From positions 48,199,965 to 48,263,964 of the forward strand of contig JAVGWX010000013.1 of assembly GCA_036924085.1 (NCBI GenBank): DNA of 64,000 nt, written 5' to 3'. A program made the translations under genes and the position numbers. Position 1 is the first letter of the stretch. Every line of letters begins with the position of its first letter. The notes under the pieces were generated by a model. That model saw nothing but the letters and a program-made list of their open reading frames with translations. It had not been told where the DNA came from and made no database searches. Source of the stretch: Ariolimax columbianus (lineage: Eukaryota > Mollusca > Gastropoda > Stylommatophora > Arionidae). Positions 1 through 64,000 of the stretch are shown piece after piece.

Positions 1-1259
1 CATCACATACCAACCGTCAAATTTGTAAAATTTCATTATCCTCCGAGTCATCGTTTCCTCAGCTGACCGTTGAAAACATTGCGGGTGTGATATTGAGGGT
101 GCCCAGAGTTGATCAACGAGCGATGATTCGGTTTATAACAGCTGAAGGATGTCGACCAGTTGACATGCATCGCAGAATGCAGGCAGTGTATGGTGACAAA
201 AGTGTGTCGAAGACAACAGTGCAGAACTGGGCAACGGTGTTTAAAGGAGGACGTGAGTTAACGAAAGATCTTCCGAGGCCAGGTCAGGCGCATATTATTG
301 CGTCAGAAGAAGCCATCACCAAAATTGATTTGATGCAGCAATTCGGGTGGACCGTCGCCACAGCTTACGTTCGCTAGCAGAGGAATTCGCTGTGTTGCTA
401 GGGACAGTTCAATTGGTGGTTAGCAAGAAACTGAAGTATCGGAAGATGTGTTCACAATGGGTACCTCGGTTGCTGACCAACCACCATAAGGAAGAACGCA
501 TGGGATGGAGTTTGAACCATTTGCTGCGATACGAAGAAGAAGGTAATTCGTTTCATTTGCACATAGTGGCAGGTGATGAATCGTGGTACCACCACTTTGA
601 ACCGAGCAGCAAAACTTCTAACATGCAATGGAAACATCCCGGATCAATTAAACCAACAAAATTCAAGTCACACGTTTCCGCTGGTAAGGTTATACTGACA
701 GCGTATTTTGACCGCGAGAGACCTTTTGTTGGTAGACTTTAAAGAGCCTGGCGTGAACATCAATGCTATCCGCTACAATGACACACCAGACAAGCTGCAT
801 ACAACAATCAAGAATAAACGATCCGGCATGTTTTCGCGTGGTGTGATTTTGTTGCACGACAATGCGCGTCCACATGTCGCGAACATTGTTCAGAAAGTGT
901 TAGCACAGAAAAGGTGGGAAGTATCCATCCTATAGCCCCGATATGTCACCTTGTGACTTCTATTTGTTCGGACCCTTAAATACATTTCTGAAGGGACAAA
1001 GATTCGACTCCGATGCAGACGTCATGGCCTCGGTGACCCAGTGGTTCAATGAGCAACCAAAGTCATTTTGTTTCGAACGGCATCCGTCGTCTACCAGAGC
1101 AGTGGCGTGTCTGAATGCCTATGGCGACTTTTTCTATACTAACTCTGTGGCGTGTTTACTTCAAAACAATTGCTATATTTAATTTTATTACACCGGATGA
1201 TGTAACTTTCATATATTTGTAATAAAACCACTGGGTCCGGTTTCATTTGAACACACTTC
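1..1259 (+). mobile_element. mariner-family DNA transposon, 5' end outside window
   Basis: A Tc1/mariner-type element runs off the left edge. The right terminal inverted repeat is visible as GGTCCGGTTTCATTTGAACAC at about 1234-1254, followed by a TA at 1261-1262. The same terminus in the opposite orientation occurs at 49644-49664, which confirms it as an element end. Its transposase is broken (separate entry). The element is a relic and could not move itself. Confidence 0.85.
87..1182 (+). pseudogene. mariner transposase, frameshifted
   Basis: This would be a DNA-binding, cut-and-paste transposase. The N-terminal helix-turn-helix part lies at 87-377. The catalytic part continues in three other frames (347-742, 708-935, 943-1182). 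Visible mariner motifs are GDESWYHHFEP around the first catalytic Asp, LLHDNARPH around the second, and a degraded SPCDFYLFGPL around the third. An in-frame stop and frameshifts separate the pieces, so no single protein can be made. The GDESWYHHFEP and QWKHPGS wording resembles the GVQW/SETMAR-like group, but I cannot fix the subfamily by eye. The family identity is secure; inactivity is read directly from the breaks. Confidence 0.85.
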
Positions 1260-2029
1260 CTATGTACTATAAGATATCACGATAAGACGAAAACAGAAAG
1301 AAAACGTTACGACCTAAAGGTCTTACACAGGGACTAAAAAAATAATGAGTAAATCTAGTGGACTCGTCAAAGGTAACTTAACATGCGAGCGGAAGTGACA
1401 GGTAGGAAAGATATAAGACGTGAGACAAGGCTGAGTAAGCAGACGGCAGACCAACATGTAATGGCAAGATTGTAACGGGTGTCCACCGAGAGCACCTAAC
1501 TGGATATAAGATAAAAACGAAGAATGATAAGGTGAACAGATAAGACGAGAGAGAGGCTAGGTAACGTTAATGGTCTTTGTGTCTGCAATTGCAGTGTTAC
1601 AGATTCCTTTTAAATAACGCGTTTTATGTGCGTTTTCCAATTGGACGTACCCGTCAAAGAGCCGAAATGTATGTCAATCGGCATATTATAGGATAAAGTC
1701 AAACATAGAAAATACAAAAGCGATTAAAAGTAAAGGGCGAAGATGAAAACGAGGCTGAAAAAAAGAATACAGAAATGCGTAACCTTCAAAGTGAACCTGT
1801 AACGTCATGCTTGAGTAGACATGAAGATCATAAAAAAATTCACAATGTGGAGGGACACTTGCCTGGAGAGGATGGGCTCCGCCAGGTGCAAAAAGGCCCA
1901 ACACACACCGATATTGCAGAAAACATTGAGAAATATCAGAAATGCGCCAGCCGTCCCAATACACAACAATGACAATCGTACCGCAGAGGTTGACTCGTCC
2001 ATACAGAAGATTCGATACCCTGGCACATT
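1260..2029. other. unassigned stretch
   Basis: No coding region, RNA gene or repeat that I can name. Short open frames around 1775-1972 and 1821-2366 have no recognisable motif. The sequence is A-rich on the + strand between 1290 and 1780. Confidence 0.4.
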
Positions 2030-2115
2030 AACCAGTGGAGTGGCGGGAACTGATCCTACAACCTGTAGTATCGGCGCCCCCTTTCAGGTTACGGGACTGA
2101 TGATGATGAAAGTTG
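2030..2115 (+). mobile_element. 3' end of a LINE with (GAT)n tail
   Basis: About 80 bases (the stretch containing GTGGCGGGAACTGATCC) match the 3' end of the LINE at 56170-57030 almost base for base, ending in GGTTACGGGACTGATGATGATG. In frame it reads like the C-terminal 'WRELV' tail of many reverse transcriptases. The shared end and short GAT-repeat tail mark it as a severely 5'-truncated copy of the same family. Confidence 0.6.
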
Positions 2116-2654
2116 AGAAAAACTATAATGCCAAGCAACTAAAAGTTGCCCACAATTTCAAATCGATGACGATCCTCAGATGGACAAGAGATATCAACCT
2201 TACCCCAGTGCTCTTAGCCAATGACGTGGTTGGCGATCGGGGAACCAGTGTCATGTCTCCCACTAAAAATAATAATAACGAGAAATGCAACAATTGGCCA
2301 CTGTTTTCACTGCCGGGTCCAACTTGTGTGATAAAGCCATTGACCCAACCGGCATTACGGTCGTGAATGTTCCTGACTGGGCAGATAAGGTTTAATCGTG
2401 TGAGCCCCAGTTCCTATGGTGTAGTAAATACTCCCGCATTAATCCGTATCGCCAGAGCAACACCAACAATTAAACAGGGTTTGATGAGAAGAATGCGCAC
2501 AGTGTTATCAGTAAAAGGGTCTGCTTGGCTCGTTTATTGGTTCATGATCAGTGATGGCTAGTTTTTTGCCACGAATCACGTGACGGGGTTCTGCCAATGA
2601 GAAGCAAATTAGATACCTGGCTACGCTTGCTGCTTTAAACATGCAGGTGTATCG

Positions 2655-3170
2655 CTTAGTAATTCTTCCTCTATCTATTCTTTTCATTTTTATTCTTTTC
2701 TTCGCCTTATTTTTCTTCTTTTTCCTCTTCTTCGCTTTCTACTTCGTCTTTTTTCTTTTTTTCTTCCTCTTGTTCTTTCAATACTTCTTCTTCCTCTTCT
2801 TTGTCTTTTTGCTCATTTTCCTCTTCAACTTGTTCTTTATCTTCTTCTTCGTCATCATCTACTTATTCTCTTTTTCTTCTTATTACGCTTCCACGTCTTC
2901 TACTACATCGCCTCTCTCTCTTATATTACGTCTTCATTGTCTTTTTCTCCTACTAGATCTCTTACTACTTTTTTTTATATTTTATTCACATTCCTTTTAT
3001 GCTACATCACCATCATCATTATGTTAATCACAATCATCATCAATATGATCATACTCATCATAATACTCAATATCATCATCAACATAACATCATCATCATT
3101 ATCATCACCTTGATCATCATCAAGATTAGCATCTTAATCATCTTCATCTTCTTCTCCTTATTACATTTAT
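2655..3170. repeat. pyrimidine-rich then ATC-rich low-complexity tract
   Basis: 2655-2990 is built of TTC, TTT and CTC triplets on the + strand; 3000-3150 shifts to ATC/ATA triplets. The 128-residue open frame across it is Phe/Leu/Ser-rich only because of the triplet composition, so I do not call it a gene. Confidence 0.8.
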
Positions 3171-3221
3171 TTATTTTCCGTCTAAATCCGTTATAGAAAA
3201 TTGCATTAGTTACCCTGCATG

Positions 3222-3300
3222 AACACGTGGCTGAGTGGTTAGTACAAACATCTTCAAGTCAGAGAAATACCCTATCGAATCCCGAGTTAAACGTTTTTTT
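3222..3300 (+). mobile_element. possible tRNA-derived SINE head
   Basis: GTGGCTGAGTGGTTAGTAC resembles an RNA polymerase III A box with the D-arm of a leucine or serine tRNA, and ATCGAATCCCG about 45 bases on resembles a B box; a T run follows. It is too degraded for a functional tRNA gene. Confidence 0.35.
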
Positions 3301-3342
3301 CAAAGTGGAGTAAAAATCAAATCTGTCACTCATACTTTTCAG

Positions 3343-3800
3343 CTTCTTCTTCTTCTTCTTCTTCTTCTTCTTCTTGTTCTTCTTCTTCTTCTTCTTCTTC
3401 TTCTTCTTCTTTGTATTCTTTTTCGATCAACTGATGCAATGTTTATTGCTCGGTGAGAATCACGAAGGAGATTGTTCGTCTCAAGTCTTCGCCGGTCCCT
3501 ACAGCTTTTCGAGCATGGTGGCTTCTCCTTGCCAGACTGTGTCTCTCTTTGGTCTGCATACGTGAGATAGTGCTTAAGGATATGTTCTAGGGCTTGCTTG
3601 GGTGCTAAGCATTTTCATTTGACGGTGTCTCTAAGACTCATTCTGTGGAGGTGGGCCTTGAGTCTGCAATGTCCTGTTTCAAGTCTGAAAATCGTTGTCT
3701 GCCCATCTTTGTCAAGTTTCCCTTCACTTTGTGAATATCTGGAACATAATTTGGTATTTACAGTTGATGTGCCATTTGTTATTAACAAAGAGATTTAGTC
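3343..3800 (-). mobile_element. 3' end of a RNase H-type LINE with (GAA)n tail
   Basis: On the - strand the stretch from about 3800 down to 3430 translates in part to 'TIFRLETGHCRLKAHLHR' and then 'ALEHIL', the same region as the C-terminal 'VVFRLRTGHNRLRYHLF' plus Cys/His motif of the intact element at 16548-20456. The CTT run at 3343-3420 is then the (GAA)n tail of this copy rather than an independent microsatellite. The coding remnant has stops. It is a different subfamily from the intact element because the protein is only partly alike. Confidence 0.6.
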
Positions 3801-4234
3801 CTGGTCATCCTACGTTCACAACCTGTTGGATGTCACACCCCCGCTGTCTTTTTATGGGAATGGCTTCGGGAGTAAACCTTGAGGACAAAAATCTCCATCC
3901 TGTACTATGTCCAGTTGTCTCGATAATGTCCTGCCACGGCCGAAGGTAGTTCAGGACGAGATAATGATGTTGACATCTCTCTTACTTTAATCCGAATCAC
4001 CGCGCAAGACACACATTTCAGCAGACAGAGAAAAAGGAAAAGATTGTCCACACGGCTGAATAGAGAGAGAGTGGTCTTCATCACACGCGATGGACAAACA
4101 TCATATCACATGTTATTTTACACACAGTAGAAACGCATTGTTGTACGTAATAATACACACATTATGGCCATATTCACTGGCTCATTCCGTCTTGTCAGGC
4201 GATAGTAAGTTCTGCTTTGAAAAAAGGGATGTAA

Positions 4235-4564
4235 CTACAGTCCATGACGATCACGAATGTGACTCGTAAGACCAATCCGAGCAGAGAAGCGTCTTCCACA
4301 TTGTGTGCAAGGAAAGTCAGGACCGTTTGTGGCATCGTATGTAGTGGCCATATTGTTGAAAGCATTATTGTACATTTCATTAGCGTAGTGTTCGATTATT
4401 TGCTTTCCGCGGAGTTCAAATTTCATTACAAGTGTGGTCCAGTCGACCACTCTACAAATATGTACTTGACTTACTGTTGGGCAAAGACACGTAGAGATGA
4501 AGAAAACTGACATCCCACCTCTTAAATAAGCTGTGACCTCGTACAAAGATGTCTTCTCTAACAC
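4235..4564 (-). pseudogene. LINE 3' coding remnant with C2H2-like finger
   Basis: A 109-codon open frame ends in a C-x2-C-x12-H-x4-H pattern (FPCTQCGRRF, then IGLTSHIRDRH). The preceding DWTTLV and this particular finger (CxxCGRxFxxRIGLxSH) are typical of the C-terminal tail of several animal LINE ORF2 proteins, where it follows the 'WRxLV' segment. I therefore read it as the truncated 3' end of a LINE, not a host zinc-finger gene. No further fingers or upstream reverse transcriptase are seen. Confidence 0.55.
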
Positions 4565-4806
4565 ATCATCCCCTACAGCAGTGTCTACTCGGAACTACGT
4601 TCACCTTAACCTTTACAGGGGTTTGTCATTCACAGAAAAATGTGTGACCTAGAGATTATATTGTCCATCTCTTGACCAACTGGATGTACCATATGCGATG
4701 GTGAAGGCAAGAGCCCCATGTTTGTACAGCTCTATTAACCCTACCTGCGGATTCCGGAAATGTGAATAAACGTTTTAATTATACTTCGTTATCATTCATA
4801 ACATCA

Positions 4807-5640
4807 TCATGTAGCATGTCCTTTATAGAACGTCGCTCCCATCACAGTCTGTCCAAAAGAAACTCGTTCCCTTGACAAAACTCCAGTCTCCGCCACAGTC
4901 CTACCCAGGCATTCCTGGATATCTTGGTGCCATCGTCTTCTTGGTCTACCCCTTCCTCTTTTGCCTGGCACCATACCTTCCATCACCGTTCTCTCAAGAC
5001 CGTTGTGTCTCTTGATGTGACCAAAGTATTTGCATTTTATGGCCAAAATGGAATTGATAAACCAGTTCTCCTCTATGCTCAACTCTTGCCGAATGTCATT
5101 TTGTTGGTACTCTGCCAACATTTCTTCAGGCTGTCCAGCCTCTACATTGCCATAGCTAGTCTTCTTCTCAGGCTGTCCAGCCTCTACATTGCCATAGCTA
5201 GTCTTCTTCTCAGGCTGTCCAGCCTCTACATTGCCATCGCTAGTCTTCTTCTGATTTCTTTCAAGCAGTCGCCATTTCTGTCAATTCTGGATCCCAGATA
5301 TTCAAAATGTGTGACCTGATCTATTTCCTCACCACCCACTGTAAATTTATGCTGACATTGTGTTTTGTCGGTGGTCATTATCTTTGTTTTATTTATGTTT
5401 ATGAACAGGTTTTGATCTTTACTATGTCCATTTACGGCTGAAATTAGCTGCTCTAGCCCTTCTGCACTTTTTGATAGGATCACTGTATCATCTGCGTATC
5501 GTAACTCTGGAAGGGCGTACCGCCAAGCGTAAATGACTCGAAACTTTCAATGTTCTCGTCTTACATTTCTCATTATACACTCGGCATATATGTTGTATAG
5601 ATAAGGTGAGATGATACATTCATGTCTTACTCCCTTTTGT
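4807..5640 (-). pseudogene. LINE reverse transcriptase, C-terminal part
   Basis: Read on the - strand from 5640, the pieces follow normal reverse-transcriptase order: a decayed 'GCIISPYLYNIYAE' region, then ILSKSAEGLEQLISAV just after the expected FADD box, FEYLGSRIDRNGD, and the terminal block YFGHIKRHNGLERTV with GKRGRGRPRRRW. The frame is interrupted, and the middle is expanded by a 42-bp tandem repeat at 5128-5250. This is a 5'-truncated LINE lying directly upstream of the host exon at 5688, in antisense orientation. Confidence 0.75.
5128..5250. repeat. 42-bp tandem repeat, three copies
   Basis: The unit AGGCTGTCCAGCCTCTACAT... begins at 5128, 5170 and 5212. It lies inside the LINE remnant and expands its coding sequence in frame. 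Confidence 0.85.
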
Positions 5641-5687
5641 ACTGCAAACCAATAATTCATAACAGTATAAATATTTCTTGTCCACAG

Positions 5688-6632
5688 AGGGAGTCGCTAG
5701 ACCAATGCGAGATAGCAAGGACAGATACATCCACCCGCATCTCAAGCCTGCACCCACAGACGAGGCTCCAACAAGCACTTGAAGACAGGGACACCTTTTA
5801 CGACGTTCTGATAGCTTCCGGACAACATGAGACATATCCGGGAGAGACAGACATATCGGAGACTGATTTCTTACAAGACCGTATATATCCCACTTTTAGC
5901 CACGCCCATTTAACATGTGACGTCAACTTGAATACATACGTACCTGAATCTGCTTGCATTGAACGTAATGAACTGGCGTCTAGCACAACACCGTTGACTT
6001 CGGGTTCTAATCCCTTAATCAACACATCCGCTACGCACGACGCATTAGCCAAATGCGGGAATGAAAATGTAAAAGCAGTTTGTGAGGAGATAGTTAGGAA
6101 TGCGAACAAAGCTGTGAATTCTAGATCGGATGCTCATACAAGCACCAGAACTGCGTTAGCGTCGGACATGGATTATCCCATCCGCGGAACAATTTCCCCA
6201 TTAACTAACAAAGTTGCTGTCAAGAGATGTGTTGGCAATGTCGATGGAGTTTCCTTTGTGTTCGGACGTCCAGCTTCTCCGACTAATGAGCAGACCAGAT
6301 CGAGATATCATCAGACATTCGCTAACGCTGAGATGACACGATGCATGTCGTCATCTCCGGCTCGCTACGCGGCCGGGCATTACCACCGGCGTGCAATGTC
6401 ACCAAGCAGCGATGTGATGCCTGTAAGGCGGGGGATAGCTCTTGGAGCCTACCCATCTCGGCGGGTCTTGTCTCCTCCGTCAGTTTTGGGAGTAGGTGCA
6501 GCAGCCGAGCCACGGATACACCACCAAGGAGGGATATGCTGTGAGCACTGCAACGGGTGTCTTGTAGAGTTGAAACGCCAGGCTCTCAGACTCATGTTTC
6601 CAGATAATGGTCCAGGGGCCCATCTAGCACAG
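5688..6632 (+). CDS. exon of a KIF26-like kinesin gene (N-terminal region)
   Basis: An exon with acceptor TTCTTGTCCACAG before 5688 and donor CACAG|GTAAGT at 6632/6633. It is 945 bases, 315 codons, phase 0 at both ends, with no stop. The first two thirds are Ser/Thr/Pro-rich and look disordered. The last 35 residues hold C-C-x2-C-x2-C followed by LVELKRQALRLMFP. From memory of the family, vertebrate KIF26A/KIF26B carry a block 'C-x2-C-x-x-x-LVELKRQALRL' in their N-terminal region, well before the motor domain, and a second CxxC block next; that second block is found at 57238-57464. KIF26 proteins are atypical, ATPase-poor kinesins that bind microtubules and act in signalling and cell migration. 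An in-frame ATG lies upstream at 5622 but before the acceptor, so this may not be the first exon. The motor domain is outside the window. Confidence 0.75.
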
Positions 6633-6806
6633 GTAAGTGCTGATTCTCTTCTAGATAATGGTCCAAGGGGCCCATCTAGCACAGGTAAGTGCTGATTCTC
6701 TTCTAGATAATGGTCCAGGGGCCCATCTTGCACAGGTAAGTGCTGATTCTCTCCTAGATAATGGTCCAGGGGCCCATCTAGCACAGATAAGTGCTGATTC
6801 TCTTAC
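6603..6806 (+). repeat. 51-52 bp tandem repeat of the exon end and splice sites
   Basis: Four units begin at 6603, 6654, 6706 and 6757. Each contains the last ~30 bases of the KIF26-like exon, the donor CAG|GTAAGT, a branch-point-like TGCTGAT and an acceptor-like TTCTCTTCTAG. Donor GTs are at 6633, 6685 and 6736; in the fourth unit the donor has become CAGAT at 6787. Confidence 0.9.
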
Positions 6807-6841
6807 TCAAAACTTTGTCTACTGTGCGAATATATATATAC

Positions 6842-7095
6842 TTACTTACTTAATGTCCGTGATATGCAACCACACATAGTCTTCGCCCAAATCCCAGCCA
6901 CCGTCAGGTCCGCCACTGCACAGGATTCCTGCATTCTAGAACATTTAAACGGGCGCCCCGAGTCCTGGACTGCTCTATATATGCAATATTCATCGTCTGC
7001 ATATCCCCATTTTTTTAGGTTAGAGCCACACCTGGACACATCTGTTCTTAACCTGTTCAAAGTGATCCACGTAGTACACGGTCAATCATATCCTA
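6842..7095. other. unassigned intronic sequence
   Basis: Follows the exon-end repeat. Short frames on both strands show no domain. A CTTACTTACTT run stands at 6840-6850. Confidence 0.4.
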
Positions 7096-7099
7096 GTTG

Positions 7100-7376
7100 G
7101 GAACCGCGTAGCGCAGGGGTTGGCGATCTGGCTTCGCATCTGAGTGGTCCTGGGTTCATTCCCCAAGTTGAGGCGGTAAGGTTTTTTTCAGACCGCAATC
7201 TCAGGACACCCGGGTCGACCCAGCCTTAAATGGGTACCGGTTCATTTCGGGAAGTAAAAGCGGCGAGATAGAGGAGATGGCTACCGCCCTCATATAGCCG
7301 AGCCTTTGAAATATGAGATCGCTAACACCTCACACCCCTACGGCAGTAATTCTATGGGTTAATTGACTTTACTTTT
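7100..7376 (+). mobile_element. tRNA-derived SINE with mollusc-type conserved body
   Basis: The head GCGTAGCGCAGGGGTTGGCG has an A-box pattern and GGTTCATTCCCC a B-box pattern. The body contains GGGTCGACCCAGCCTTAAA then TGGGTACCGG and GGGAAGTAAAAGCGGCG, the kind of central domain shared by many lophotrochozoan SINEs. It ends in an AT-rich tail near 7376. It is transcribed by Pol III and mobilised by LINE proteins in known families; whether this copy is active cannot be seen. Confidence 0.7.
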
Positions 7377-7889
7377 ACATATCCTAGTACAGGTTATTAT
7401 TTAATCTCCATCCAACCTTCTCCCTTCATTTGGCGACACTTTCCTATGCGGGCTCTCTCAGATCTCTGTTCTGACGGATATACAGTCCGCAGAAACCTGT
7501 TTGTGTTTCTGTACGGTTCTGAATGCTGAAAAATTTTAGAAAACGCAATTTGAAAATTGTTATCTTTCCACGCACGCTGCCAAAGGAAGAGCCTGTCAAA
7601 CTTGCTATTCAAACACCATATATGTACACGGAATGACAGAGAAGACATGCAAACTAGCATAACCAATAGACGTGAGAATTGTGTCGGCCAGGTTTTTAAA
7701 AAACGGAACTCGTTTCCTTCAGCAGTACTTCCACAGTGTGGATCCCAGAAAGAAGACGACACAGAGGTCAACTTCAAAACAATTCATCTCAATAAAATTA
7801 GTAAGTTGTTGTAGAATTGGTATTTGCTGATGATTAGGTCATTTTTTATCAAAATGGAGAATATCTACAACTCCACACAACCTTTCTCA

Positions 7890-8600
7890 ATTTGACTTGT
7901 AACGAAGTTGGCATCAACACAGACAAGACAGAGCTTACGACGATATCGCGTGAACACGTGCAGAGAAGTTTCCACATCAGTGACAAAAGTCTCAATCAAG
8001 TACTGGAGTTGCAATAACCTAGATAGTATGTTCACTGATGATGGCAGAGTGGACAGACAGATTGCACATATAATTCAGAATGCGAACAATGTCCACTATT
8101 AAATTACAATGATTTTGAAACACCATAGAGTGCTTCTTTCAACTAAGCGGAGACTGATAGATACACTGTTTATTCCTACATTGTGTTACCAATGTTAATT
8201 TTGGTCCTTACAAGCAACCTATAAGAGCAAGATCGAGAGCTGTGAGAAGTGCAGCCAGAAAGACAACCTGTAAGCGAATACGCAACACCACGCTGAAGCA
8301 GACATTGGGGACAAAGTTGACTCTTAACAAATCAAGTGGTTTGGTCAGAACACATTACGACCAGCATTCAGCGAGAGCATAGCATGTCTCAGATCTTCGT
8401 ACAAGGGGCCGATCTCGACCTCGGTAGATCAGAGGGTGTCTCTGACAATCTCAGGAAGTTACATCTAACGACAACACCGGTCTCCTACCTGACAATAACA
8501 AGAAATCTACTCACCCGCCTCTCTGAGACGCCTCATGGGAAGAACAGTAGGAAAAAAAAAAGGAAAATATATTTGGACTTTGCCATTTCAAGAATGGTGC
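7890..8600 (+). pseudogene. LINE reverse transcriptase C-terminal remnant
   Basis: The + strand reads in part as SMFTDDGRVDRQIAHIIQNA, then LLSTKRRLIDTLFIPTLCY, the segment that follows the FADD box in many LINE reverse transcriptases ('F-x-x-DG-x-x-x-EI-x-x-RI', then 'Y-x-x-x-VLP-x-L-x-Y'). Stops and frameshifts break it. The following 300 bases are less clear. No 5' part or tail was found. Confidence 0.55.
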
Positions 8601-8629
8601 TGTGATATGTATGTACATTCCTAACTTAA

Positions 8630-8835
8630 CAGTTGGTAAGGCTGCGTGGCATATGGGTGATACTCGCTCTGTTTTCACAATCCCAGCGCACTGAGTTCGA
8701 ATTCGCACCTTGTCCAGTTTCGTAGACATTGGTTTTTTTTCTCGGGCGATTGTTCCTCTACGTACGGAAAGTAATGGCAACCTACCGTACTGTACGCTTG
8801 TAACAGCCAACTAGGTGGCAGTCGTAAGAAGCGAC
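8630..8835 (+). mobile_element. possible second SINE
   Basis: GGCTGCGTGGCATATGGGTG and GAGTTCGAATTCG about 50 bases later resemble diverged Pol III A and B boxes. The following AGTAATGGCAACCTACCG looks like a SINE body. No clear tail or target duplication. Confidence 0.35.
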
Positions 8836-9044
8836 GTTCTGCAAAAGTACCTTTTTTCCAATTGTCGGATTGTTTTTTTTGTGTGGGTTCTGTGTGGAAT
8901 GAGACGAGAGCAAGTAAATATGTAAAATCTGCGTTTCTCGGAACAAGCTTTTGAATAACCTGTCCAGAATACGTTAATATTTGATAGATTAGCATGTGGC
9001 ACAAAGCAATGTACACAATGTCAGCTCTTTAGGTTTTGCAAGAG

Positions 9045-9640
9045 TTGTTTGTTGTTGTTGCCAATGTCCACAATGAGTAAGTTAATTATTTTAGGCTCCC
9101 TGAAAAAAAGCGTTGAGTGACGGTTTGTTTGGCTTCATCAGCGTGTCGTTCACTCATACAGGGATCACGTCGATCTCGGCCGGCTGGTGAGGGAAACAGC
9201 CCAATTCCAGGCAAAACTGCGAGGAAGACGAGTTGGTTGTCTTGGCCAATATATTTTGCCTGGCCCTGACTAACAAGTCTGACCAGTATATTTTGTCTGA
9301 CCCAGTCTAACAAGTCTGATCAGTATATTTTGCCTGACACAGTCTAACAAGTCTGATCAGTATATTTTGTTTGACCCACTCTAACACGTCTGATCAGTAT
9401 ATTTTGCCTGACCCTGATTAACATAACTGATTAGTATCTTTTGCCTGACCCTGACTAACGTGTCTGAACATTATGTTTTGCCTGACGCTGATTAACATGT
9501 CTGAACAGTATTATTTTCCTGACCCTGATTAACATGACTAAACAGTATGTTTTGCCTGACCCTGACTAACATGAATGATCAATTTATTTTGCCTGAGCCT
9601 GACTAACGTTTCTTAACAGTATGTTTTGCCTGACCCGACG
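9045..9640 (+). mobile_element. dispersed family A with 37-bp tandem core
   Basis: The head (GTTGTTGTTGCC, CACAATGAGT, then TTGGCTTCATC and CAGGGATCACGTCGATCTC) recurs at 12180, 36345 (-), 41170 (-) and 57600. After it come about ten units of 37 bp (GTATATTTTGCCTGACCCTG...CTGATCA) from 9247 to about 9640. The same 37-bp unit, diverged, makes up the arrays at 35205-36345 and 57868-58245. A short conserved head plus an internal tandem core recalls Pearl/Helitron-like non-autonomous elements of molluscs, but I could not find definitive Helitron ends. Confidence 0.65.
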
Positions 9641-10265
9641 TTAGTGTGAAACAAAATCTGCTTTACAATACAGGAGTAAAGGACAGAACGACTAGTTAAC
9701 CAAGGATTCGAACAAGAGAAAGCATATTGTGATAAGGCCTAATTTTAAACTTCATCTCGTAATAAACACTAATTTCGGACAGAAATCTTCAAACCCAGTA
9801 ATCTAAACATAGCGAGATAGAAAACATAAAGAGTTTTCAAATCAACAGTCTACATTTGTTCTGGTAAGTGTTTTTGTGATCACCATACCACTCACTATCC
9901 CTGTGTACTCCATTAAAAGGCATATCTGGTTACACATGTAGGAAGTTTCCTCTTATATCGTAATTACATCAAACTCCCCTCCATGCTGGTCTGTAATTTC
10001 TAAGTGCACTGATAGTTATCTGATTCTCTTCCTCTGGACTGTGTTTGCGTTATCTCTTGAGACGTATCGTCTGCAGTGAATGAGATGTTCTTGCTCAGGT
10101 GCCGTGTTTCACAATCGTGGGTTATGACAGATGTGCACCTTTGCTAGAAGCTGCCCCACTTAAATACCATTGAAGAAATATGTAGGTTCCTGTTTTTGTA
10201 ACTTGTTCTTTTAATTCCATTTCTTAAAAATACATATCAATGACTCGTACAAGGTCGGAATTTGT
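9640..10265. other. unassigned stretch
   Basis: AT-moderate sequence with no recognisable gene, element end or tandem repeat. Confidence 0.4.
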
Positions 10266-10335
10266 TCTACTTTTTCTTCCTATTTTCTTCTTCTTCTTCT
10301 TCTTTTTTTTCTTCTTCTTCTTCTTCTTCTTTTAT
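10266..10335. repeat. (TTC)n tract
   Basis: TTC repeats interrupted by T runs. It could be the (GAA)n tail of another - strand LINE copy, as at 3343-3420, but no coding remnant is clear next to it. Confidence 0.8.
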
Positions 10336-10359
10336 TATTCAGTCAATCCTCGTTCTTCA

Positions 10360-10690
10360 GCTGTAGGGGTGAGCTACCAAAAGCTGATTGCCAGCGACAG
10401 CGAACCAGAGCTGCCCAGACCATTCTACACCTAGACGGGGTAATCCTGGATAACAGACTGCAACAGAGCAGACTGGCTAAGGAGAAGGGATCGAAGTGGG
10501 AAGGGTAACCTGGTACTCAAAAATGACTGCTGAAGTCAGATGTGTCGGACCGAGGGGTGCAAATATCGCAGTGAAGCTGTAAACTCCGACCCAATGCGTT
10601 TCATTCTCCGGACAACATCTTCCTACTTGAAAGGCACTTATCAGGACTTTGTCGCGGGAGATTGAGAACGAACGACGAGGACAAAGTAGA
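10360..10690 (+). mobile_element. dispersed family B fragment
   Basis: Contains CAAATATCGCAGTGAAGCTG and GAGATTGAGAACGAACGACG. The same ~330 bp recurs at 10990-11335 in this orientation and at 21366-21705, 24843-25190, 38929-39165 and (more diverged) 40885-41065 in reverse. See the entry at 10835 for its likely nature. Confidence 0.7.
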
Positions 10691-10834
10691 AGAAGAGGAA
10701 GAAGAAGAAGGTGATGATGATTAACCAATTACTCTCATGGGGAAACTCTTGATGCCTTTCCCGAAGAATTAATACATGTATATAATGATGTATTAGAATT
10801 TAATACCACATGTAAAGTAAGTTACATAACATAC

Positions 10835-11335
10835 CCAGACAGATCCTCTGAGGAACTGTCTGATGCCTCCGGTGGAGGTCAGCTCGAAGTGCGAAACTGA
10901 ATTCACTGTACATGAAGGGGCCGTGGAGTCTCAAGACGGTTGTTGATGCCTTTTCCTCAAAGACCAAAAGCATTCCTTTTTATTCAGCCTCGAGGGATCA
11001 AGATGCCGAGCAGCGCATGAGCTGCAGTGGTCAGCGACCCACAGCTGACTGCTAGCGTCAGGGCCAGCGAAACAGAGCTGCCAAGACCCATCTACACCTC
11101 CACGCGGTGATCCTGGATAACAGGCTGCAGCAGGGCAGACTGGCTTAGGAGAAGGGATAGAAGAGGGTACTCAAAAAATGCTTGCTGAAGTCGGATGTGT
11201 TGGACCGAAAGGTGCAAATATCGCAATCAAACTGTAAACTACGACACAACGCATTCCTTTCGCTGGACTACATTCTGCCCTTTTAGGGCTTGGCCGCTGG
11301 AGATTGATAACGAACCAAGCCAAACCATGCCATAT
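10835..11335 (+). mobile_element. dispersed family B, decayed RNase H-type LINE 3' region
   Basis: In addition to the shared 330 bp, this copy and those at 21366-21970 and 24843-25710 include an upstream part whose translation in the coding orientation reads VSSKYEAEIT and similar (VSSKCETEF here, CSNYEAEIT at 25.6 kb). This resembles the '(S/C)SNYxAE' block with the second catalytic residue of retrotransposon RNase H. I infer that family B is the 3' part of a LINE. The copies are too decayed for a clade. Confidence 0.5.
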
Positions 11336-11464
11336 AGCATCGATATTTGCTCATCACGCTTGAGAAGTTGCTAGACATTGAAGACATGCTTTTACTCAAA
11401 TAGCGCCTTAGACTACCCACGCCACATTACCTGGCCAACGGGAGTGGGGGGGGGGGGGACATGA

Positions 11465-11550
11465 TCGTGAATTCCGTAGTAGTGAGCGATGGCAGAGGAA
11501 GCTAAACATAGCACAACTGTTTCGAGGACCCAGGTTCGTATCCATCATAT
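11465..11550 (-). mobile_element. family A fragment
   Basis: GTAGTAGTGAGCGATGG...AGCTAAACATAGCACAAC matches the reverse complement of the family A head (compare 41260-41330). No tandem core is attached. Confidence 0.55.
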
Positions 11551-11587
11551 CATCAAAATAGTCATGAATACAGTGGCTTCTGGAAGA

Positions 11588-11682
11588 AAAGAACCAGACA
11601 CTATCATCAGAAATGCCTTGGTATGTACACCACAGGGAAGGCGGAACAGAGGCCGACCTAAGACAACTTGGCATTGAACAGT
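11588..11682 (+). pseudogene. LINE C-terminal fragment
   Basis: Reads DTIIRNALVC then QGRRNRGRPKTTW and a stop, the standard C-terminal end of many LINE ORF2 proteins ('GKRKRGRPKxTWRR'). About 30 codons remain. Confidence 0.6.
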
Positions 11683-12179
11683 AGAGGTCAACATTAGAAT
11701 CAAGAATCAGAAGTTAGACCACTGTACGAAGGACACCTGCAGACGACCGGGTGAAGTGAAAGAAGATTATTGCTGCTATTAACCCTTTATAGTCAAATTT
11801 ATCAAATGTTAAGCTCTCAATGTTCAAGACAGGAATATTAACTGTATGTGTTTCGTGGTTAACATAAAAGGTCATTAAAACTAAATTTATGATTTTTAAA
11901 TTTAACATTACAGCTTTTGTTCATAAATTAAATTTGCCTAAATGACAAGAAATTGTGAATATGCTACATGTGATATCAGATAGGTCGGACGGTAAGTTGT
12001 GATACTCTAGTTCTGTTTTTCACAACCACCGGTTCGCGGACCGTTGTTGGTCCCCAGGAAGGTCCCGCCTGTTCGCGATAGAGTTATTTCGACTTGACCC
12101 ATTAACTGTGGAGTTCGCATTGAGGTGAACTAAGTTCTATTAAATTGTTGTTTGTATATTCAACTACCGATCTGGTGTG

Positions 12180-12345
12180 TTGTTTGCGATTGTTACACAA
12201 TGAGTAGGATTACTCTTTTGTGCGCCCTTAAAAGGATGTTAAGTTGTAGGTTGCAGTAGATTTCTTTACATCCTGAGTGGGCCGATGAAGGTGGATCGTG
12301 GTCCTCCAGGTGGGTTGTGCTATGCTTGGCTTCAACTGAGAGACA
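12180..12345 (+). mobile_element. family A fragment
   Basis: Head-type sequence CACAATGAGTAGGATTACTC, then GTGCGCCCTTAAAAGG and GGTTGTGCTATGCTTGGCTT, as at 57635-57780. It ends in a (GA)n run at 12340-12367. Confidence 0.65.
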
Positions 12346-12527
12346 GAGAGAGAGAGAGAGAGAGAGGGAGTTTATACACCTGAGTTGTGAGTAGTACACA
12401 AATGACCTTTTTTTTCTTACCTTTCGCACATTTTGCTTCTTTCTTCCATTTGCTTGTTTCAAAATTATTCATTCTTTATTTACCTTCACAGCTTTCTGCA
12501 GCCGTTTACAACATTAACGATTATCCT

Positions 12528-12596
12528 TTGCGCACACGTAGGCACACAAACACACGCACGCACACACACGCACGCACACACGCACACACATATAAT
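12528..12596. repeat. (CA)n-type microsatellite
   Basis: Alternating CA/CG dinucleotides (CACACGCACGCACACA and similar) ending before AATTAAAAAAG. Confidence 0.9.
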
Positions 12597-13017
12597 TAAA
12601 AAAGAAACCAAGGAAAGCATATGGAAACAAATGATCTTTCAAACACTCGTTTTATTTATCTCCCCTTACTATCAACAAGCTAGTCATTTCCTTCGCGTTT
12701 TTAATTGTCCTGATTTGTGTACATGCAGGCGCTTCACATCAGTTGTGTACACATATGTTCCTTGCCAGCATCCACTTCAAGTGGCGTATGCAGCCTATTC
12801 ACCAGCTCTGCGTTTTCTCTGCTCTTAAATTAAGAGCAATTCGGAAGGGAAGGCACTTTGAAGTGAAATGAATGAGCTAGCGCTCTGGTAAATGCTAGGG
12901 ATAATAATTGCTCTTTCAAACGTGAGCGCTGTTCGCTTTCTCGATGTAGAATCAGAGGCGTGGCTATAGCCCGTTTATATCTACACTGGGCAATGTTACA
13001 CCAGCATAGGTTGGGTC

Positions 13018-13724
13018 ATATAAAGTAGTAATCCAAAGCGATCGTACCTTAGTAGCCCATTTTCAGTCATGTCTGGCTAAAGGTTGATGCTACCTTGGAG
13101 TAGCAACTCTCTACTGAGTTTTGGGTTTTACTTTTCCTATCGACGTTGTCTCTTCACTTCCCTGTGTTGCATCAGCTTATTTCCGCCCAGCCTGAGGTGG
13201 CTCTTCGGGTGACAGCACCATTTGGATTGGCTTGCAGCTATGTCTTCCCATGGTGTCAAATCCACATCCAAAGCCTCCTATTCCCGCTTACATGTCCCGC
13301 TTACATGTCCCGCTTACATGTCCCGCTTACATGCGTCTTTGAACCGCAGCTGTCGTCGGCCAGCTGTTCTTTCACCACACGTCAGCTGTCGATAGAGATT
13401 ATCTTTGGGATGCGACTGCTTTCCATGCGACGAACATGGCCAAGAAATCGCAGTCTTTGTTGGCGAAGATGAAAAACATGAAAAAGTATTTATTAGAAAT
13501 CGTACACACATATTATATATATATATATATACGATATTAATTTGAGTTGGCAGCCATTACCAGGAAGTGAGTGGCAGGGAACGTGTGAGCCTGCTGAGAA
13601 ATGGACATGCATTACAGCAAGCACGACCTAGATCGTTTTCTTAAATACGCCCATTTATGTAAAAGAGTCCCTGAAACCTGCTAGCAGAGAACGCTCAACA
13701 AAAGTAAAAAAAAAATACTCAAGT
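13018..13724. repeat. left copy of a long direct repeat flanking the 18S-linked retrotransposon
   Basis: These 707 bases are repeated at 20481-21279. The two copies begin with ATATAAAGTAG and end with TACTCAAGT exactly at the ends of the insertion. They agree apart from a (TA)n run (18 nt here, about 110 nt in the right copy) and one G/A difference near 13595. The block contains a - strand LINE C-terminal fragment (RQLRFKDACKRDM) with a 13-bp tandem repeat at 13285-13330. I read it as a target-site duplication. Confidence 0.9.
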
Positions 13725-13734
13725 CTCCGACAGA

Positions 13735-14900
13735 TATCGGGTTGATCCTGCCAGTAGTCATATGCTTGTCTCAAAGATTAAGCCATGCATGTCTAAGTTC
13801 ACACTGTCTCACTGTGAAACCGCGAATGGCTCATTAAATCAGTCGAGGTTCCTTGGATGACACGATCCTACTTGGATAACTGTGGCAATTCTAGAGCTAA
13901 TACATGCTTACCAAGCTCCGACCCTCGCGGAAAGAGCGCTTTTATTAGTTCAAAACCAATCGTCGTTTCCCCTCGCGGGGTTGCGGCGTCCCCACTGGTG
14001 ACTCTGGATAACTTTGTGCTGATCGCATGGCCTCATGTGCCGGCGACGCATCTTTCAAATGTCTGCCCTATCAAATGTCGATGGTACGTGACATGCCTAC
14101 CATGTTTGTAACGGGTAACGGGGAATCAGGGTTCGATTCCGGAGAGGGAGCATGAGAAACGGCTACCACATCCAAGGAAGGCAGCAGGCGCGCAACTTAC
14201 CCACTCCCGGCACGGGGAGGTAGTGACGAAAAATAACAATACGGGACTCTTTCGAGGCCCCGTAATTGGAATGAGTACACTTTAAACCCTTTAACGAGGA
14301 TCTATTGGAGGGCAAGTCTGGTGCCAGCAGCCGCGGTAATTCCAGCTCCAATAGCGTATATTAAAGTTGTTGCAGTTAAAAAGCTCGTAGTTGGATCTCA
14401 GGCGCAGGCGGGCGGTCCGGCTCGCGCCGGTTCACTGCCCGTTGTCTCCTGCCCTACCGTCTGCCGGCTCTCTCCCACGGGTGCTCTTCGCTGAGCGTCC
14501 TGGGTGGCCGGCGCGTTTACTTTGAAAAATTAGAGTGTTTAAAGCAGGCCTCGGCTGCCTGAATAATGGTGCATGGAATAATGGAATAGGACCTCGGTTC
14601 TATTTTGTTGGTTTTCGGAACTGGAGGTAATGATTAACAGGGACAAACGGGGGCATTCGTATTGCGGCGTTAGAGGTGAAATTCTTGGATCGCCGCAAGA
14701 CGAGCTACTGCGAAAGCATTTGTCAAGAATGTTTTCATTAATCAAGAACGAAAGTCAGAGGCGCGAAGACGATCAGATACCGTCGTAGTTCTGACCATAA
14801 ACGATGCCGACTAGCGATCCGCAGGAGTTGCTTCGATGACTCTGCGGGCAGCTTCCGGGAAACCAAAGTGTTTGGGTTCCGGGGGAAGTATGGTTGCAAA

Positions 14901-14949
<49 letters not shown>

Positions 14950-14983
14950 GCGGCTTAATTTGACTCAACACGGCCAACACTGA
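13735..14983 (+). pseudogene. 18S rRNA 5' two-thirds, fused to retrotransposon leader
   Basis: Begins TATCGGGTTGATCCTGCCAG, i.e. the universal 18S 5' end with two changes, and follows metazoan 18S through the CCAGCAGCCGCGGTAATTCC site near 14320 and GGTGAAATTCTTGGATCG near 14674 to TTGACTCAACACGG near 14983. There it leaves 18S: about 17 bases of the normal sequence are missing and leader sequence starts. Scattered substitutions exist (for example around 14030), but most of the length looks like functional 18S. The 3' third of 18S, 5.8S and 28S are absent, so this is not a working rRNA gene. Confidence 0.9.
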
Positions 14984-15109
14984 AACGATTGACATGCCGA
15001 GACCACTCTTCTGGGGTCTAATATGGAACTGGTGCTGGACTTAGACCCCCAGAGATCTGGGGATATGTCCCCTGTGGCTCGGTTTTGTCTGCATCCAGTG
15101 TTTGATAAA
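14914..15109 (+). repeat. 18S-like leader monomer 1
   Basis: Starts GGAATTGACGGAAGGGCACC inside the 18S stretch and continues past CAACACGG into leader sequence. It carries hairpin GGGGTCTAA (15013-15021) / TTAGACCCC (15041-15049), a perfect 9-bp stem with a 19-nt loop. The - strand copy has the same monomer at about 54825-55000. Confidence 0.85.
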
Positions 15110-15293
15110 GGAATTGACGGAAGTGCACTATCAGGAGTGGAGCCTGAGACCTAAGTTAACTTACCACGCCAATACTGCAGAATGACTATCAAAAAGTACA
15201 CCTTCGTGGGGTCTAATAGAGAACATGTGCTGGAATTAGACCCTCGAAAAATTTTTGGGGCTACCCTTTAAGAAACTTGATTGTCTCGCTAAG
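15110..15293 (+). repeat. 18S-like leader monomer 2
   Basis: Starts GGAATTGACGGAAGTGCACT; the most diverged 18S part of the three. Hairpin GGGTCTAAT (15208-15216) / ATTAGACCC (15235-15243) is perfect. I did not find this unit in the second copy of the element, so monomer number differs between copies. Confidence 0.85.
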
Positions 15294-15470
15294 GGAATTG
15301 ACGGAAGGGCACCACCAGGTGTGGAACCTGCGGCTTAATTTGACTGAACACGCCAATACTGTAGAACAACTGACAAATTGAGAGCACTGCCGTTTGGGTC
15401 TAATAATGAACGTACGCTGGTATTAGACTCACGGACGACAAGTCAGCTCTCAAACACTCAAATGAAAGAA
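15294..15470 (+). repeat. 18S-like leader monomer 3
   Basis: Starts GGAATTGACGGAAGGGCACC and keeps 18S likeness further than the others, to ACTGACAAATTGAGAGC. Hairpin GGGTCTAAT (15396-15404) / ATTAGACTC (15422-15430) contains one G-U type pair. A fourth, hairpin-only relic stands at about 15560-15605. Confidence 0.8.
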
Positions 15471-15605
15471 CGCTACGGAAATCGTGTTTAACTCCGCAGA
15501 AACCGCAGATTTCAAATACCTGGTCATTGACAAACAAAAGCCCTCAATAAATTCGTCTGACCAAATAGTGAACGGGTGCTGGAAATAGATCTGAAGACAG
15601 GTCAG

Positions 15606-16547
15606 TTTTACCCTACAAATGACAGGGCGTTGCTACGGAAAACCAACTCAAATCGAGAGGAGCCGCAGACACTTTGGTTCACGTACCAGGCTGATAAGCC
15701 AAGGGCGCGAGGCTACCATGTGGGGGATAACGGCCGAACCCTTGAAAGCCGCAATCCCGCCCAAAATCTCAGCACCACTGCAATGGGAGGCTCCTACATG
15801 CTCGGGACCTGGGGTTTGCGCCCCAGCCCTATCAGGTAGAGCCACAGTAAGAGGTCCTTGCCGCCCGCAAATCAAAGCGGGCGGAAAACTGCTTGATACT
15901 CACCCTATACGGCGATGGGGTGCGAAAAACACCAACCAAAGACTTAGTACCTGGTCGGGGTGTCGAAAACAGTAGAGCAGCCACCACACTGTGAACTGTC
16001 AAGACTCAACCACTGACCATGAGAGTTGCCCGCACACCAGGCGATCAACATCTCTGTGACATTACCAGGCTTGTCCTCTGGCTAAATGCACTCCGGTTAC
16101 GATATCTACCTCTGTACGTTATCAGCCATAACTATCATGCTGGACGCAGAGGAGATGCAGACCAGCGGACATTGCACACCTGCCCCACTGTGTCAACACC
16201 CCAGGTGGCGGGGAATGCTAGGCGTACCATCCCTGCATAGAAGCCAAGAAAATAAAGGGAAAAAGAGATACCCCACTCACATGCAAATGCTACGTTTCTG
16301 GCAGGACGTGACGATCCTGGGATACAGACACACTGGACTGCCTCTCTTCCGGGTAAACCAGTCCATCTCATATATCACATACCATCATTGCACCCTATAG
16401 ACACGAGTAGTGAAGACTCGATAGTCTGGTAAGACAACTTCCATAGGAGAGAAAACTCTGATCGTAAACAACTGCTGCCTTGCAGATAGGCTGGGGACAG
16501 CCAAAGGCTAAGGAGGACATCCCTACAGAAACGCCTGTTGAAATCGG
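15606..16547 (+). other. unique 5' leader of the retrotransposon
   Basis: About 0.9 kb between the 18S-like monomers and the ORF, present also in the second copy (53570-54500, - strand). Small open frames (15576-15839, 15619-15975) show no gag, CCHC or coiled-coil signature, so I do not call an ORF1. Confidence 0.7.
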
Positions 16548-19500
16548 ATGCACGGGGCCGCAAGCCTAACAAAACAGTGCAACGTAAATCACAGTATGAT
16601 GGCAGCACAACCTATTCGAAAAACGTATGGCGCTCATCCTGAGGAGACCCGCCAGGCAGCGATAGCGCCGGGCCCCACGCCTCGAAGGGGCCCACCCTTG
16701 ACTACTGGTGGTCACCCACCCATGTGTCGTGGAGTCAAGGCACATGGCTATGGGGAAACGACTATTGGCCAAAACCTCAAGACCCTCAGAATATTACAGT
16801 GGAATGCGGAGGGAGTCATTAACAAAAAACTTTCCCTAACACACCACCTGCATGAAGGTAAGATTGACGTGGCATGTATCCAGGAAACGCACCTCAACAA
16901 TAACCATAAATTCTCAATCAGAGGATACCAGACTTTCCGTCTAGATAGAGCAGGCCACAAAGGAGGGGTCCTGATACTGACCAGAAACAGCATACCGAGT
17001 AGCACGGTACCTGTCAATCACACCGGACAAGCAGAAATTGTAGGAGTTGACATAATGGCTCAAGAGACGAAGCTCCGCATTTTCAATCTGTACGGACCAC
17101 CAAACAGAGACCTATCGCTCTCGAGTATGGAGGTCAGAGACTCCAACTGCATAGTGGTTGGAGATTTCAACAGCCACTCGGAGAGATGGGGATACTCTGA
17201 CACAGACAGCAGAGGTGACGAAGTGGAAGATTGGGAGATAGATGCAAATCTCTCCCTAATCAATAGGCCGGAGGATAGCCCTAGCTTCTATTCAAGAACA
17301 TGGCATACCACCTCGACTCCAGATTTGGCCTTCTCCACACAGGACATACACTATAAAATAGACCGCCAGGTGCTAAACCAACTGGCAGGTAGCGACCACA
17401 GGCCGATCAGGCTAACCATTGACATGGAAGTAGGCCCACAGGAAACAAAACCGCTCCCACGTTGGAATTACAAACGAGCCGACTGGGACAGATTTGCAAT
17501 CCTGACAGATGGGCTGTGTGAAACCATCAACACACGAAACACCAAAATGAAGCCCATAGTAGAGAGCCTAAGCAAGGCAATAATGCAAGCCGCCACTGAA
17601 ACCATCCCAAGAGGAGCTAGGAAAAACTATAAGCCCTACTGGAATGATGAGTTACAGAAAGTGGAAGATGCGGTAACAAATGCTAGGAACATGGCAGAAC
17701 GAGAAAAATCCGTGGAGGCAAACATCGCCCTCAAAGCCGCCGCGGCGAAGTACAAACACACTCTCAAGCAAACAGCAAGAGAAAGTTGGAAAAATAAAAC
17801 GGAAAGTTTAAACCTGGACAAAGAAGGGAACAAGCTATGGAAGCTAGTCAGAGCCATGAACGACGAAACCCCGTCAAATAAACAAATTACTATCAAGCAA
17901 GGCGAGAACTTGATCACAGGTAAGAAAGCCGCAAACGCCTTTGTCGATCACTATGCCAGAGCAAACCACATCGAGGTCCCTGCAGATAAGCATACAGACA
18001 TTAGCGAAGAGCTAAAGGGGCACGAAAACATAAATACGGCTCCTGAAGAGCACATGATGGCCAAACTAACAATGCGCGAAATGGAAGAGGCTATGAGAAC
18101 ACTAAAGAGAAGGAAATCTCCCGGAAAAGACGGGATAACAAACGAAATGCTGATGGGGCTGGGCCAAACAGCGAAGAAAAAACTACTATCAGTCCTGAAC
18201 CAAAGCTGGAAAAGGGGTATTGTACCCCAGGCATGGAAAGATGCAATACTGGTACCAGTACCAAAAACAGGAAAGGACAAAACAGATCCGAATGGATACA
18301 GGCCCATAAGCCTACTGAGCTGTGTCGGCAAGCTGATGGAACGGATGATAAACACCAGACTGATGTGGCATCTGGAAGAAAAACGAATACTAATTCCACA
18401 GCAAGCCGGCTTTAGACAGCACAGATCCACTGAGGACCAGGTCATCCTCATAGCCCAGGAGATAGAAGATGCCTACCAGGCACAGAAACACACAGTAGCT
18501 GTTTGGGTGGATCTGGAAAAGGCATTTGACAAAGTCTGGAAGGATGGACTTAGAGTCAAGCTAAGAAGAAGTGATGTTTGTGGGAAGATGTACAAGTGGA
18601 TCAACCACTACCTCAAACAAAGAACGGCCAGAGTCCAAGTACAAGGGCAGATGAGCAAAAAGGTGACACTCGAGCAGGGAGTACCCCAAGGGGGAGTACT
18701 GTCACCCACACTCTTCCTGGTATATATAAACGATATCACAGAGAATATACCAAGAAGAGTCCATAGCTCAATGTTTGCAGACGATCTGGCTATGTGGACC
18801 TCTGAAAAGAATCTCACCATAGCAAGAAATCGGATGCAAACGGCCCTAACATCGCTGGAAGAGTGGGCGAACTCATGGCTGGTCAAAATAAACGAGGAGA
18901 AAACCACGTGCACAATATTCTCGCTCTCATTAAAACCCCAAAGTACCAAATTAAGCCTAAATGGCAAAATCCTGCAGCCAAACGACAACCCAACCTATCT
19001 GGGAGTCACATTTGATCGGCGCATGACATGGAAAAGTCAGATTGAGAGAAACCGAATGAAAGCCAGAGAAAGGATGGCGATCATGAGGAAACTTGCTGGC
19101 ACAAGCTGGGGAGCTGACGAAGGCATACTAAAGAAACTGTACACTGGAAGAGTGAGACCAGTTCTCGAGTATGGCATCGCGGCATGGACAACAGCAGCGA
19201 AGGCGAACTTCGATAAAGTTAACAAACTTCAAAACCAAGCCATGAGAATCATAACAGGTGGCATGAAGTCAACGCCAATTGTAGAACTCGAAAAGATTAC
19301 AAAACTGCAATCCATGACCGACAGAAGAGACTGCAGAGCCCAGCTGCAGTCAGAGAAACTCCGAAGACTGACGGACCATCCAATGTACCAGAGGCTAAAC
19401 AATTTGGGAACTGGGAAACTAAAGCGGAGAAACTTTGCAGAAATAGCCAAAGCAAAGATGCACGAAGATCCCATAAACGCACTAACAACACCAAAACCCA

Positions 19501-20456
19501 TCACTACTGTACGAAAACCTACTTGGAGGCAGGATATATTTCCAGAGGTGGTAGAAAATATACCAGGTATTGCAAACAAAAACTGCCAGACCGAAAAAGA
19601 AAGGAGAGACACTACCCTAAGCTTCATAACGAAAAGCTACCCAAGCATGGACTGGACCCATGCATACACCGACGGTTCTGTAACAAACACTACACAGAAC
19701 GGAGGGGCAGGAGCATTCCTGAACCTACCAAATGGCAGAAAAATAACACTGTCATTCGCTACTGGTAAGTACACGAGCAATTTCAGAGCAGAGGCAGAGG
19801 CACTGAGGGCGGCAGTGGAAGAAATGGTAACACACAGTGAAAATGAGAGCCACATAGTCCTGCTGACAGATGCTCTCGAAGTAGTCACAGCGCTAAAAAG
19901 CCAGAAAAACACTGAGCTTAATGACTTAAGAGCAGCACTCTGCAAACTGTGCCAACAGTCCGCACCAAAAAGGGTAGTGGTACAGTGGGTTCCGTCACAC
20001 TGCAACATCCAAGGCAACGAGGAGGCAGACAGACTGGCAAAAGAAGGTGCAAGGCTACCACAAATAGATACCAGTATGACGTACGAAGAGTCAAAACGGC
20101 TTATCAAAGCCAGGTACATGTCCAAATGGGAAACCGAACATACTGGTTACACCAAAAACGATGCCTATTACCAGTTGAACCGAAGAGAGCAGGTCGTTGT
20201 CTTCAGACTTCGCACTGGCCACAACAGACTGAGGTACCACCTCTTCAACAAATTGAAGATAGGGTGTACCGACGAATGCCCGTGCGGTACTGGTAAAATG
20301 ACCACTGAACATCTGCTGCAGAACTGCCCGACATACGAGGATCAGAGAGAGCAGATGTGGCCATTGCCAGTGGAACTGCAAGACAAGCTCTATGGTAGTG
20401 GCGAGAGTCTCAGGATGACCGCCGCTTTTTTCGAGAAAATAATGGTTACTGTCTGA
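16548..20456 (+). CDS. endonuclease-reverse transcriptase-RNase H polyprotein of a non-LTR retrotransposon
   Basis: 1302 codons without a stop. Residues about 78-292 form an AP-endonuclease domain: LQWNAEG, IQETHL, GDFNSH (205-210) and SDHRPI (282-287) carry its metal-binding and catalytic residues. Residues about 510-790 are the reverse transcriptase: WVDLEKAFD (palm Asp 655), GVPQGGVLSP and FADD (743-746). Residues 1038-1175 are RNase H: YTDGS (Asp 1041), AEAEAL (Glu 1082), LLTDA (Asp 1108), and PSHCNIQGNEEAD (His 1151, Asp 1161). A Cys/His cluster C-x3-C-x-C-x8-H-x4-C follows at 1240-1260. All catalytic residues I can check are present, so it may be functional. The family nicks a target and copies its RNA onto the nick. 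The start is the first Met of the frame; residues 1-77 look low-complexity, so a later Met such as 17 or 18 is possible. No separate ORF1 is seen. Confidence 0.9.
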   Translation: MHGAASLTKQCNVNHSMMAAQPIRKTYGAHPEETRQAAIAPGPTPRRGPPLTTGGHPPMCRGVKAHGYGETTIGQNLKTLRILQWNAEGVINKKLSLTHHLHEGKIDVACIQETHLNNNHKFSIRGYQTFRLDRAGHKGGVLILTRNSIPSSTVPVNHTGQAEIVGVDIMAQETKLRIFNLYGPPNRDLSLSSMEVRDSNCIVVGDFNSHSERWGYSDTDSRGDEVEDWEIDANLSLINRPEDSPSFYSRTWHTTSTPDLAFSTQDIHYKIDRQVLNQLAGSDHRPIRLTIDMEVGPQETKPLPRWNYKRADWDRFAILTDGLCETINTRNTKMKPIVESLSKAIMQAATETIPRGARKNYKPYWNDELQKVEDAVTNARNMAEREKSVEANIALKAAAAKYKHTLKQTARESWKNKTESLNLDKEGNKLWKLVRAMNDETPSNKQITIKQGENLITGKKAANAFVDHYARANHIEVPADKHTDISEELKGHENINTAPEEHMMAKLTMREMEEAMRTLKRRKSPGKDGITNEMLMGLGQTAKKKLLSVLNQSWKRGIVPQAWKDAILVPVPKTGKDKTDPNGYRPISLLSCVGKLMERMINTRLMWHLEEKRILIPQQAGFRQHRSTEDQVILIAQEIEDAYQAQKHTVAVWVDLEKAFDKVWKDGLRVKLRRSDVCGKMYKWINHYLKQRTARVQVQGQMSKKVTLEQGVPQGGVLSPTLFLVYINDITENIPRRVHSSMFADDLAMWTSEKNLTIARNRMQTALTSLEEWANSWLVKINEEKTTCTIFSLSLKPQSTKLSLNGKILQPNDNPTYLGVTFDRRMTWKSQIERNRMKARERMAIMRKLAGTSWGADEGILKKLYTGRVRPVLEYGIAAWTTAAKANFDKVNKLQNQAMRIITGGMKSTPIVELEKITKLQSMTDRRDCRAQLQSEKLRRLTDHPMYQRLNNLGTGKLKRRNFAEIAKAKMHEDPINALTTPKPITTVRKPTWRQDIFPEVVENIPGIANKNCQTEKERRDTTLSFITKSYPSMDWTHAYTDGSVTNTTQNGGAGAFLNLPNGRKITLSFATGKYTSNFRAEAEALRAAVEEMVTHSENESHIVLLTDALEVVTALKSQKNTELNDLRAALCKLCQQSAPKRVVVQWVPSHCNIQGNEEADRLAKEGARLPQIDTSMTYEESKRLIKARYMSKWETEHTGYTKNDAYYQLNRREQVVVFRLRTGHNRLRYHLFNKLKIGCTDECPCGTGKMTTEHLLQNCPTYEDQREQMWPLPVELQDKLYGSGESLRMTAAFFEKIMVTV

Positions 20457-20480
20457 CTGTGTACGCAGAAGAAGAAGAAG
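20457..20480 (+). other. very short 3' UTR and (GAA)n tail
   Basis: Only CTGTGTACGCA separates the stop codon from GAAGAAGAAGAAG. The second copy has the same arrangement with a slightly longer tail at 49691-49709 on the - strand. Confidence 0.85.
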
Positions 20481-21278
<798 letters not shown>

Positions 21279-21279
<1 letters not shown>

Positions 21280-21310
21280 ACAGGGTGGCCCAAAAGTCGT
21301 GCTGCCATTT
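21279..21310 (+). mobile_element. possible short transposon end
   Basis: TACAGGGTGGCCCAAAAGTC has the wording of a mariner-type terminal inverted repeat following TA. Only the end is visible before family B sequence begins. Confidence 0.3.
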
Positions 21311-21365
21311 TAAAAACTAACTTTTTATATTTATTTATGTTTGAAAGAACGTTTCCGTACAGAAC

Positions 21366-21970
21366 AAAATGGCTTGGCTTGGCTTCGTTCGTTCTCAATC
21401 TCCACTACCAAACCATGAAAGTGCATAAGTTGCAGAATGTAGTACACAGAACGTAATGTGTCGTGTCGTAGTTTACAGCTTGACTGCGATATTTGCACCT
21501 TTCGGTCCAACATATCCGACTTCAGCAAGCATTTTTTTAGTACCGGGTTAGCATTCCCTCTTCGATCCTTTCTCCTTAACCAGTCTGCCCTGCTGCAGCC
21601 TGTTATCCAGGATCACCGCGTGGAGTTATAGAAGGGTCTTGGCAGCGGTGGTTCGCTGGCCCTGACGCTAGCAGTCAGCTATGGGTCGCTGACCGCTGCA
21701 ACTTGATCCCAAATCTGCGTTTCTTGCCATATATGATGGACGTTGTCTATATGTAATTCAACGAGATCAGGTCTACAATGTTCCGTATCTTCTAAAGCTT
21801 TTAGGCGAAGATCGAGTCTGTGCAACTAGCAATGCTTTGAGGGACAGGCAAATACAGCCGTCTTGAGATTCTACACGACAGCTTCATGTGCAGTGATTTC
21901 AGCTTCGTACTTGGAGCTGACCTCCCCGCAAGTATCAGACAGTTTTTCAGAGGGCCTCTCTGAGTCTTCT
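21366..21970 (-). mobile_element. dispersed family B, longer copy
   Basis: Shares TTGGCTTCGTTCGTTCTCAA, CTTGACTGCGATATTTGCAC and CTGCTGCAGCCTGTTATCC with the other copies. Its - strand translation includes GEVSSKYEAEITAHEAVV, read as a decayed RNase H block. Confidence 0.6.
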
Positions 21971-21989
21971 TCTTTAAGAGCTAATCCTG

Positions 21990-22345
21990 GTATTCATTTC
22001 AGTGTCAGGTTATGAAGAGATCTCTAGAACGAGGCAGTTTTTGTGTCTCATGTACAGTGGCATTCACCGACTCAGATATTTCCGTAAACCATCTTTTTCG
22101 TGGTCGGTCTTTGTTCTGGTGTCCGTCGTGTATAAACAGCTAAACTATTGCACTATTTGCACATTGTATCGGTCGGTACATGTGGATATCTTTTCGGAGT
22201 CACCACCCTGGAGATATCAAGCTCATGAGAGCGGCATTGAGTGGATGTCGTCCCATCTTGCTGAACGCGTAGCTCAACAAGATGCCACTTTACCGGGGTT
22301 CGCTTGGGACGTAGTCCCCCAACTCGTAGCAAGTCGACCATAGGG
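21990..22345 (-). mobile_element. LINE-like fragment related to 61690-61860
   Basis: The stretch TACAGTGGCATTCACCGACT...TTTTTCGTGGTCGGTC matches 61755-61825. In the 61-kb copy this sequence is embedded in a decayed LINE C-terminal region, so the same origin is likely. Confidence 0.45.
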
Positions 22346-22694
22346 ACTTAGACAAACATTGGCAATTTAGAGTGAGGATTTTTGACTTGAGTGTGCAAAA
22401 TAAACAGTCGATTTTTAAAATAAAATTATACAATTTTAGTTCATTTCGGCTATGTTAAATTTTATTAAAACAAATTTCCAAAGGTTAAAGTGTTATCTGA
22501 AGGAACAAAAATAATCATTATGAAGATTGTTTATAATATTTTTTGTTTACGAAGCTTGATTTTTGTGCTACCCTGTCCTAAAAAGCATCCAAAACATCAA
22601 CAGACATTGCTCCCATTTTTCCTCTCATTCTCATTCAGGAACGTCCCATCTCAGTCTGCCCCACCGCGACTCACCGATCCCTGACGATAACCAG

Positions 22695-22850
22695 GATGAT
22701 ATTAATCCACCATGTTTTCACGATCAACAATTTGGCATAAGTTTCTGGTGGGTATTAATCCACCATATTTATATGATCAACAATGGGGCATAAGTTTCTG
22801 GTGGGTATTAATCCACCATGTTTTCATGATCAACAATGGGGCATACGTTC
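22695..22850. repeat. ~52-bp tandem repeat, three copies
   Basis: TATTAATCCACCATNTTT...GATCAACAATNNGGCAT...TTTCTGGTGGG is present three times; the first copy is the most diverged. Confidence 0.85.
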
Positions 22851-22864
22851 CTGGTTCGGCTCGC

Positions 22865-23030
22865 TCTCTTCGCAGGTCTGCAGAGGCAAACTGGTTAGTG
22901 TTTGTCACTTGCGGAAAAGGGCGTTGATTCGATCCCCAACGGCTACACGCGCTTGTCTATCAAACAGTAAATGGGTTCCATTTACTCTGCAGAGTCTTCT
23001 AAGGGTCGTTGTGGTTGAGAGGTAAGGCAC
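22865..23030 (+). mobile_element. possible tRNA-derived SINE
   Basis: GGCAAACTGGTTAGTGTTTG and GTTGATTCGATCCCC are spaced like Pol III boxes; the sequence then grades into a GAAAGGAAGAATATCT repeat. No target duplication was found. Confidence 0.4.
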
Positions 23031-23034
23031 AATA

Positions 23035-23270
23035 ATATCTGAAAGGAAAAATATTTAAAAGGAAGAAAATCTATAAGGAAGTCTATCTGACAGGAAAAAT
23101 GTATAAAGAAGAATATCTGAAAGAAAGTCTATCTGAAAGAATATCTGAAAGGAAGAATATATAACAGGAAGAATATCTGAAAAGAAGAATATCTGACAGG
23201 ATGAATATCTGACAGGATGAATATCTGAAAGGAAAAATATTTGAAAGGAAGAATATATAATTTGAAGAAT
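23035..23270. repeat. purine-rich 16-bp degenerate repeat
   Basis: Variants of GAATATCTGAAAGGAA repeat about 14 times. Confidence 0.8.
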
Positions 23271-23334
23271 TTCTATTGACAGACTGCGTGTAGTTGGATA
23301 TGAGTTGAATGTGCTGTCTCCACGCAGATCCGCC

Positions 23335-23575
23335 ACCCGTTTACGGGCATGTTATGAGAAGAGGAGATATGGAGCACTTTGTGACAACGGGAAAGTTAGC
23401 AGAAAAGAGAGACAGTGGAAAGCAGAGAGAGAAGATGTTGGACAGCCTGAGAGAATGGCACCGGCGACAATCAACAACAGAGCTTGTAAACGACACGCGT
23501 GATAGAATCGGTTAGAGGCCCATAATCGGCAACGCTAACCGTCGAGGCACCGGATGATGATCATGCCTTCTAAAA
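23335..23575 (+). pseudogene. LINE 3' end with GAT-type tail
   Basis: Reads GHVMRRGDMEHFVTTGK, then KQREKMLDSLREW and a stop, followed by a short 3' UTR and GGATGATGATCATG. This is the standard C-terminus of an RTE-like/ORF2 LINE ('YFGHVMRRxxxExLVxTGK'). Confidence 0.75.
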
Positions 23576-24289
23576 GATACCCACACAAAGAGGGAGAGAG
23601 AGAGAGAGAGAGAGAGGGGGTGGTGAGGGGAAGAATAAGATACACAAAGGAAGAGAGAAACTCCTTGATTGCTATAGACAACCAAGGTAACTCCAGAAAT
23701 CTGATTTTTTTAGTTGGGATAGGCTGACGTCAGAAAATTCATTTGGCTTTTTTTTTGGTTTGTGTCTGGCATTTTTAGGTTCGACTGGCGTCAGAAAATT
23801 AGTTGGTTTTATGTTTCATTTCTTGTATGTGCTGCATTTTCAATTGCTAAATTTCTTTTTGCTTGGAAGAAATACAACATGAATTTTATTATTTATACGG
23901 AAGCAAACATATACAATGAACAAAGTAGCAAATTGCTGAGACAAATAACGGATGTACACTATCATGTGCCATGTCGACTGGTGTATCAGATCAGAGAATC
24001 TCCATTATTACCTTCGCTTTTCTCCCTTGTTAGTATTCGTCCATGCCGGGATTTTAATTAAGCTACTCGTTGTTGCTGTTTTTGTGGTTGTTTTTACAGA
24101 TCCAGCTGCACATTTGCTCTCGACCTTTTGCCCAATACCATGTAATGGTATCTGCTCATATTTATCAGTTGTTGTCTAGTGCCCCACAAGGTGTTCCATT
24201 TATCTGGCCTCGAAGGAATAAGCATTTTTCTAACATTGTTGAGCGCTGAGCGCTCAAAGAGATGATGATCAACGGCTTCATATGGGTGT

Positions 24290-24797
24290 GTACACAGATG
24301 ACACTTAGGAGTGTGTTGTGGTTGGATTCTGTTTAGGTGTTTAAGTGTGGTGTGGTTGGATTCTGTTTAGGTGTTTAAGTGTGGTGTGGTTGGATTCTGT
24401 TTAGGTTTTTAAGTGTGGTGTGGTTGGATTCTGTTTAGGTGTTTAAGTGTGGTGGGGTTGGATTCTGTTTAGGTGTTTAAGTGTGGTGTGGTTGGATTCT
24501 GTTTAGGTGTTTAAGTGTGGTGTGGTTGGATTCTGTTTAGGTGTTTAAGTTTGGTGTGGTTGGATTTTGTTTAGGTGTTTAAGTGTGGTGTGGTAGGATT
24601 CTGTTTAGGTGTTTAAGTGTGGTGTGGTTGGATTCTGTTTAGGTGTTTAAGTGTGGTGTGGTTGGATTCTGTTTAGGTTTTTAAGTGTGGTGTGGTTGGA
24701 TTCTGTTTAGGTGTTTAAGTGTGGTGTGGTTGGATTCTGTTTAGGTGTTTAAGTGTGGTGTGGTTGGATTCTGTTTAGGTGTTTAAGTGTTGTGTGG
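24290..24797. repeat. 34-bp minisatellite, ~14 copies
   Basis: Unit GTGTGGTGTGGTTGGATTCT + GTTTAGGTGTTTAA; few substitutions between copies. Confidence 0.95.
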
Positions 24798-24842
24798 GGT
24801 TATCCGTCGGAAAATGGTGCTCTGATCCTTCCCTGTGAGTTG

Positions 24843-25710
24843 ATTTGGCTTGGCTTGGCTTCGTTCGTTCTCAATCTCCCGCTACCAAACCCTAAAAGGG
24901 CTTAAGTTGCAGAATGTAGTTCAGAGAAAAGAATGCGTTGTTGTCGTAATTTACAGCTTGACTGCGATATTTGCACGTTTCGGCCCAACACAGCAAGCAT
25001 TGTTTGAGTACCGTGTTAGCATTCCCTCTTCGATCCCTTCTCCTTAACCAGTCTGCCCTGCTGCAGCCTGTTATGCAGGATCACCGAGTGGAGGTGTATA
25101 AGGGTCTTGGCAGCTTTCTTATGCTGGCCCTGACGCTAGCAGTCAGCTATGGGTCGCTGACCACTGCAGCTCATGCGCTGTTCAGCATCTTGATCACGTG
25201 AGTTGATTTATACTGTCATTTAGAAAGGGACTTGCCATATGTCTGTAGACCTCGCTTTCCCTGTTTTTAATGTTCCATCTAATCAGCCGTTTCTATGTTT
25301 GCTGTTCTTATAAGCTGTTTTGCTATTTATAAAGGTGTTTCTGTGTGTGGTTGTTCTTGTATTGATCCCTTCTTTCCTAGTATATCTGTCTTATCATTGC
25401 CAGGTAAATTTAAGTGTCTAGGGACCCATTGCATTTCTATTTTGACACAATGGGAAGTTATAATGTGCTTCATGTCTAAAGATGTTTGGATAAGGTCAGG
25501 TCTACAATGACCAACAATTTCTCATGTTTCAAAGACTGGCATTGAATCAGGGAAAATAACATGTTTTGGGGCTTTGATGGAAAGGCATCAAAACCGATCC
25601 TCAAATGGTGCAAAGCGGCGTCAAGTGATTTCAGCTTCATAGTTGGAGCAAACCTTCTGGAAAGCATCAAACAGTTTATCAGAGGATCCGTCCGGGTATT
25701 TTATATAAAT
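24843..25710 (-). mobile_element. dispersed family B, longest copy
   Basis: The first ~350 bp match the other copies. 25490-25700 read on the - strand resembles a decayed RNase H region (CSNYEAEIT, and a further frame with HVIFPDSMPVFET). Confidence 0.55.
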
Positions 25711-25719
25711 GCCATAACC

Positions 25720-26450
25720 TGCCTTGATGGAGGCTTTAAATATATTGTCCGTTAGGTTCTCATTCTTGGCTAGGGCTTTTGTCCAATTATACGGATACTA
25801 CTTTCAACAGACCTTTTGGTTGTAGTAGGATGTCTTGATCATGTGGCAGCTCCCCCTGAAAGTGATGCATTATTTGTTATTATCGCCCGCATAACAGGAA
25901 ATTATGATTATTTTAAAAGAGTATGTGGTCAAAGTCAGACCTTCAAGACAATACATGAAAGATTACACAGGTAAAAGAATATTTTATCACTCAAAACTTA
26001 CAATAAATAATTATAATGACAGATGAAAGCACAGGGGGACAAGGGGTACTCTTCACTGCGTGCTGTCAGTGGTTGCAGCACTGAGGAGTCAGAAAAATGC
26101 AAACGTCAGTTAAGCATTTTGATGAAAATGTCAACAGACACACAGGTCTGTAGTGCCAATCTTCAACCTATTGTACATATGACATCTCAGTCAGTTGTGA
26201 CCTGTGAGTAGCCGGAGAAGGATCACCTGGTCTGGCCAGGAGAGTTAATGGTAGACATAGTTTTCTATGTGACCAGGGTGGTCTTTGTTCCATTCAGTCG
26301 TCTCGACTGGTCGTCTTACCAAAGTCCAAGGTAGGCCGGTACAGAGAGTGAGGCTGATGCCCAGTGTAAATACAGCGTGAATTATATCATCAGGGTCACA
26401 CAAAACCGTTCACGATGTCGTCATCATCGCTTGGGATGGGCAGCTGACAT
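25720..26450. other. unassigned stretch
   Basis: No supportable feature. The 62-codon frame at 26023-26211 has no recognisable motif. Confidence 0.4.
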
Positions 26451-26458
26451 TGCCAACT

Positions 26459-26570
26459 CAGCAGAGGTGCGCAAGAAATGATCTTTAGACTCCACACAGG
26501 CAACAACAGACCGAAATACCATCTGTTCAACAAACTAATAATAGAACAAAATTAATGCTGAGCGTCTGCT
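26459..26570 (+). pseudogene. fragment of an element related to the 18S-linked retrotransposon
   Basis: Reads EMIFRLHTGNNRPKYHLFNK, which aligns with VVFRLRTGHNRLRYHLFNK of the intact ORF (residues ~1217-1235). It is cut off by the start of the 24-bp array, so the Cys/His motif and tail are missing. Confidence 0.65.
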
Positions 26571-26572
26571 AT

Positions 26573-28625
26573 ACATGTATCTAATTACAAAGATATAAAT
26601 GTGACTAATTACAAATCTATAAATGTGTCTACATACAAAGCCAAAAATGTGTCTAAATACAAAGCTATACATGTGTAATTACAAAGCTATAAATGTTTCT
26701 AATTACCTAGCTATGAATGTTTCTAATTGCAAAGCTATAAATGTTTCTAATTACTAAGCTATGAATGTTTCTAATTACAAAGCTATAAATAGATATAATT
26801 ACAAAGTTATAAATGTGTCTAGTTACAAAGCTATAAATGTGTCTAATTACAAAGATATAAGTGTGACTAATTACAAAGCTATACATGTGTCTAATTACAA
26901 AGCTATAAATGTGTCTAGTTACAAAGCTATTCATGTGTCTAATTACAAATCTATTAATGTCTCAAATTAAAAAGCTATAAATGTATCTAATTACAAATTT
27001 ATAATTATATAATTACAAAGATATAAATGTGGCTAAATACAAAGCTATAAATGTGTCTAATTACAATGCATTTATGTGTCTAATTACAAAGATATAAAAG
27101 TGCCTGTCTAATTACAAAGCTATAAGTGTGTCTAGATACAAAGCTATAAATGTATCTAATTACAAAGCTATACATGTGTCTAGTTACAAAGCTATAAATA
27201 TGTATAATTACAAAGCTATAAATGTGTCAAATTTCAAAGCTATAAATGTCTCTAATTACAAATCTATAAGATGTATAATTACAAAGCTATAAATGCGTCC
27301 AGCTAGAAAGCTATCAATCTGTCTAATTCGAAAGCTATAAATGTGTCTAATTACAAAGCTGTAAATGTGCCTAATTACAAAGCTATAAATGTGCCTGTCT
27401 AATTACAAAGCTAAAAATGTGTCTAGTTACAAAGCTGTAAATGTGTCTAATTACAAATCCGTAAATGTGTCTAATTACAAAGCTATAAATGTGCCTGTCT
27501 AATTATAACGCTGTAAATGTGTCTAATTACAAAGCCAGAAATGTGTCTAATTACAAAGTTATGAATGTGTCTAATTACAAAGCTAATAATGTGTCTAATT
27601 ACAAAGCTATGAATGTGTCTAATTACAAAGCTGTAAATGTGTCTAATTACAAAGCTATAAATGTGTCTAATTACAAAGCTATAAATGTGCCTGTCTAATT
27701 ACAAAGCCATAAATGTGTCTAGTTACAAAGCTATAAATGTGTCTAATTACAAAGCTATAAATATGTCTAATTACAAAGCTATAAATGTGTCTAAGTACAA
27801 AGCTATAAACGTGTATAATTACAAAGCTATAAATGTGTCTAATTACAAAGCTATAAATGTGTATAATTACAAAGCTATACATGTGTCTAAGTACAAAGCT
27901 ATAAACGTGTATAATTACAAAGCTATAAATGTGTCTAATTACAAAGCTATAAATGTGTATAATTACAAAGCTTTAAATGTGTCTAGTTACAAAGCTATAA
28001 ATGTGTCTAGTTACAAAGCTATAAATGTGTATAATTACAAAGCTATAAATGTGCCTGTCTAATTACAAAGCTATAAATGTGTCTAATTACAAAGCTATAA
28101 ATGTGTCTAATTACAAAGCTATAAATGTGTCTAATTACAAAGCTATAAATGTGTCTAATTACAAAGCTATAAATGTGTCTAATTACAAAGCTATAAATGT
28201 GTCTAAGTACAAAGCTATAAACGTGTATAATTACAAAGCTATAAATGTGTCTAATTACAAAGCTATAAATGTGTATAATTACAAAGCTATACATGTGTCT
28301 AAGTACAAAGCTATAAACGTGTATAATTACAAAGCTATAAATGTGTCTAATTACAAAGCTATAAATGTGTATAATTACAAAGCTTTAAATGTGTCTAGTT
28401 ACAAAGCTATAAATGTGTCTAGTTACAAAGCTATAAATGTGTATAATTACAAAGCTATAAATGTGCCTGTCTAATTACAAAGCTATAAATGTGTCTAATT
28501 ACAAAGCTATAAATGTGTCTAATTACAAAGCTATAAATGTGTCTAATTACAAAGCTATAAATGTGTCTAATTACAAAGCTGTACATGTGTCTAATTACAG
28601 AGCTATAAATGTCTCTAATTTCAAA
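26573..28625. repeat. 24-bp minisatellite, ~85 copies, with higher-order structure
   Basis: Unit CTAATTACAAAG + CTATAAATGTGT. It is diverged at the left end and becomes regular to the right. A variant GTGCCTGTCTAATT recurs at about 27105, 27390, 27490, 27690, 28053 and 28465, and the blocks starting near 27690 and 28053 are duplicates of about 364 and 412 bp. Because 24 is a multiple of three, open frames run through it on both strands, but they are a by-product. Confidence 0.95.
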
Positions 28626-28699
28626 GAAAGAAAAGGCGCGTGTGTGGCCATTACCGATACCATTCATGATCAAGCTCTATTGAGATAGCTATAGTCATT

Positions 28700-29005
28700 T
28701 TGGTTGATTGATTGATTGATTGAATGAATGATTAATCGATTGATTTATGTATTATGTATTATTAAATAGACAACAATACATACAATCACACACACACACA
28801 TACTCACGCAAGCACACAGACACAGGCAGACTGGCAGGCTGGCTGGCTGGCTGACTGACTGACTGACTCACTCACAGACTCACTCACTGACTCACTGACT
28901 GACTAACTGACTGATTCACTCAGTGACTCACTCACTGACTGGCTGACTGACTCACTCACTGACTGACCCACTCACTGACTCACTCACTTACTCACTCACT
29001 CAATT
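28700..29005. repeat. GATT, CA and GACT simple repeats
   Basis: (TTGA)n at 28701-28735, (CA)n at 28788-28800 and degenerate GACT/CTCA tetranucleotides at 28835-29003. Confidence 0.9.
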
Positions 29006-29663
29006 CGCGCCTCTCTTTCTGTCTGTATTTCTCTCTTTTCTCTCACTCTTTTTCTCGGATACTCTCATGTCAGATCAGTTGCCATCTCCATACCAAAGGT
29101 AGACTTCAATGGATTGACATCGTCCTCTTTCTCTCGTATTGAAAGCCAATTGTAATATTATTTTTGTGTGTGCAGCTTTTACTGTTATTCTCCTACTTAT
29201 AGTAATGCCATCCTCTAGCACCTTTGTCTTCTACTATTTATGACGTCGTGGCTTAACCGTGCGATGCCATCTTTAAGCGTAGATCTTCTTCCATCAATGA
29301 ATCAATCAATATCTGTCGTTTCTTTAGCGACAAATGCCATTGACAACCTTCCTCATCAAGTTTGATCTTGAGCTGCTTTTTCTGCTCCTCCCCAGTTGAG
29401 GTACATGAACCGAAGTTCATTTTCACATTCTCATTTTTACCTCACTTCCTCATCCCCAGCGAATTCTCTACCAGGGCCAGTATAATCTATCTAATTATCG
29501 TTAAAATGTGCGCCTGTCTGTATTTTTACAATTTGACATTGCGATTTGATTCGCTGATGGAATCACGTGAGGTCAACATCGGTCCCGGTGTAAAAGTCGC
29601 ACTTGGCATTGGCGCGGATCGGGAAAATTATGAAATGATGTCGATGGAAAGGTATGTCACAGT

Positions 29664-30485
29664 GGGTGGATGAGTTGGGTGGGGTGGGTGAGTTGGGTTG
29701 GGTGGGTGGAAGAGTTGGGTTGGGTGGGTGGGTTGGGTTGGGTGGGTGGGTTGTGAGTTTGGTTGGGTGGGTGGATGAGTTGGGTTGGGTGGGTGGATGA
29801 GTTGGGTTGGGTGGGTGGATGAGTTGGGTTGGGTGGGTGGATGAGTTGGGTTGGGTGGGTGGGTGAGTTGGGTTGGCTGGGTGGATGAGTTGGGTTGGGT
29901 GGGTGGGTGAGTTGGGTTGGGTGGGTGGATGAGTTGGGTTGTGTGGGTGGATGAGTTGGGTTGGTTGGGTGGATGAGTTGGGTTGGGTGGGTGGATGAGT
30001 TGGGTTGGGTGGGTGGATGAGTTGGGTTGTGTGGGTGGATGAGTTAGGTTGGGTGGGTGAATTGGGTTGGGTTGGTGGATGAGTTGGGTTGTGTGGGTGG
30101 ATGAGTTAGGTTGGGTGGGTGGATTGGGTTAGGTTGGGTGGATGGATGAGTTGGGTTGTGTGGGTGGATGAGTTAGGTTGGGTGGGTGGATTGGGTTTGG
30201 TTTGGTGGGTGGATGAGTTGGGTTGTGTGGGTGGATGAGTTAGGTTGGGTGGGTGGATTGGGTTGGGTTGGGTGGGTGGATGAGTTGGGTTTGGTGGGTG
30301 GATTGGATTGAGTGGGTGGGTTGGGTTGTGTTGGGTTGGCATGGGTGGGTTTGGCTGTGTGGGGTGGGTTGAGTTGGGGTGGGTGGATTGGGTTTTTGGG
30401 GTTGGGGTGGGTGGGTTTGGGTTTTGGGTGAGGTGGGGTGGGTTGGTTGGGTGGGGTGGGTTGGGTTGGGTTTGTGGGTTGGGTG
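29664..30485. repeat. G-rich minisatellite
   Basis: Variants of GGGTTGGGTGGGTGGATGAGTT fill about 820 bp. Nearly every unit has three G triplets on the + strand. Confidence 0.95.
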
Positions 30486-30985
30486 GGTGGGGGATAATGA
30501 ATGGATGGGTATGGATGGGTGGGGATGGATGGGTGGGGAAAGATGGGTGGGGATGGATGGTTGTGAATAAAGGGTTGGGCGGGTGGATATATAGATGGGT
30601 TGGTAGGTGGGTGGATAGTTAGGTAGATATATATATAGGTAGATAGATAGAGGTAGTTAGGTAGGTATAGGTAGATAGGTGGTACATAGGTATCGATAAA
30701 TAGGTAGATAGACAGATGGACAGACATACGAACTAACGGACGAGGTTTTGGTGGTTGTCCGAGTAGGTAGGTAGATAGGTGGGTGGGTAGGTAGTTAAGT
30801 GAGTGGATTGTTTGGGCAGGTGGATGGATGGCCTAGCCGGCTGGCTAGACGAACGGACGGACTGACTATCGAGGATCAGGCAGACAGACAGTGTAAGTGA
30901 GTAAGATAGTGTGTGAGTGAATGACTGATTGGGTAAGTGAGTGAGTGAGTGAGAGTGTGAGTCAGTGAGGGAGAATGTGAGAGAG
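30486..30985. repeat. GGAT, TAGG, GTGA simple repeats
   Basis: A gradient of short G-rich repeats: GGATGGGT to 30590, TAGG/ATAG to 30790, then GAGT/GTGA to 30985. Confidence 0.85.
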
Positions 30986-31617
30986 GTGAATGAAAACAGT
31001 AGCAATTCGCTACCAGTATCTTGTAGCTGTCACAATATCCGGCAATTTACGACCGAATGCACCATCTAAAAACACTGAACAACCCATCCAGAAGCTGTCT
31101 CAGAAACAAGCGTCTTTCACCGTTCGCCTACAGACATCCAAGCCTAACCCTCTCTGTGGCTCTCAATCCCCCAGCATTGATGTCCTCCAGACTGTTTTCT
31201 CTTTCAATCAGCGGCTTCTTCATTTCTATTGAACGAGCCATGCATAATCGAGAGTCTAGCTTCAAAATAAACCAGACAGCAAACACAGTCTCTCTGACTC
31301 TTTGTTTATTTAACTTACATTGTGTGGGAGGGGGGATTCGTGAACGTCTAACGTTTTTCTTGTCAGTATGCCTAACACTGATGTATACATACGTCTTCTT
31401 ACGGTAAACAAAGCTAAAGATGTGGTTTGGTTTCTTTTTCGACATTCCTCTGTTTGTTTTTGAAGCAGGTTTTTCAACTTTGAAACATCAGCTTTCTTTT
31501 TCTGATTATTTAAAAAAAAATATTATTCATGTGTTTCTTGGTTGTTGTTATCTGTCTTTGTTTTATTACTCTTATTTTATATATGATTTCTTTTCCTCTT
31601 GAAATTGTGATTCTCCA

Positions 31618-31690
31618 TCTTTCTCTCTCCCTCTCTCTCTCTCTCTCTCACTCTCTCCGTCTCTCACTCTCTCTATCTGTGTCGCTCGTG
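31618..31690. repeat. (CT)n tract
   Basis: CT/CTCT repeats bordering the 40-bp array. Confidence 0.9.
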
Positions 31691-31734
31691 CTCTGTAACA
31701 CACACATATATATCACTGTTTCTAATTCACTTTG

Positions 31735-32695
31735 TCTCTCACATATCGCAAATACACACTCGCACATATGTTCTTTGTCTCATTCTATGTATCAAACACA
31801 CTTGCCCGTATGTTCTCTTTCATTATCTGTAACAAACACACTCGCCAATATGTTCTCTCTCATTCTCTGTAACAAACACACTCGCCCATATGTTCTCTCT
31901 CTCATTCTCTGCAACAAACACACTTTCACATATGTTCTCTCTCATTGTCTGTAAAACACACACTCGCCCATATGTTCGCTCTCATTATCAGTAATAAACA
32001 CACTCGCCCATATGTTCTCTCTCATTCTCTGTAACAAACACTCGCCCAAATGTTCTCTCTCATTCTCTGTATCAAACACTCGCCCATATGTTCTTTCTCT
32101 TAGTCTGTAACAAACACACTCGCCCATATGTTCTCTCTCATTCTCTGTAACAAACACACTAGCCCATATGTTCTCTTTCATTCTTTGTAAGAAACACACT
32201 CGACAATATGTTCTCTCTCATTGTCTGTAACAAACAAAATCGCCCATATGTTCTTTCTCATTCTCTGTAACAAACACACTCGCTCATATGTTCTCTCTCA
32301 TTGTCTGTAACAAACACACTCGCACTTATGTTCTGTGTCTCATTCTCTGTATCAAACACGGTCGCCCATATGCTCTCTCTCATTCTTTATATCAAACATG
32401 GTCGCCCATATGTTCTTTCTCATTCTCTGTAACAAACACACTCGCACATATGTTCTCTCTCTCTCTCTCTCTATGTAACAAACACACTCGCCCATATGTT
32501 CTTTCTCATTCTCTGTAACAAACACGCTCGCACATATGTTCTCTCTCTCTCTATGTAACAAACACACTCGCCCATATGTTCTTTCTCATTCTTTGTAACA
32601 AACACACTCGCACATATGATCTCTCTCATTCTCTGTAATAAACAGTCTCTCACATATGTTCTCTCTCATTATCTGTAACAAACACACTCGTCCAC
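31735..32695. repeat. 40-bp minisatellite, ~24 copies
   Basis: Unit ACACTCGCCCATATGTTCTC + TCTCATTCTCTGTAACAAAC with frequent substitutions and one- to four-base length changes. Confidence 0.95.
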
Positions 32696-32699
32696 ACAC

Positions 32700-33111
32700 C
32701 CACTTACACGCTCGCTTGTCGCTCTGTCTCTAATTTACACCCTATCTCTTTCTCTCTCTCACACACTTTCTTTCATGCTCTGTAACTAACATAACCCACT
32801 GACATGCTCATCTACGTATGCTATGTAACAAACATATACACGCACATACACACACACACATCTTTCTCTCTCTAATTCACTCTCTCATGCTCTGTAACAA
32901 CACCACATAAACACACACAACCATATATCTTTTATTCTCACTCATACCTCGCAACAAACACGCACTCTCATTTACACATGTCTCTCTGTCTATATTGCAT
33001 TTTCTCTCATGCCCTGACACACACACACACACTCACACAGACACACACACAGACACCTCACTTTTTGTCTCTAATTCCCTCTTTCTCTAATGCTTGGTAT
33101 CGAACACAAAC

Positions 33112-33149
<38 letters not shown>

Positions 33150-33395
33150 TTCTCTCTGTGTGTGTGTGTCTATATTTCATTTTCGCTCATGCTATGTAAT
33201 AACCTCACACACACACACATACATATCTCTCTTAGTCTACCATCTACTCTCTCTCTCTCTCTCTCTCGCTCTCTCTGTCTCATGCTCTTTAACAAACACA
33301 CACACACACACGCACGCACTCTGACACACATTTCTCTCCCTTTATCTCTATTTCATTCTCTCTCGTGATCTGTATCAACCGCACACACACACACA
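32700..33395. repeat. mixed CT and CA microsatellites
   Basis: Alternating (CT)n and (CA)n runs derived from or continuous with the 40-bp array (ATGCTCTGTAACAAAC motifs persist). Confidence 0.85.
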
Positions 33396-33703
33396 TGTAT
33401 GTATGTATGTATGTATAAATGTATGTATATATGTATGTATGTATGTGTATTCGTGCGTGCGTGCGAGCGTGTTCGTACGTGCGTGCGTGTGTGCGTATGT
33501 GCGTGCGTGAGTGTCTGTGGGTGGGGGTGGTTGTGGAAAAGGTGGTTGGGTGTGAATGATATGGTATAATATGGTATGGTATCGCATGGTATGGTATTGT
33601 ATGACACGATATTGTACGGTATGGCATAGTATGCTCGTATGCATCTATGTCCCTTTGTTCGTATGTCACACAAAAACACACTCGTTGTTATCTATAAAGT
33701 ATA

Positions 33704-33741
<38 letters not shown>

Positions 33742-33765
33742 ACACACACACACACAAACACCTGT
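33396..33765. repeat. TATG, GTGC, TATGG and CT simple repeats
   Basis: (TATG)n at 33396-33450, (GTGC)n at 33453-33515, (TATGG)n variants at 33560-33630 and (CT)n at 33706-33740. Confidence 0.9.
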
Positions 33766-34119
33766 ATTCGTCTTTTTGTGCGTAAAATACTTCTGCTATT
33801 CACTATTTTTACCCTCTGTATTTTTCGTCTTCGTCTTCTCCATCCATTTCCCTACGCAATTATACTTTGTGTCCTTTTGCAAAGATACTTTCTCTAGCGT
33901 TTTCTTTGACATAATGAGGTTGCTAGCCTTGTCATACTTTGTTAACTTTTACTGCATGCATTCATGTTTGATGTTCTTGAGCCTGGGATCCAGTACTGCT
34001 TGATTAGTTTCAATAATAAACGTCTCCCCTCTGTGTAACAATGCATATGTTATGGTTACGTTTTGTTTATATATGTGTATGTATGTGTGTGTGGGTAGAG
34101 ATAAATATATATGGCAGTG

Positions 34120-34400
34120 AATCATGGACAATTAGCAAGCAAGTGTTTATATATTTGGCAGTAAAGTAGATGTAGTTTTACAGAAGAATGCTGCAGATCC
34201 CATGGGCTGCAAAGAAGACTAATAACACAGTACTCGAGGAGGCACAAAAACAAAAAACCAAGGACCAGAACAAGACAGGCATCCATTTTTGGGGCATGAG
34301 AAGAGACGGCTAGGGGCACGCCGTGACAACGGGAAAGATAGCAGGAAAGAGAGACAGGAAGACAGAGAGAGAAGCTGCTGGGCAGGGCATCTCTGGCCAC
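34120..34400 (+). pseudogene. LINE 3' coding remnant
   Basis: Reads GSESWTISKQ, FYRRMLQIPWAAKKTNNTVL, then AVTTGKIAGKRDR, the familiar C-terminal order 'GSExWT-x-LRRMLxIPWTxxxTN-x-L ... LVTTGKIxGKR' of animal LINEs, with stops. Confidence 0.7.
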
Positions 34401-34599
34401 GGTTGATTGTGCTTTCCCTTTCCTGTGCCCTATCCAATTAACAAAATACAAAATAATATATTTTAAACGTTTGCGCATAATATTAGAAATATTTACATTG
34501 GGTTTTTTCTATTACCATCATCTGGCGGTAAGCATTAGGGAAAGACACAGCTAGTTATACATTTTATAGCGGGTCTCCAAGGCAGTGAATATTGAGAAC

Positions 34600-34935
34600 C
34601 ACTGACTTGCAGATTTATTTTACCTTGATTTTCCGACAAACTACTGGGCGTCTAACCAACACATTGTTTTTCTCAATATGTGATCCAAACTGCCCGCTTT
34701 GTCGTTTGCTAGTCGAAGATTGCAGCTTATTCTAGCTGTTGTGTCTGGAGAAATTAGAGTGAATTAGCAGTTACTTCCCTGTTTTTTTTGGGGAGCGAAG
34801 GCAGGATAACATACGAGTTTAGTTGTTGAATGAGTGTCTACATTGAACGACCTGAAGCCAATGTAGATTGTTCTTTTCGTACATACGTGCACAATACAGT
34901 CAATGTAGATCAGTGGTTCTCAATCTTGTTTGTTC
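34600..34935. mobile_element. two hAT-like terminal sequences
   Basis: GAGAACCACTG at about 34609-34620 and CAGTGGTTCTCAA at about 34910-34922 have the form of hAT termini, facing away from each other, so they belong to two different remnants rather than one element. Between them I see nothing else. Confidence 0.4.
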
Positions 34936-35204
34936 TCTTCCCCCCCCCCTCCCACCCCCTTTCCACCTTTGTTCAGGAAATCTTTTTCTCTCTTCCCAAT
35001 AAATAACTTACAAGGTGTATTTCAAATTAGTCTCCCTTAGCTTGCTAACGGCTCGCGAGTGGCGCCCCATGGTGTGTTTTCGTGTAGAGAATAAGTGTTT
35101 TAGTTTATACTATAACGTCATTTCCTGTAGCACTTTCAATGTCTTATAAGCATTACATTTTGCAAGTGAAAATAATGATGTCTTCAAGAATCAATATACT
35201 TACC

Positions 35205-36345
35205 AGGACGTCGCGCGTGTGTCATTAACAATATACTTACCAGGACGTCGTGTCAGGGTCGGGCACAATATAATTACCAGGACGTCGCGCCAGGTTCAGG
35301 GTCAATATACCTACCAGGACGTCGCGCCTCGGTCAGGCACAATATACTTACTAGGACGTCGCGTCAGGGTCAGGCACAATATACTTACCAGGACGTCGTG
35401 TCAGGGTCAGGCACAATATACTTACCAGGACGTCGTGTCAGAGTCAGGCACAATATACTTACCAGGACGTCGTGCCTCGGTCAGGCACAATATACTTACC
35501 AGGACGTCGTGTCAGTGTCAGGCACAATATACTTACCAAGACGTCGCGCCAGGGTCAGGCACAATATACTTACCAGGACGTCGTGTCAGGGTCAGGCACA
35601 ATTTACTTACCAGGACGTCGCGCCAGGGTCAGGCACAATATACTTACCAGGACGTCGTGCCAGGATCAGGCACAATATACTTACCAGGACGTCGCGCCAG
35701 GGTCAGGCACAAGATACTTACCAGGACGTCGCGTCTGGGTCAGGCACAATATACTTACCAGGACGTCGTGTCAGGATCACGCACAATATACTTACCAGGA
35801 CGTCGTATCAGGGTCAGGCACAATATACTTACCAGGACGTAGTGTCAGTGTCAGACACAATATACTTACCAGGACGTCGCGCCAGGGTCAGGCACAATAT
35901 ACTTACCAGGACGTCGCGCGTGGGTCAGTCACAATATACTTACCAGGACTTCGTGTAAGGGTCAGGCACAATATACTTACCAGGACGTCGTGTCAGGGTC
36001 AGTCACAATATACTTACCAGGACGTCGCGCCAGGGTCAGGCACAATATACTTACCAGGACGTCGTGTCAGGGTCAGGCACAATATACTTACCAGGACGTC
36101 GCGCCAGGGTCAGGCACTATATATTTACCAGGACGTCGCGCCAGGGTCAGGTACAATATACTTACCAGGACGTCGCGCCAGGGTCAGGCACAATATACTT
36201 ACCAGGACGTCGCGCCTGGGTCAGGCACAATATACTTACCAGGACGTCGCGCCAGGTTCAGGCACAATATACTTACCAGGACGTCGCGCCTGGGTCAGGC
36301 ACAATATACTTACCAGGACGTCGTGACAGAGTCAGTAGTGGGCGT
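35205..36345. repeat. 37-bp minisatellite, ~31 copies, family A core
   Basis: Unit on the + strand AGGACGTCGCGCCAGGGTCA + GGCACAATATACTTACC. On the - strand it reads GTATATTGTGCCTGACCCTG..., the same 37-bp period and core as the family A array at 9247-9640. It joins a family A head (reverse) at 36345. Confidence 0.95.
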
Positions 36346-36510
36346 CATGAAGATGGAGTCAAGCACAGCTGCTCGAAAGACCACTGTCCACTTTCAACCA
36401 TCAGCACGCTCGAGGTGTAAGGACAGCTACTACAACTCGCCACTTAACCCCTTCTTCAGGGCGCACATAAGAGTAAACTGACTCATTGTCGGTATTCAAC
36501 AACAACAACA
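36345..36510 (-). mobile_element. family A head
   Basis: Reverse complement of the head at 57640-57800: AAGCACAGCTGCTCGAAAG, CAGCACGCTCGAGGTGTAAG, CTTCAGGGCGCACATAAGAG, then (CAA)n(CAG)n. Confidence 0.75.
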
Positions 36511-36789
36511 GCAGCAGCAGCAGCATGTTCAACCTAATCTACATGCTATCACATTTTGCTGAATAGTAATCCATATTCTCCATCCTTCCCCATCTCACGT
36601 CTTAAAATGCCGCCCGTTCTGAGAATCCCAGATGTAATTGGTATTGTCTACACTATACAGTCACTGTAGATGGCCTAATATATTATATACGTACTAAATG
36701 AATGTAGAAGGTATGATATATAGACTACCGCAAAGATATTTGGTTTAATGTAGCAATATGCAGACAGTATGAATGGTCTAATGTGAACA

Positions 36790-37440
36790 TTGTACATCCA
36801 TTGTAGACATCCTGACATGGATACCATACAGCAAATATAAGCAGTTAGATATGGACATCATACATCTATTGTAGACAGTTAGATATGGATATCATACAGC
36901 TATTGTAGACAGTTATATATGGACATCAAACAGCTATTGTAGACAGTTAGATATGCACATCATACAGCTATTGTAGACAGTTATATATGGACATCAAACA
37001 GCTATTGTAGACAGTTAGATATGCACATCAAACAGCTATTGTAGACAGTTAGATATGCACATCATACAGCTATTTTAGACAGTTAGATATGGACATCATA
37101 CAGCCATTGTAGACAGTTAGATATGGACATCATACAGCTATAGTAGACAGTTAGATATCGACATCATACAGCTATTGTAGACAGTTAGATATGTACATAA
37201 TACAGCTATTGTAGACAGTTAGATATGTACATAATACAGCTATTGTAGACAGTTAGATATGTACATAATACAGCTATTGTAGACAGCTAGATATGGACGT
37301 CATACAGTTATTGTAGACAGTTAGATATGGACATCATACAGCTATTGTAGACAGTTAGATATGTACATAATACAGCTATTGTAGACAGATATGGACGTCA
37401 TACAGCTATTGTAGACAGTTAGATATGTTTCATCATACAG
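36790..37440. repeat. 34-bp minisatellite, ~17 copies
   Basis: Unit GTAGACAGTTAGATATGGAC + ATCATACAGCTATT. It decays at 37440-37770 into GTTAGACAGTCTGACATGAT variants. Confidence 0.95.
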
Positions 37441-37884
37441 CGATTGCAGACAGTCTGACATGATTGTTGACAGTATTACATGATTGTAGACAGTTTGAAA
37501 TGAGTGTAGACAGTCTGACATTATTGTTAGACAGTCTGACATGGTTGTTAGACAATCTGATATGAATGCAGACAATCTGACATGATTGCGTGCAGTGTGA
37601 CATGATTATAGATGGTGTGAAATGATTGTTAAAAGTCTGTCATGGTTGTTAGACATTCTGGCTTGATTGTCAGACAGTCTGTCATGAATGTTAGAGAGTA
37701 TGTCATCAATGTTAGACAGTCTGACATGAATGTTAGACAGTCTGCCATGATTGTTAGACAGTCTGACATATGGAGAACACCATATGGTTGCTGATGATCG
37801 TCTAATATTGACACCACAAAGTCAATGAAGATGGTGTTAATAAACACCATCCAAAAAATATGATATGTCTGATATGTACACCAC

Positions 37885-38830
37885 ATACCAAGCGAGAAAA
37901 GTTATATCTGAACACCTTACATCTAGAGAGGACAGTCAAATCTGAACACCTTACATCCAGCAAGGACAGACAAATCTGGACACCTTACTTTCAGCAAAGA
38001 CAGAGAAATCTGAACACCGTACATCCAGCAAAGACAGACAAATCTTAACACCTTACATCCAGCAAGGACAGACAAATCTGAACACCTTACATCCAGAGAG
38101 GACAGACAAATCAAAACACCTTACATCCAGAGAGGACAGACAAATTTGAGCACCTTACATCCAGCAAAGACAGAGAAATCTGAACACCGTACATCCAGCA
38201 AAGACAGACAAATCTGAACACCTTACATCCAGCAAGGACAGACAAATCTGAACACCTTACATCCAGAGAGGACAGACAAATCAAAACACCTTACATCCAG
38301 AGAGGACAGACAAATTTGAGCACCTTACATCCAGCAAAGACAGACAAATCTGAACACCGTACATCCAGCAAAGACAGACAAATCTGAACACCTTACATCC
38401 AGAGAGGACAGACAAATCAAAACACCTTACATCCAGAGAGGACAGACAAATCAAAACACCTTACATCCAGAGAGGACAGACAAATTTGAGCACCTTACAT
38501 CCAGCAAAGACAGACAAATCTGAACACCGTACATCCAGCAAAGACAGACAAATCTGAACACCTTACATCCAGAGAGGACAGACAAATCAAAACACCTTAC
38601 ATCCAGAGAGGACAGACAAATTTGAGCACCTTACATCCAGCAAAGACAGACAAATCTGAACACCGTACATCCAGCAAAGACAGACAAATCTGAACACCTT
38701 ACATCCAGAGAGGACAGACAAATCAAAACACCTTACATCCAGAGAGGACAGACAAATTTGAGCACCTTACATCCAGCAAAGACAGACAAATCTGAACACC
38801 GTACATCCAGCAAGGACAGACAAATCTGAC
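37885..38830. repeat. 34-bp minisatellite, ~27 copies, with higher-order structure
   Basis: Unit ATCTGAACACCTTACATCCA + GAGAGGACAGACAA. Variant types (GCAAAG, GAGAGG, TCAAAAC, TTTGAGC) recur in the same order, giving blocks of four to six units. Confidence 0.95.
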
Positions 38831-38928
38831 TAACACTCAATCACTATATATTATCAAATACGACCATCCATGTTCTGATAGTGTGATCATCATCATTTAT
38901 GGAACCTTTCCAGGGAAGGAAGACTGGC

Positions 38929-39230
38929 CTGGCTTGGCTTCGTTCGTTCTCAATCTCCCGCTACCAAACCCTTAAAGGGCTTAAGTAGCAGAATGTAGTC
39001 CAGAGAACGGAATGTGCTGTGTCATAGTTAACATCTTGACTGCGATATTTGCACCTTTCATTCCAACACATCCGACTTCAGCAAGCATTTTTTGAGTACC
39101 GAGTTAGCATTCCCTCTTTGATCCATTCTCCTTAGCCAGTCTGCCCTGCTGCAGCCTGTCTGGTCAGCTAAAATATACTGATGTTAGTCAGGATCAGGCA
39201 AAACATACTGGCCAAGACCCTCACCTTGAG
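38929..39230 (-). mobile_element. family B fragment followed by a family A scrap
   Basis: 38929-39165 contains the family B words GGCTTCGTTCGTTCTCAATC and CTTGACTGCGATATTTGCAC. From 39165, AAATATACTGATGTTAGTCA and CTGGCCAAGACCCTCACC belong to the reversed family A core. Confidence 0.65.
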
Positions 39231-39724
39231 GCCAACACTGTCGTTAACATCCATGAATAATGCACGGATTTATTGTACTCTTACATATTAAGATTGCCAA
39301 TTCCATGCACAACCCTGCTTAGACTCCTTTAACGATTTTGCATAATATGGCGCAATGAAATTACTGGTATCACAGAGCCGTTGTAAGGAAATGGTGTTAC
39401 ATGGGCTGATGAGTTTGTTTTGATCTATTTGTTACTGGTCCCGAATAGGGAGCTAAGAATATTAACAATATAACCTGCCAGAATAAGATGTGGCTAAGGA
39501 GGGATAGGCATGAAAACTGCTACCCAGTCGTGCAGAAAAAAGAGAAGATAACTCCTACATCCCTCCCATGTTAGTTAAGTTGGTCATGTCGTGTGCATCT
39601 ATTCCCCCTTGTTCCGTTAGAACGTTCATCGAAATTTCCTGTTTCTATGTTGACCTCTCTTTATGAGATCCACTAGTTAGATTTCAGCTGCTCTGGTGCA
39701 CTTCAACTGAAACTAATTAACCAA

Positions 39725-40400
39725 TCCCTGCCACTGTAGTTCACCAATCTCTGCCACTGTAGTTCACCAATCTCTGCCACTCGGCTTCCCAATCTCTGCA
39801 ACTTGGGGTCCCCAATCTCTGCTACTGCAGTTCCCCAATCCCGTCCACTGTACTTCCCTAATCCTTACCATAGTACTTCCCCAATCCTTACCACTGTACT
39901 TCCCCAATCCCGTCCACTATACTTCCCTAATCCTTACCACAGTACTTCCCCAATCCTTACCACTGTACTTCCCCAATCCTTACCACTGTACTTCCCCAAT
40001 CCTTACCACTGTACTTCCCCAATCCTTACCACTGTACTTCCCCAATCCCCACCACTGTACTTCCCCAATCCTTACCACTGTACTTTCCCAATCCTTACCA
40101 CTGTTCTTTCGCAATCCTTAGCACTATACTTCCTCAATCCCCATCACTGTACTTCCCCAATCCCCACCACTGTACTTCCCCAATCCTTACCACTGTACTT
40201 TCCCAATCCTTACCACTGTTCTTTCGCAATCCTTAGCACTATACTTCCTCAATCCCCATCACTGTACTTCCCCAATCCCTACCACTGTACTTGCCCAACC
40301 CCTACCACTGTACTTGCCCAATCCCTACCACTGTACTTGGCCAATCCCTACCACTGTACTTGCCCTTATCCCTACCACTCTGATTCCCCAACCCCGGCCA
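39725..40400. repeat. 23-bp minisatellite, ~28 copies
   Basis: Unit CCACTGTACTTCCCCAATCC + TTA. A three-unit block (with GTTCTTTCGCAATCCTTAGC) is duplicated at about 40090 and 40210. Confidence 0.95.
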
Positions 40401-40884
40401 CTGATAGAACACGAGATATTTAACCACGAAAACGCTGCGATTTTTCATTTTGTCATTTCATGGGAGATAAGTCTTCTTCACATTACTATTGTACATATAT
40501 TACTGGTTATGTCCCGTTGATCAAGCAATCTTATTTCTTAAATAAATCAACATTGATATTAACTAAAAGTTGTATTATTTAAATCAAACCAATCGAAATC
40601 TTCTCAGCACCCTATGGAGCATAGGTCTTCACAAAATACACGCTTAATCAGCAAATGCTGAACTGTTTGAAAGTTTTTTCACGAGAGACTAGATCTCACT
40701 ATCGTTATCACTCAGTTATCTTTTAGGAAATGCATGGCAGTATGCAGTGTTACTATTCTTTACTCCCATTTCGGACCCGGCAACACTCAGATGAGTTGTA
40801 GATTTAGATATGTGTTAATAGGTATTATTATTATTTTCGTTTCTTTTTCTTTCTTCTTTGACATTTGTCATGTGACGAACGTTG

Positions 40885-41065
40885 TGACATTGTGTCGTAG
40901 TTTACAGCGAGGCTGTGATAACTGCAACTCTCGGCCACACACATCCAGCGGGATCCTTTGAGTACCGAGTTTACTTCCATCTGCGAACCCTATCGATTAG
41001 CCAGACTACACTAATGTAGCCAATTTTCAGGGTCGACGCTTGAAGGTTGAACAGGGTGTTGGTCA
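40885..41065 (-). mobile_element. diverged family B fragment
   Basis: TGTGTCGTAGTTTACAGCGA and GAGTACCGAGTTTACTTCC keep the order of family B with many changes. Confidence 0.5.
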
Positions 41066-41084
41066 GCTCTGGTTCCCAGACCAA

Positions 41085-41440
41085 AATAAAATTAGCTAAA
41101 CTAAGATGGTCAGACAAAACACACTGATCAGAGAATGTTATCCAGGGTCAGGAGAAATATACTGGCCAAGACCCTCACCTGATCCCCTCGTTGGTCGTCC
41201 TTAAAACTGGTTGTTGTCGATGACAACAGTATGGCTAACAAGGTGAGGTTCGACGTGATCTTCGTAGTAGTGAGCGACACACAGATGAAGCCAAGTATAG
41301 ATCAACCGCCTGGAGGACCCCGCTCCACCTTCATCAGCACGCTCGGGATGTGAGGAAAGCTACGTCAACCCGTCACTTAACGCCCTTTCTAGGGCGCACA
41401 CAAGAGTAACATACTCATTGTGGGCATTCGAAAACAAAAC
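41085..41440 (-). mobile_element. family A copy without amplified core
   Basis: Starts with one reversed core unit (GGTCAGGAGAAATATACTGG), continues with GAGGTTCGACGTGATCTTCG, AGTAGTGAGCGACACACAGA and GGGCGCACACAAGAGTAAC, and ends near (AAAC)n. This is close to a complete single-core member. Confidence 0.7.
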
Positions 41441-41454
41441 CTTAACTAAACTAA

Positions 41455-41590
41455 ATTAAACTAAACTAAGTTAACGTAAGCTAAGCTAAGGTAAGCTAAG
41501 CTAAGCTAAGCTAAGCTAAGCTAAGCTATGCTAGGCTAGGCTAAGCTAGGCTAGACTTGGATTGGCTTAAATTAGCTTAGCTTAGAATCA
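41455..41590. repeat. (CTAAG)n microsatellite
   Basis: Pentanucleotide AAGCT/GCTAA repeated about 20 times with drift. Confidence 0.9.
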
Positions 41591-41609
41591 AACTCTAACC
41601 TTCACCTTC

Positions 41610-42150
41610 TTCTCAACGTCTTTATACTGGTGCCTAAAAATAACTATGCGCATCTAGCTTATTATGAAATGCATTAATTGACTCTGCCTTCACTATTCGA
41701 GTGCGTATGCATTCCAAGCATTCATCACCCTCTGATTGTACAAATATTTCTTAATATCTCATCTGGAGTATTCTTTAGTTAAATTATCGATACGCTCTCT
41801 TATTCTTGTAGGTGGTTGTATTTCAAAAACTTGTTATAGTCTAATTTATCCTTTCCGTTGATAATCGTATTAACTTGTATTAAGTCACCTCGAATTCTTC
41901 TCCTTTCTAGACACACTGTAGGCTAGTTTTTCTTATTCTTTCCTCATTCCTATATTTCCAGAATCCCTTTATCAGTTTTGTCGCTCTTTGTATCCTTCCC
42001 ACCTTGTTGATTTCTCTTCCTCGATAGGGACTTCACACCTGTACACAGTACTCCAATCTAGGTCTAACTAATGCTTTATATAGTTTGACTATCACTTCTC
42101 TATGTCTATTATAACTCTTAGTTCCCTTTTCATTTTTATCATTCAAATAT
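41610..42150 (-). pseudogene. LINE reverse transcriptase C-terminal end (family C)
   Basis: On the - strand: VIVKLYKALVRPRLEYCVQ, INKVGRIQRATKLIKGF, later YLYNQRVMNAWNAYALE and KAESINAFHNKLD. This is the well-known terminal block of CR1/L2-like reverse transcriptases ('LYxxLVRPxLEY... KxQRRATKLIxG ... FxxRVVxxWNxLP ... SxxxFKxxLD'). It has stops and a shift. A second copy is split by another insertion (43050-43246 plus 45605-47140). Confidence 0.75.
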
Positions 42151-42334
42151 TTTCTCTGTCAAAGTATTTTACTAGCAGATAAAGGTATTTTATCTTAAGA
42201 ATAACATTATTTTGACTAATAGTGAATGAGATTGTAACTAATAGATACATTGATTTTGATAATCAGAGAAAGAGATTTAGATTAACAGAGGTCCCGATTT
42301 TGATTAAAGTCTGAAAGGGGTTTTTACTTATCTT

Positions 42335-42622
42335 GAGAACAGCGAGTCATCATCTTCAGACTGAGAACTGGGCATAATAGACTCAAGGGTCATCTTTACA
42401 ACAAAATTAGGATTGGGACAAATGACAAGTGTCCTTGAACGGGGAACACATCCTACAAAGCTGCATGTTCACACAGGAAAAGAGAGAACAATACTGACCT
42501 CGTGAGACAGATATGAGACAAAAGCTGTATGGAGATAAAACAGCCTTACAAACAACGATGTCCTTTGTAAGAGAATCCGGGACCTTGATCTGAGGATGAA
42601 CGAAGAAGAAGAAGAAGAAGAA
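42335..42622 (+). mobile_element. RNase H-type LINE 3' end with (GAA)n tail
   Basis: Reads 'DSRVIFTTKLGLGQMTS', then RQKLYGDKTALQTTMSFVRE and a stop, followed by GAACGAAGAAGAAGAAG. The words 'KLYG-x-x-x-x-L-x-x-x-x-x-F' are also in the intact element (DKLYGSGESLRMTAAFFEK), so this is a related subfamily with the same kind of tail and short 3' UTR. Confidence 0.6.
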
Positions 42623-43049
42623 AGGGATTTTTACTAAAAGAGAAAGAAATTTTAACAAATGGAGAGGTGGTGGGTTGACTGACAGGCATGCTTAATTATC
42701 AGATGAGCATAATTAAACGAACGCCTCTTGAGTGAACCTAGGCACCACTATTGCCAGGGGCCTCAATTAGAAAGCGGGTTCAATCTTGTTTCGGCACTCT
42801 GTACCTTCAGTAACCAACTCCCAATGCTAGTATTTGTTCTTTGAATCGAATTTATTCATTATATACGCTCTCTCACTCTGACAGTAGTTCGACAGTTCAC
42901 TTCTACCTGGCATATATCCCTACTTGGTCGCTCCTTATAAGTCTCGCGACACTTAAATCATGACGTCTTTATATTGGTTGAGAAGACTCTGCAGTGTCTC
43001 TATACAACCATTTTCTGTTACATTCACTTGATCTAAAAATATCCATGGG

Positions 43050-43259
43050 GATCCGATATATTCTTGATTGCATTAATTGACCCTGAGACCACTATTTCCT
43101 GCGACAATGCATTCCAGGCATTTACCACTCTCTGACTAAAAAAATGTTTCCTGGTATCTAATCTAAACTTGTCTTTAATTCTTTTGTGGCAGTGCCCTCT
43201 TGTTCTTGTAGGTGGTTGTATTTTGAAGAAAAATTAACTTGTTATTCAATGTATCCTTT
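43050..43259 (-). pseudogene. family C LINE end, part before the nested insertion
   Basis: Contains TTGTTCTTGTAGGTGGTTGT and CATTCCAGGCATTTACCACT, matching the 41.7-kb copy. It is interrupted at 43259 by the LINE below and resumes at 45592. Confidence 0.7.
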
Positions 43260-43775
43260 GACTGAAATCCCTCGTACACATCATACAAGAAAGTTCCAGC
43301 GTTAGCCCGGATCTCCTTCGCTGTTCTATAGCTGCACAGCGTATCGGGTAGAATCTGCTCCCGTTCAAGGTAGGCCATTATTTTCCTGGCCACTATCTTC
43401 TCGAGGAATTTGCCATATACTTTTTGTATGGTGATTATTCGATAGCTGCCGAGAAGCGTGGAGTCCTTACCAGGTTTAGGCAGTGGGCACATATAGCCAT
43501 GAAGCCAGTCCTCAGGCACATATGCCTTCTTTATAGTGTGGTTGAACTCCTTCATCATATTTCTAATCTCTGTCTCATCAAACTGCTTGATGTGGCAATA
43601 CTGTACTCCATCAGGACCTGGAGCTGTGTTTTTGCTTGTACGTAGGCTATTTACGACCTCTGCCTCGGTGATAAGGTCTACATGAGCCTCACCCCTGATG
43701 GCTGTGTCCAAGATGCCTTTCCGAGTTTCCTGACGGGCATCTCTGTCACCTTTATCAGTCTGGGCAACATATCGA
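43260..43775 (-). pseudogene. inverted arm: reverse transcriptase N-terminal part
   Basis: On the - strand: LITEAEVVNSLRTSKNTAPG, PDGVQY, PLPKPGKDS, VYGKFLEKIVARKIMAYLE, then a decayed FR box. These are the finger motifs that precede the palm of non-LTR reverse transcriptases. No stop lies in this arm up to the junction. Confidence 0.85.
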
Positions 43776-45582
43776 CTGGGGTTTCAGTCAAAGCAAGAAA
43801 CAGGCGCGGTGGCACTCGACCTGGAAGACGCATACAGCCGTGTCGATTTTGGGACCTTAATAACCTGTCTGCAGCAGTGTGGTTTAAACCCGTGGCTGGT
43901 TAGTTGGATATCAGCTGCCCCGATGGAAAGAACAGTTGCGCTATGCGTGGGATCGGGGACATCAGAACCGAGGCGAATATGTCCAGGACTGCCTCAAGGG
44001 TCTCCGCTCTCACCGGTGCTGTCCAACATTTACACAGTAAAAGTGGCCAATATTGAACCCAGGGACAGGGCGAACGTTGACATTTGCCGAGGACATCCTA
44101 ACGTACAGGACTGGCTCAGACAGGCAAGAGTTGGTCAAAGACATCCAGGAAACCTTGCAAGGAATCTCACAGTGGTGCAGCGACTCAAGTTCCAAGATCA
44201 ATCCGAACAAGGCCTGCATGATGTGGTGCTCTTTGAATAATTCCATAGTAAAGGTTGAACTCCCTGGCATCACTTTTAATGGTTGCACCATCAACAGGTG
44301 TGACAGGTTGAAATACCTCGGAGTGACTTTTTATCGCAGTCTTTCCTATAACCGCCATGTTGACCACATCGTACAAAGATGCAAGAGAGGGTTAGGAGCA
44401 CTCAAGACCATGGCTGCTGCCGACTTGGAACAACGCCTCCTGTTCATCCTATTTCGTCAGGTTGTGTTGTCTGTCATCGATTACGGACTAGGCATCCTCA
44501 CACCATCAAGAACACAGTGTGAAAGGTTGGACCGCATCCAGAATGAAGGTATGCGTCTCGTTCTGGGCTGCACTAGAGATACACCGATTGTGATGATGCG
44601 GTACATGTTGGGATTGTTATCGGTGACATCCAGACATAAACTGGCACAAGTCAAAGCCTATATGCGTGTCACCACAGACACTCGACACCCTCTGCACAGT
44701 AGTATCTCAGACATCAAGGGATCAAGAATCAAGAGAGGGTCGTCATGGATGGCATAGGCTGAGACAACAATCGGACACGTCACTCCAGCTGAGACGACAG
44801 CCAAAGGGGAAGAATGGGTCCACACTGGTGTGCCAGAGAGTCATCATAACCTTAGGCAAGGAATGCAGAGAACGGAACAACGGGAGAGCAGAGCACGGGG
44901 TAAATCAGCTGATAACTGAGAACACGCAAAAGAGTGACGCTGTCATATACACCGACGGATCAGTCGTGCGCAGTGGGACATCAGGCTGGGGTTTCTCGGC
45001 TAGAGTGAAAGGAGAGGTTGTTGCTGAGCGCAGTAGGGCATACATGTCAACAACCTCCAGTATGAGAATGGAGACGGAAGCAGTGACCTCAGCACTGAAA
45101 TGGATATCTGAGATTTCTATAACAATGGCAGTCATCGTGACAGACGCGCAAGCCGTACTTCAGAAAGTACAGAAGGGATGGCTTAGGTACGAGTGGATAG
45201 CTGCTGTTGAGGCCTCAAACCTCCAGGCGCTGATCTGGATCTACTGTCCTGCTCATGCCGGGGTTCAGGGCAAGGAAAGAGCTGACATCTTGGCTTCAAG
45301 GGCTCCCATCATCACATTATGATGGACAGAAGTGACATTTTGAAATCAATCAATGACCGCCTGGTGGACGAGGACACCACAATAGATAAAGCAGCAATCC
45401 ACAGACTGAAAAGTGTCGACATTAAACGAGGTTCGAGCGGAGTAGAGCGCATGAGAGGACGGCGCAGGAGCGTGTACAACCAGCGAGCTACAGGGACCAT
45501 CAGCATCCATACCTTACGCCATTTGATGAGAGAGACTGAGCACCTATGGGTATGCCCGGAGTGCAGTGACGTCGATTCTTAG
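43776..45582 (+). pseudogene. direct arm: reverse transcriptase palm, RNase H, C-terminus
   Basis: Continues from the inverted arm: VALDLEDAYS (palm A), LPQGSPLSPVLSNIY (B), TFAEDILTY in place of the usual FADD (C), then YLGVTF and a C-terminal reverse transcriptase block. RNase H follows: YTDGSVVRSGTSGWG, METEA, IVTDAQAV and PAHAGVQGKERAD. It ends with VCPEC. At least three frame changes (near 44050, 44700 and 45320) break it. The Asp to Glu change in the FADD box alone would be expected to abolish activity. It belongs to a RNase H-bearing LINE family different from the 18S-linked one. Confidence 0.85.
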
Positions 45583-45604
45583 AAACAGAAACAATGTATC
45601 CTTT

Positions 45605-46480
45605 CACTTAATTAACTTATAAACCTGTATTAAGTCATCTCTTAACTTATAAACCTGTATTAAGTCATCTCTTAACTTGTAAACCTGTATTAAGTCATCT
45701 CTTAACTTATAAACCTGTATTAAGTCATCTCTTATCTTATAAACCTGTATTAAGTCATCTCTTATCTTATAAACCTGTATTAAGTCATCTCTTATCTTAT
45801 AAACCTGTATTAAGTCATCTCTTATCTTATAAACCTGTATTAAGTCATCTCTTATCTTATAAACCTGTATTAAGTCATCTCTTATCTTATAAACCTGTAT
45901 TAAGTCATCTCTTATCTTATAAACCTGTATTAAGTCATCTCTTATCTTATAAACCTGTATTAAGTCATCTCTTATCTTATAAACCTGTATTAAGTCATCT
46001 CGTATCTTATAAACCTGTATTAAGTCATCTCTTATCTTATAAACCTGTATTAAGTCATCTCTTATCTTATAAACCTGTATTAGGTCATCTCTTATCTTAT
46101 AAACCTGTATTAAGTCATCTCTTATCTTATAAACCTGTATTAAGTCATCTATTATCTTATAAACCTGTATTAAGTCATCTCTTATCTTATAAACCTGTAT
46201 TAAGTCATCTCTTAACTTATAAACCTGTATTAAGTCATCTCTTAACTTATAAACCTGTATTTAGTCATCTCTTAACTTATAAACCTATATTAAGTCATCT
46301 CTAATCTTATAAACCTGTATTAAGTCATCTCTTAACTTATAAACCTGTATTAAGTCATCTCTTAACCTATAAACCTGTATTAAGTCATCTTCTAACTTAT
46401 AAACCTATATTAAGTCATCTTTTATCTTATAAACCTGTATTAAGTCATCTCTTATCTTATAAACCTGTATTAAGTCACCT
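45605..46480. repeat. 30-bp minisatellite, ~29 copies, grown from LINE coding sequence
   Basis: Unit TTAAGTCATCTCTTATCTTA + TAAACCTGTA. The matching single-copy sequence is in the family C LINE at 41870-41890 (AACTTGTATTAAGTCACCTC). Confidence 0.95.
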
Positions 46481-46995
46481 CGAATTTTTCACTTTTCTAG
46501 AAACTAAACCTGTATTAAGTCACCTCGAATTCTTCACTTTTCTAGAAACTTAACCTGTATTAAGTCACCTCGAATTCTTCACTTTTCTAGAAACTAAACC
46601 TGTATTGTCACCTCGAATTCTTCACTTTTCTAGAAACTAAACCTGTATTAAGTCACCTCGAATTTTTCACTTTTCTAGAAACTAAACCTGTATTAAGTCA
46701 CCTCGAATTCTTCACTTTTCTAGAAACTAAACCTGTATTAAGTCTCCTCGAATTCTTCACTTTTCTAGAAACTAAACCTGTATTGTCACCTCGAATTCTT
46801 CACTTTTCTAGAAACTAAACCTGTATTAAGTCACCTCGAATTCTTCACTTTTCTAGAAACTAAACCTGTATTAAGTCACCTCGAATTCTTCACTTTTCTA
46901 GAAACTAAACCTGTATTGTCACCTCGAATTCTTCACTTTTCTAGAAACTAAACCTGTATTAAGTCACCTCGAATTCTTCACTTTTCTAGAAAATG
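46480..46995. repeat. 45-bp minisatellite, ~12 copies, grown from the same LINE
   Basis: Unit AAGTCACCTCGAATTCTTCA + CTTTTCTAGAAACTAAACCTGTATT; a 42-bp form lacks AAG. It overlaps the 30-bp unit in AAACCTGTATTAAGTCA. Confidence 0.95.
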
Positions 46996-47140
46996 TAGGC
47001 CAATTTTTCTGAGTCTTTCCTCATAACTGTCATTACGTAATCCCATTATCAGTTTTCTTCGCACTTCTTTATATCCTTTCCAGCATGTTTTTATTTCCAA
47101 TATACGATAAGGACTCCACACCAATCTTACAACACATTAT
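46995..47140 (-). pseudogene. family C LINE end, remainder
   Basis: After the arrays, TGAGTCTTTCCTCATAACTG and TCCAATATACGATAAGGACT continue the LINE C-terminal sequence in the order seen at 41930-42040. Confidence 0.6.
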
Positions 47141-47149
47141 CCATTTTTA

Positions 47150-47360
47150 TATTACCTCGTTCATTTCTCTTTCACCCTTTTTTTCTCTTCTTTAATAGCT
47201 CCTGTCTCAATTGTTCCTTGTTTTTGCTCTACTCTCTCCCTTACCTGTGTCCTGCTTCTTTCGCTTTCTCTATTTTGCTGTTCTCTTTTGTTCTCTTCCT
47301 ATACATTCCTTCTTGTCTCAAGCCGTTCCTGTGTCTCACTTCGTTCTCTCCTCTTCATGC
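47150..47360. repeat. pyrimidine-rich low-complexity sequence
   Basis: CT-rich without a fixed period; continuous with the arrays that follow. Confidence 0.7.
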
Positions 47361-47361
47361 T

Positions 47362-47700
47362 TTCCTTCTCTTCCAATATCTTACTTACTTTCCTTCTCTT
47401 CCAATATCTTACTTACTTTCCTTCTCTTCCAATATCTTACTTACTTTCCTTCTCTTCCAATATCTTACTTACTTTCCTTCTCTTCCAATATCTTACTCTT
47501 ACTTTCCTTCTCTTCCAATATCTTACTCTTACTTTCCTTCTCTTCCAATATCTTACTCTTACTTTCCTTCTCTTCCAATATCTTACTCTTACTTTCCTTC
47601 TCTTCCAATATCTTACTCTTACTTTCCTTCTCTTCCAATATCTTACTCTTACTTTCCTTCTCTTCCAATATCTTACTCTTACTTTCCTTCTCTTCCTTCC
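47362..47700. repeat. 27-28 then 30-bp pyrimidine-rich tandem repeat
   Basis: TTTCCTTCTCTTCCAATATC + TTACTTAC repeats about four times, then with an added CTT (30 bp) about seven times. The period is near a multiple of three, which keeps frames open. Confidence 0.95.
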
Positions 47701-47959
47701 TGTTTATTCCTGTATCTTATGATTTTTTCTCCTACACTTTCTGTACCATTTTTCCCTTTTCTCCTCTTCCTGTATATTATTCCATTTTATAATTCTCTTC
47801 ATTTGTGTTCCTCCTTTCACTTAGTATGCCTCAAACTAACTCAATTCTCGTTAATCTTCCTATACCTACCTCATTTCTCCCTCCTTTTTAATACTTACCC
47901 CATTCCCCTCCTCCACATATATTCACCTCATGTATCTCCACCTCTTCCCTTACCTATCT

Positions 47960-48775
47960 TTCTCCCCTTGTCTTCCTCTACCTGTTTTCTCTACTTTTCT
48001 TCCTCTTCCTGTTTTCTCTACTTTTCTTCCTCCACCTGTTTTCTCTACTTTTCTTCCTCTTCCTGTTTTCTCTACTTTTCCTCCTCTACCTGTTTTTTCC
48101 ATTTTTTTCCTTTACCTGTTTTCTGCAATGTTATTCCTCTACCTGTTTTCTCCATTTTTCTTCCTCTTCCTGTCTTCTTCCCTTTTCTTCCTCTACCTGT
48201 TTTCTTCCCTTTTCTTCCTCTACCTGTTTTCTTCCCTTTTCTTCTTCTACATATTTTCTTCTCTTTTCTTCCTCTACCTGTTTTCTGTAATGTTATTCCC
48301 CTACCTGTTTTCTCCATTTTTCTTCCTCTACCTGTTTTCTCCATTTTTCTTCCTCTACCTGTTTTCTTACCTTTTCTTCCTCTACCTGTTTTCTTACCTT
48401 TTCTTCCTCTACCTGTTTTCTTACCTTTTCTTCCTCTACCTGTTTTCTTACCTTTTCTTCCCCTACCTGTTTTCTCCATTTTTCTTCCTCTACCTGTTTT
48501 CTTACCTTTTCTTCCTCTACCTGTTTTCTTACCTTTTCTTCCTCTACCTGTTTTCTTACCTTTTCTTCCTCTACCTGTTTTCTTACCTTTTCTTCCTCTA
48601 CCTGTTTTCTTACCTTTTCTTCCTCTACCTGTTTTCTTACCTTTTCTTCCTCTACCTGTTTTCTTACCTTTTCTTCCTCTACCTGTTTTTTCTTTGTTTC
48701 TTCCTATACCTGTGTTCTCCCGTTCTCTTCTTGTATCTGTTTTCTTCCCTTTCTTCCTCTACTTGTTTTATACCA
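47960..48775. repeat. 27-bp pyrimidine-rich minisatellite, ~30 copies
   Basis: Unit CTTCCTCTACCTGTTTTCTT + ACCTTTT, most regular at 48350-48680. Confidence 0.95.
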
Positions 48776-48904
48776 CCCCCTCTTCCTGTACCTACCTGTA
48801 AATGACGCCATTCTTGATATCTCTATGGGCATCTTACATCATCTATTTTCTCGCCCCTGCATTATTTGGCAAATCACCTGTCATCTATTTATTTCCTTTA
48901 TAAC

Positions 48905-49215
48905 ACCTCTCTCTCTTTCTCTCTCTCTCATTCTCTCTCTCTCATTCTCTATTCCTTATTCTTGTCTAATACTACCACTAACTCGTTGTCTTTTTACAAA
49001 TGCTCTCTCTCTCTCCCTCTCCATCTCTCTCCTTCTCAGATCTGTATATTTATCGTGTACTACCACTAACTTGTTGTCTTCGTACATATGCTCTCTCTCT
49101 CCTCTCTCTTTCTCTCTCTCCCCTCTCTTTCTCTCTCTCCCCTCTCTTTCTCTCTCTCCCCTCTCTCTCTATCCCCCTCTCTCTCTCCCTCTCCCTTCTC
49201 TCTCACTCACGTCTC
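48905..49215. repeat. (CT)n-rich tract with a duplicated segment
   Basis: CT runs; the sequence TACTACCACTAACTNGTTGTC occurs at 48968 and 49058, so a ~90-bp segment is duplicated. Confidence 0.85.
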
Positions 49216-49643
49216 TCGTTCTCTTCCATATCTCGTATTTCCCCCACGCACATTTCCACAAACAAACATACAAGAACACCCAAACACACACATAATCTCA
49301 CGACAAATTTGAGTAAGTCAGTAAGCAAGTCAACTTAAATATGTACTTTGCATTTTATAGAAGTGTCATTACGAGACAGCAACATCCTGTTTTATTATTA
49401 CTGTAAATAGCAAACGCTGGGTGTCACATGCACGTGCGCAGCACAGATGTAAAGTGGCGTCCGAGCTCACAGAGTGTGCTATCAAAGAATAGGATGCTAT
49501 AGTATATATTCTGTTAACCAAAAGGACTTTCAGCAAAGGATATTTATAAGAAAATGCTTTCTGTTTTGGTCAGACATGTTTGTGGTGTAAACCTGCTCAT
49601 AACTGAGTCGAGCAATTCTCCGAAGAACGTTTAAATACAAGGC

Positions 49644-49687
49644 GTGTTCAAATGAAACCGGACCAAACTGCAACAAGTGAACATATA
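49644..49687 (+). mobile_element. 5' end of a second mariner copy
   Basis: GTGTTCAAATGAAACCGGACC is the reverse complement of the terminus at 1234-1254. The mariner is interrupted here by the retrotransposon and resumes at 55505. Confidence 0.8.
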
Positions 49688-49729
49688 TACTTCTTCTTCT
49701 TCTTCTTCATCGTACGCAGTCAGACAGTA

Positions 49730-52700
49730 ACCATTATTTTTTCGAAAAAAAGCGGTGGTCATCCTAAGGCTGTCGACACTGCCATAGAGCTTGTCTTGTG
49801 GTTCCACTGGTGATGGCCACATCTGCTCTCTCTGATCCTCGTATGTTGAGCAGTTCTGCAGCAGATGCTCAGCGGTCATTTTCTCGGTACCACACAGGTA
49901 TTCGTCGGTACCACCTATCTTCAATTTGTTGAATAGGTGGTACCTCAGTCTATTGTGGCCAGTGCGAAGTCTGAAGACAACGACCTGCTCTCTTCGGTTC
50001 AACTGGTAATAGGCATCGTTTTTGGTGTAGCCGGTATGTTCAGTTTCCCATTTAGTCATGTATCGGGCTTTAATAAGCCGTTTTGACTCTTCGTACGTCA
50101 TACTAGTATCTGTTTGTGGTAGTCTTGCACCTTCTTTTGCCAGTCTGTCTGCCTCCTCGTTGCCTTGGATGTTGCAGTGTGATGGGACCCACTGTACCAC
50201 TACCATTCTTGGTGCGGACTGCTGGCATAGTTGACAGAGTGCTGCTCTTAAGTCATTAAGCTCAGTGTTTTTCTGGCTTTTTAGCGCTGTGACTACGGCC
50301 AGAGCATCTGTAAGCAGGACTATATGGCTTTCATTTTCTTTATGTGTCGCCATTTCTTCCACTGCTGCCCTCAGTGCCTCTGCCTCTGCTCTGAAATTGC
50401 TTGTGTACTTACCAGTAGCGAATGACAGTCTTGTTTTTCTGCCATTTGGTAGGTTCAGGAATGCTCCTGCCCCTCCGTTCGGTGTAGTGTTTGTTACAGA
50501 ACCGTCGGTGTATGCATGGGTCCAGTCCATGCTTGGGTAGTTTTTCGATAAAAAGCTTAGGGTAGTATCTCTCCTTTCTTTTTCAGTCTGGCAGTTTTTG
50601 TTTCCAATACCTGGTATATTTTCTACCACCTCTGGAAATATATCCTGCCTCCAGGTAGGTTTTCGTACAGTAGTGATGGGCTTTGGTGTTGTTAGTGCGT
50701 TTATGGGATCTTTGTGCATCTTTGCTTTGGCTATTTCTGCAAAGTTCTCCGCTTTAGTTTCCCATTTCCCAAATTAGTTAGTCTCTGGTGCATTGGGTGG
50801 TCAGTCAGGCTTCGGAGTTTCTCTGACTGCAGCTGGGCTCTGCAGTCTCTTCTATCGGTCATGGGTTGCAGCTTTGTAATCTTTTGGAGTTCTACAATTG
50901 GCGTTGACTTCATACCTCCTGTTATAACTCTCATGGCTGTTGTCCATGCCGCAATGCCATACTCGAGAACTGATGTCACTCTTCCAGTGTACAGTTTCTT
51001 TAGTATACTTTCGTCTGCTCCCCAGCTTGTGCCAGCAAGTTTCCTCATGATTGCCATTCTTTCTCTGGTTCTCATTCGGTTTCTCTCGATCTGACTTTTC
51101 CATGTCATGCGCCTATCAAATGTGACTCCCAGATAGTTTGGGTTGTCGTTTGGCTGCAGGAATTTGCCATTTAGACTTAATTTGGTGCTTTGGGGTTTCA
51201 TTGAAAGCGACAATATTGTACATGTGGTTCTCTCCTCGTTTATTTTGACCAGCCATGAGTTCGCCCACTCTTCCAGCGATGTTAGGGCCTGCTGCATCCG
51301 ATTTCTTGCTATGGTGAGATTCTTTTCAGAGGCCCACATAGTCAGATCGTCTGCAAACATTGAGCTATGGACTCTTCTTGGTATATTCTCTGTAATGTCG
51401 TTTATATACACCAGGAAAAGTGTGGGTGACAGTACTCCCCCTTGAGGTACTCCCTGCTCGAGTGTCACCTTTTTGCTCATCTGCCCTTGTACTTGGACTC
51501 TGGCCGTTCTTTGTTTGAGGTAGTGGTTGATCCACTTGTACATTCTCCCACAAACTTCACTTCTCCTTAGCTTGACCCTAAGTCCGTCTTTCCAGACTTT
51601 GTCAAATGCCTTTTCCAGGTCCACCCAAACCGCTACTGTGTGTTTCTGTGCCTGGTAGGCATCTTCTATTTCCTGGGCTATGAGGATGACCTGGTTCTCA
51701 GTGGATCTGTGCTGTCTAAAGCCGGCTTGCTGTGGAATTAGTATTCGTTTTTCTTCCAGATGCCACATCAGTCTGGTGTTTATCATACGTTCCATCAGTT
51801 TGCCGACACAGCTCAGTAGGCTGATAGGCCTGTATCCATTTTGATCTGTTTTGTCCTTTCCTTTCTTTGGTACTGGTACAAGTACTGCGTCTTTCCATGC
51901 CTGGGGTACAATTCCCCTTTTCCAGCTTTGGTTCAGGACCGATAGCAGTTTCCTCTTCGCTGTTTGGCCCAGCCCCATCAGCATTTCGTTTGTTATCCCG
52001 TCTTTTCCGGGAGATTTCCTTTTCTTTAATATTCTCATGGCCTCTTCCATTTCACTCATTGTTAATTTGGCCATCATATGCTCTTCAGGTGCCGTGTTGA
52101 TGTTGTCGTGCCCCTTTAGCTCTTCACTAATGTATGTATGCCTATCTGCAGGGACCTGGATGTGGTTTGCGGCTTTTTTTCATGTGAGCAAGTTTTCGCC
52201 ATGCTTGATGGTAATTTGTTTGTTTGAAGGGTTTTCGTCGTTCATGGCTCTGACTAGCTTCCATAGCTTTTTCACTTCTTTGTCTAGGTTGAGACTTTCA
52301 GTTTTGTTTTTCCAGCTCTCTCTTGCTGTTTTGTTTAGAGTGTATTTGTATTTCGCCGTGGCGGCTTTGAGGGCGATATTTGCCTCCATAGATTGTTCTC
52401 GCTCTGCCATGTTCCTAGCATTTGTGACTGCATCTTCCGCTTTCTGCAACTCATCATTCCAATAGGGCTTTTAGTTTTTCCTAGCCCCTCTTGGGATGGT
52501 TTCAGTGGCGGCTTGCATTATTGCCTTGCTTAGGCTTTCCACCATGGGCTTCATTTTGTTGTTTCGTGTTTTGATGGTTTCACACAGCCCGTATGTCAGG
52601 ATTGCAAATCTGTATCAGTCGGCTCGTTTGTAATTCCAACGTGGGAGCGGTTTTGTTTCCTGTGGGCCTACTTCCATTTCAATGTCTAGCCTGATCGGCC

Positions 52701-53553
52701 TGTGGTCGCTACATGCCAGTTGGTTTAGCACCTGGCGGTCTATTTTATTGTGTATGTCCTGTGTGGAGAAGGCCAAATCTGGAGTCGAGGTGGTATGCCA
52801 TGTTCTAGAATAGAAACTAGGGCTATCCTCCGGCCTATTGATTAGGGAGAGATTTGTGTCTATCTCCCAATCTTCCACTTCGTCACCTCTGCTGTCTGTG
52901 TCAGAGTATCCCCATCTCTCCGAGTGGCTGTTGAAGTCTCCAACTACTATGCAGTTGGAGTCTTTGACGTCCATACTCGTTAGCGATAGGTCTTTATTTG
53001 GTGGTCCGTACAGATTGAAAATGCAGAGCTCCGTCTCTTGAGCCATTATGTCAACTCCTACAATTTCTGCTTGTCCGGTGTGATTGACAGATACCGCGCT
53101 ACTCGGTATGCAGTTTTGGGTCAGTATCAGGACCCCTCCTTTGTGACCTTCTCTATCGAGACGGAAGGTCTGGTATCCTCTGATTGAGAATTTATGGTTT
53201 TTGTTGAGGTGCGTTTCCTGGATACATGCCACGTCAATCTTACCTTCATGCAGGTGATGTGTTAGGGAAAGCTTTTTGTTAACGACACCCTCCGCATTCC
53301 ACTGTAGTATTTTGAGGGTCTTGAGCTTTTGGTCAATAGGAGTTGCCCCATAGACATGGGCCTTGACTCCACGACACATGGGTGGGTGACCACCAGTAGT
53401 CAAGGGTGGGCCCCTTCGAGGCGTGAGGCCCGGCACTTTCGCTGCCTGGCGGGACTCCGCAGGATGAGCGCCATACGTTTTTCTGATCGGTTGTACTGTC
53501 ATCATACTGCGATTTACGTTGCACTGTTTCGTTAGGCTTTTGGCCCCGTGCAT
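49730..53553 (-). pseudogene. broken endonuclease-reverse transcriptase-RNase H ORF
   Basis: Pieces on the - strand: 53553-52615 (endonuclease, GDFNSH and SDHRPI present), 52449-52180 (linker), 52077-50731 (reverse transcriptase, WVDLEKAFD, GVPQGGVLSP, FADD), 50719-49631 (RNase H, YTDGS, LLTDA, PSHCNIQGNEEAD). A nonsense codon before KPYWNDEL (near 52470), and frame changes near 52180, 51000-50930 and 50725, inactivate it. One segment near 50935 (the KANFDKVNKLQNQA part) is deleted relative to the intact copy. The final Cys/His motif has lost a Cys (GGTDEYLCG against GCTDECPCG). Confidence 0.9.
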
Positions 53554-54511
53554 CCGATTTCAACAGGCGTTTCTGTAGGGATGCCCTCCTTAGCCTCTGG
53601 CTGTCCCCAGCCTATCTGCAAGGCAGCAGTTGTTTGTGATCAGAGTTGTCTCTCTTATGGAAGTTGTCTTACCAGACTAACGAGTTTTCACTACTCGTGT
53701 CTATAGGGTGCGGTGATGATATGAGATGATATATGATATGGACTGGTTTACCCGGAAGTGAGGCAGTCCAGTGTGTATGTATCCCAGGATCGTCACGTCC
53801 TGCCAGAAACGTAGCATTTGCATGTGAGTGGGGTATCTAATTGCTCCCTTTATTTTCTTGGCTTCTATGCAGGGATGGTATGCCTAGCATCCCCCGCCAC
53901 CTGGGATGTTGACACAGTGGGGCAGGTGTGCAATGTCCGCTAGTCTGCATCTCTTCTGTCTCCATTGGTATGGCTCATAGCGTACAGAGGTAGATATCGA
54001 AACAGAAGTGCATTTAACCAGGGGACAAGCCTGGTAATGTCACGGAGATGTTGTTCGTCTGGTTTGCGGACATATCTCGTGGTCAAGGAATGAGTCTCGA
54101 CAGTTCACAGTGATGTGGCTGCTCTACTGTTTTCGACATCCCGACCAAGAACTAAGTCTTATGTTGGTGGTTTCGTACCCCATCGCCGTATAGGGTGAAT
54201 ATCGAGGAGCAATCCGCCCGCTTTGATCGGCGGATGGAAAAGACCTCTTTCTGTGGCTCGACCTGGTAGGGTTGAGGCGCGATCCCCAGGTCCCGACCAT
54301 ATCGAATCCTCCCATTGCAGTGGTGCTGAGAATTTGGGCAGCATTCCAGCTTACAGGCGTCCGGCCGTAATCCCTCACATGGTAGCCTTAGCCTCGCGCC
54401 ATTGGCTTATCGGCCTGGTACGTGAACCAAATGTCTGCGGCTCCTCTCGAGTTGAGCAGGATTTCCGTAGCAACGCCCTGTCATTTGTAGGGTAAAACTG
54501 ACCTGTCTTCC

Positions 54512-54950
54512 GATGGTCTATTTCCAGCACCCGTTCACTATTTGGCCAGGACGAATTAATCGAGGGCTTTTGTTTGTCAGTGACCAGGTATCTGGAACCT
54601 GCGGTTTCTGCGGGGTTAAGACACGGTTTCCGTAGCGTTCCTTCATTAGAAGTAAATAGAGCTGACCTGTCTTCCGTGGGTCTAATACCAGCACACGTTC
54701 ACTATTAGACCCAACGAAAGTGATCTCGATTTGTCAGTCGTTCTGCAGTGTTTGCGTGTTGAGTCAAATTAAGCCGCAGGCTCCACTCCTGGTAGTGCTC
54801 TTCCGTCAATTTCTTTATCAAACACTGAATGCAGACCAACCGAGCCACAAAGGGCATAACCTCAGATTTCTAAGGGTCTAAATCCAGCACCCGTTCCATA
54901 TTAGACCCAAGGGAAGTGGTCTCGGCATGTCATTCATTTCAGTGTTGGCC
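54512..54950 (-). repeat. 18S-like leader monomers of the second copy
   Basis: On the - strand one monomer runs on from 18S at about 54950 and a second starts GAAATTGACGGAAGAGCACT at about 54815. Hairpin stems are at 54874-54881/54901-54908 and 54678-54686/54704-54712. A hairpin relic lies at 54512-54545. Confidence 0.85.
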
Positions 54951-55504
54951 GTGTTGAGTCAAATTAAGCCGCAGGCTCCACTCCTGGTGGTGCCCTTCCG
55001 TAAATTCCTTTAAGTTTCAGCTTTGCAACCATACTTCCCCCGGAACCCAAATACTTTGGTTTCCCGGAAGCTGCCCGCTGAGTCATCGAAGCAACTCCTG
55101 CGGATCGCTAGTCGGCATCGTTTATGGTCAGAACTACGACGGTATATGATCGTCTTCGCGCTCTGGCTTTCGTTCTTGATTAATGAAAACATTCTTGACA
55201 AATCCTTTTGCAGTAGCTCGTCTTGCGGCGATCCAAGAATTTCACCTCTAACGCCGCAATACGAATGCCCCCGTTTGCCCATGTTAATCATAACCTCCAG
55301 TTCCGAAAACCAACAAAATAGAACCGAGGTCCTATTCCATTATTCCATGCACCATTATTCAGGCACCCGAGGCCTGCTTTGAACACTCTAATTTTTTCAA
55401 AGTAAACGCGCCGGCCACCCAGGACGCTCAGCAAAGAGCACCCGTGGGAGAGAGCCGGCAGACGGTAGGGCAGCAGACAACGGGCAGTGAACCGGCACGA
55501 GCCG
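54950..55504 (-). pseudogene. 18S rRNA segment, 5'-truncated
   Basis: On the - strand it starts at GGCTCGTGCCGGTTCACTGC and follows 18S to TTGACTCAACACGG, joining leader sequence at exactly the same base as in the first copy. More substitutions are visible than in copy 1, including one inside the normally invariant GGAATTGACGGAAG (here GGAATTTACGGAAG). Confidence 0.9.
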
Positions 55505-55930
55505 AACATATAGACGATCTGCATGATAACGTCACTTCTGGTGTAAACAGCACGTACCAACCGCCAAATTTGCAAAATTGCATTATCCTCCGACGCATAG
55601 CTTCCTAACCAGAACGTTGAAAACATGACGGTTGTGATACGGAACTGCCGAAAGTTGATCCGCGAGCTGTGATTCAGTTTCTAACAGCTGAAGACCAGTT
55701 GACATTCATCGCAGAATGCAGGCAGTGTATGGTGACAAATGTGTGGCGAATGTGGGCTTCAGAGACGGCCTACCCGAATTGCTGCATCAATTTTGGTGAT
55801 ATCTTCTGATGCAACAATATGCGCCTGACCTGGTATCGGAAGATCTTTCGCTAACTCACGTCCTTCTTTGAACATCATTGTCCAGTTCTTCACTGTTGTC
55901 TTCGACACACTTTTGTCACTGATACTTTCT
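55505..55930 (+). mobile_element. second mariner remnant, rearranged
   Basis: 55545-55740 matches 1-200 of the first mariner. At about 55745 the sequence switches to the reverse complement of positions ~190-350 (ending GTCTTCGACACACTTTTGTC at 55899-55918). The rest of the element is absent. Confidence 0.8.
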
Positions 55931-55958
55931 CATTCCTCATTTACTATGTGACTCATCC

Positions 55959-55959
<1 letters not shown>

Positions 55960-56001
<42 letters not shown>

Positions 56002-56020
56002 TCACTATCTCTCTCTCTTG
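55960..56020. repeat. (CT)n microsatellite
   Basis: CT run with a few interruptions. Confidence 0.9.
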
Positions 56021-56169
56021 TCAACCGTGATCACTAAAGCTTAATTATATCGCCTCCCGTTCTGTGTTTCCCTCGTTACTTTCATCTCTCTCCTCCCCCT
56101 CTCAGTCTCTCTCTCAATCCCTATTCACTCTTGTTCATTACAGCCATCAGTGCCTATTCAACGTTTGTC

Positions 56170-57030
56170 TTGAAAGTATCGAGTCTGTAGGATCACGTTG
56201 GTACTGTCAGCATAGGTGGTGGTATACTCACCAATCTCCGGTTTGCTCATGACATTATCGGGCTGGCTGGAACGGAGCTAGAACTTGCGAGTTTATTCTC
56301 AAACTTTGACAATGACGCTCAAAGGTTTGGAATGGAAATTATTGCAGATAAAAGTAAAATCACGGTCAACGCCCCAGAGGGAGTACGATTGCGATCAAAA
56401 ATGAACCATTGCAAATTGTTAAACAGTTTAAATAGCTGGGAGCACTGATGGATGCGGAAGGTTCCAGAACTGAGATTCAGGCACCAACAGCTATGACCAT
56501 GGCTGATTTGACCAAAGTGAGGTCGCTATGGAGGGACACGAGCATCAACCCCAAATCCTTGACCAGCATGTCACTTCCGTGTACCTTTACGCGTGCGAAA
56601 CTTGGATTCTGACAGCGGTTCTAGAGCGAAGAATTTGTGAAATGGAGATGAGGTGTCTGCGTCGAATCATCGGCATTTCGTATCTAGACCACGCCAATGA
56701 ATAAGGCAGTTGGGTGGCACCGTTAAGAGAGAGGTCGGCCAATATAAAGACCTATTGAGTATGGTAAAATCACGCAAGCTCACGTGGTATGGGCATGTTT
56801 CAAGATCGTCTGGGTTGACCAAGACGGCCCTGCAAGGTCCTGTGCCTGGAAGTGTAAGAGAGGGAGGCAGAAAAAGAGATGGGAATACAACATCAGAGAA
56901 TGAACGGGAAAGTCCAAAGCTAGAATAAATATACTGGCAGAAAACCAAGTGCAGTGGCGGGAACTGGTCCAACAATCTGCAGCATTGGTGCCCCGATGAA
57001 CTCTCAGGTTACGGGACTGATGATGATGAT
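56170..57030 (+). pseudogene. LINE reverse transcriptase, 5'-truncated, with (GAT)n tail
   Basis: Starts within the palm (GGGILTNLRFAHDIIGLAGT, where FAHD replaces FADD), then GMEIIADKSKITVN, LGALMDAEGS, and the C-terminal RKLTWYGHVSRSSGLTKTAL followed by RQKKRWEYNIREW in another frame. It ends GGTTACGGGACTGATGATG and continues into GAT repeats (57015-57110). Several frameshifts. The same 3' end occurs at 2030-2115. Confidence 0.8.
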
Positions 57031-57112
57031 GTTGATGATGACGATGTATATGTTGATGTTAGTGATGAGGATGATGATGAGGAAGATGATGATGATGATC
57101 AGTACTTTGTCT
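57015..57112. repeat. (GAT)n-rich tract, extended LINE tail
   Basis: GATGATGATG with TATGTT interruptions directly after the LINE end. Confidence 0.85.
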
Positions 57113-57237
57113 CCTACGGTACTGTCATGTCTCTCTCTCTCTTTCTTTTACAATCTGCCCTAGAAGTAAGTCGGACAAGAACCAAAAAAAATACTATTAC
57201 CTTTTGCATTGACGACAATGTGTTTTTCTATTGACAG

Positions 57238-57464
57238 AGCATACGTGTAGACAACATTGTCGAGCGGCTGGCTGTACCAGATGGCTATGAGAAATGGTAT
57301 TCACGGGAGGGCAGTTGTGGCGTGTGCGAGACCCCCATCAACCACCTCAAGAAGGAAGCAGCAGCAATGATTGAGTCAGTACAGCTTGCCCAAACGTCGT
57401 CGGCGACCTCTGGCATCCCTGTGCTCGTTGGTCCACGTGTACACATGTCTCAGGCATGCGATAG
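57238..57464 (+). CDS. second exon of the KIF26-like kinesin gene
   Basis: Acceptor TTTTTCTATTGACAG before 57238 and donor GCGATAG|GTGAGT after 57464; 227 bases, phase 0 in, phase 2 out, the only open frame of the three. The 75 residues contain CGVC, then INHLKKEAAAMIESV and IPVLVGPRVH. In my memory of vertebrate KIF26B a second block of the form 'C-x2-C-x3-LNQLKxEA' followed by 'IPTLVGSRH' comes right after the 'LVELKRQALRL' block, as here relative to the exon at 5688-6632. The pairing of two CxxC motifs suggests a zinc-binding unit, which is inference. Intron before it: about 50.6 kb if no exon was missed. Confidence 0.8.
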
Positions 57465-57599
57465 GTGAGTTCAGGCCTGACCAACTGTAATAGAAAGTAG
57501 ATCAAGTTGCCAAATGATTTCACATATATTGTAATGAGATATATCTACTGGAGATTTGATTGGCTGAGCGAATCACATGTTTTCATTAGGTTACGATAG

Positions 57600-58255
57600 G
57601 ATAGTTATTAAAGTTGTAAATATGTTGTTTCGAATGCCCACAATGGGGACTCTTATATGCGCCCTGAAAAGCGCGTTAAGTGGCGGGTTGCAGTAGCTTT
57701 TCTCTCATCTCGAGCGTGCTGATGAAGGTGGAACGGTATTCTCCAGGCGGTTGTGCTATGCTTGGCTTCATCTGCGTGTTGCTCACTACTACGGAGATCA
57801 TGTCGAACCTCACCTTGTTCGCCAGACTGTTGTCCTCGAGAACAGCCTGTTTCCAGAACGAGTATGTCAGGTGAGGGTCTTGGTCAGTATATTTCTCCTG
57901 ACCCTGGCTAACAATCTCTGATCAGTGTGTTTTGTCTGACCAGACGTTAGCCTCATCGTCCCGTCAGGTGAGGGTCTTGGTCAGTATATTTCTCCTGACC
58001 CTGGCTAACAATCTCTGATCAGTGTGTTTTGTCTGACCAGACGTTAGCCTCATCGTCCCGTCAGGTGAGGGTCTTGGCCAGTATATTTCTCCTGACCCTG
58101 GCTAACAATCTCTGATCAGTGTGTTTTGTCTGACCAGACGTTAGCCTCATCGTCCCGTCAGGTGAGGGTCTTGGCCAGTATATTTCTCCTGACCCTGGCT
58201 AACAATCTCTGATCAGTGTGTTTTGTCTGACCAGACGTTAGCCTCGTCCCACGTT
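57600..58255 (+). mobile_element. dispersed family A copy with 97-bp core, four units
   Basis: The head (TTGTTTCGAATGCCCACAATG, GCGCCCTGAAAAGCGCGTTA, GGTTGTGCTATGCTTGGCTT, GAGATCATGTCGAACCTCAC) is followed by four near-identical 97-bp units starting near 57867, 57964, 58061 and 58158. Each 97-bp unit contains diverged 37-bp core sequence (GTATATTTCTCCTGACCCTG). Confidence 0.8.
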
Positions 58256-58294
58256 GTTAATATAAAAACAATATGAGATGGCCGGAAGAGATCA

Positions 58295-58545
58295 TAAGCC
58301 TGAATCGGGGAAGAAGAGAGATTACATGGGAAAGAAGAGAGATACAATGGGGAAGAAGAGAGATTAAATAGGGAAGAAGAGAGATAAAATGGGGAAGAAG
58401 AGAGATAAAATGGGAAAGAAGAAAGATAAAATGGGGAAGAAGAGAGATTAAATGGGGAAGAAGAGAGATAAAATGGGAAAGAAGAAAGATAAAATGGGGA
58501 AGAAGAGAGATTAAATGGGGAAGAAGATAGAAGGGATTAGCGCTA
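58295..58545. repeat. ~21-bp purine-rich tandem repeat
   Basis: GGGGAAGAAGAGAGATAAAAT and variants, about 11 copies. Confidence 0.9.
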
Positions 58546-58654
58546 TGGGGTGGCAGGTTGGAAAGGGAAGAGATGTGCGTTTTGGGAAGGTGGTTCAAAC
58601 CTTGAGTTTGAGGGTGGAAGTGGCAGTGAGCGAGTTGAAAGGAAATTGGAAGAG

Positions 58655-60262
58655 AGGATTGAAGGTAAGTGGTGATGAGAGGATTGAAGGTGGGAGGTGA
58701 TGAGAGGATTGATGGTGGGAGGTGATGAGAGGATTGATGGTGGGAGGTGATGAGAGGATTGATGGTGGGAGGTGATGAGAGGATTGATGGTGGGAGGTGA
58801 TGAGAGGATTGATGGTGGGAGGTGATGAGAGGATTGATGGTGGGAGGTGATGAGAGGATTGATGGTGGGAGGTGATGAGAGGATTGATGGTGGGAGGTGA
58901 TGAGAGGATTGATGGTGGGAGGTGATGAGAGGATTGATGGTGGGAGGTGATGAGAGGATTGATGGTGGGAGGTGATGAGAGGATTGATGGTGGGAGGTGA
59001 TGAGAGGATTGATGGTGGGAGGTGATGAGAGGATTGATGGTGGGAGGTGATGAGAGGATTGATGGTGGGAGGTGATGAGAGGATTGATGGTGGGAGGTGA
59101 TGAGAGGATTGATGGTGGGAGGTGATGAGAGGATTGATGGTGGGAGGTGATGAGAGGATTGATGGTGGGAGGTGATGAGAGGATTGATGGTGGGAGGTGA
59201 TGAGAGGATTGATGGTGGGAGGTGATGAGAGGATTGATGGTGGGAGGTGATGAGAGGATTGATGGTGGGAGGTGATTAGAGGATTGATGGTGGGAGGTGA
59301 TGAGAGGATTGATGGTGGGAGGTGATGAGAGGATTGATGGTGGGAGGTGATGAGAGGATTGAAGGTGGGAGGTGATGAGAGGATTGATGGTGGGAGGTGA
59401 TGAGAGGATTGATGGTGGGAGGTGATGAGAGGATTGATGGTGGGAGGTGATGAGAGGATTGATGGTGGGAGGTGATGAGAGGATTGATGGTGGGAGGTGA
59501 TGAGAGGATTGATGGTGGGAGGTGATGAGAGGATTGATGGTGGGAGGTGATGAGAGGATTGATGGTGGGAGGTGATGAGAGGATTGATGGTGGGAGGTGA
59601 TGAGAGGATTGATGGTGGGAGGTGATGAGAGGATTGATGGTGGGAGGTGATGAGAGGATTGATGGTGGGAGGTGATGAGAGGATTGATGGTGGGAGGTGA
59701 TGAGAGGATTGATGGTGGGAGGTGATGAGAGGATTGATGGTGGGAGGTGATGAGAGGATTGATGGTGGGAGGTGATGAGAGGATTGATGGTGGGAGGTGA
59801 TGAGAGGATTGATGGTGGGAGGTGATGAGAGGATTGATGGTGGGAGGTGATGAGAGGATTGATGGTGGGAGGTGATGAGAGGATTGATGGTGGGAGGTGA
59901 TGAGAGGATTGATGGTGGGAGGTGATGAGAGGATTGATGGTGGGAGGTGATGAGAGGATTGATGGTGGTAGGTGATGAGAGGATTGATGGTGGGAGGTGA
60001 TGAGAGGTTTGATGGTGGGAGGTGATGAGAGGATTGATGGTGGGAGGTGATGAGAGGATTGATGGTGGGAGGTGATGAGAGGATTGATGGTGGGAGGTGA
60101 TGAGAGGATTGATGGTGGGAGGTGATGAGAGGATTGATGGTGGGAGGTGATGAGAGGATTGATGGTGGGAGGTGATGAGAGGATTGATGGTGGGAGGTGA
60201 TGAGAGGATTGATGGTGGGAGGTGATGAGAGGATTGATGGTGGGAGGTGATGAGAGGATTGG
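58655..60262. repeat. 25-bp minisatellite, ~64 near-identical copies
   Basis: Unit TGGGAGGTGATGAGAGGATT + GATGG. Only a handful of variant units are seen in 1.6 kb (for example near 59275, 59355, 59968 and 60008), so it is the most homogeneous array here. Because it is long and uniform, the copy number in the assembly may be wrong. Confidence 0.97.
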
Positions 60263-60863
60263 AGGAAAATGGGTGGGGGAAGGGAGGGGGGGGGGTAGCA
60301 GTGTGTTGGGTTTGTTAAAGGGTGGAGAGATCGGCCGGTTTAGGAGGAAAGTGATAGATGGATTGATAGGTGGATTGATAGGGAAAGAAATGGGCTAGTT
60401 GGAGGGGGGGGGGAGGTGTTGGATCAGTTGAGGCAGGAAGAGCGGAAGGTTAAAAAGGATAGTGTTGGGTGGGTTGAGGGAGTGCATGTTTTAGGGTGGA
60501 GTAGGTGTGTAATTTAATTGGGGCGTGAAGCTGGGGATGGGAAATGTTCTAACTAATGTTGTCGTTTCTTTGACATTGTGATGTTTGGTTTATGAGCAGA
60601 TGCTCTTTTCTGGTCTGGTAGTCTCCTGTGTCTACTTCGTTCCTTCTACTCAATTCTTCTGTTTGTTTGTGTTTTTTTCGCTGCCACACATACTTCACTG
60701 GTGATTAATTTCTTCTTACAGCAAGCTTACAGTCACTCTTGCTACATCCCTGGGTACAGGATAATCTAGGCGTGTGTAACCCTATCGGTAGTGTACTACA
60801 AGTCTTAACAACAATCTCACCAATTCTGAGATTCCTACAATCGACCTATTTGTTGTAATCTAG

Positions 60864-60948
60864 GTACCAATCGAGAGGAGGGGTCCACCGGGGTCTTTGT
60901 GTATGACAAGGACAAGAATAGCACCACTGCCCCCACAGAGAGCATGTC
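60864..60948 (+). CDS. possible further exon, phase conflict
   Basis: Flanked by TGTTGTAATCTAG and GTAAGTAAAT. One frame reads TNREEGSTGVFVYDKDKNST, acidic and Ser/Thr-rich, another VPIERRGPPG. Joined to the phase-2 donor at 57464 it would meet a TGA after about 13 codons. Joining from a weak internal donor (GGTCCAC|GTGTAC) in the previous exon would restore the TNREEG frame. It may also be a chance pair of splice-like signals. Confidence 0.3.
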
Positions 60949-61244
60949 GTAAGTAAATATCAGAAGTAAATTGGAAACAAAATATTACAGTAGAATTCCG
61001 CAACACACGACGAGGCAAAATATTATCTCGGGACTGTCATTGCTTAAAAGAAATATGCAACTGTTTGACCACAACGAATTAACGAAAGAGTGTCTCCAAG
61101 TAAACAATCAGACGAGTTTATTCTCACTGTTGGGGTAGTCAAGATGTTCTAAAAGCTGGGGATTGCATGCTGATTCACCACTTCTGTCACCACGTCGTGT
61201 GCTGGCCATCTTTGTTTATTTCACGCACAACAGAAACATAATAT

Positions 61245-61335
61245 ATGCATTACCGGAGATTCGATCCGATGTCCTCCTTGCTAGCAGGCAGTCATGGAAA
61301 CCATTCAGCCAAATTAAGCTGCTCTAGTAGCCTCT
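61245..61335 (-). mobile_element. possible tRNA-derived SINE head
   Basis: On the - strand, TTTGGCTGAATGGTTTCCAT and GGATCGAATCTCCGG resemble Pol III A and B boxes about 40 bases apart. Confidence 0.35.
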
Positions 61336-61389
61336 TTCAGCTAAGGCTGACGATAGGACCTTGGAGGTAATTCTCTGCTAAGCCTTTTT

Positions 61390-62050
61390 CAATTGTATTG
61401 AAATTGTATTGTTGTCGCTCCACTTCTCCGTGTTGGAAGAGCTTATTTTCACGAAGCTTGAAGTGGCTCTTCAGGGTACATCTCCACTTTTATCGCCCCA
61501 CAGCTTCGTCTTCCCAGGATGTCAGATTCATGTCCAAGTCCTTCATATCACGCTTGCACACATCTTTGAACCTCAACTGTGATCGGTCCACTGTTCTATT
61601 GCCATCCGTCAACTGATACATTTGGGAATGCGACCGTCTTTCAAGTGGTGAACTTCTTATTTTTTCTTTCTTTCTATTGTTCTTTTCGCTTACACTGTCA
61701 TGTCTTTCAGCGTCAGGTAATGACGATATCTCTAGAACGAGCCCTACTGTGTGAATCGTGCACAGTGGCATTCACCGCCTCAGAAATTTCTGTAAGACAC
61801 CTTTTTCGTGGTTTGCCTTTGGCCTTGAATCCGTTGTAATCTAAATAGCATTGCTTGTTGGTGGGTGCTTTGTGGTAGTAGTCTTGTTACATGGCCAAAC
61901 CATTTTAGTTTCTATCTTTTAATGTAGTCTAATACTGGTGTTGTTCCTACTAGTCTCCTGATGACGTCGTTTCTGATCATGTCTCTCCTTGTTACGCCCA
62001 ACATTTCTCGTATACATTTCATTTTCGTTGTTACGAAGTGTCGTTTGATG
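61390..62050 (-). pseudogene. LINE C-terminal region
   Basis: On the - strand: CIREMLGVTRRDMIRNDVIR, LKWFGHV, then RSQLRFKDVCKRDMKDLDMN and LTSWEDEA. This is the usual C-terminal order of a LINE ORF2. The same CKRDM segment is in the direct repeats at 13.3 and 20.8 kb. Confidence 0.7.
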
Positions 62051-62217
62051 TTAGTGTCCAGAGACGAACAAGACGTTTAAAAAATGTTGTATTGATTAAT
62101 CAAATTTCATATTTTGAATTCTTAAAACGTATTCTCAGCTTTAAAACGTAATGCCCGGAAAACAAAAATAAGCAACCTTCACAATCCACTGGCAACCGAA
62201 AGGTTGCAAAACAGATT

Positions 62218-62998
62218 TCCTTAACCAGGGGTTCTCAACCTTTTAGGATTGCGAGCACCGTTAACGATTAATAATAAGTGAGCGAGTACAGTGCAATCTA
62301 ATAGGTTTCCTTTTTTAAAAACAATACATTTTTAAACCACTCACAGGGTTAATAATATCCTGGAGCTTGAAAGTCACTCAGAAGTTCAGTGATGTCTAAT
62401 GAGATGTCGCTTGTAGCTACACGTAAACAGTCTTGCAGGTGGGGGATCAGTTAATCGATATCGTGCTTTGTTCTTGAGGTATTTCATAAGTGAGCAAACT
62501 TTTCCGCACAGGTAGGTCGTCCTGAACATAGCCAGACATTTGAGAGAAACACTCAGCAGTATTTGGAAACTTTTTGTATCTTCTACTCCCAAAAAATGTT
62601 GTGAATTTCTCCTCTTCAAGCAAATATTTAAGCGTTAAGGAGGATTGGACATCTACCAATTCAAGTACCCTTGATGCAGCACAACAGTGACACTGACCAG
62701 CATCGGAGAAACCTACTGATCAAGTCAGCAGTGTGAAATATATTAGAATATAGAGCGATAAATACGTTTACTGGCAGCAAACGTGCAATGTAATAACTTT
62801 TAGGTCGCCTAAATAAAATGGATAGATAGCAACATCATTACTATGGGTTTGACAACAACAAAGTTTCAATTGAAAAACGGGTCTCACGAGGGTTGGTGCC
62901 CGCGAGCCCTTTTTTGCTTGCATGAAGCGAGTACCAAATGTTATTAAAAGAGCACCAACGTGGTCGCGACCACCAGGTTGAGAATGCCTGTCCTAAAC
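62218..62998. mobile_element. hAT-family DNA transposon, internally deleted
   Basis: Terminal repeats CAGGGGTTCTCAACCT (from 62226) and AGGTTGAGAATGCCTG (to 62990) are inverted with two mismatches. The flanks TCCTTAAC (62218-62225) and TCCTAAAC (62991-62998) form an 8-bp target duplication with one difference, the length typical of hAT. At 765 bp it is far shorter than an autonomous copy. Confidence 0.85.
62386..62660 (-). pseudogene. hAT transposase C-terminal remnant
   Basis: LSVSLKCLAMFRTTYLCGKV then SLMKYLKNKARYRLTD resemble the hAT dimerisation domain ('LSxFGSTYxCExxFSxMKxIKxKxRxRLTD') found in ZBED/SCAND3-like transposases. A frame change splits it. Confidence 0.7.
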
Positions 62999-63519
62999 CA
63001 TTGAAGACTTGACCAGAAAACAGATTAGAGCTGCTTTCTGTCAGTTAAAGGGGAGTAATCCTTAGTTTATTAACAGCAAGTCTGTCGTTTCATGACTTCT
63101 CTCCCTTGTTTAGTCTTCTCCAAAGTGTAATCCAGAGATTTGTTATTCAGGTGAAGTCAAGTTTGCTAATCCTCTTACGTCTCTCTGTGTTTTATGGCAT
63201 TGCAACTTAGATTGACTGTACTGGATCTCTGATATTGTCAGTCTCATATGGTTTAATGATGTCTCGGCATATGTCTGTTGTGCCCCGTGTCAACCACACT
63301 GTTGCAGCTGTTGCTAGGAATATATTTCCATTTGCCGTTTAATTTCCCCCAACATCGTTGACGCTTTAGTGGATTTGACTTCCTCGTTAACAGTTCTTCT
63401 TAAGACACATTCTGGCCCTCAAATTCTTCTAATATCACAAGGTTTCCATGAAAGTAATGATGATATATCTCATTGCTCTTTTCCACATTTCTTCTACTTA
63501 TTTATATATCTACTTATGT

Positions 63520-63795
63520 CGTTAGCCGTCGTTGGGAGGTGTAGATATCATTCGTTCACTAGATGTGTAGCCGTTGTTGGAAGGTGCAGATATCATTCGC
63601 TCACTAGATGTGTAGCCGTTGTTGGGAGGTGTAGATATCATTCGCTCACTAGATGTGTAGCCGTTGTTGAGAGGTGTAGATATCATTCGCTCACTAGATG
63701 TGTAGCCGTTGTTGGGAGGTGTAGATATCATTCGCTCACTAGATGTGTAGCCGTTGTTGGGAGGTGTAGATATCATTCGCTCACTAGATGTGTCC
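63520..63795. repeat. 45-bp tandem repeat, six copies
   Basis: Unit GTAGCCGTTGTTGGGAGGTG + TAGATATCATTCGCTCACTAGATGT; open in frame on both strands because 45 is a multiple of three. Confidence 0.95.
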
Positions 63796-64000
63796 CCAAT
63801 GCTGTTGTAGTTAAGTAGTTCTTCAGTATCTTACTGAAACCGTCTATCCATCTTTTACTTGGTCTCTCTGTTGCTCTGTAACCTTCTTGTCCCGTGTCCG
63901 AACCATATTATTGTCTACCTTTCCATGTAACCCATACACGATGTTACGCTCACCTTGCCAGATTTCTTTGTATTGCTCTATACCCATCAATATGACCGCG

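What the first reader, a model, noticed from the sequence alone, without database searches (positions are those of the whole stretch)
13725..14983. Retrotransposon whose 5' end is the 5' end of 18S rRNA
Seen: the insertion begins 10 nt before the first base of 18S, copies about 1.2 kb of nearly normal 18S, then passes without a break into the leader of an intact AP-endonuclease LINE, at a chromosomal site with no other rDNA. Known: rDNA-specific LINEs are co-transcribed with rRNA, and reverse transcriptases of non-LTR elements can jump templates. Inference: either (a) the cDNA jumped from the element's own 18S-like leader onto an rRNA molecule, using the ~60-nt homology, and ran to the rRNA 5' end, or (b) the source copy lives inside 18S genes and the RNA was cut at the mature 18S 5' end before retrotransposition. 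Either would be an unusual way of building a 5' end.
Basis: partly seen in the sequence, partly recalled or inferred. Interest (0 to 1): 0.92.

Follow-up and report, generated by a model that had tools for sequence, protein, structure and literature searches.

The report
LINE built on ribosomal RNA precursor
A mobile DNA element in this snail-like genome is copied from an RNA that starts like the cell's own ribosomal-RNA precursor, so many copies across the chromosomes carry the front end of that precursor, which suggests that the element rides on the ribosomal-RNA genes' own transcription.

Summary
Copy A (13725-20480) is 10 nt + 18S bases 1-1239 + rRNA-derived leader + intact APE-RT-RNase H ORF + (GAA)n, between 707-bp target duplications. 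An older copy B (55503-49690, minus) also carries 18S. In the whole genome the 18S head has 1434 first-look candidates; 40 of 40 scored match it from its first base. The 39 besides A all continue upstream of 18S in the same sequence (5' ETS, inferred); 34 of 39 begin at one point, ATCTGGGG, after unrelated flanks, perhaps the rRNA start site. In 16 copies 18S has 1 variable site of 1239, the ETS 37 of 594, the ORF 218 of 3909 (copies picked by 18S match). Best reading: LINE copies inside 18S genes are transcribed by polymerase I and the uncut ETS-18S-LINE RNA is retrotransposed elsewhere. No ordinary rDNA unit appeared in what I read, so the source in rDNA is inferred.

The parts
13018..13724 (+). 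left copy of a 707-bp target-site duplication of LINE copy A
   Evidence: matches 20481-21279 except one substitution and AT-run length
13725..13734 (+). last 10 nt of the ETS-like sequence; 5' end of the truncated copy A
   Evidence: identical in 20 of 20 fetched copies, all of which continue upstream
13735..14973 (+). 18S rRNA bases 1-1239 (head of the element), 4 changes private to A
14974..15470 (+). leader repeats: 18S-like pieces start at 14910 (fresh), 15106 and 15290 (decayed, 54/65 and 60/65 identical to the first)
15571..16027 (+). degenerate 28S rRNA 3' end in the leader
   Evidence: RF02543, model up to 3399/3401
16028..16547 (+). rest of the 5' leader
   Evidence: no Rfam match there at E<=1
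16548..20456 (+). single ORF, 1302 aa: AP endonuclease, reverse transcriptase, RNase H
   Evidence: differs from 16 aligned relatives at 2 columns that are invariant among them
20457..20480 (+). 3' end with (GAA)n tail
   Evidence: same tail in other copies
20481..21279 (+). right copy of the target-site duplication (799 bp with its longer AT run)
49690..55503 (-). older copy B: 18S from about base 690, same junction, leader, broken ORF, (GAA)n tail; 9-bp TSD TATATGTTC

Best explanation
A LINE family (APE, RT and RNase H in one ORF) whose retrotransposed RNA is a ribosomal-precursor chimera. A full-length copy is ETS (603-636 nt), 18S 1-1239, an rRNA-derived leader, the ORF and a (GAA)n tail, about 7.35 kb. 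SHOWN: the ETS-18S head is part of the insert (target duplications enclose it); most best-matching copies share one 5' point; 18S is almost invariant in them while ETS, leader and ORF vary. INFERRED: the upstream sequence is the 5' ETS and its common 5' point the polymerase I start; source copies sit in sense inside 18S genes, are transcribed from the rRNA promoter, and the unprocessed RNA is reverse transcribed to its 5' end at ordinary chromosomal sites, where most copies are probably promoterless. Several 18S-LINE junctions exist, so the element probably enters rDNA at more than one point, and each landing can found a chimeric subfamily.
For: 40 of 40 scored hits match the 18S head from its first base. 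34 of 39 copies besides A start at the same point, 33 at ATCTGGGG and L020 two bases in (the query began at that base; the 16 nt printed before it differ except L010=L011), 5 are truncated in the ETS. TSDs around the whole ETS-18S-LINE unit: 11-14 bp in 10 of 20 by script, 12 bp in L028 by eye, 639 bp in L018 and 537 bp in L023; 707 bp in A. Shared variable sites: 18S 0/1239, ETS 14/594 (p=1.3e-7), leader 42/1459, ORF 81/3909. ETS and ORF distances correlate, r=0.74 (15 copies). A vs B: 18S 2.9% different, rest of monomer 1 13.9%, later leader 9.9%. ORF-less L015 and L025 carry the same head. L059: ETS-18S to 53 nt beyond the usual junction, then a second ETS-18S head and, further on, a LINE 3' end, with a 12-bp duplication at the two outer ends, as expected if a full-length copy had entered an 18S gene and been co-transcribed.
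Against: No ordinary rDNA unit, with or without the LINE, was seen; ETS, start site and source are inferred. Copies were chosen as best 18S hits, which biases 18S identity upward; an unbiased query did not complete. 18S of an interrupted gene should drift unless homogenised. About 5.7 kb in the middle of L059's second unit were not read, and L059 could also come from a template jump onto a precursor fragment. A vs B, 18S is not significantly less diverged than first and second codon positions (p=0.15). 7 of 20 fetched copies have no resolved TSD.
Confidence: 0.6

Rival explanations
1. The ETS-18S head was captured once from rRNA and is now the element's own 5' UTR; dispersed copies are transcribed from a promoter that starts at ATCTGGGG, and 18S is kept by selection on the element RNA.
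For: All 20 fetched copies share the head, its junction and a 1-nt deletion; ETS, leader and ORF vary together, as in an inherited unit; 11 of 20 fetched copies have an ORF of at least 1290 aa.
Against: No shared change in 1239 nt of 18S beside 2-3% shared variable sites in ETS, leader and ORF is hard to obtain by selection on a UTR; L059 and L063, with other junctions, have 18S with 0 substitutions in 1249 and only the 1-nt indel; decayed 18S pieces in the leader show that such sequence drifts once it is element-borne.
Confidence: 0.23
2. Template jump in each event: the reverse transcriptase leaves the LINE RNA and continues on an 18S or precursor rRNA molecule.
For: LINE reverse transcriptases jump onto other RNAs: R2 to U12 and tRNA (PMC3414825, passages); L1 with 28S and others, by ligation or template switching (PMC13174262, passages). 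Varying junctions in L058-L064 and the double head of L059 could arise that way.
Against: One identical junction in 20 of 20 fetched copies, A and B; a shared 1-nt deletion absent from L059, L060, L061, L063, L064 and B; ETS variation linked to ORF variation.
Confidence: 0.13
3. Assembly error, or an ordinary rDNA insertion mistaken for a dispersed copy.
For: AT-run length differs between the two target duplications; homopolymer length may be a polishing artefact.
Against: Copies on many contigs with their own flanks and short duplications.
Confidence: 0.02

Closest known systems
R1/R2-type rDNA LINEs
   Same: rRNA-linked LINEs; [quoted passage not shown] PMC3414825 passages)
   Different: R2 frees its 5' end with an HDV-like ribozyme and inserts at one 28S site (PMC3414825 passages); here ETS and 18S stay in the product, no ribozyme family is matched, and the copies examined have unrelated flanks
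R8 of Hydra (R7: recalled)
   Same: LINE whose target is the 18S gene (R8: PMC5035012 passages)
   Different: R8 is a lineage of R2 (same passages); this element has an AP endonuclease and RNase H, and an 18S target is only inferred
L1 chimeras with 28S, U6, 5S etc.
   Same: sense-oriented rRNA joined to the 5' side of a LINE in one insertion (PMC13174262, passages)
   Different: 28S pieces there are short (median 269 nt) and few (n=18); here a uniform head of about 1.86 kb in a family
R2 with U12 snRNA at its 5' end
   Same: a host RNA captured at the 5' end that may have founded a subfamily (PMC3414825, passages)
   Different: 156 bp of one small RNA, next to the 28S site
Gastropod Ingi LINEs (I superfamily)
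   Same: APE, RT, RNase H order; 273 Ingi sequences tabulated for Batillaria (PMC11203168, passages), which also holds a 49%-identical relative
   Different: clade not tested by a tree; the passages read mention no rRNA head

Membership tests
non-LTR retrotransposon (LINE) | reverse transcriptase with endonuclease, 3' tail, target-site duplications, 5' truncation | tested here: met
I superfamily | RNase H domain after the RT | tested here: met
   PF00075 at residues 1039-1168; that this marks the I superfamily is recalled
Ingi clade | position in an RT tree with named Ingi elements | not tested
   association by host only
R2-type rDNA LINE | restriction-like endonuclease | tested here: not met
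   Pfam shows an AP endonuclease and no other nuclease family
R2-type rDNA LINE | HDV-like ribozyme that frees the RNA from the rRNA co-transcript | tested here: not met
   Rfam at E<=1 in 13700-16560 gave only SSU, LSU and a SmY match at E=0.52; ETS and 18S are retained
rDNA-specific LINE | insertion at one fixed rDNA site | tested here: not met
   flanks of the 5'-complete copies examined are unrelated; copies inside rDNA arrays could not be looked for
rDNA-specific LINE | co-transcription with rRNA | tested here: inconclusive
   products contain ETS-like sequence and 18S; no transcript data
template-jump chimera | independent junctions in each insertion | tested here: not met
   same junction in 20 of 20 fetched copies, A and B; other junctions exist in L058-L064

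The most novel reading that the evidence does not exclude
A LINE lineage that lives by polymerase I: any copy that lands in sense inside an 18S gene gains the rRNA promoter, its uncut ETS-18S-LINE transcript is retrotransposed genome-wide, and serial landings keep adding rRNA to its 5' end (fresh 18S now; decayed 18S and 28S, and in relatives 5.8S, before), so it has no fixed rDNA site and no 5' ribozyme and seeds probably hundreds of precursor copies over the chromosomes.
Probability: 0.4. Interest if true: 0.9.

Novelty: new variant of a known kind. Interest (0 to 1): 0.82.

Why it matters
Known rDNA LINEs such as R2 cut themselves out of the rRNA precursor and use a fixed site. A family that retrotransposes the whole uncut precursor front shows another way to get a promoter and a defined 5' end, may mark the rRNA start site in the genome, and scatters 18S and 5.8S copies, which disturbs rDNA copy counts and 18S barcoding. 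It also makes testable how an RNA with 1.2 kb of 18S in front escapes rRNA processing and is translated.

Tried and rejected
Rejected: a one-off; a cut at the mature 18S end as the family's 5' end; my own interim view, before the genome search answered, that A and B were separate read-through escapes; my recollection that some 18S sites in A (such as GAGCATGAG) were mutations, since an annelid 18S (L001) has the same.

Led nowhere: scans of viral contigs for the ORF, an 18S pattern and the protein alignment (no relatives, no match); plasmid records gave two unannotated 18S-like matches at 80-83%, not used; PDB sequences: best L1 ORF2p, 112 bits, no clade; Pfam on 7 other window ORFs: one weak kinesin-helix hit and one RNase H; RF01960 in the genome gave no usable answer; the unbiased query window:16000-16900 did not complete, so the 18S-selected sample could not be replaced. 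5.8S search: 40 scored hits, dispersed; all 8 loci read lie next to sequence like this LINE; L057 (one of them, extended) shows no match to the 18S head in about 7 kb upstream of its 5.8S (the query held 18S bases 1-1239 only). None of L058-L065 holds GGATCATTA, the recalled 18S 3' end.

Rows dropped before counts: L015, L022, L025, L028 left out of the 16-copy alignment as ORF-less, nested or N-containing; L017 also out of the distance correlation (15 copies). Of 20 fetched copies 7 (L010, L011, L015, L016, L017, L022, L025) have no resolved TSD. Of 254 pattern places 8 were read.

Full report
WHAT IS IN THE WINDOW. Copy A occupies 13725-20480. Rfam aligns eukaryotic SSU rRNA from 13735 (model base 1), and the 18S match ends at CAACACGG, 14973, where the leader begins without a gap. 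The leader has three 18S-like pieces about 190 nt apart and a degenerate 28S 3' end (15624-16027). The ORF has AP endonuclease, RT and RNase H. The insert lies between 707-bp direct repeats that differ by one substitution and by the length of an AT run. Copy B (55503-49690, minus) starts inside 18S, has the same junction and a 9-bp duplication TATATGTTC (in 1.6% of 500 random 50-mers 9 or more bases were shared), and a broken ORF (3 stops in aligned codons).

18S IS FRESHER THAN THE REST. Between A and B 18S differs at 16 of 559 sites, the rest of monomer 1 at 18 of 130, the later leader at 106 of 1069, third codon positions at 155 of about 1277; p=5e-6, 5e-8 and 7e-12. Against first and second codon positions the difference is not significant (p=0.15). 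The first 18S piece is fresh too (64 of 65 in B), while the later pieces show 54/65 and 60/65 in A and 61/65 in B.

THE GENOME. The window belongs to a 2.29-Gb assembly of 401 contigs. Named relatives of the ORF are from Littorina and Batillaria, so a gastropod is likely. The 18S head had 1434 first-look candidates; 40 were scored, A included, and 40 of 40 match from base 1 at about 100%. I fetched 20 copies whole and upstream pieces of the other 19. All 39 continue upstream of 18S with the same sequence, at least 45 nt of it. 34 of 39 begin at one point (33 at ATCTGGGG, L020 two bases in); L016 starts 9 nt in; L017, L031, L042 and L047 are truncated in the ETS. The search query began at that base, so the boundary rests on the flanks: they are unrelated in the alignment of the 20 and in the 16 nt printed for the others. 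The ETS-like part is 603-636 nt in 19 of the 20 whole copies, L017 being the exception. That it is the 5' ETS is inferred from its place before 18S; no independent rDNA unit was available. So A is a truncated member, and the place where it stops, 10 nt before 18S, is not the family's 5' end.

VARIATION. In 16 alignable copies variable sites are: ETS 37/594, 18S 1/1239, 14974-15470 46/483, 28S-like 38/457, rest of leader 31/519, ORF 218/3909. These copies were picked by 18S similarity, which removes private 18S mutations; on the ETS singleton rate some tens of the 1434 candidates could have none (my estimate, no call). Shared variants are less affected: 0/1239 in 18S against 14/594 in ETS (p=1.3e-7), 42/1459 in the leader and 81/3909 in the ORF. 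ETS distances follow ORF distances (r=0.74, permutation p=0.0005, 15 copies), so each ETS belongs with its LINE lineage. 19 of 20 copies have an identical 1250-nt head; L029 has one change. A 1-nt deletion (GA5TT instead of GA6TT) is in all 20 copies and A, and in L058, but not in B, L059, L060, L061, L063, L064 or the annelid L001. It argues for an inherited DNA source rather than mature rRNA as template, but the query itself carries it and homopolymers can be misassembled.

OTHER JUNCTIONS. A pattern for 18S running on past CAACACGG has 254 places (120 forward, 134 reverse; control 0); the 100 listed are dispersed. In 8 of 8 loci read 18S continues, and in 7 of 8 sequence like the LINE leader follows; pairwise overlaps put the joins about 137-165 nt (L060, L061, L063) and about 340-407 nt (L058, L062, L064) further along, L065 being unclear. 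L059 has ETS-18S to 53 nt beyond the usual junction, then a second ETS-18S head starting at ATCTGGGG; some 7.4 kb further a LINE 3' end with (GAA)n follows, and the left flank ...AAATATAGATTG recurs after the tail. About 5.7 kb between were not read, so that it is one unit is inferred. A full-length copy that had entered an 18S gene and was transcribed from that gene's own start would give this product; a template jump onto a precursor fragment is the alternative. The short outer flanks read (about 370 and 250 nt) are AT-rich; they were not searched against Rfam. The 5.8S search shows relatives with 5.8S in front of leader-like sequence (8 of 8 loci read), and L051/L052 have 5.8S, then 28S model bases 24-103, then leader-like sequence, so rRNA seems to have been added to this lineage more than once.

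MECHANISM. I commit to LINE copies within 18S genes, polymerase I transcription from the rRNA start, no effective processing, and target-primed reverse transcription to the RNA's 5' end. Shown are the composition of the products, their common 5' point, their duplications and the pattern of variation; the source and the polymerase are inferred. ORF-less derivatives of about 3.5 kb with the same head (L015, L025, and L028, which is nested in another copy) fit a head supplied by position rather than by the ORF-bearing element. Long duplications recur (A 707 bp; L018 639 bp; L023 537 bp, ending 13 nt before the head). L1 duplications over 100 bp stay at or under 10% of events in HeLa cells and are common in NER-deficient cells (PMC5223499, passages).

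PRIOR WORK. Searches for LINEs joined to 18S, rRNA-derived leaders, 18S-targeted elements, ETS or polymerase I with LINEs, and gastropod LINEs showed no such family in the titles and abstract starts listed (24 of 24, 20 of 32, 15 of 36, 8 of 8, 8 of 8, 10 of 92); most subscription papers are not held. Nearest are R2 co-transcripts and R2 template jumps (PMC3414825, passages), 18S-targeting R8 (PMC5035012, passages) and L1-28S chimeras (PMC13174262, passages). No paper was read whole.

Noticed in passing
window 13018-13724 / 20481-21279; L018; L023: Target duplications of several hundred bp recur in this family (707, 639, 537 bp) beside ordinary 11-14 bp ones.
   Followed up: partly
L049-L057: 5.8S matches at high score lie singly on many contigs directly upstream of sequence like this LINE's leader; L051/L052 add 28S model bases 24-103 and what look like 48-bp tandem repeats.
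   Followed up: partly
L015, L025, L028: ORF-less derivatives of about 3.5 kb with the same ETS-18S head, probable non-autonomous partners.
   Followed up: partly
L010 and L011: Two copies share the same 5' flank but have different 3' flanks.
   Followed up: no
window 24310-48769 and 58652-60261: Many long minisatellite arrays with units of about 14-50 bp.
   Followed up: no
window 44666-45319: ORF with an RNase H domain, probably another LINE remnant.
   Followed up: no
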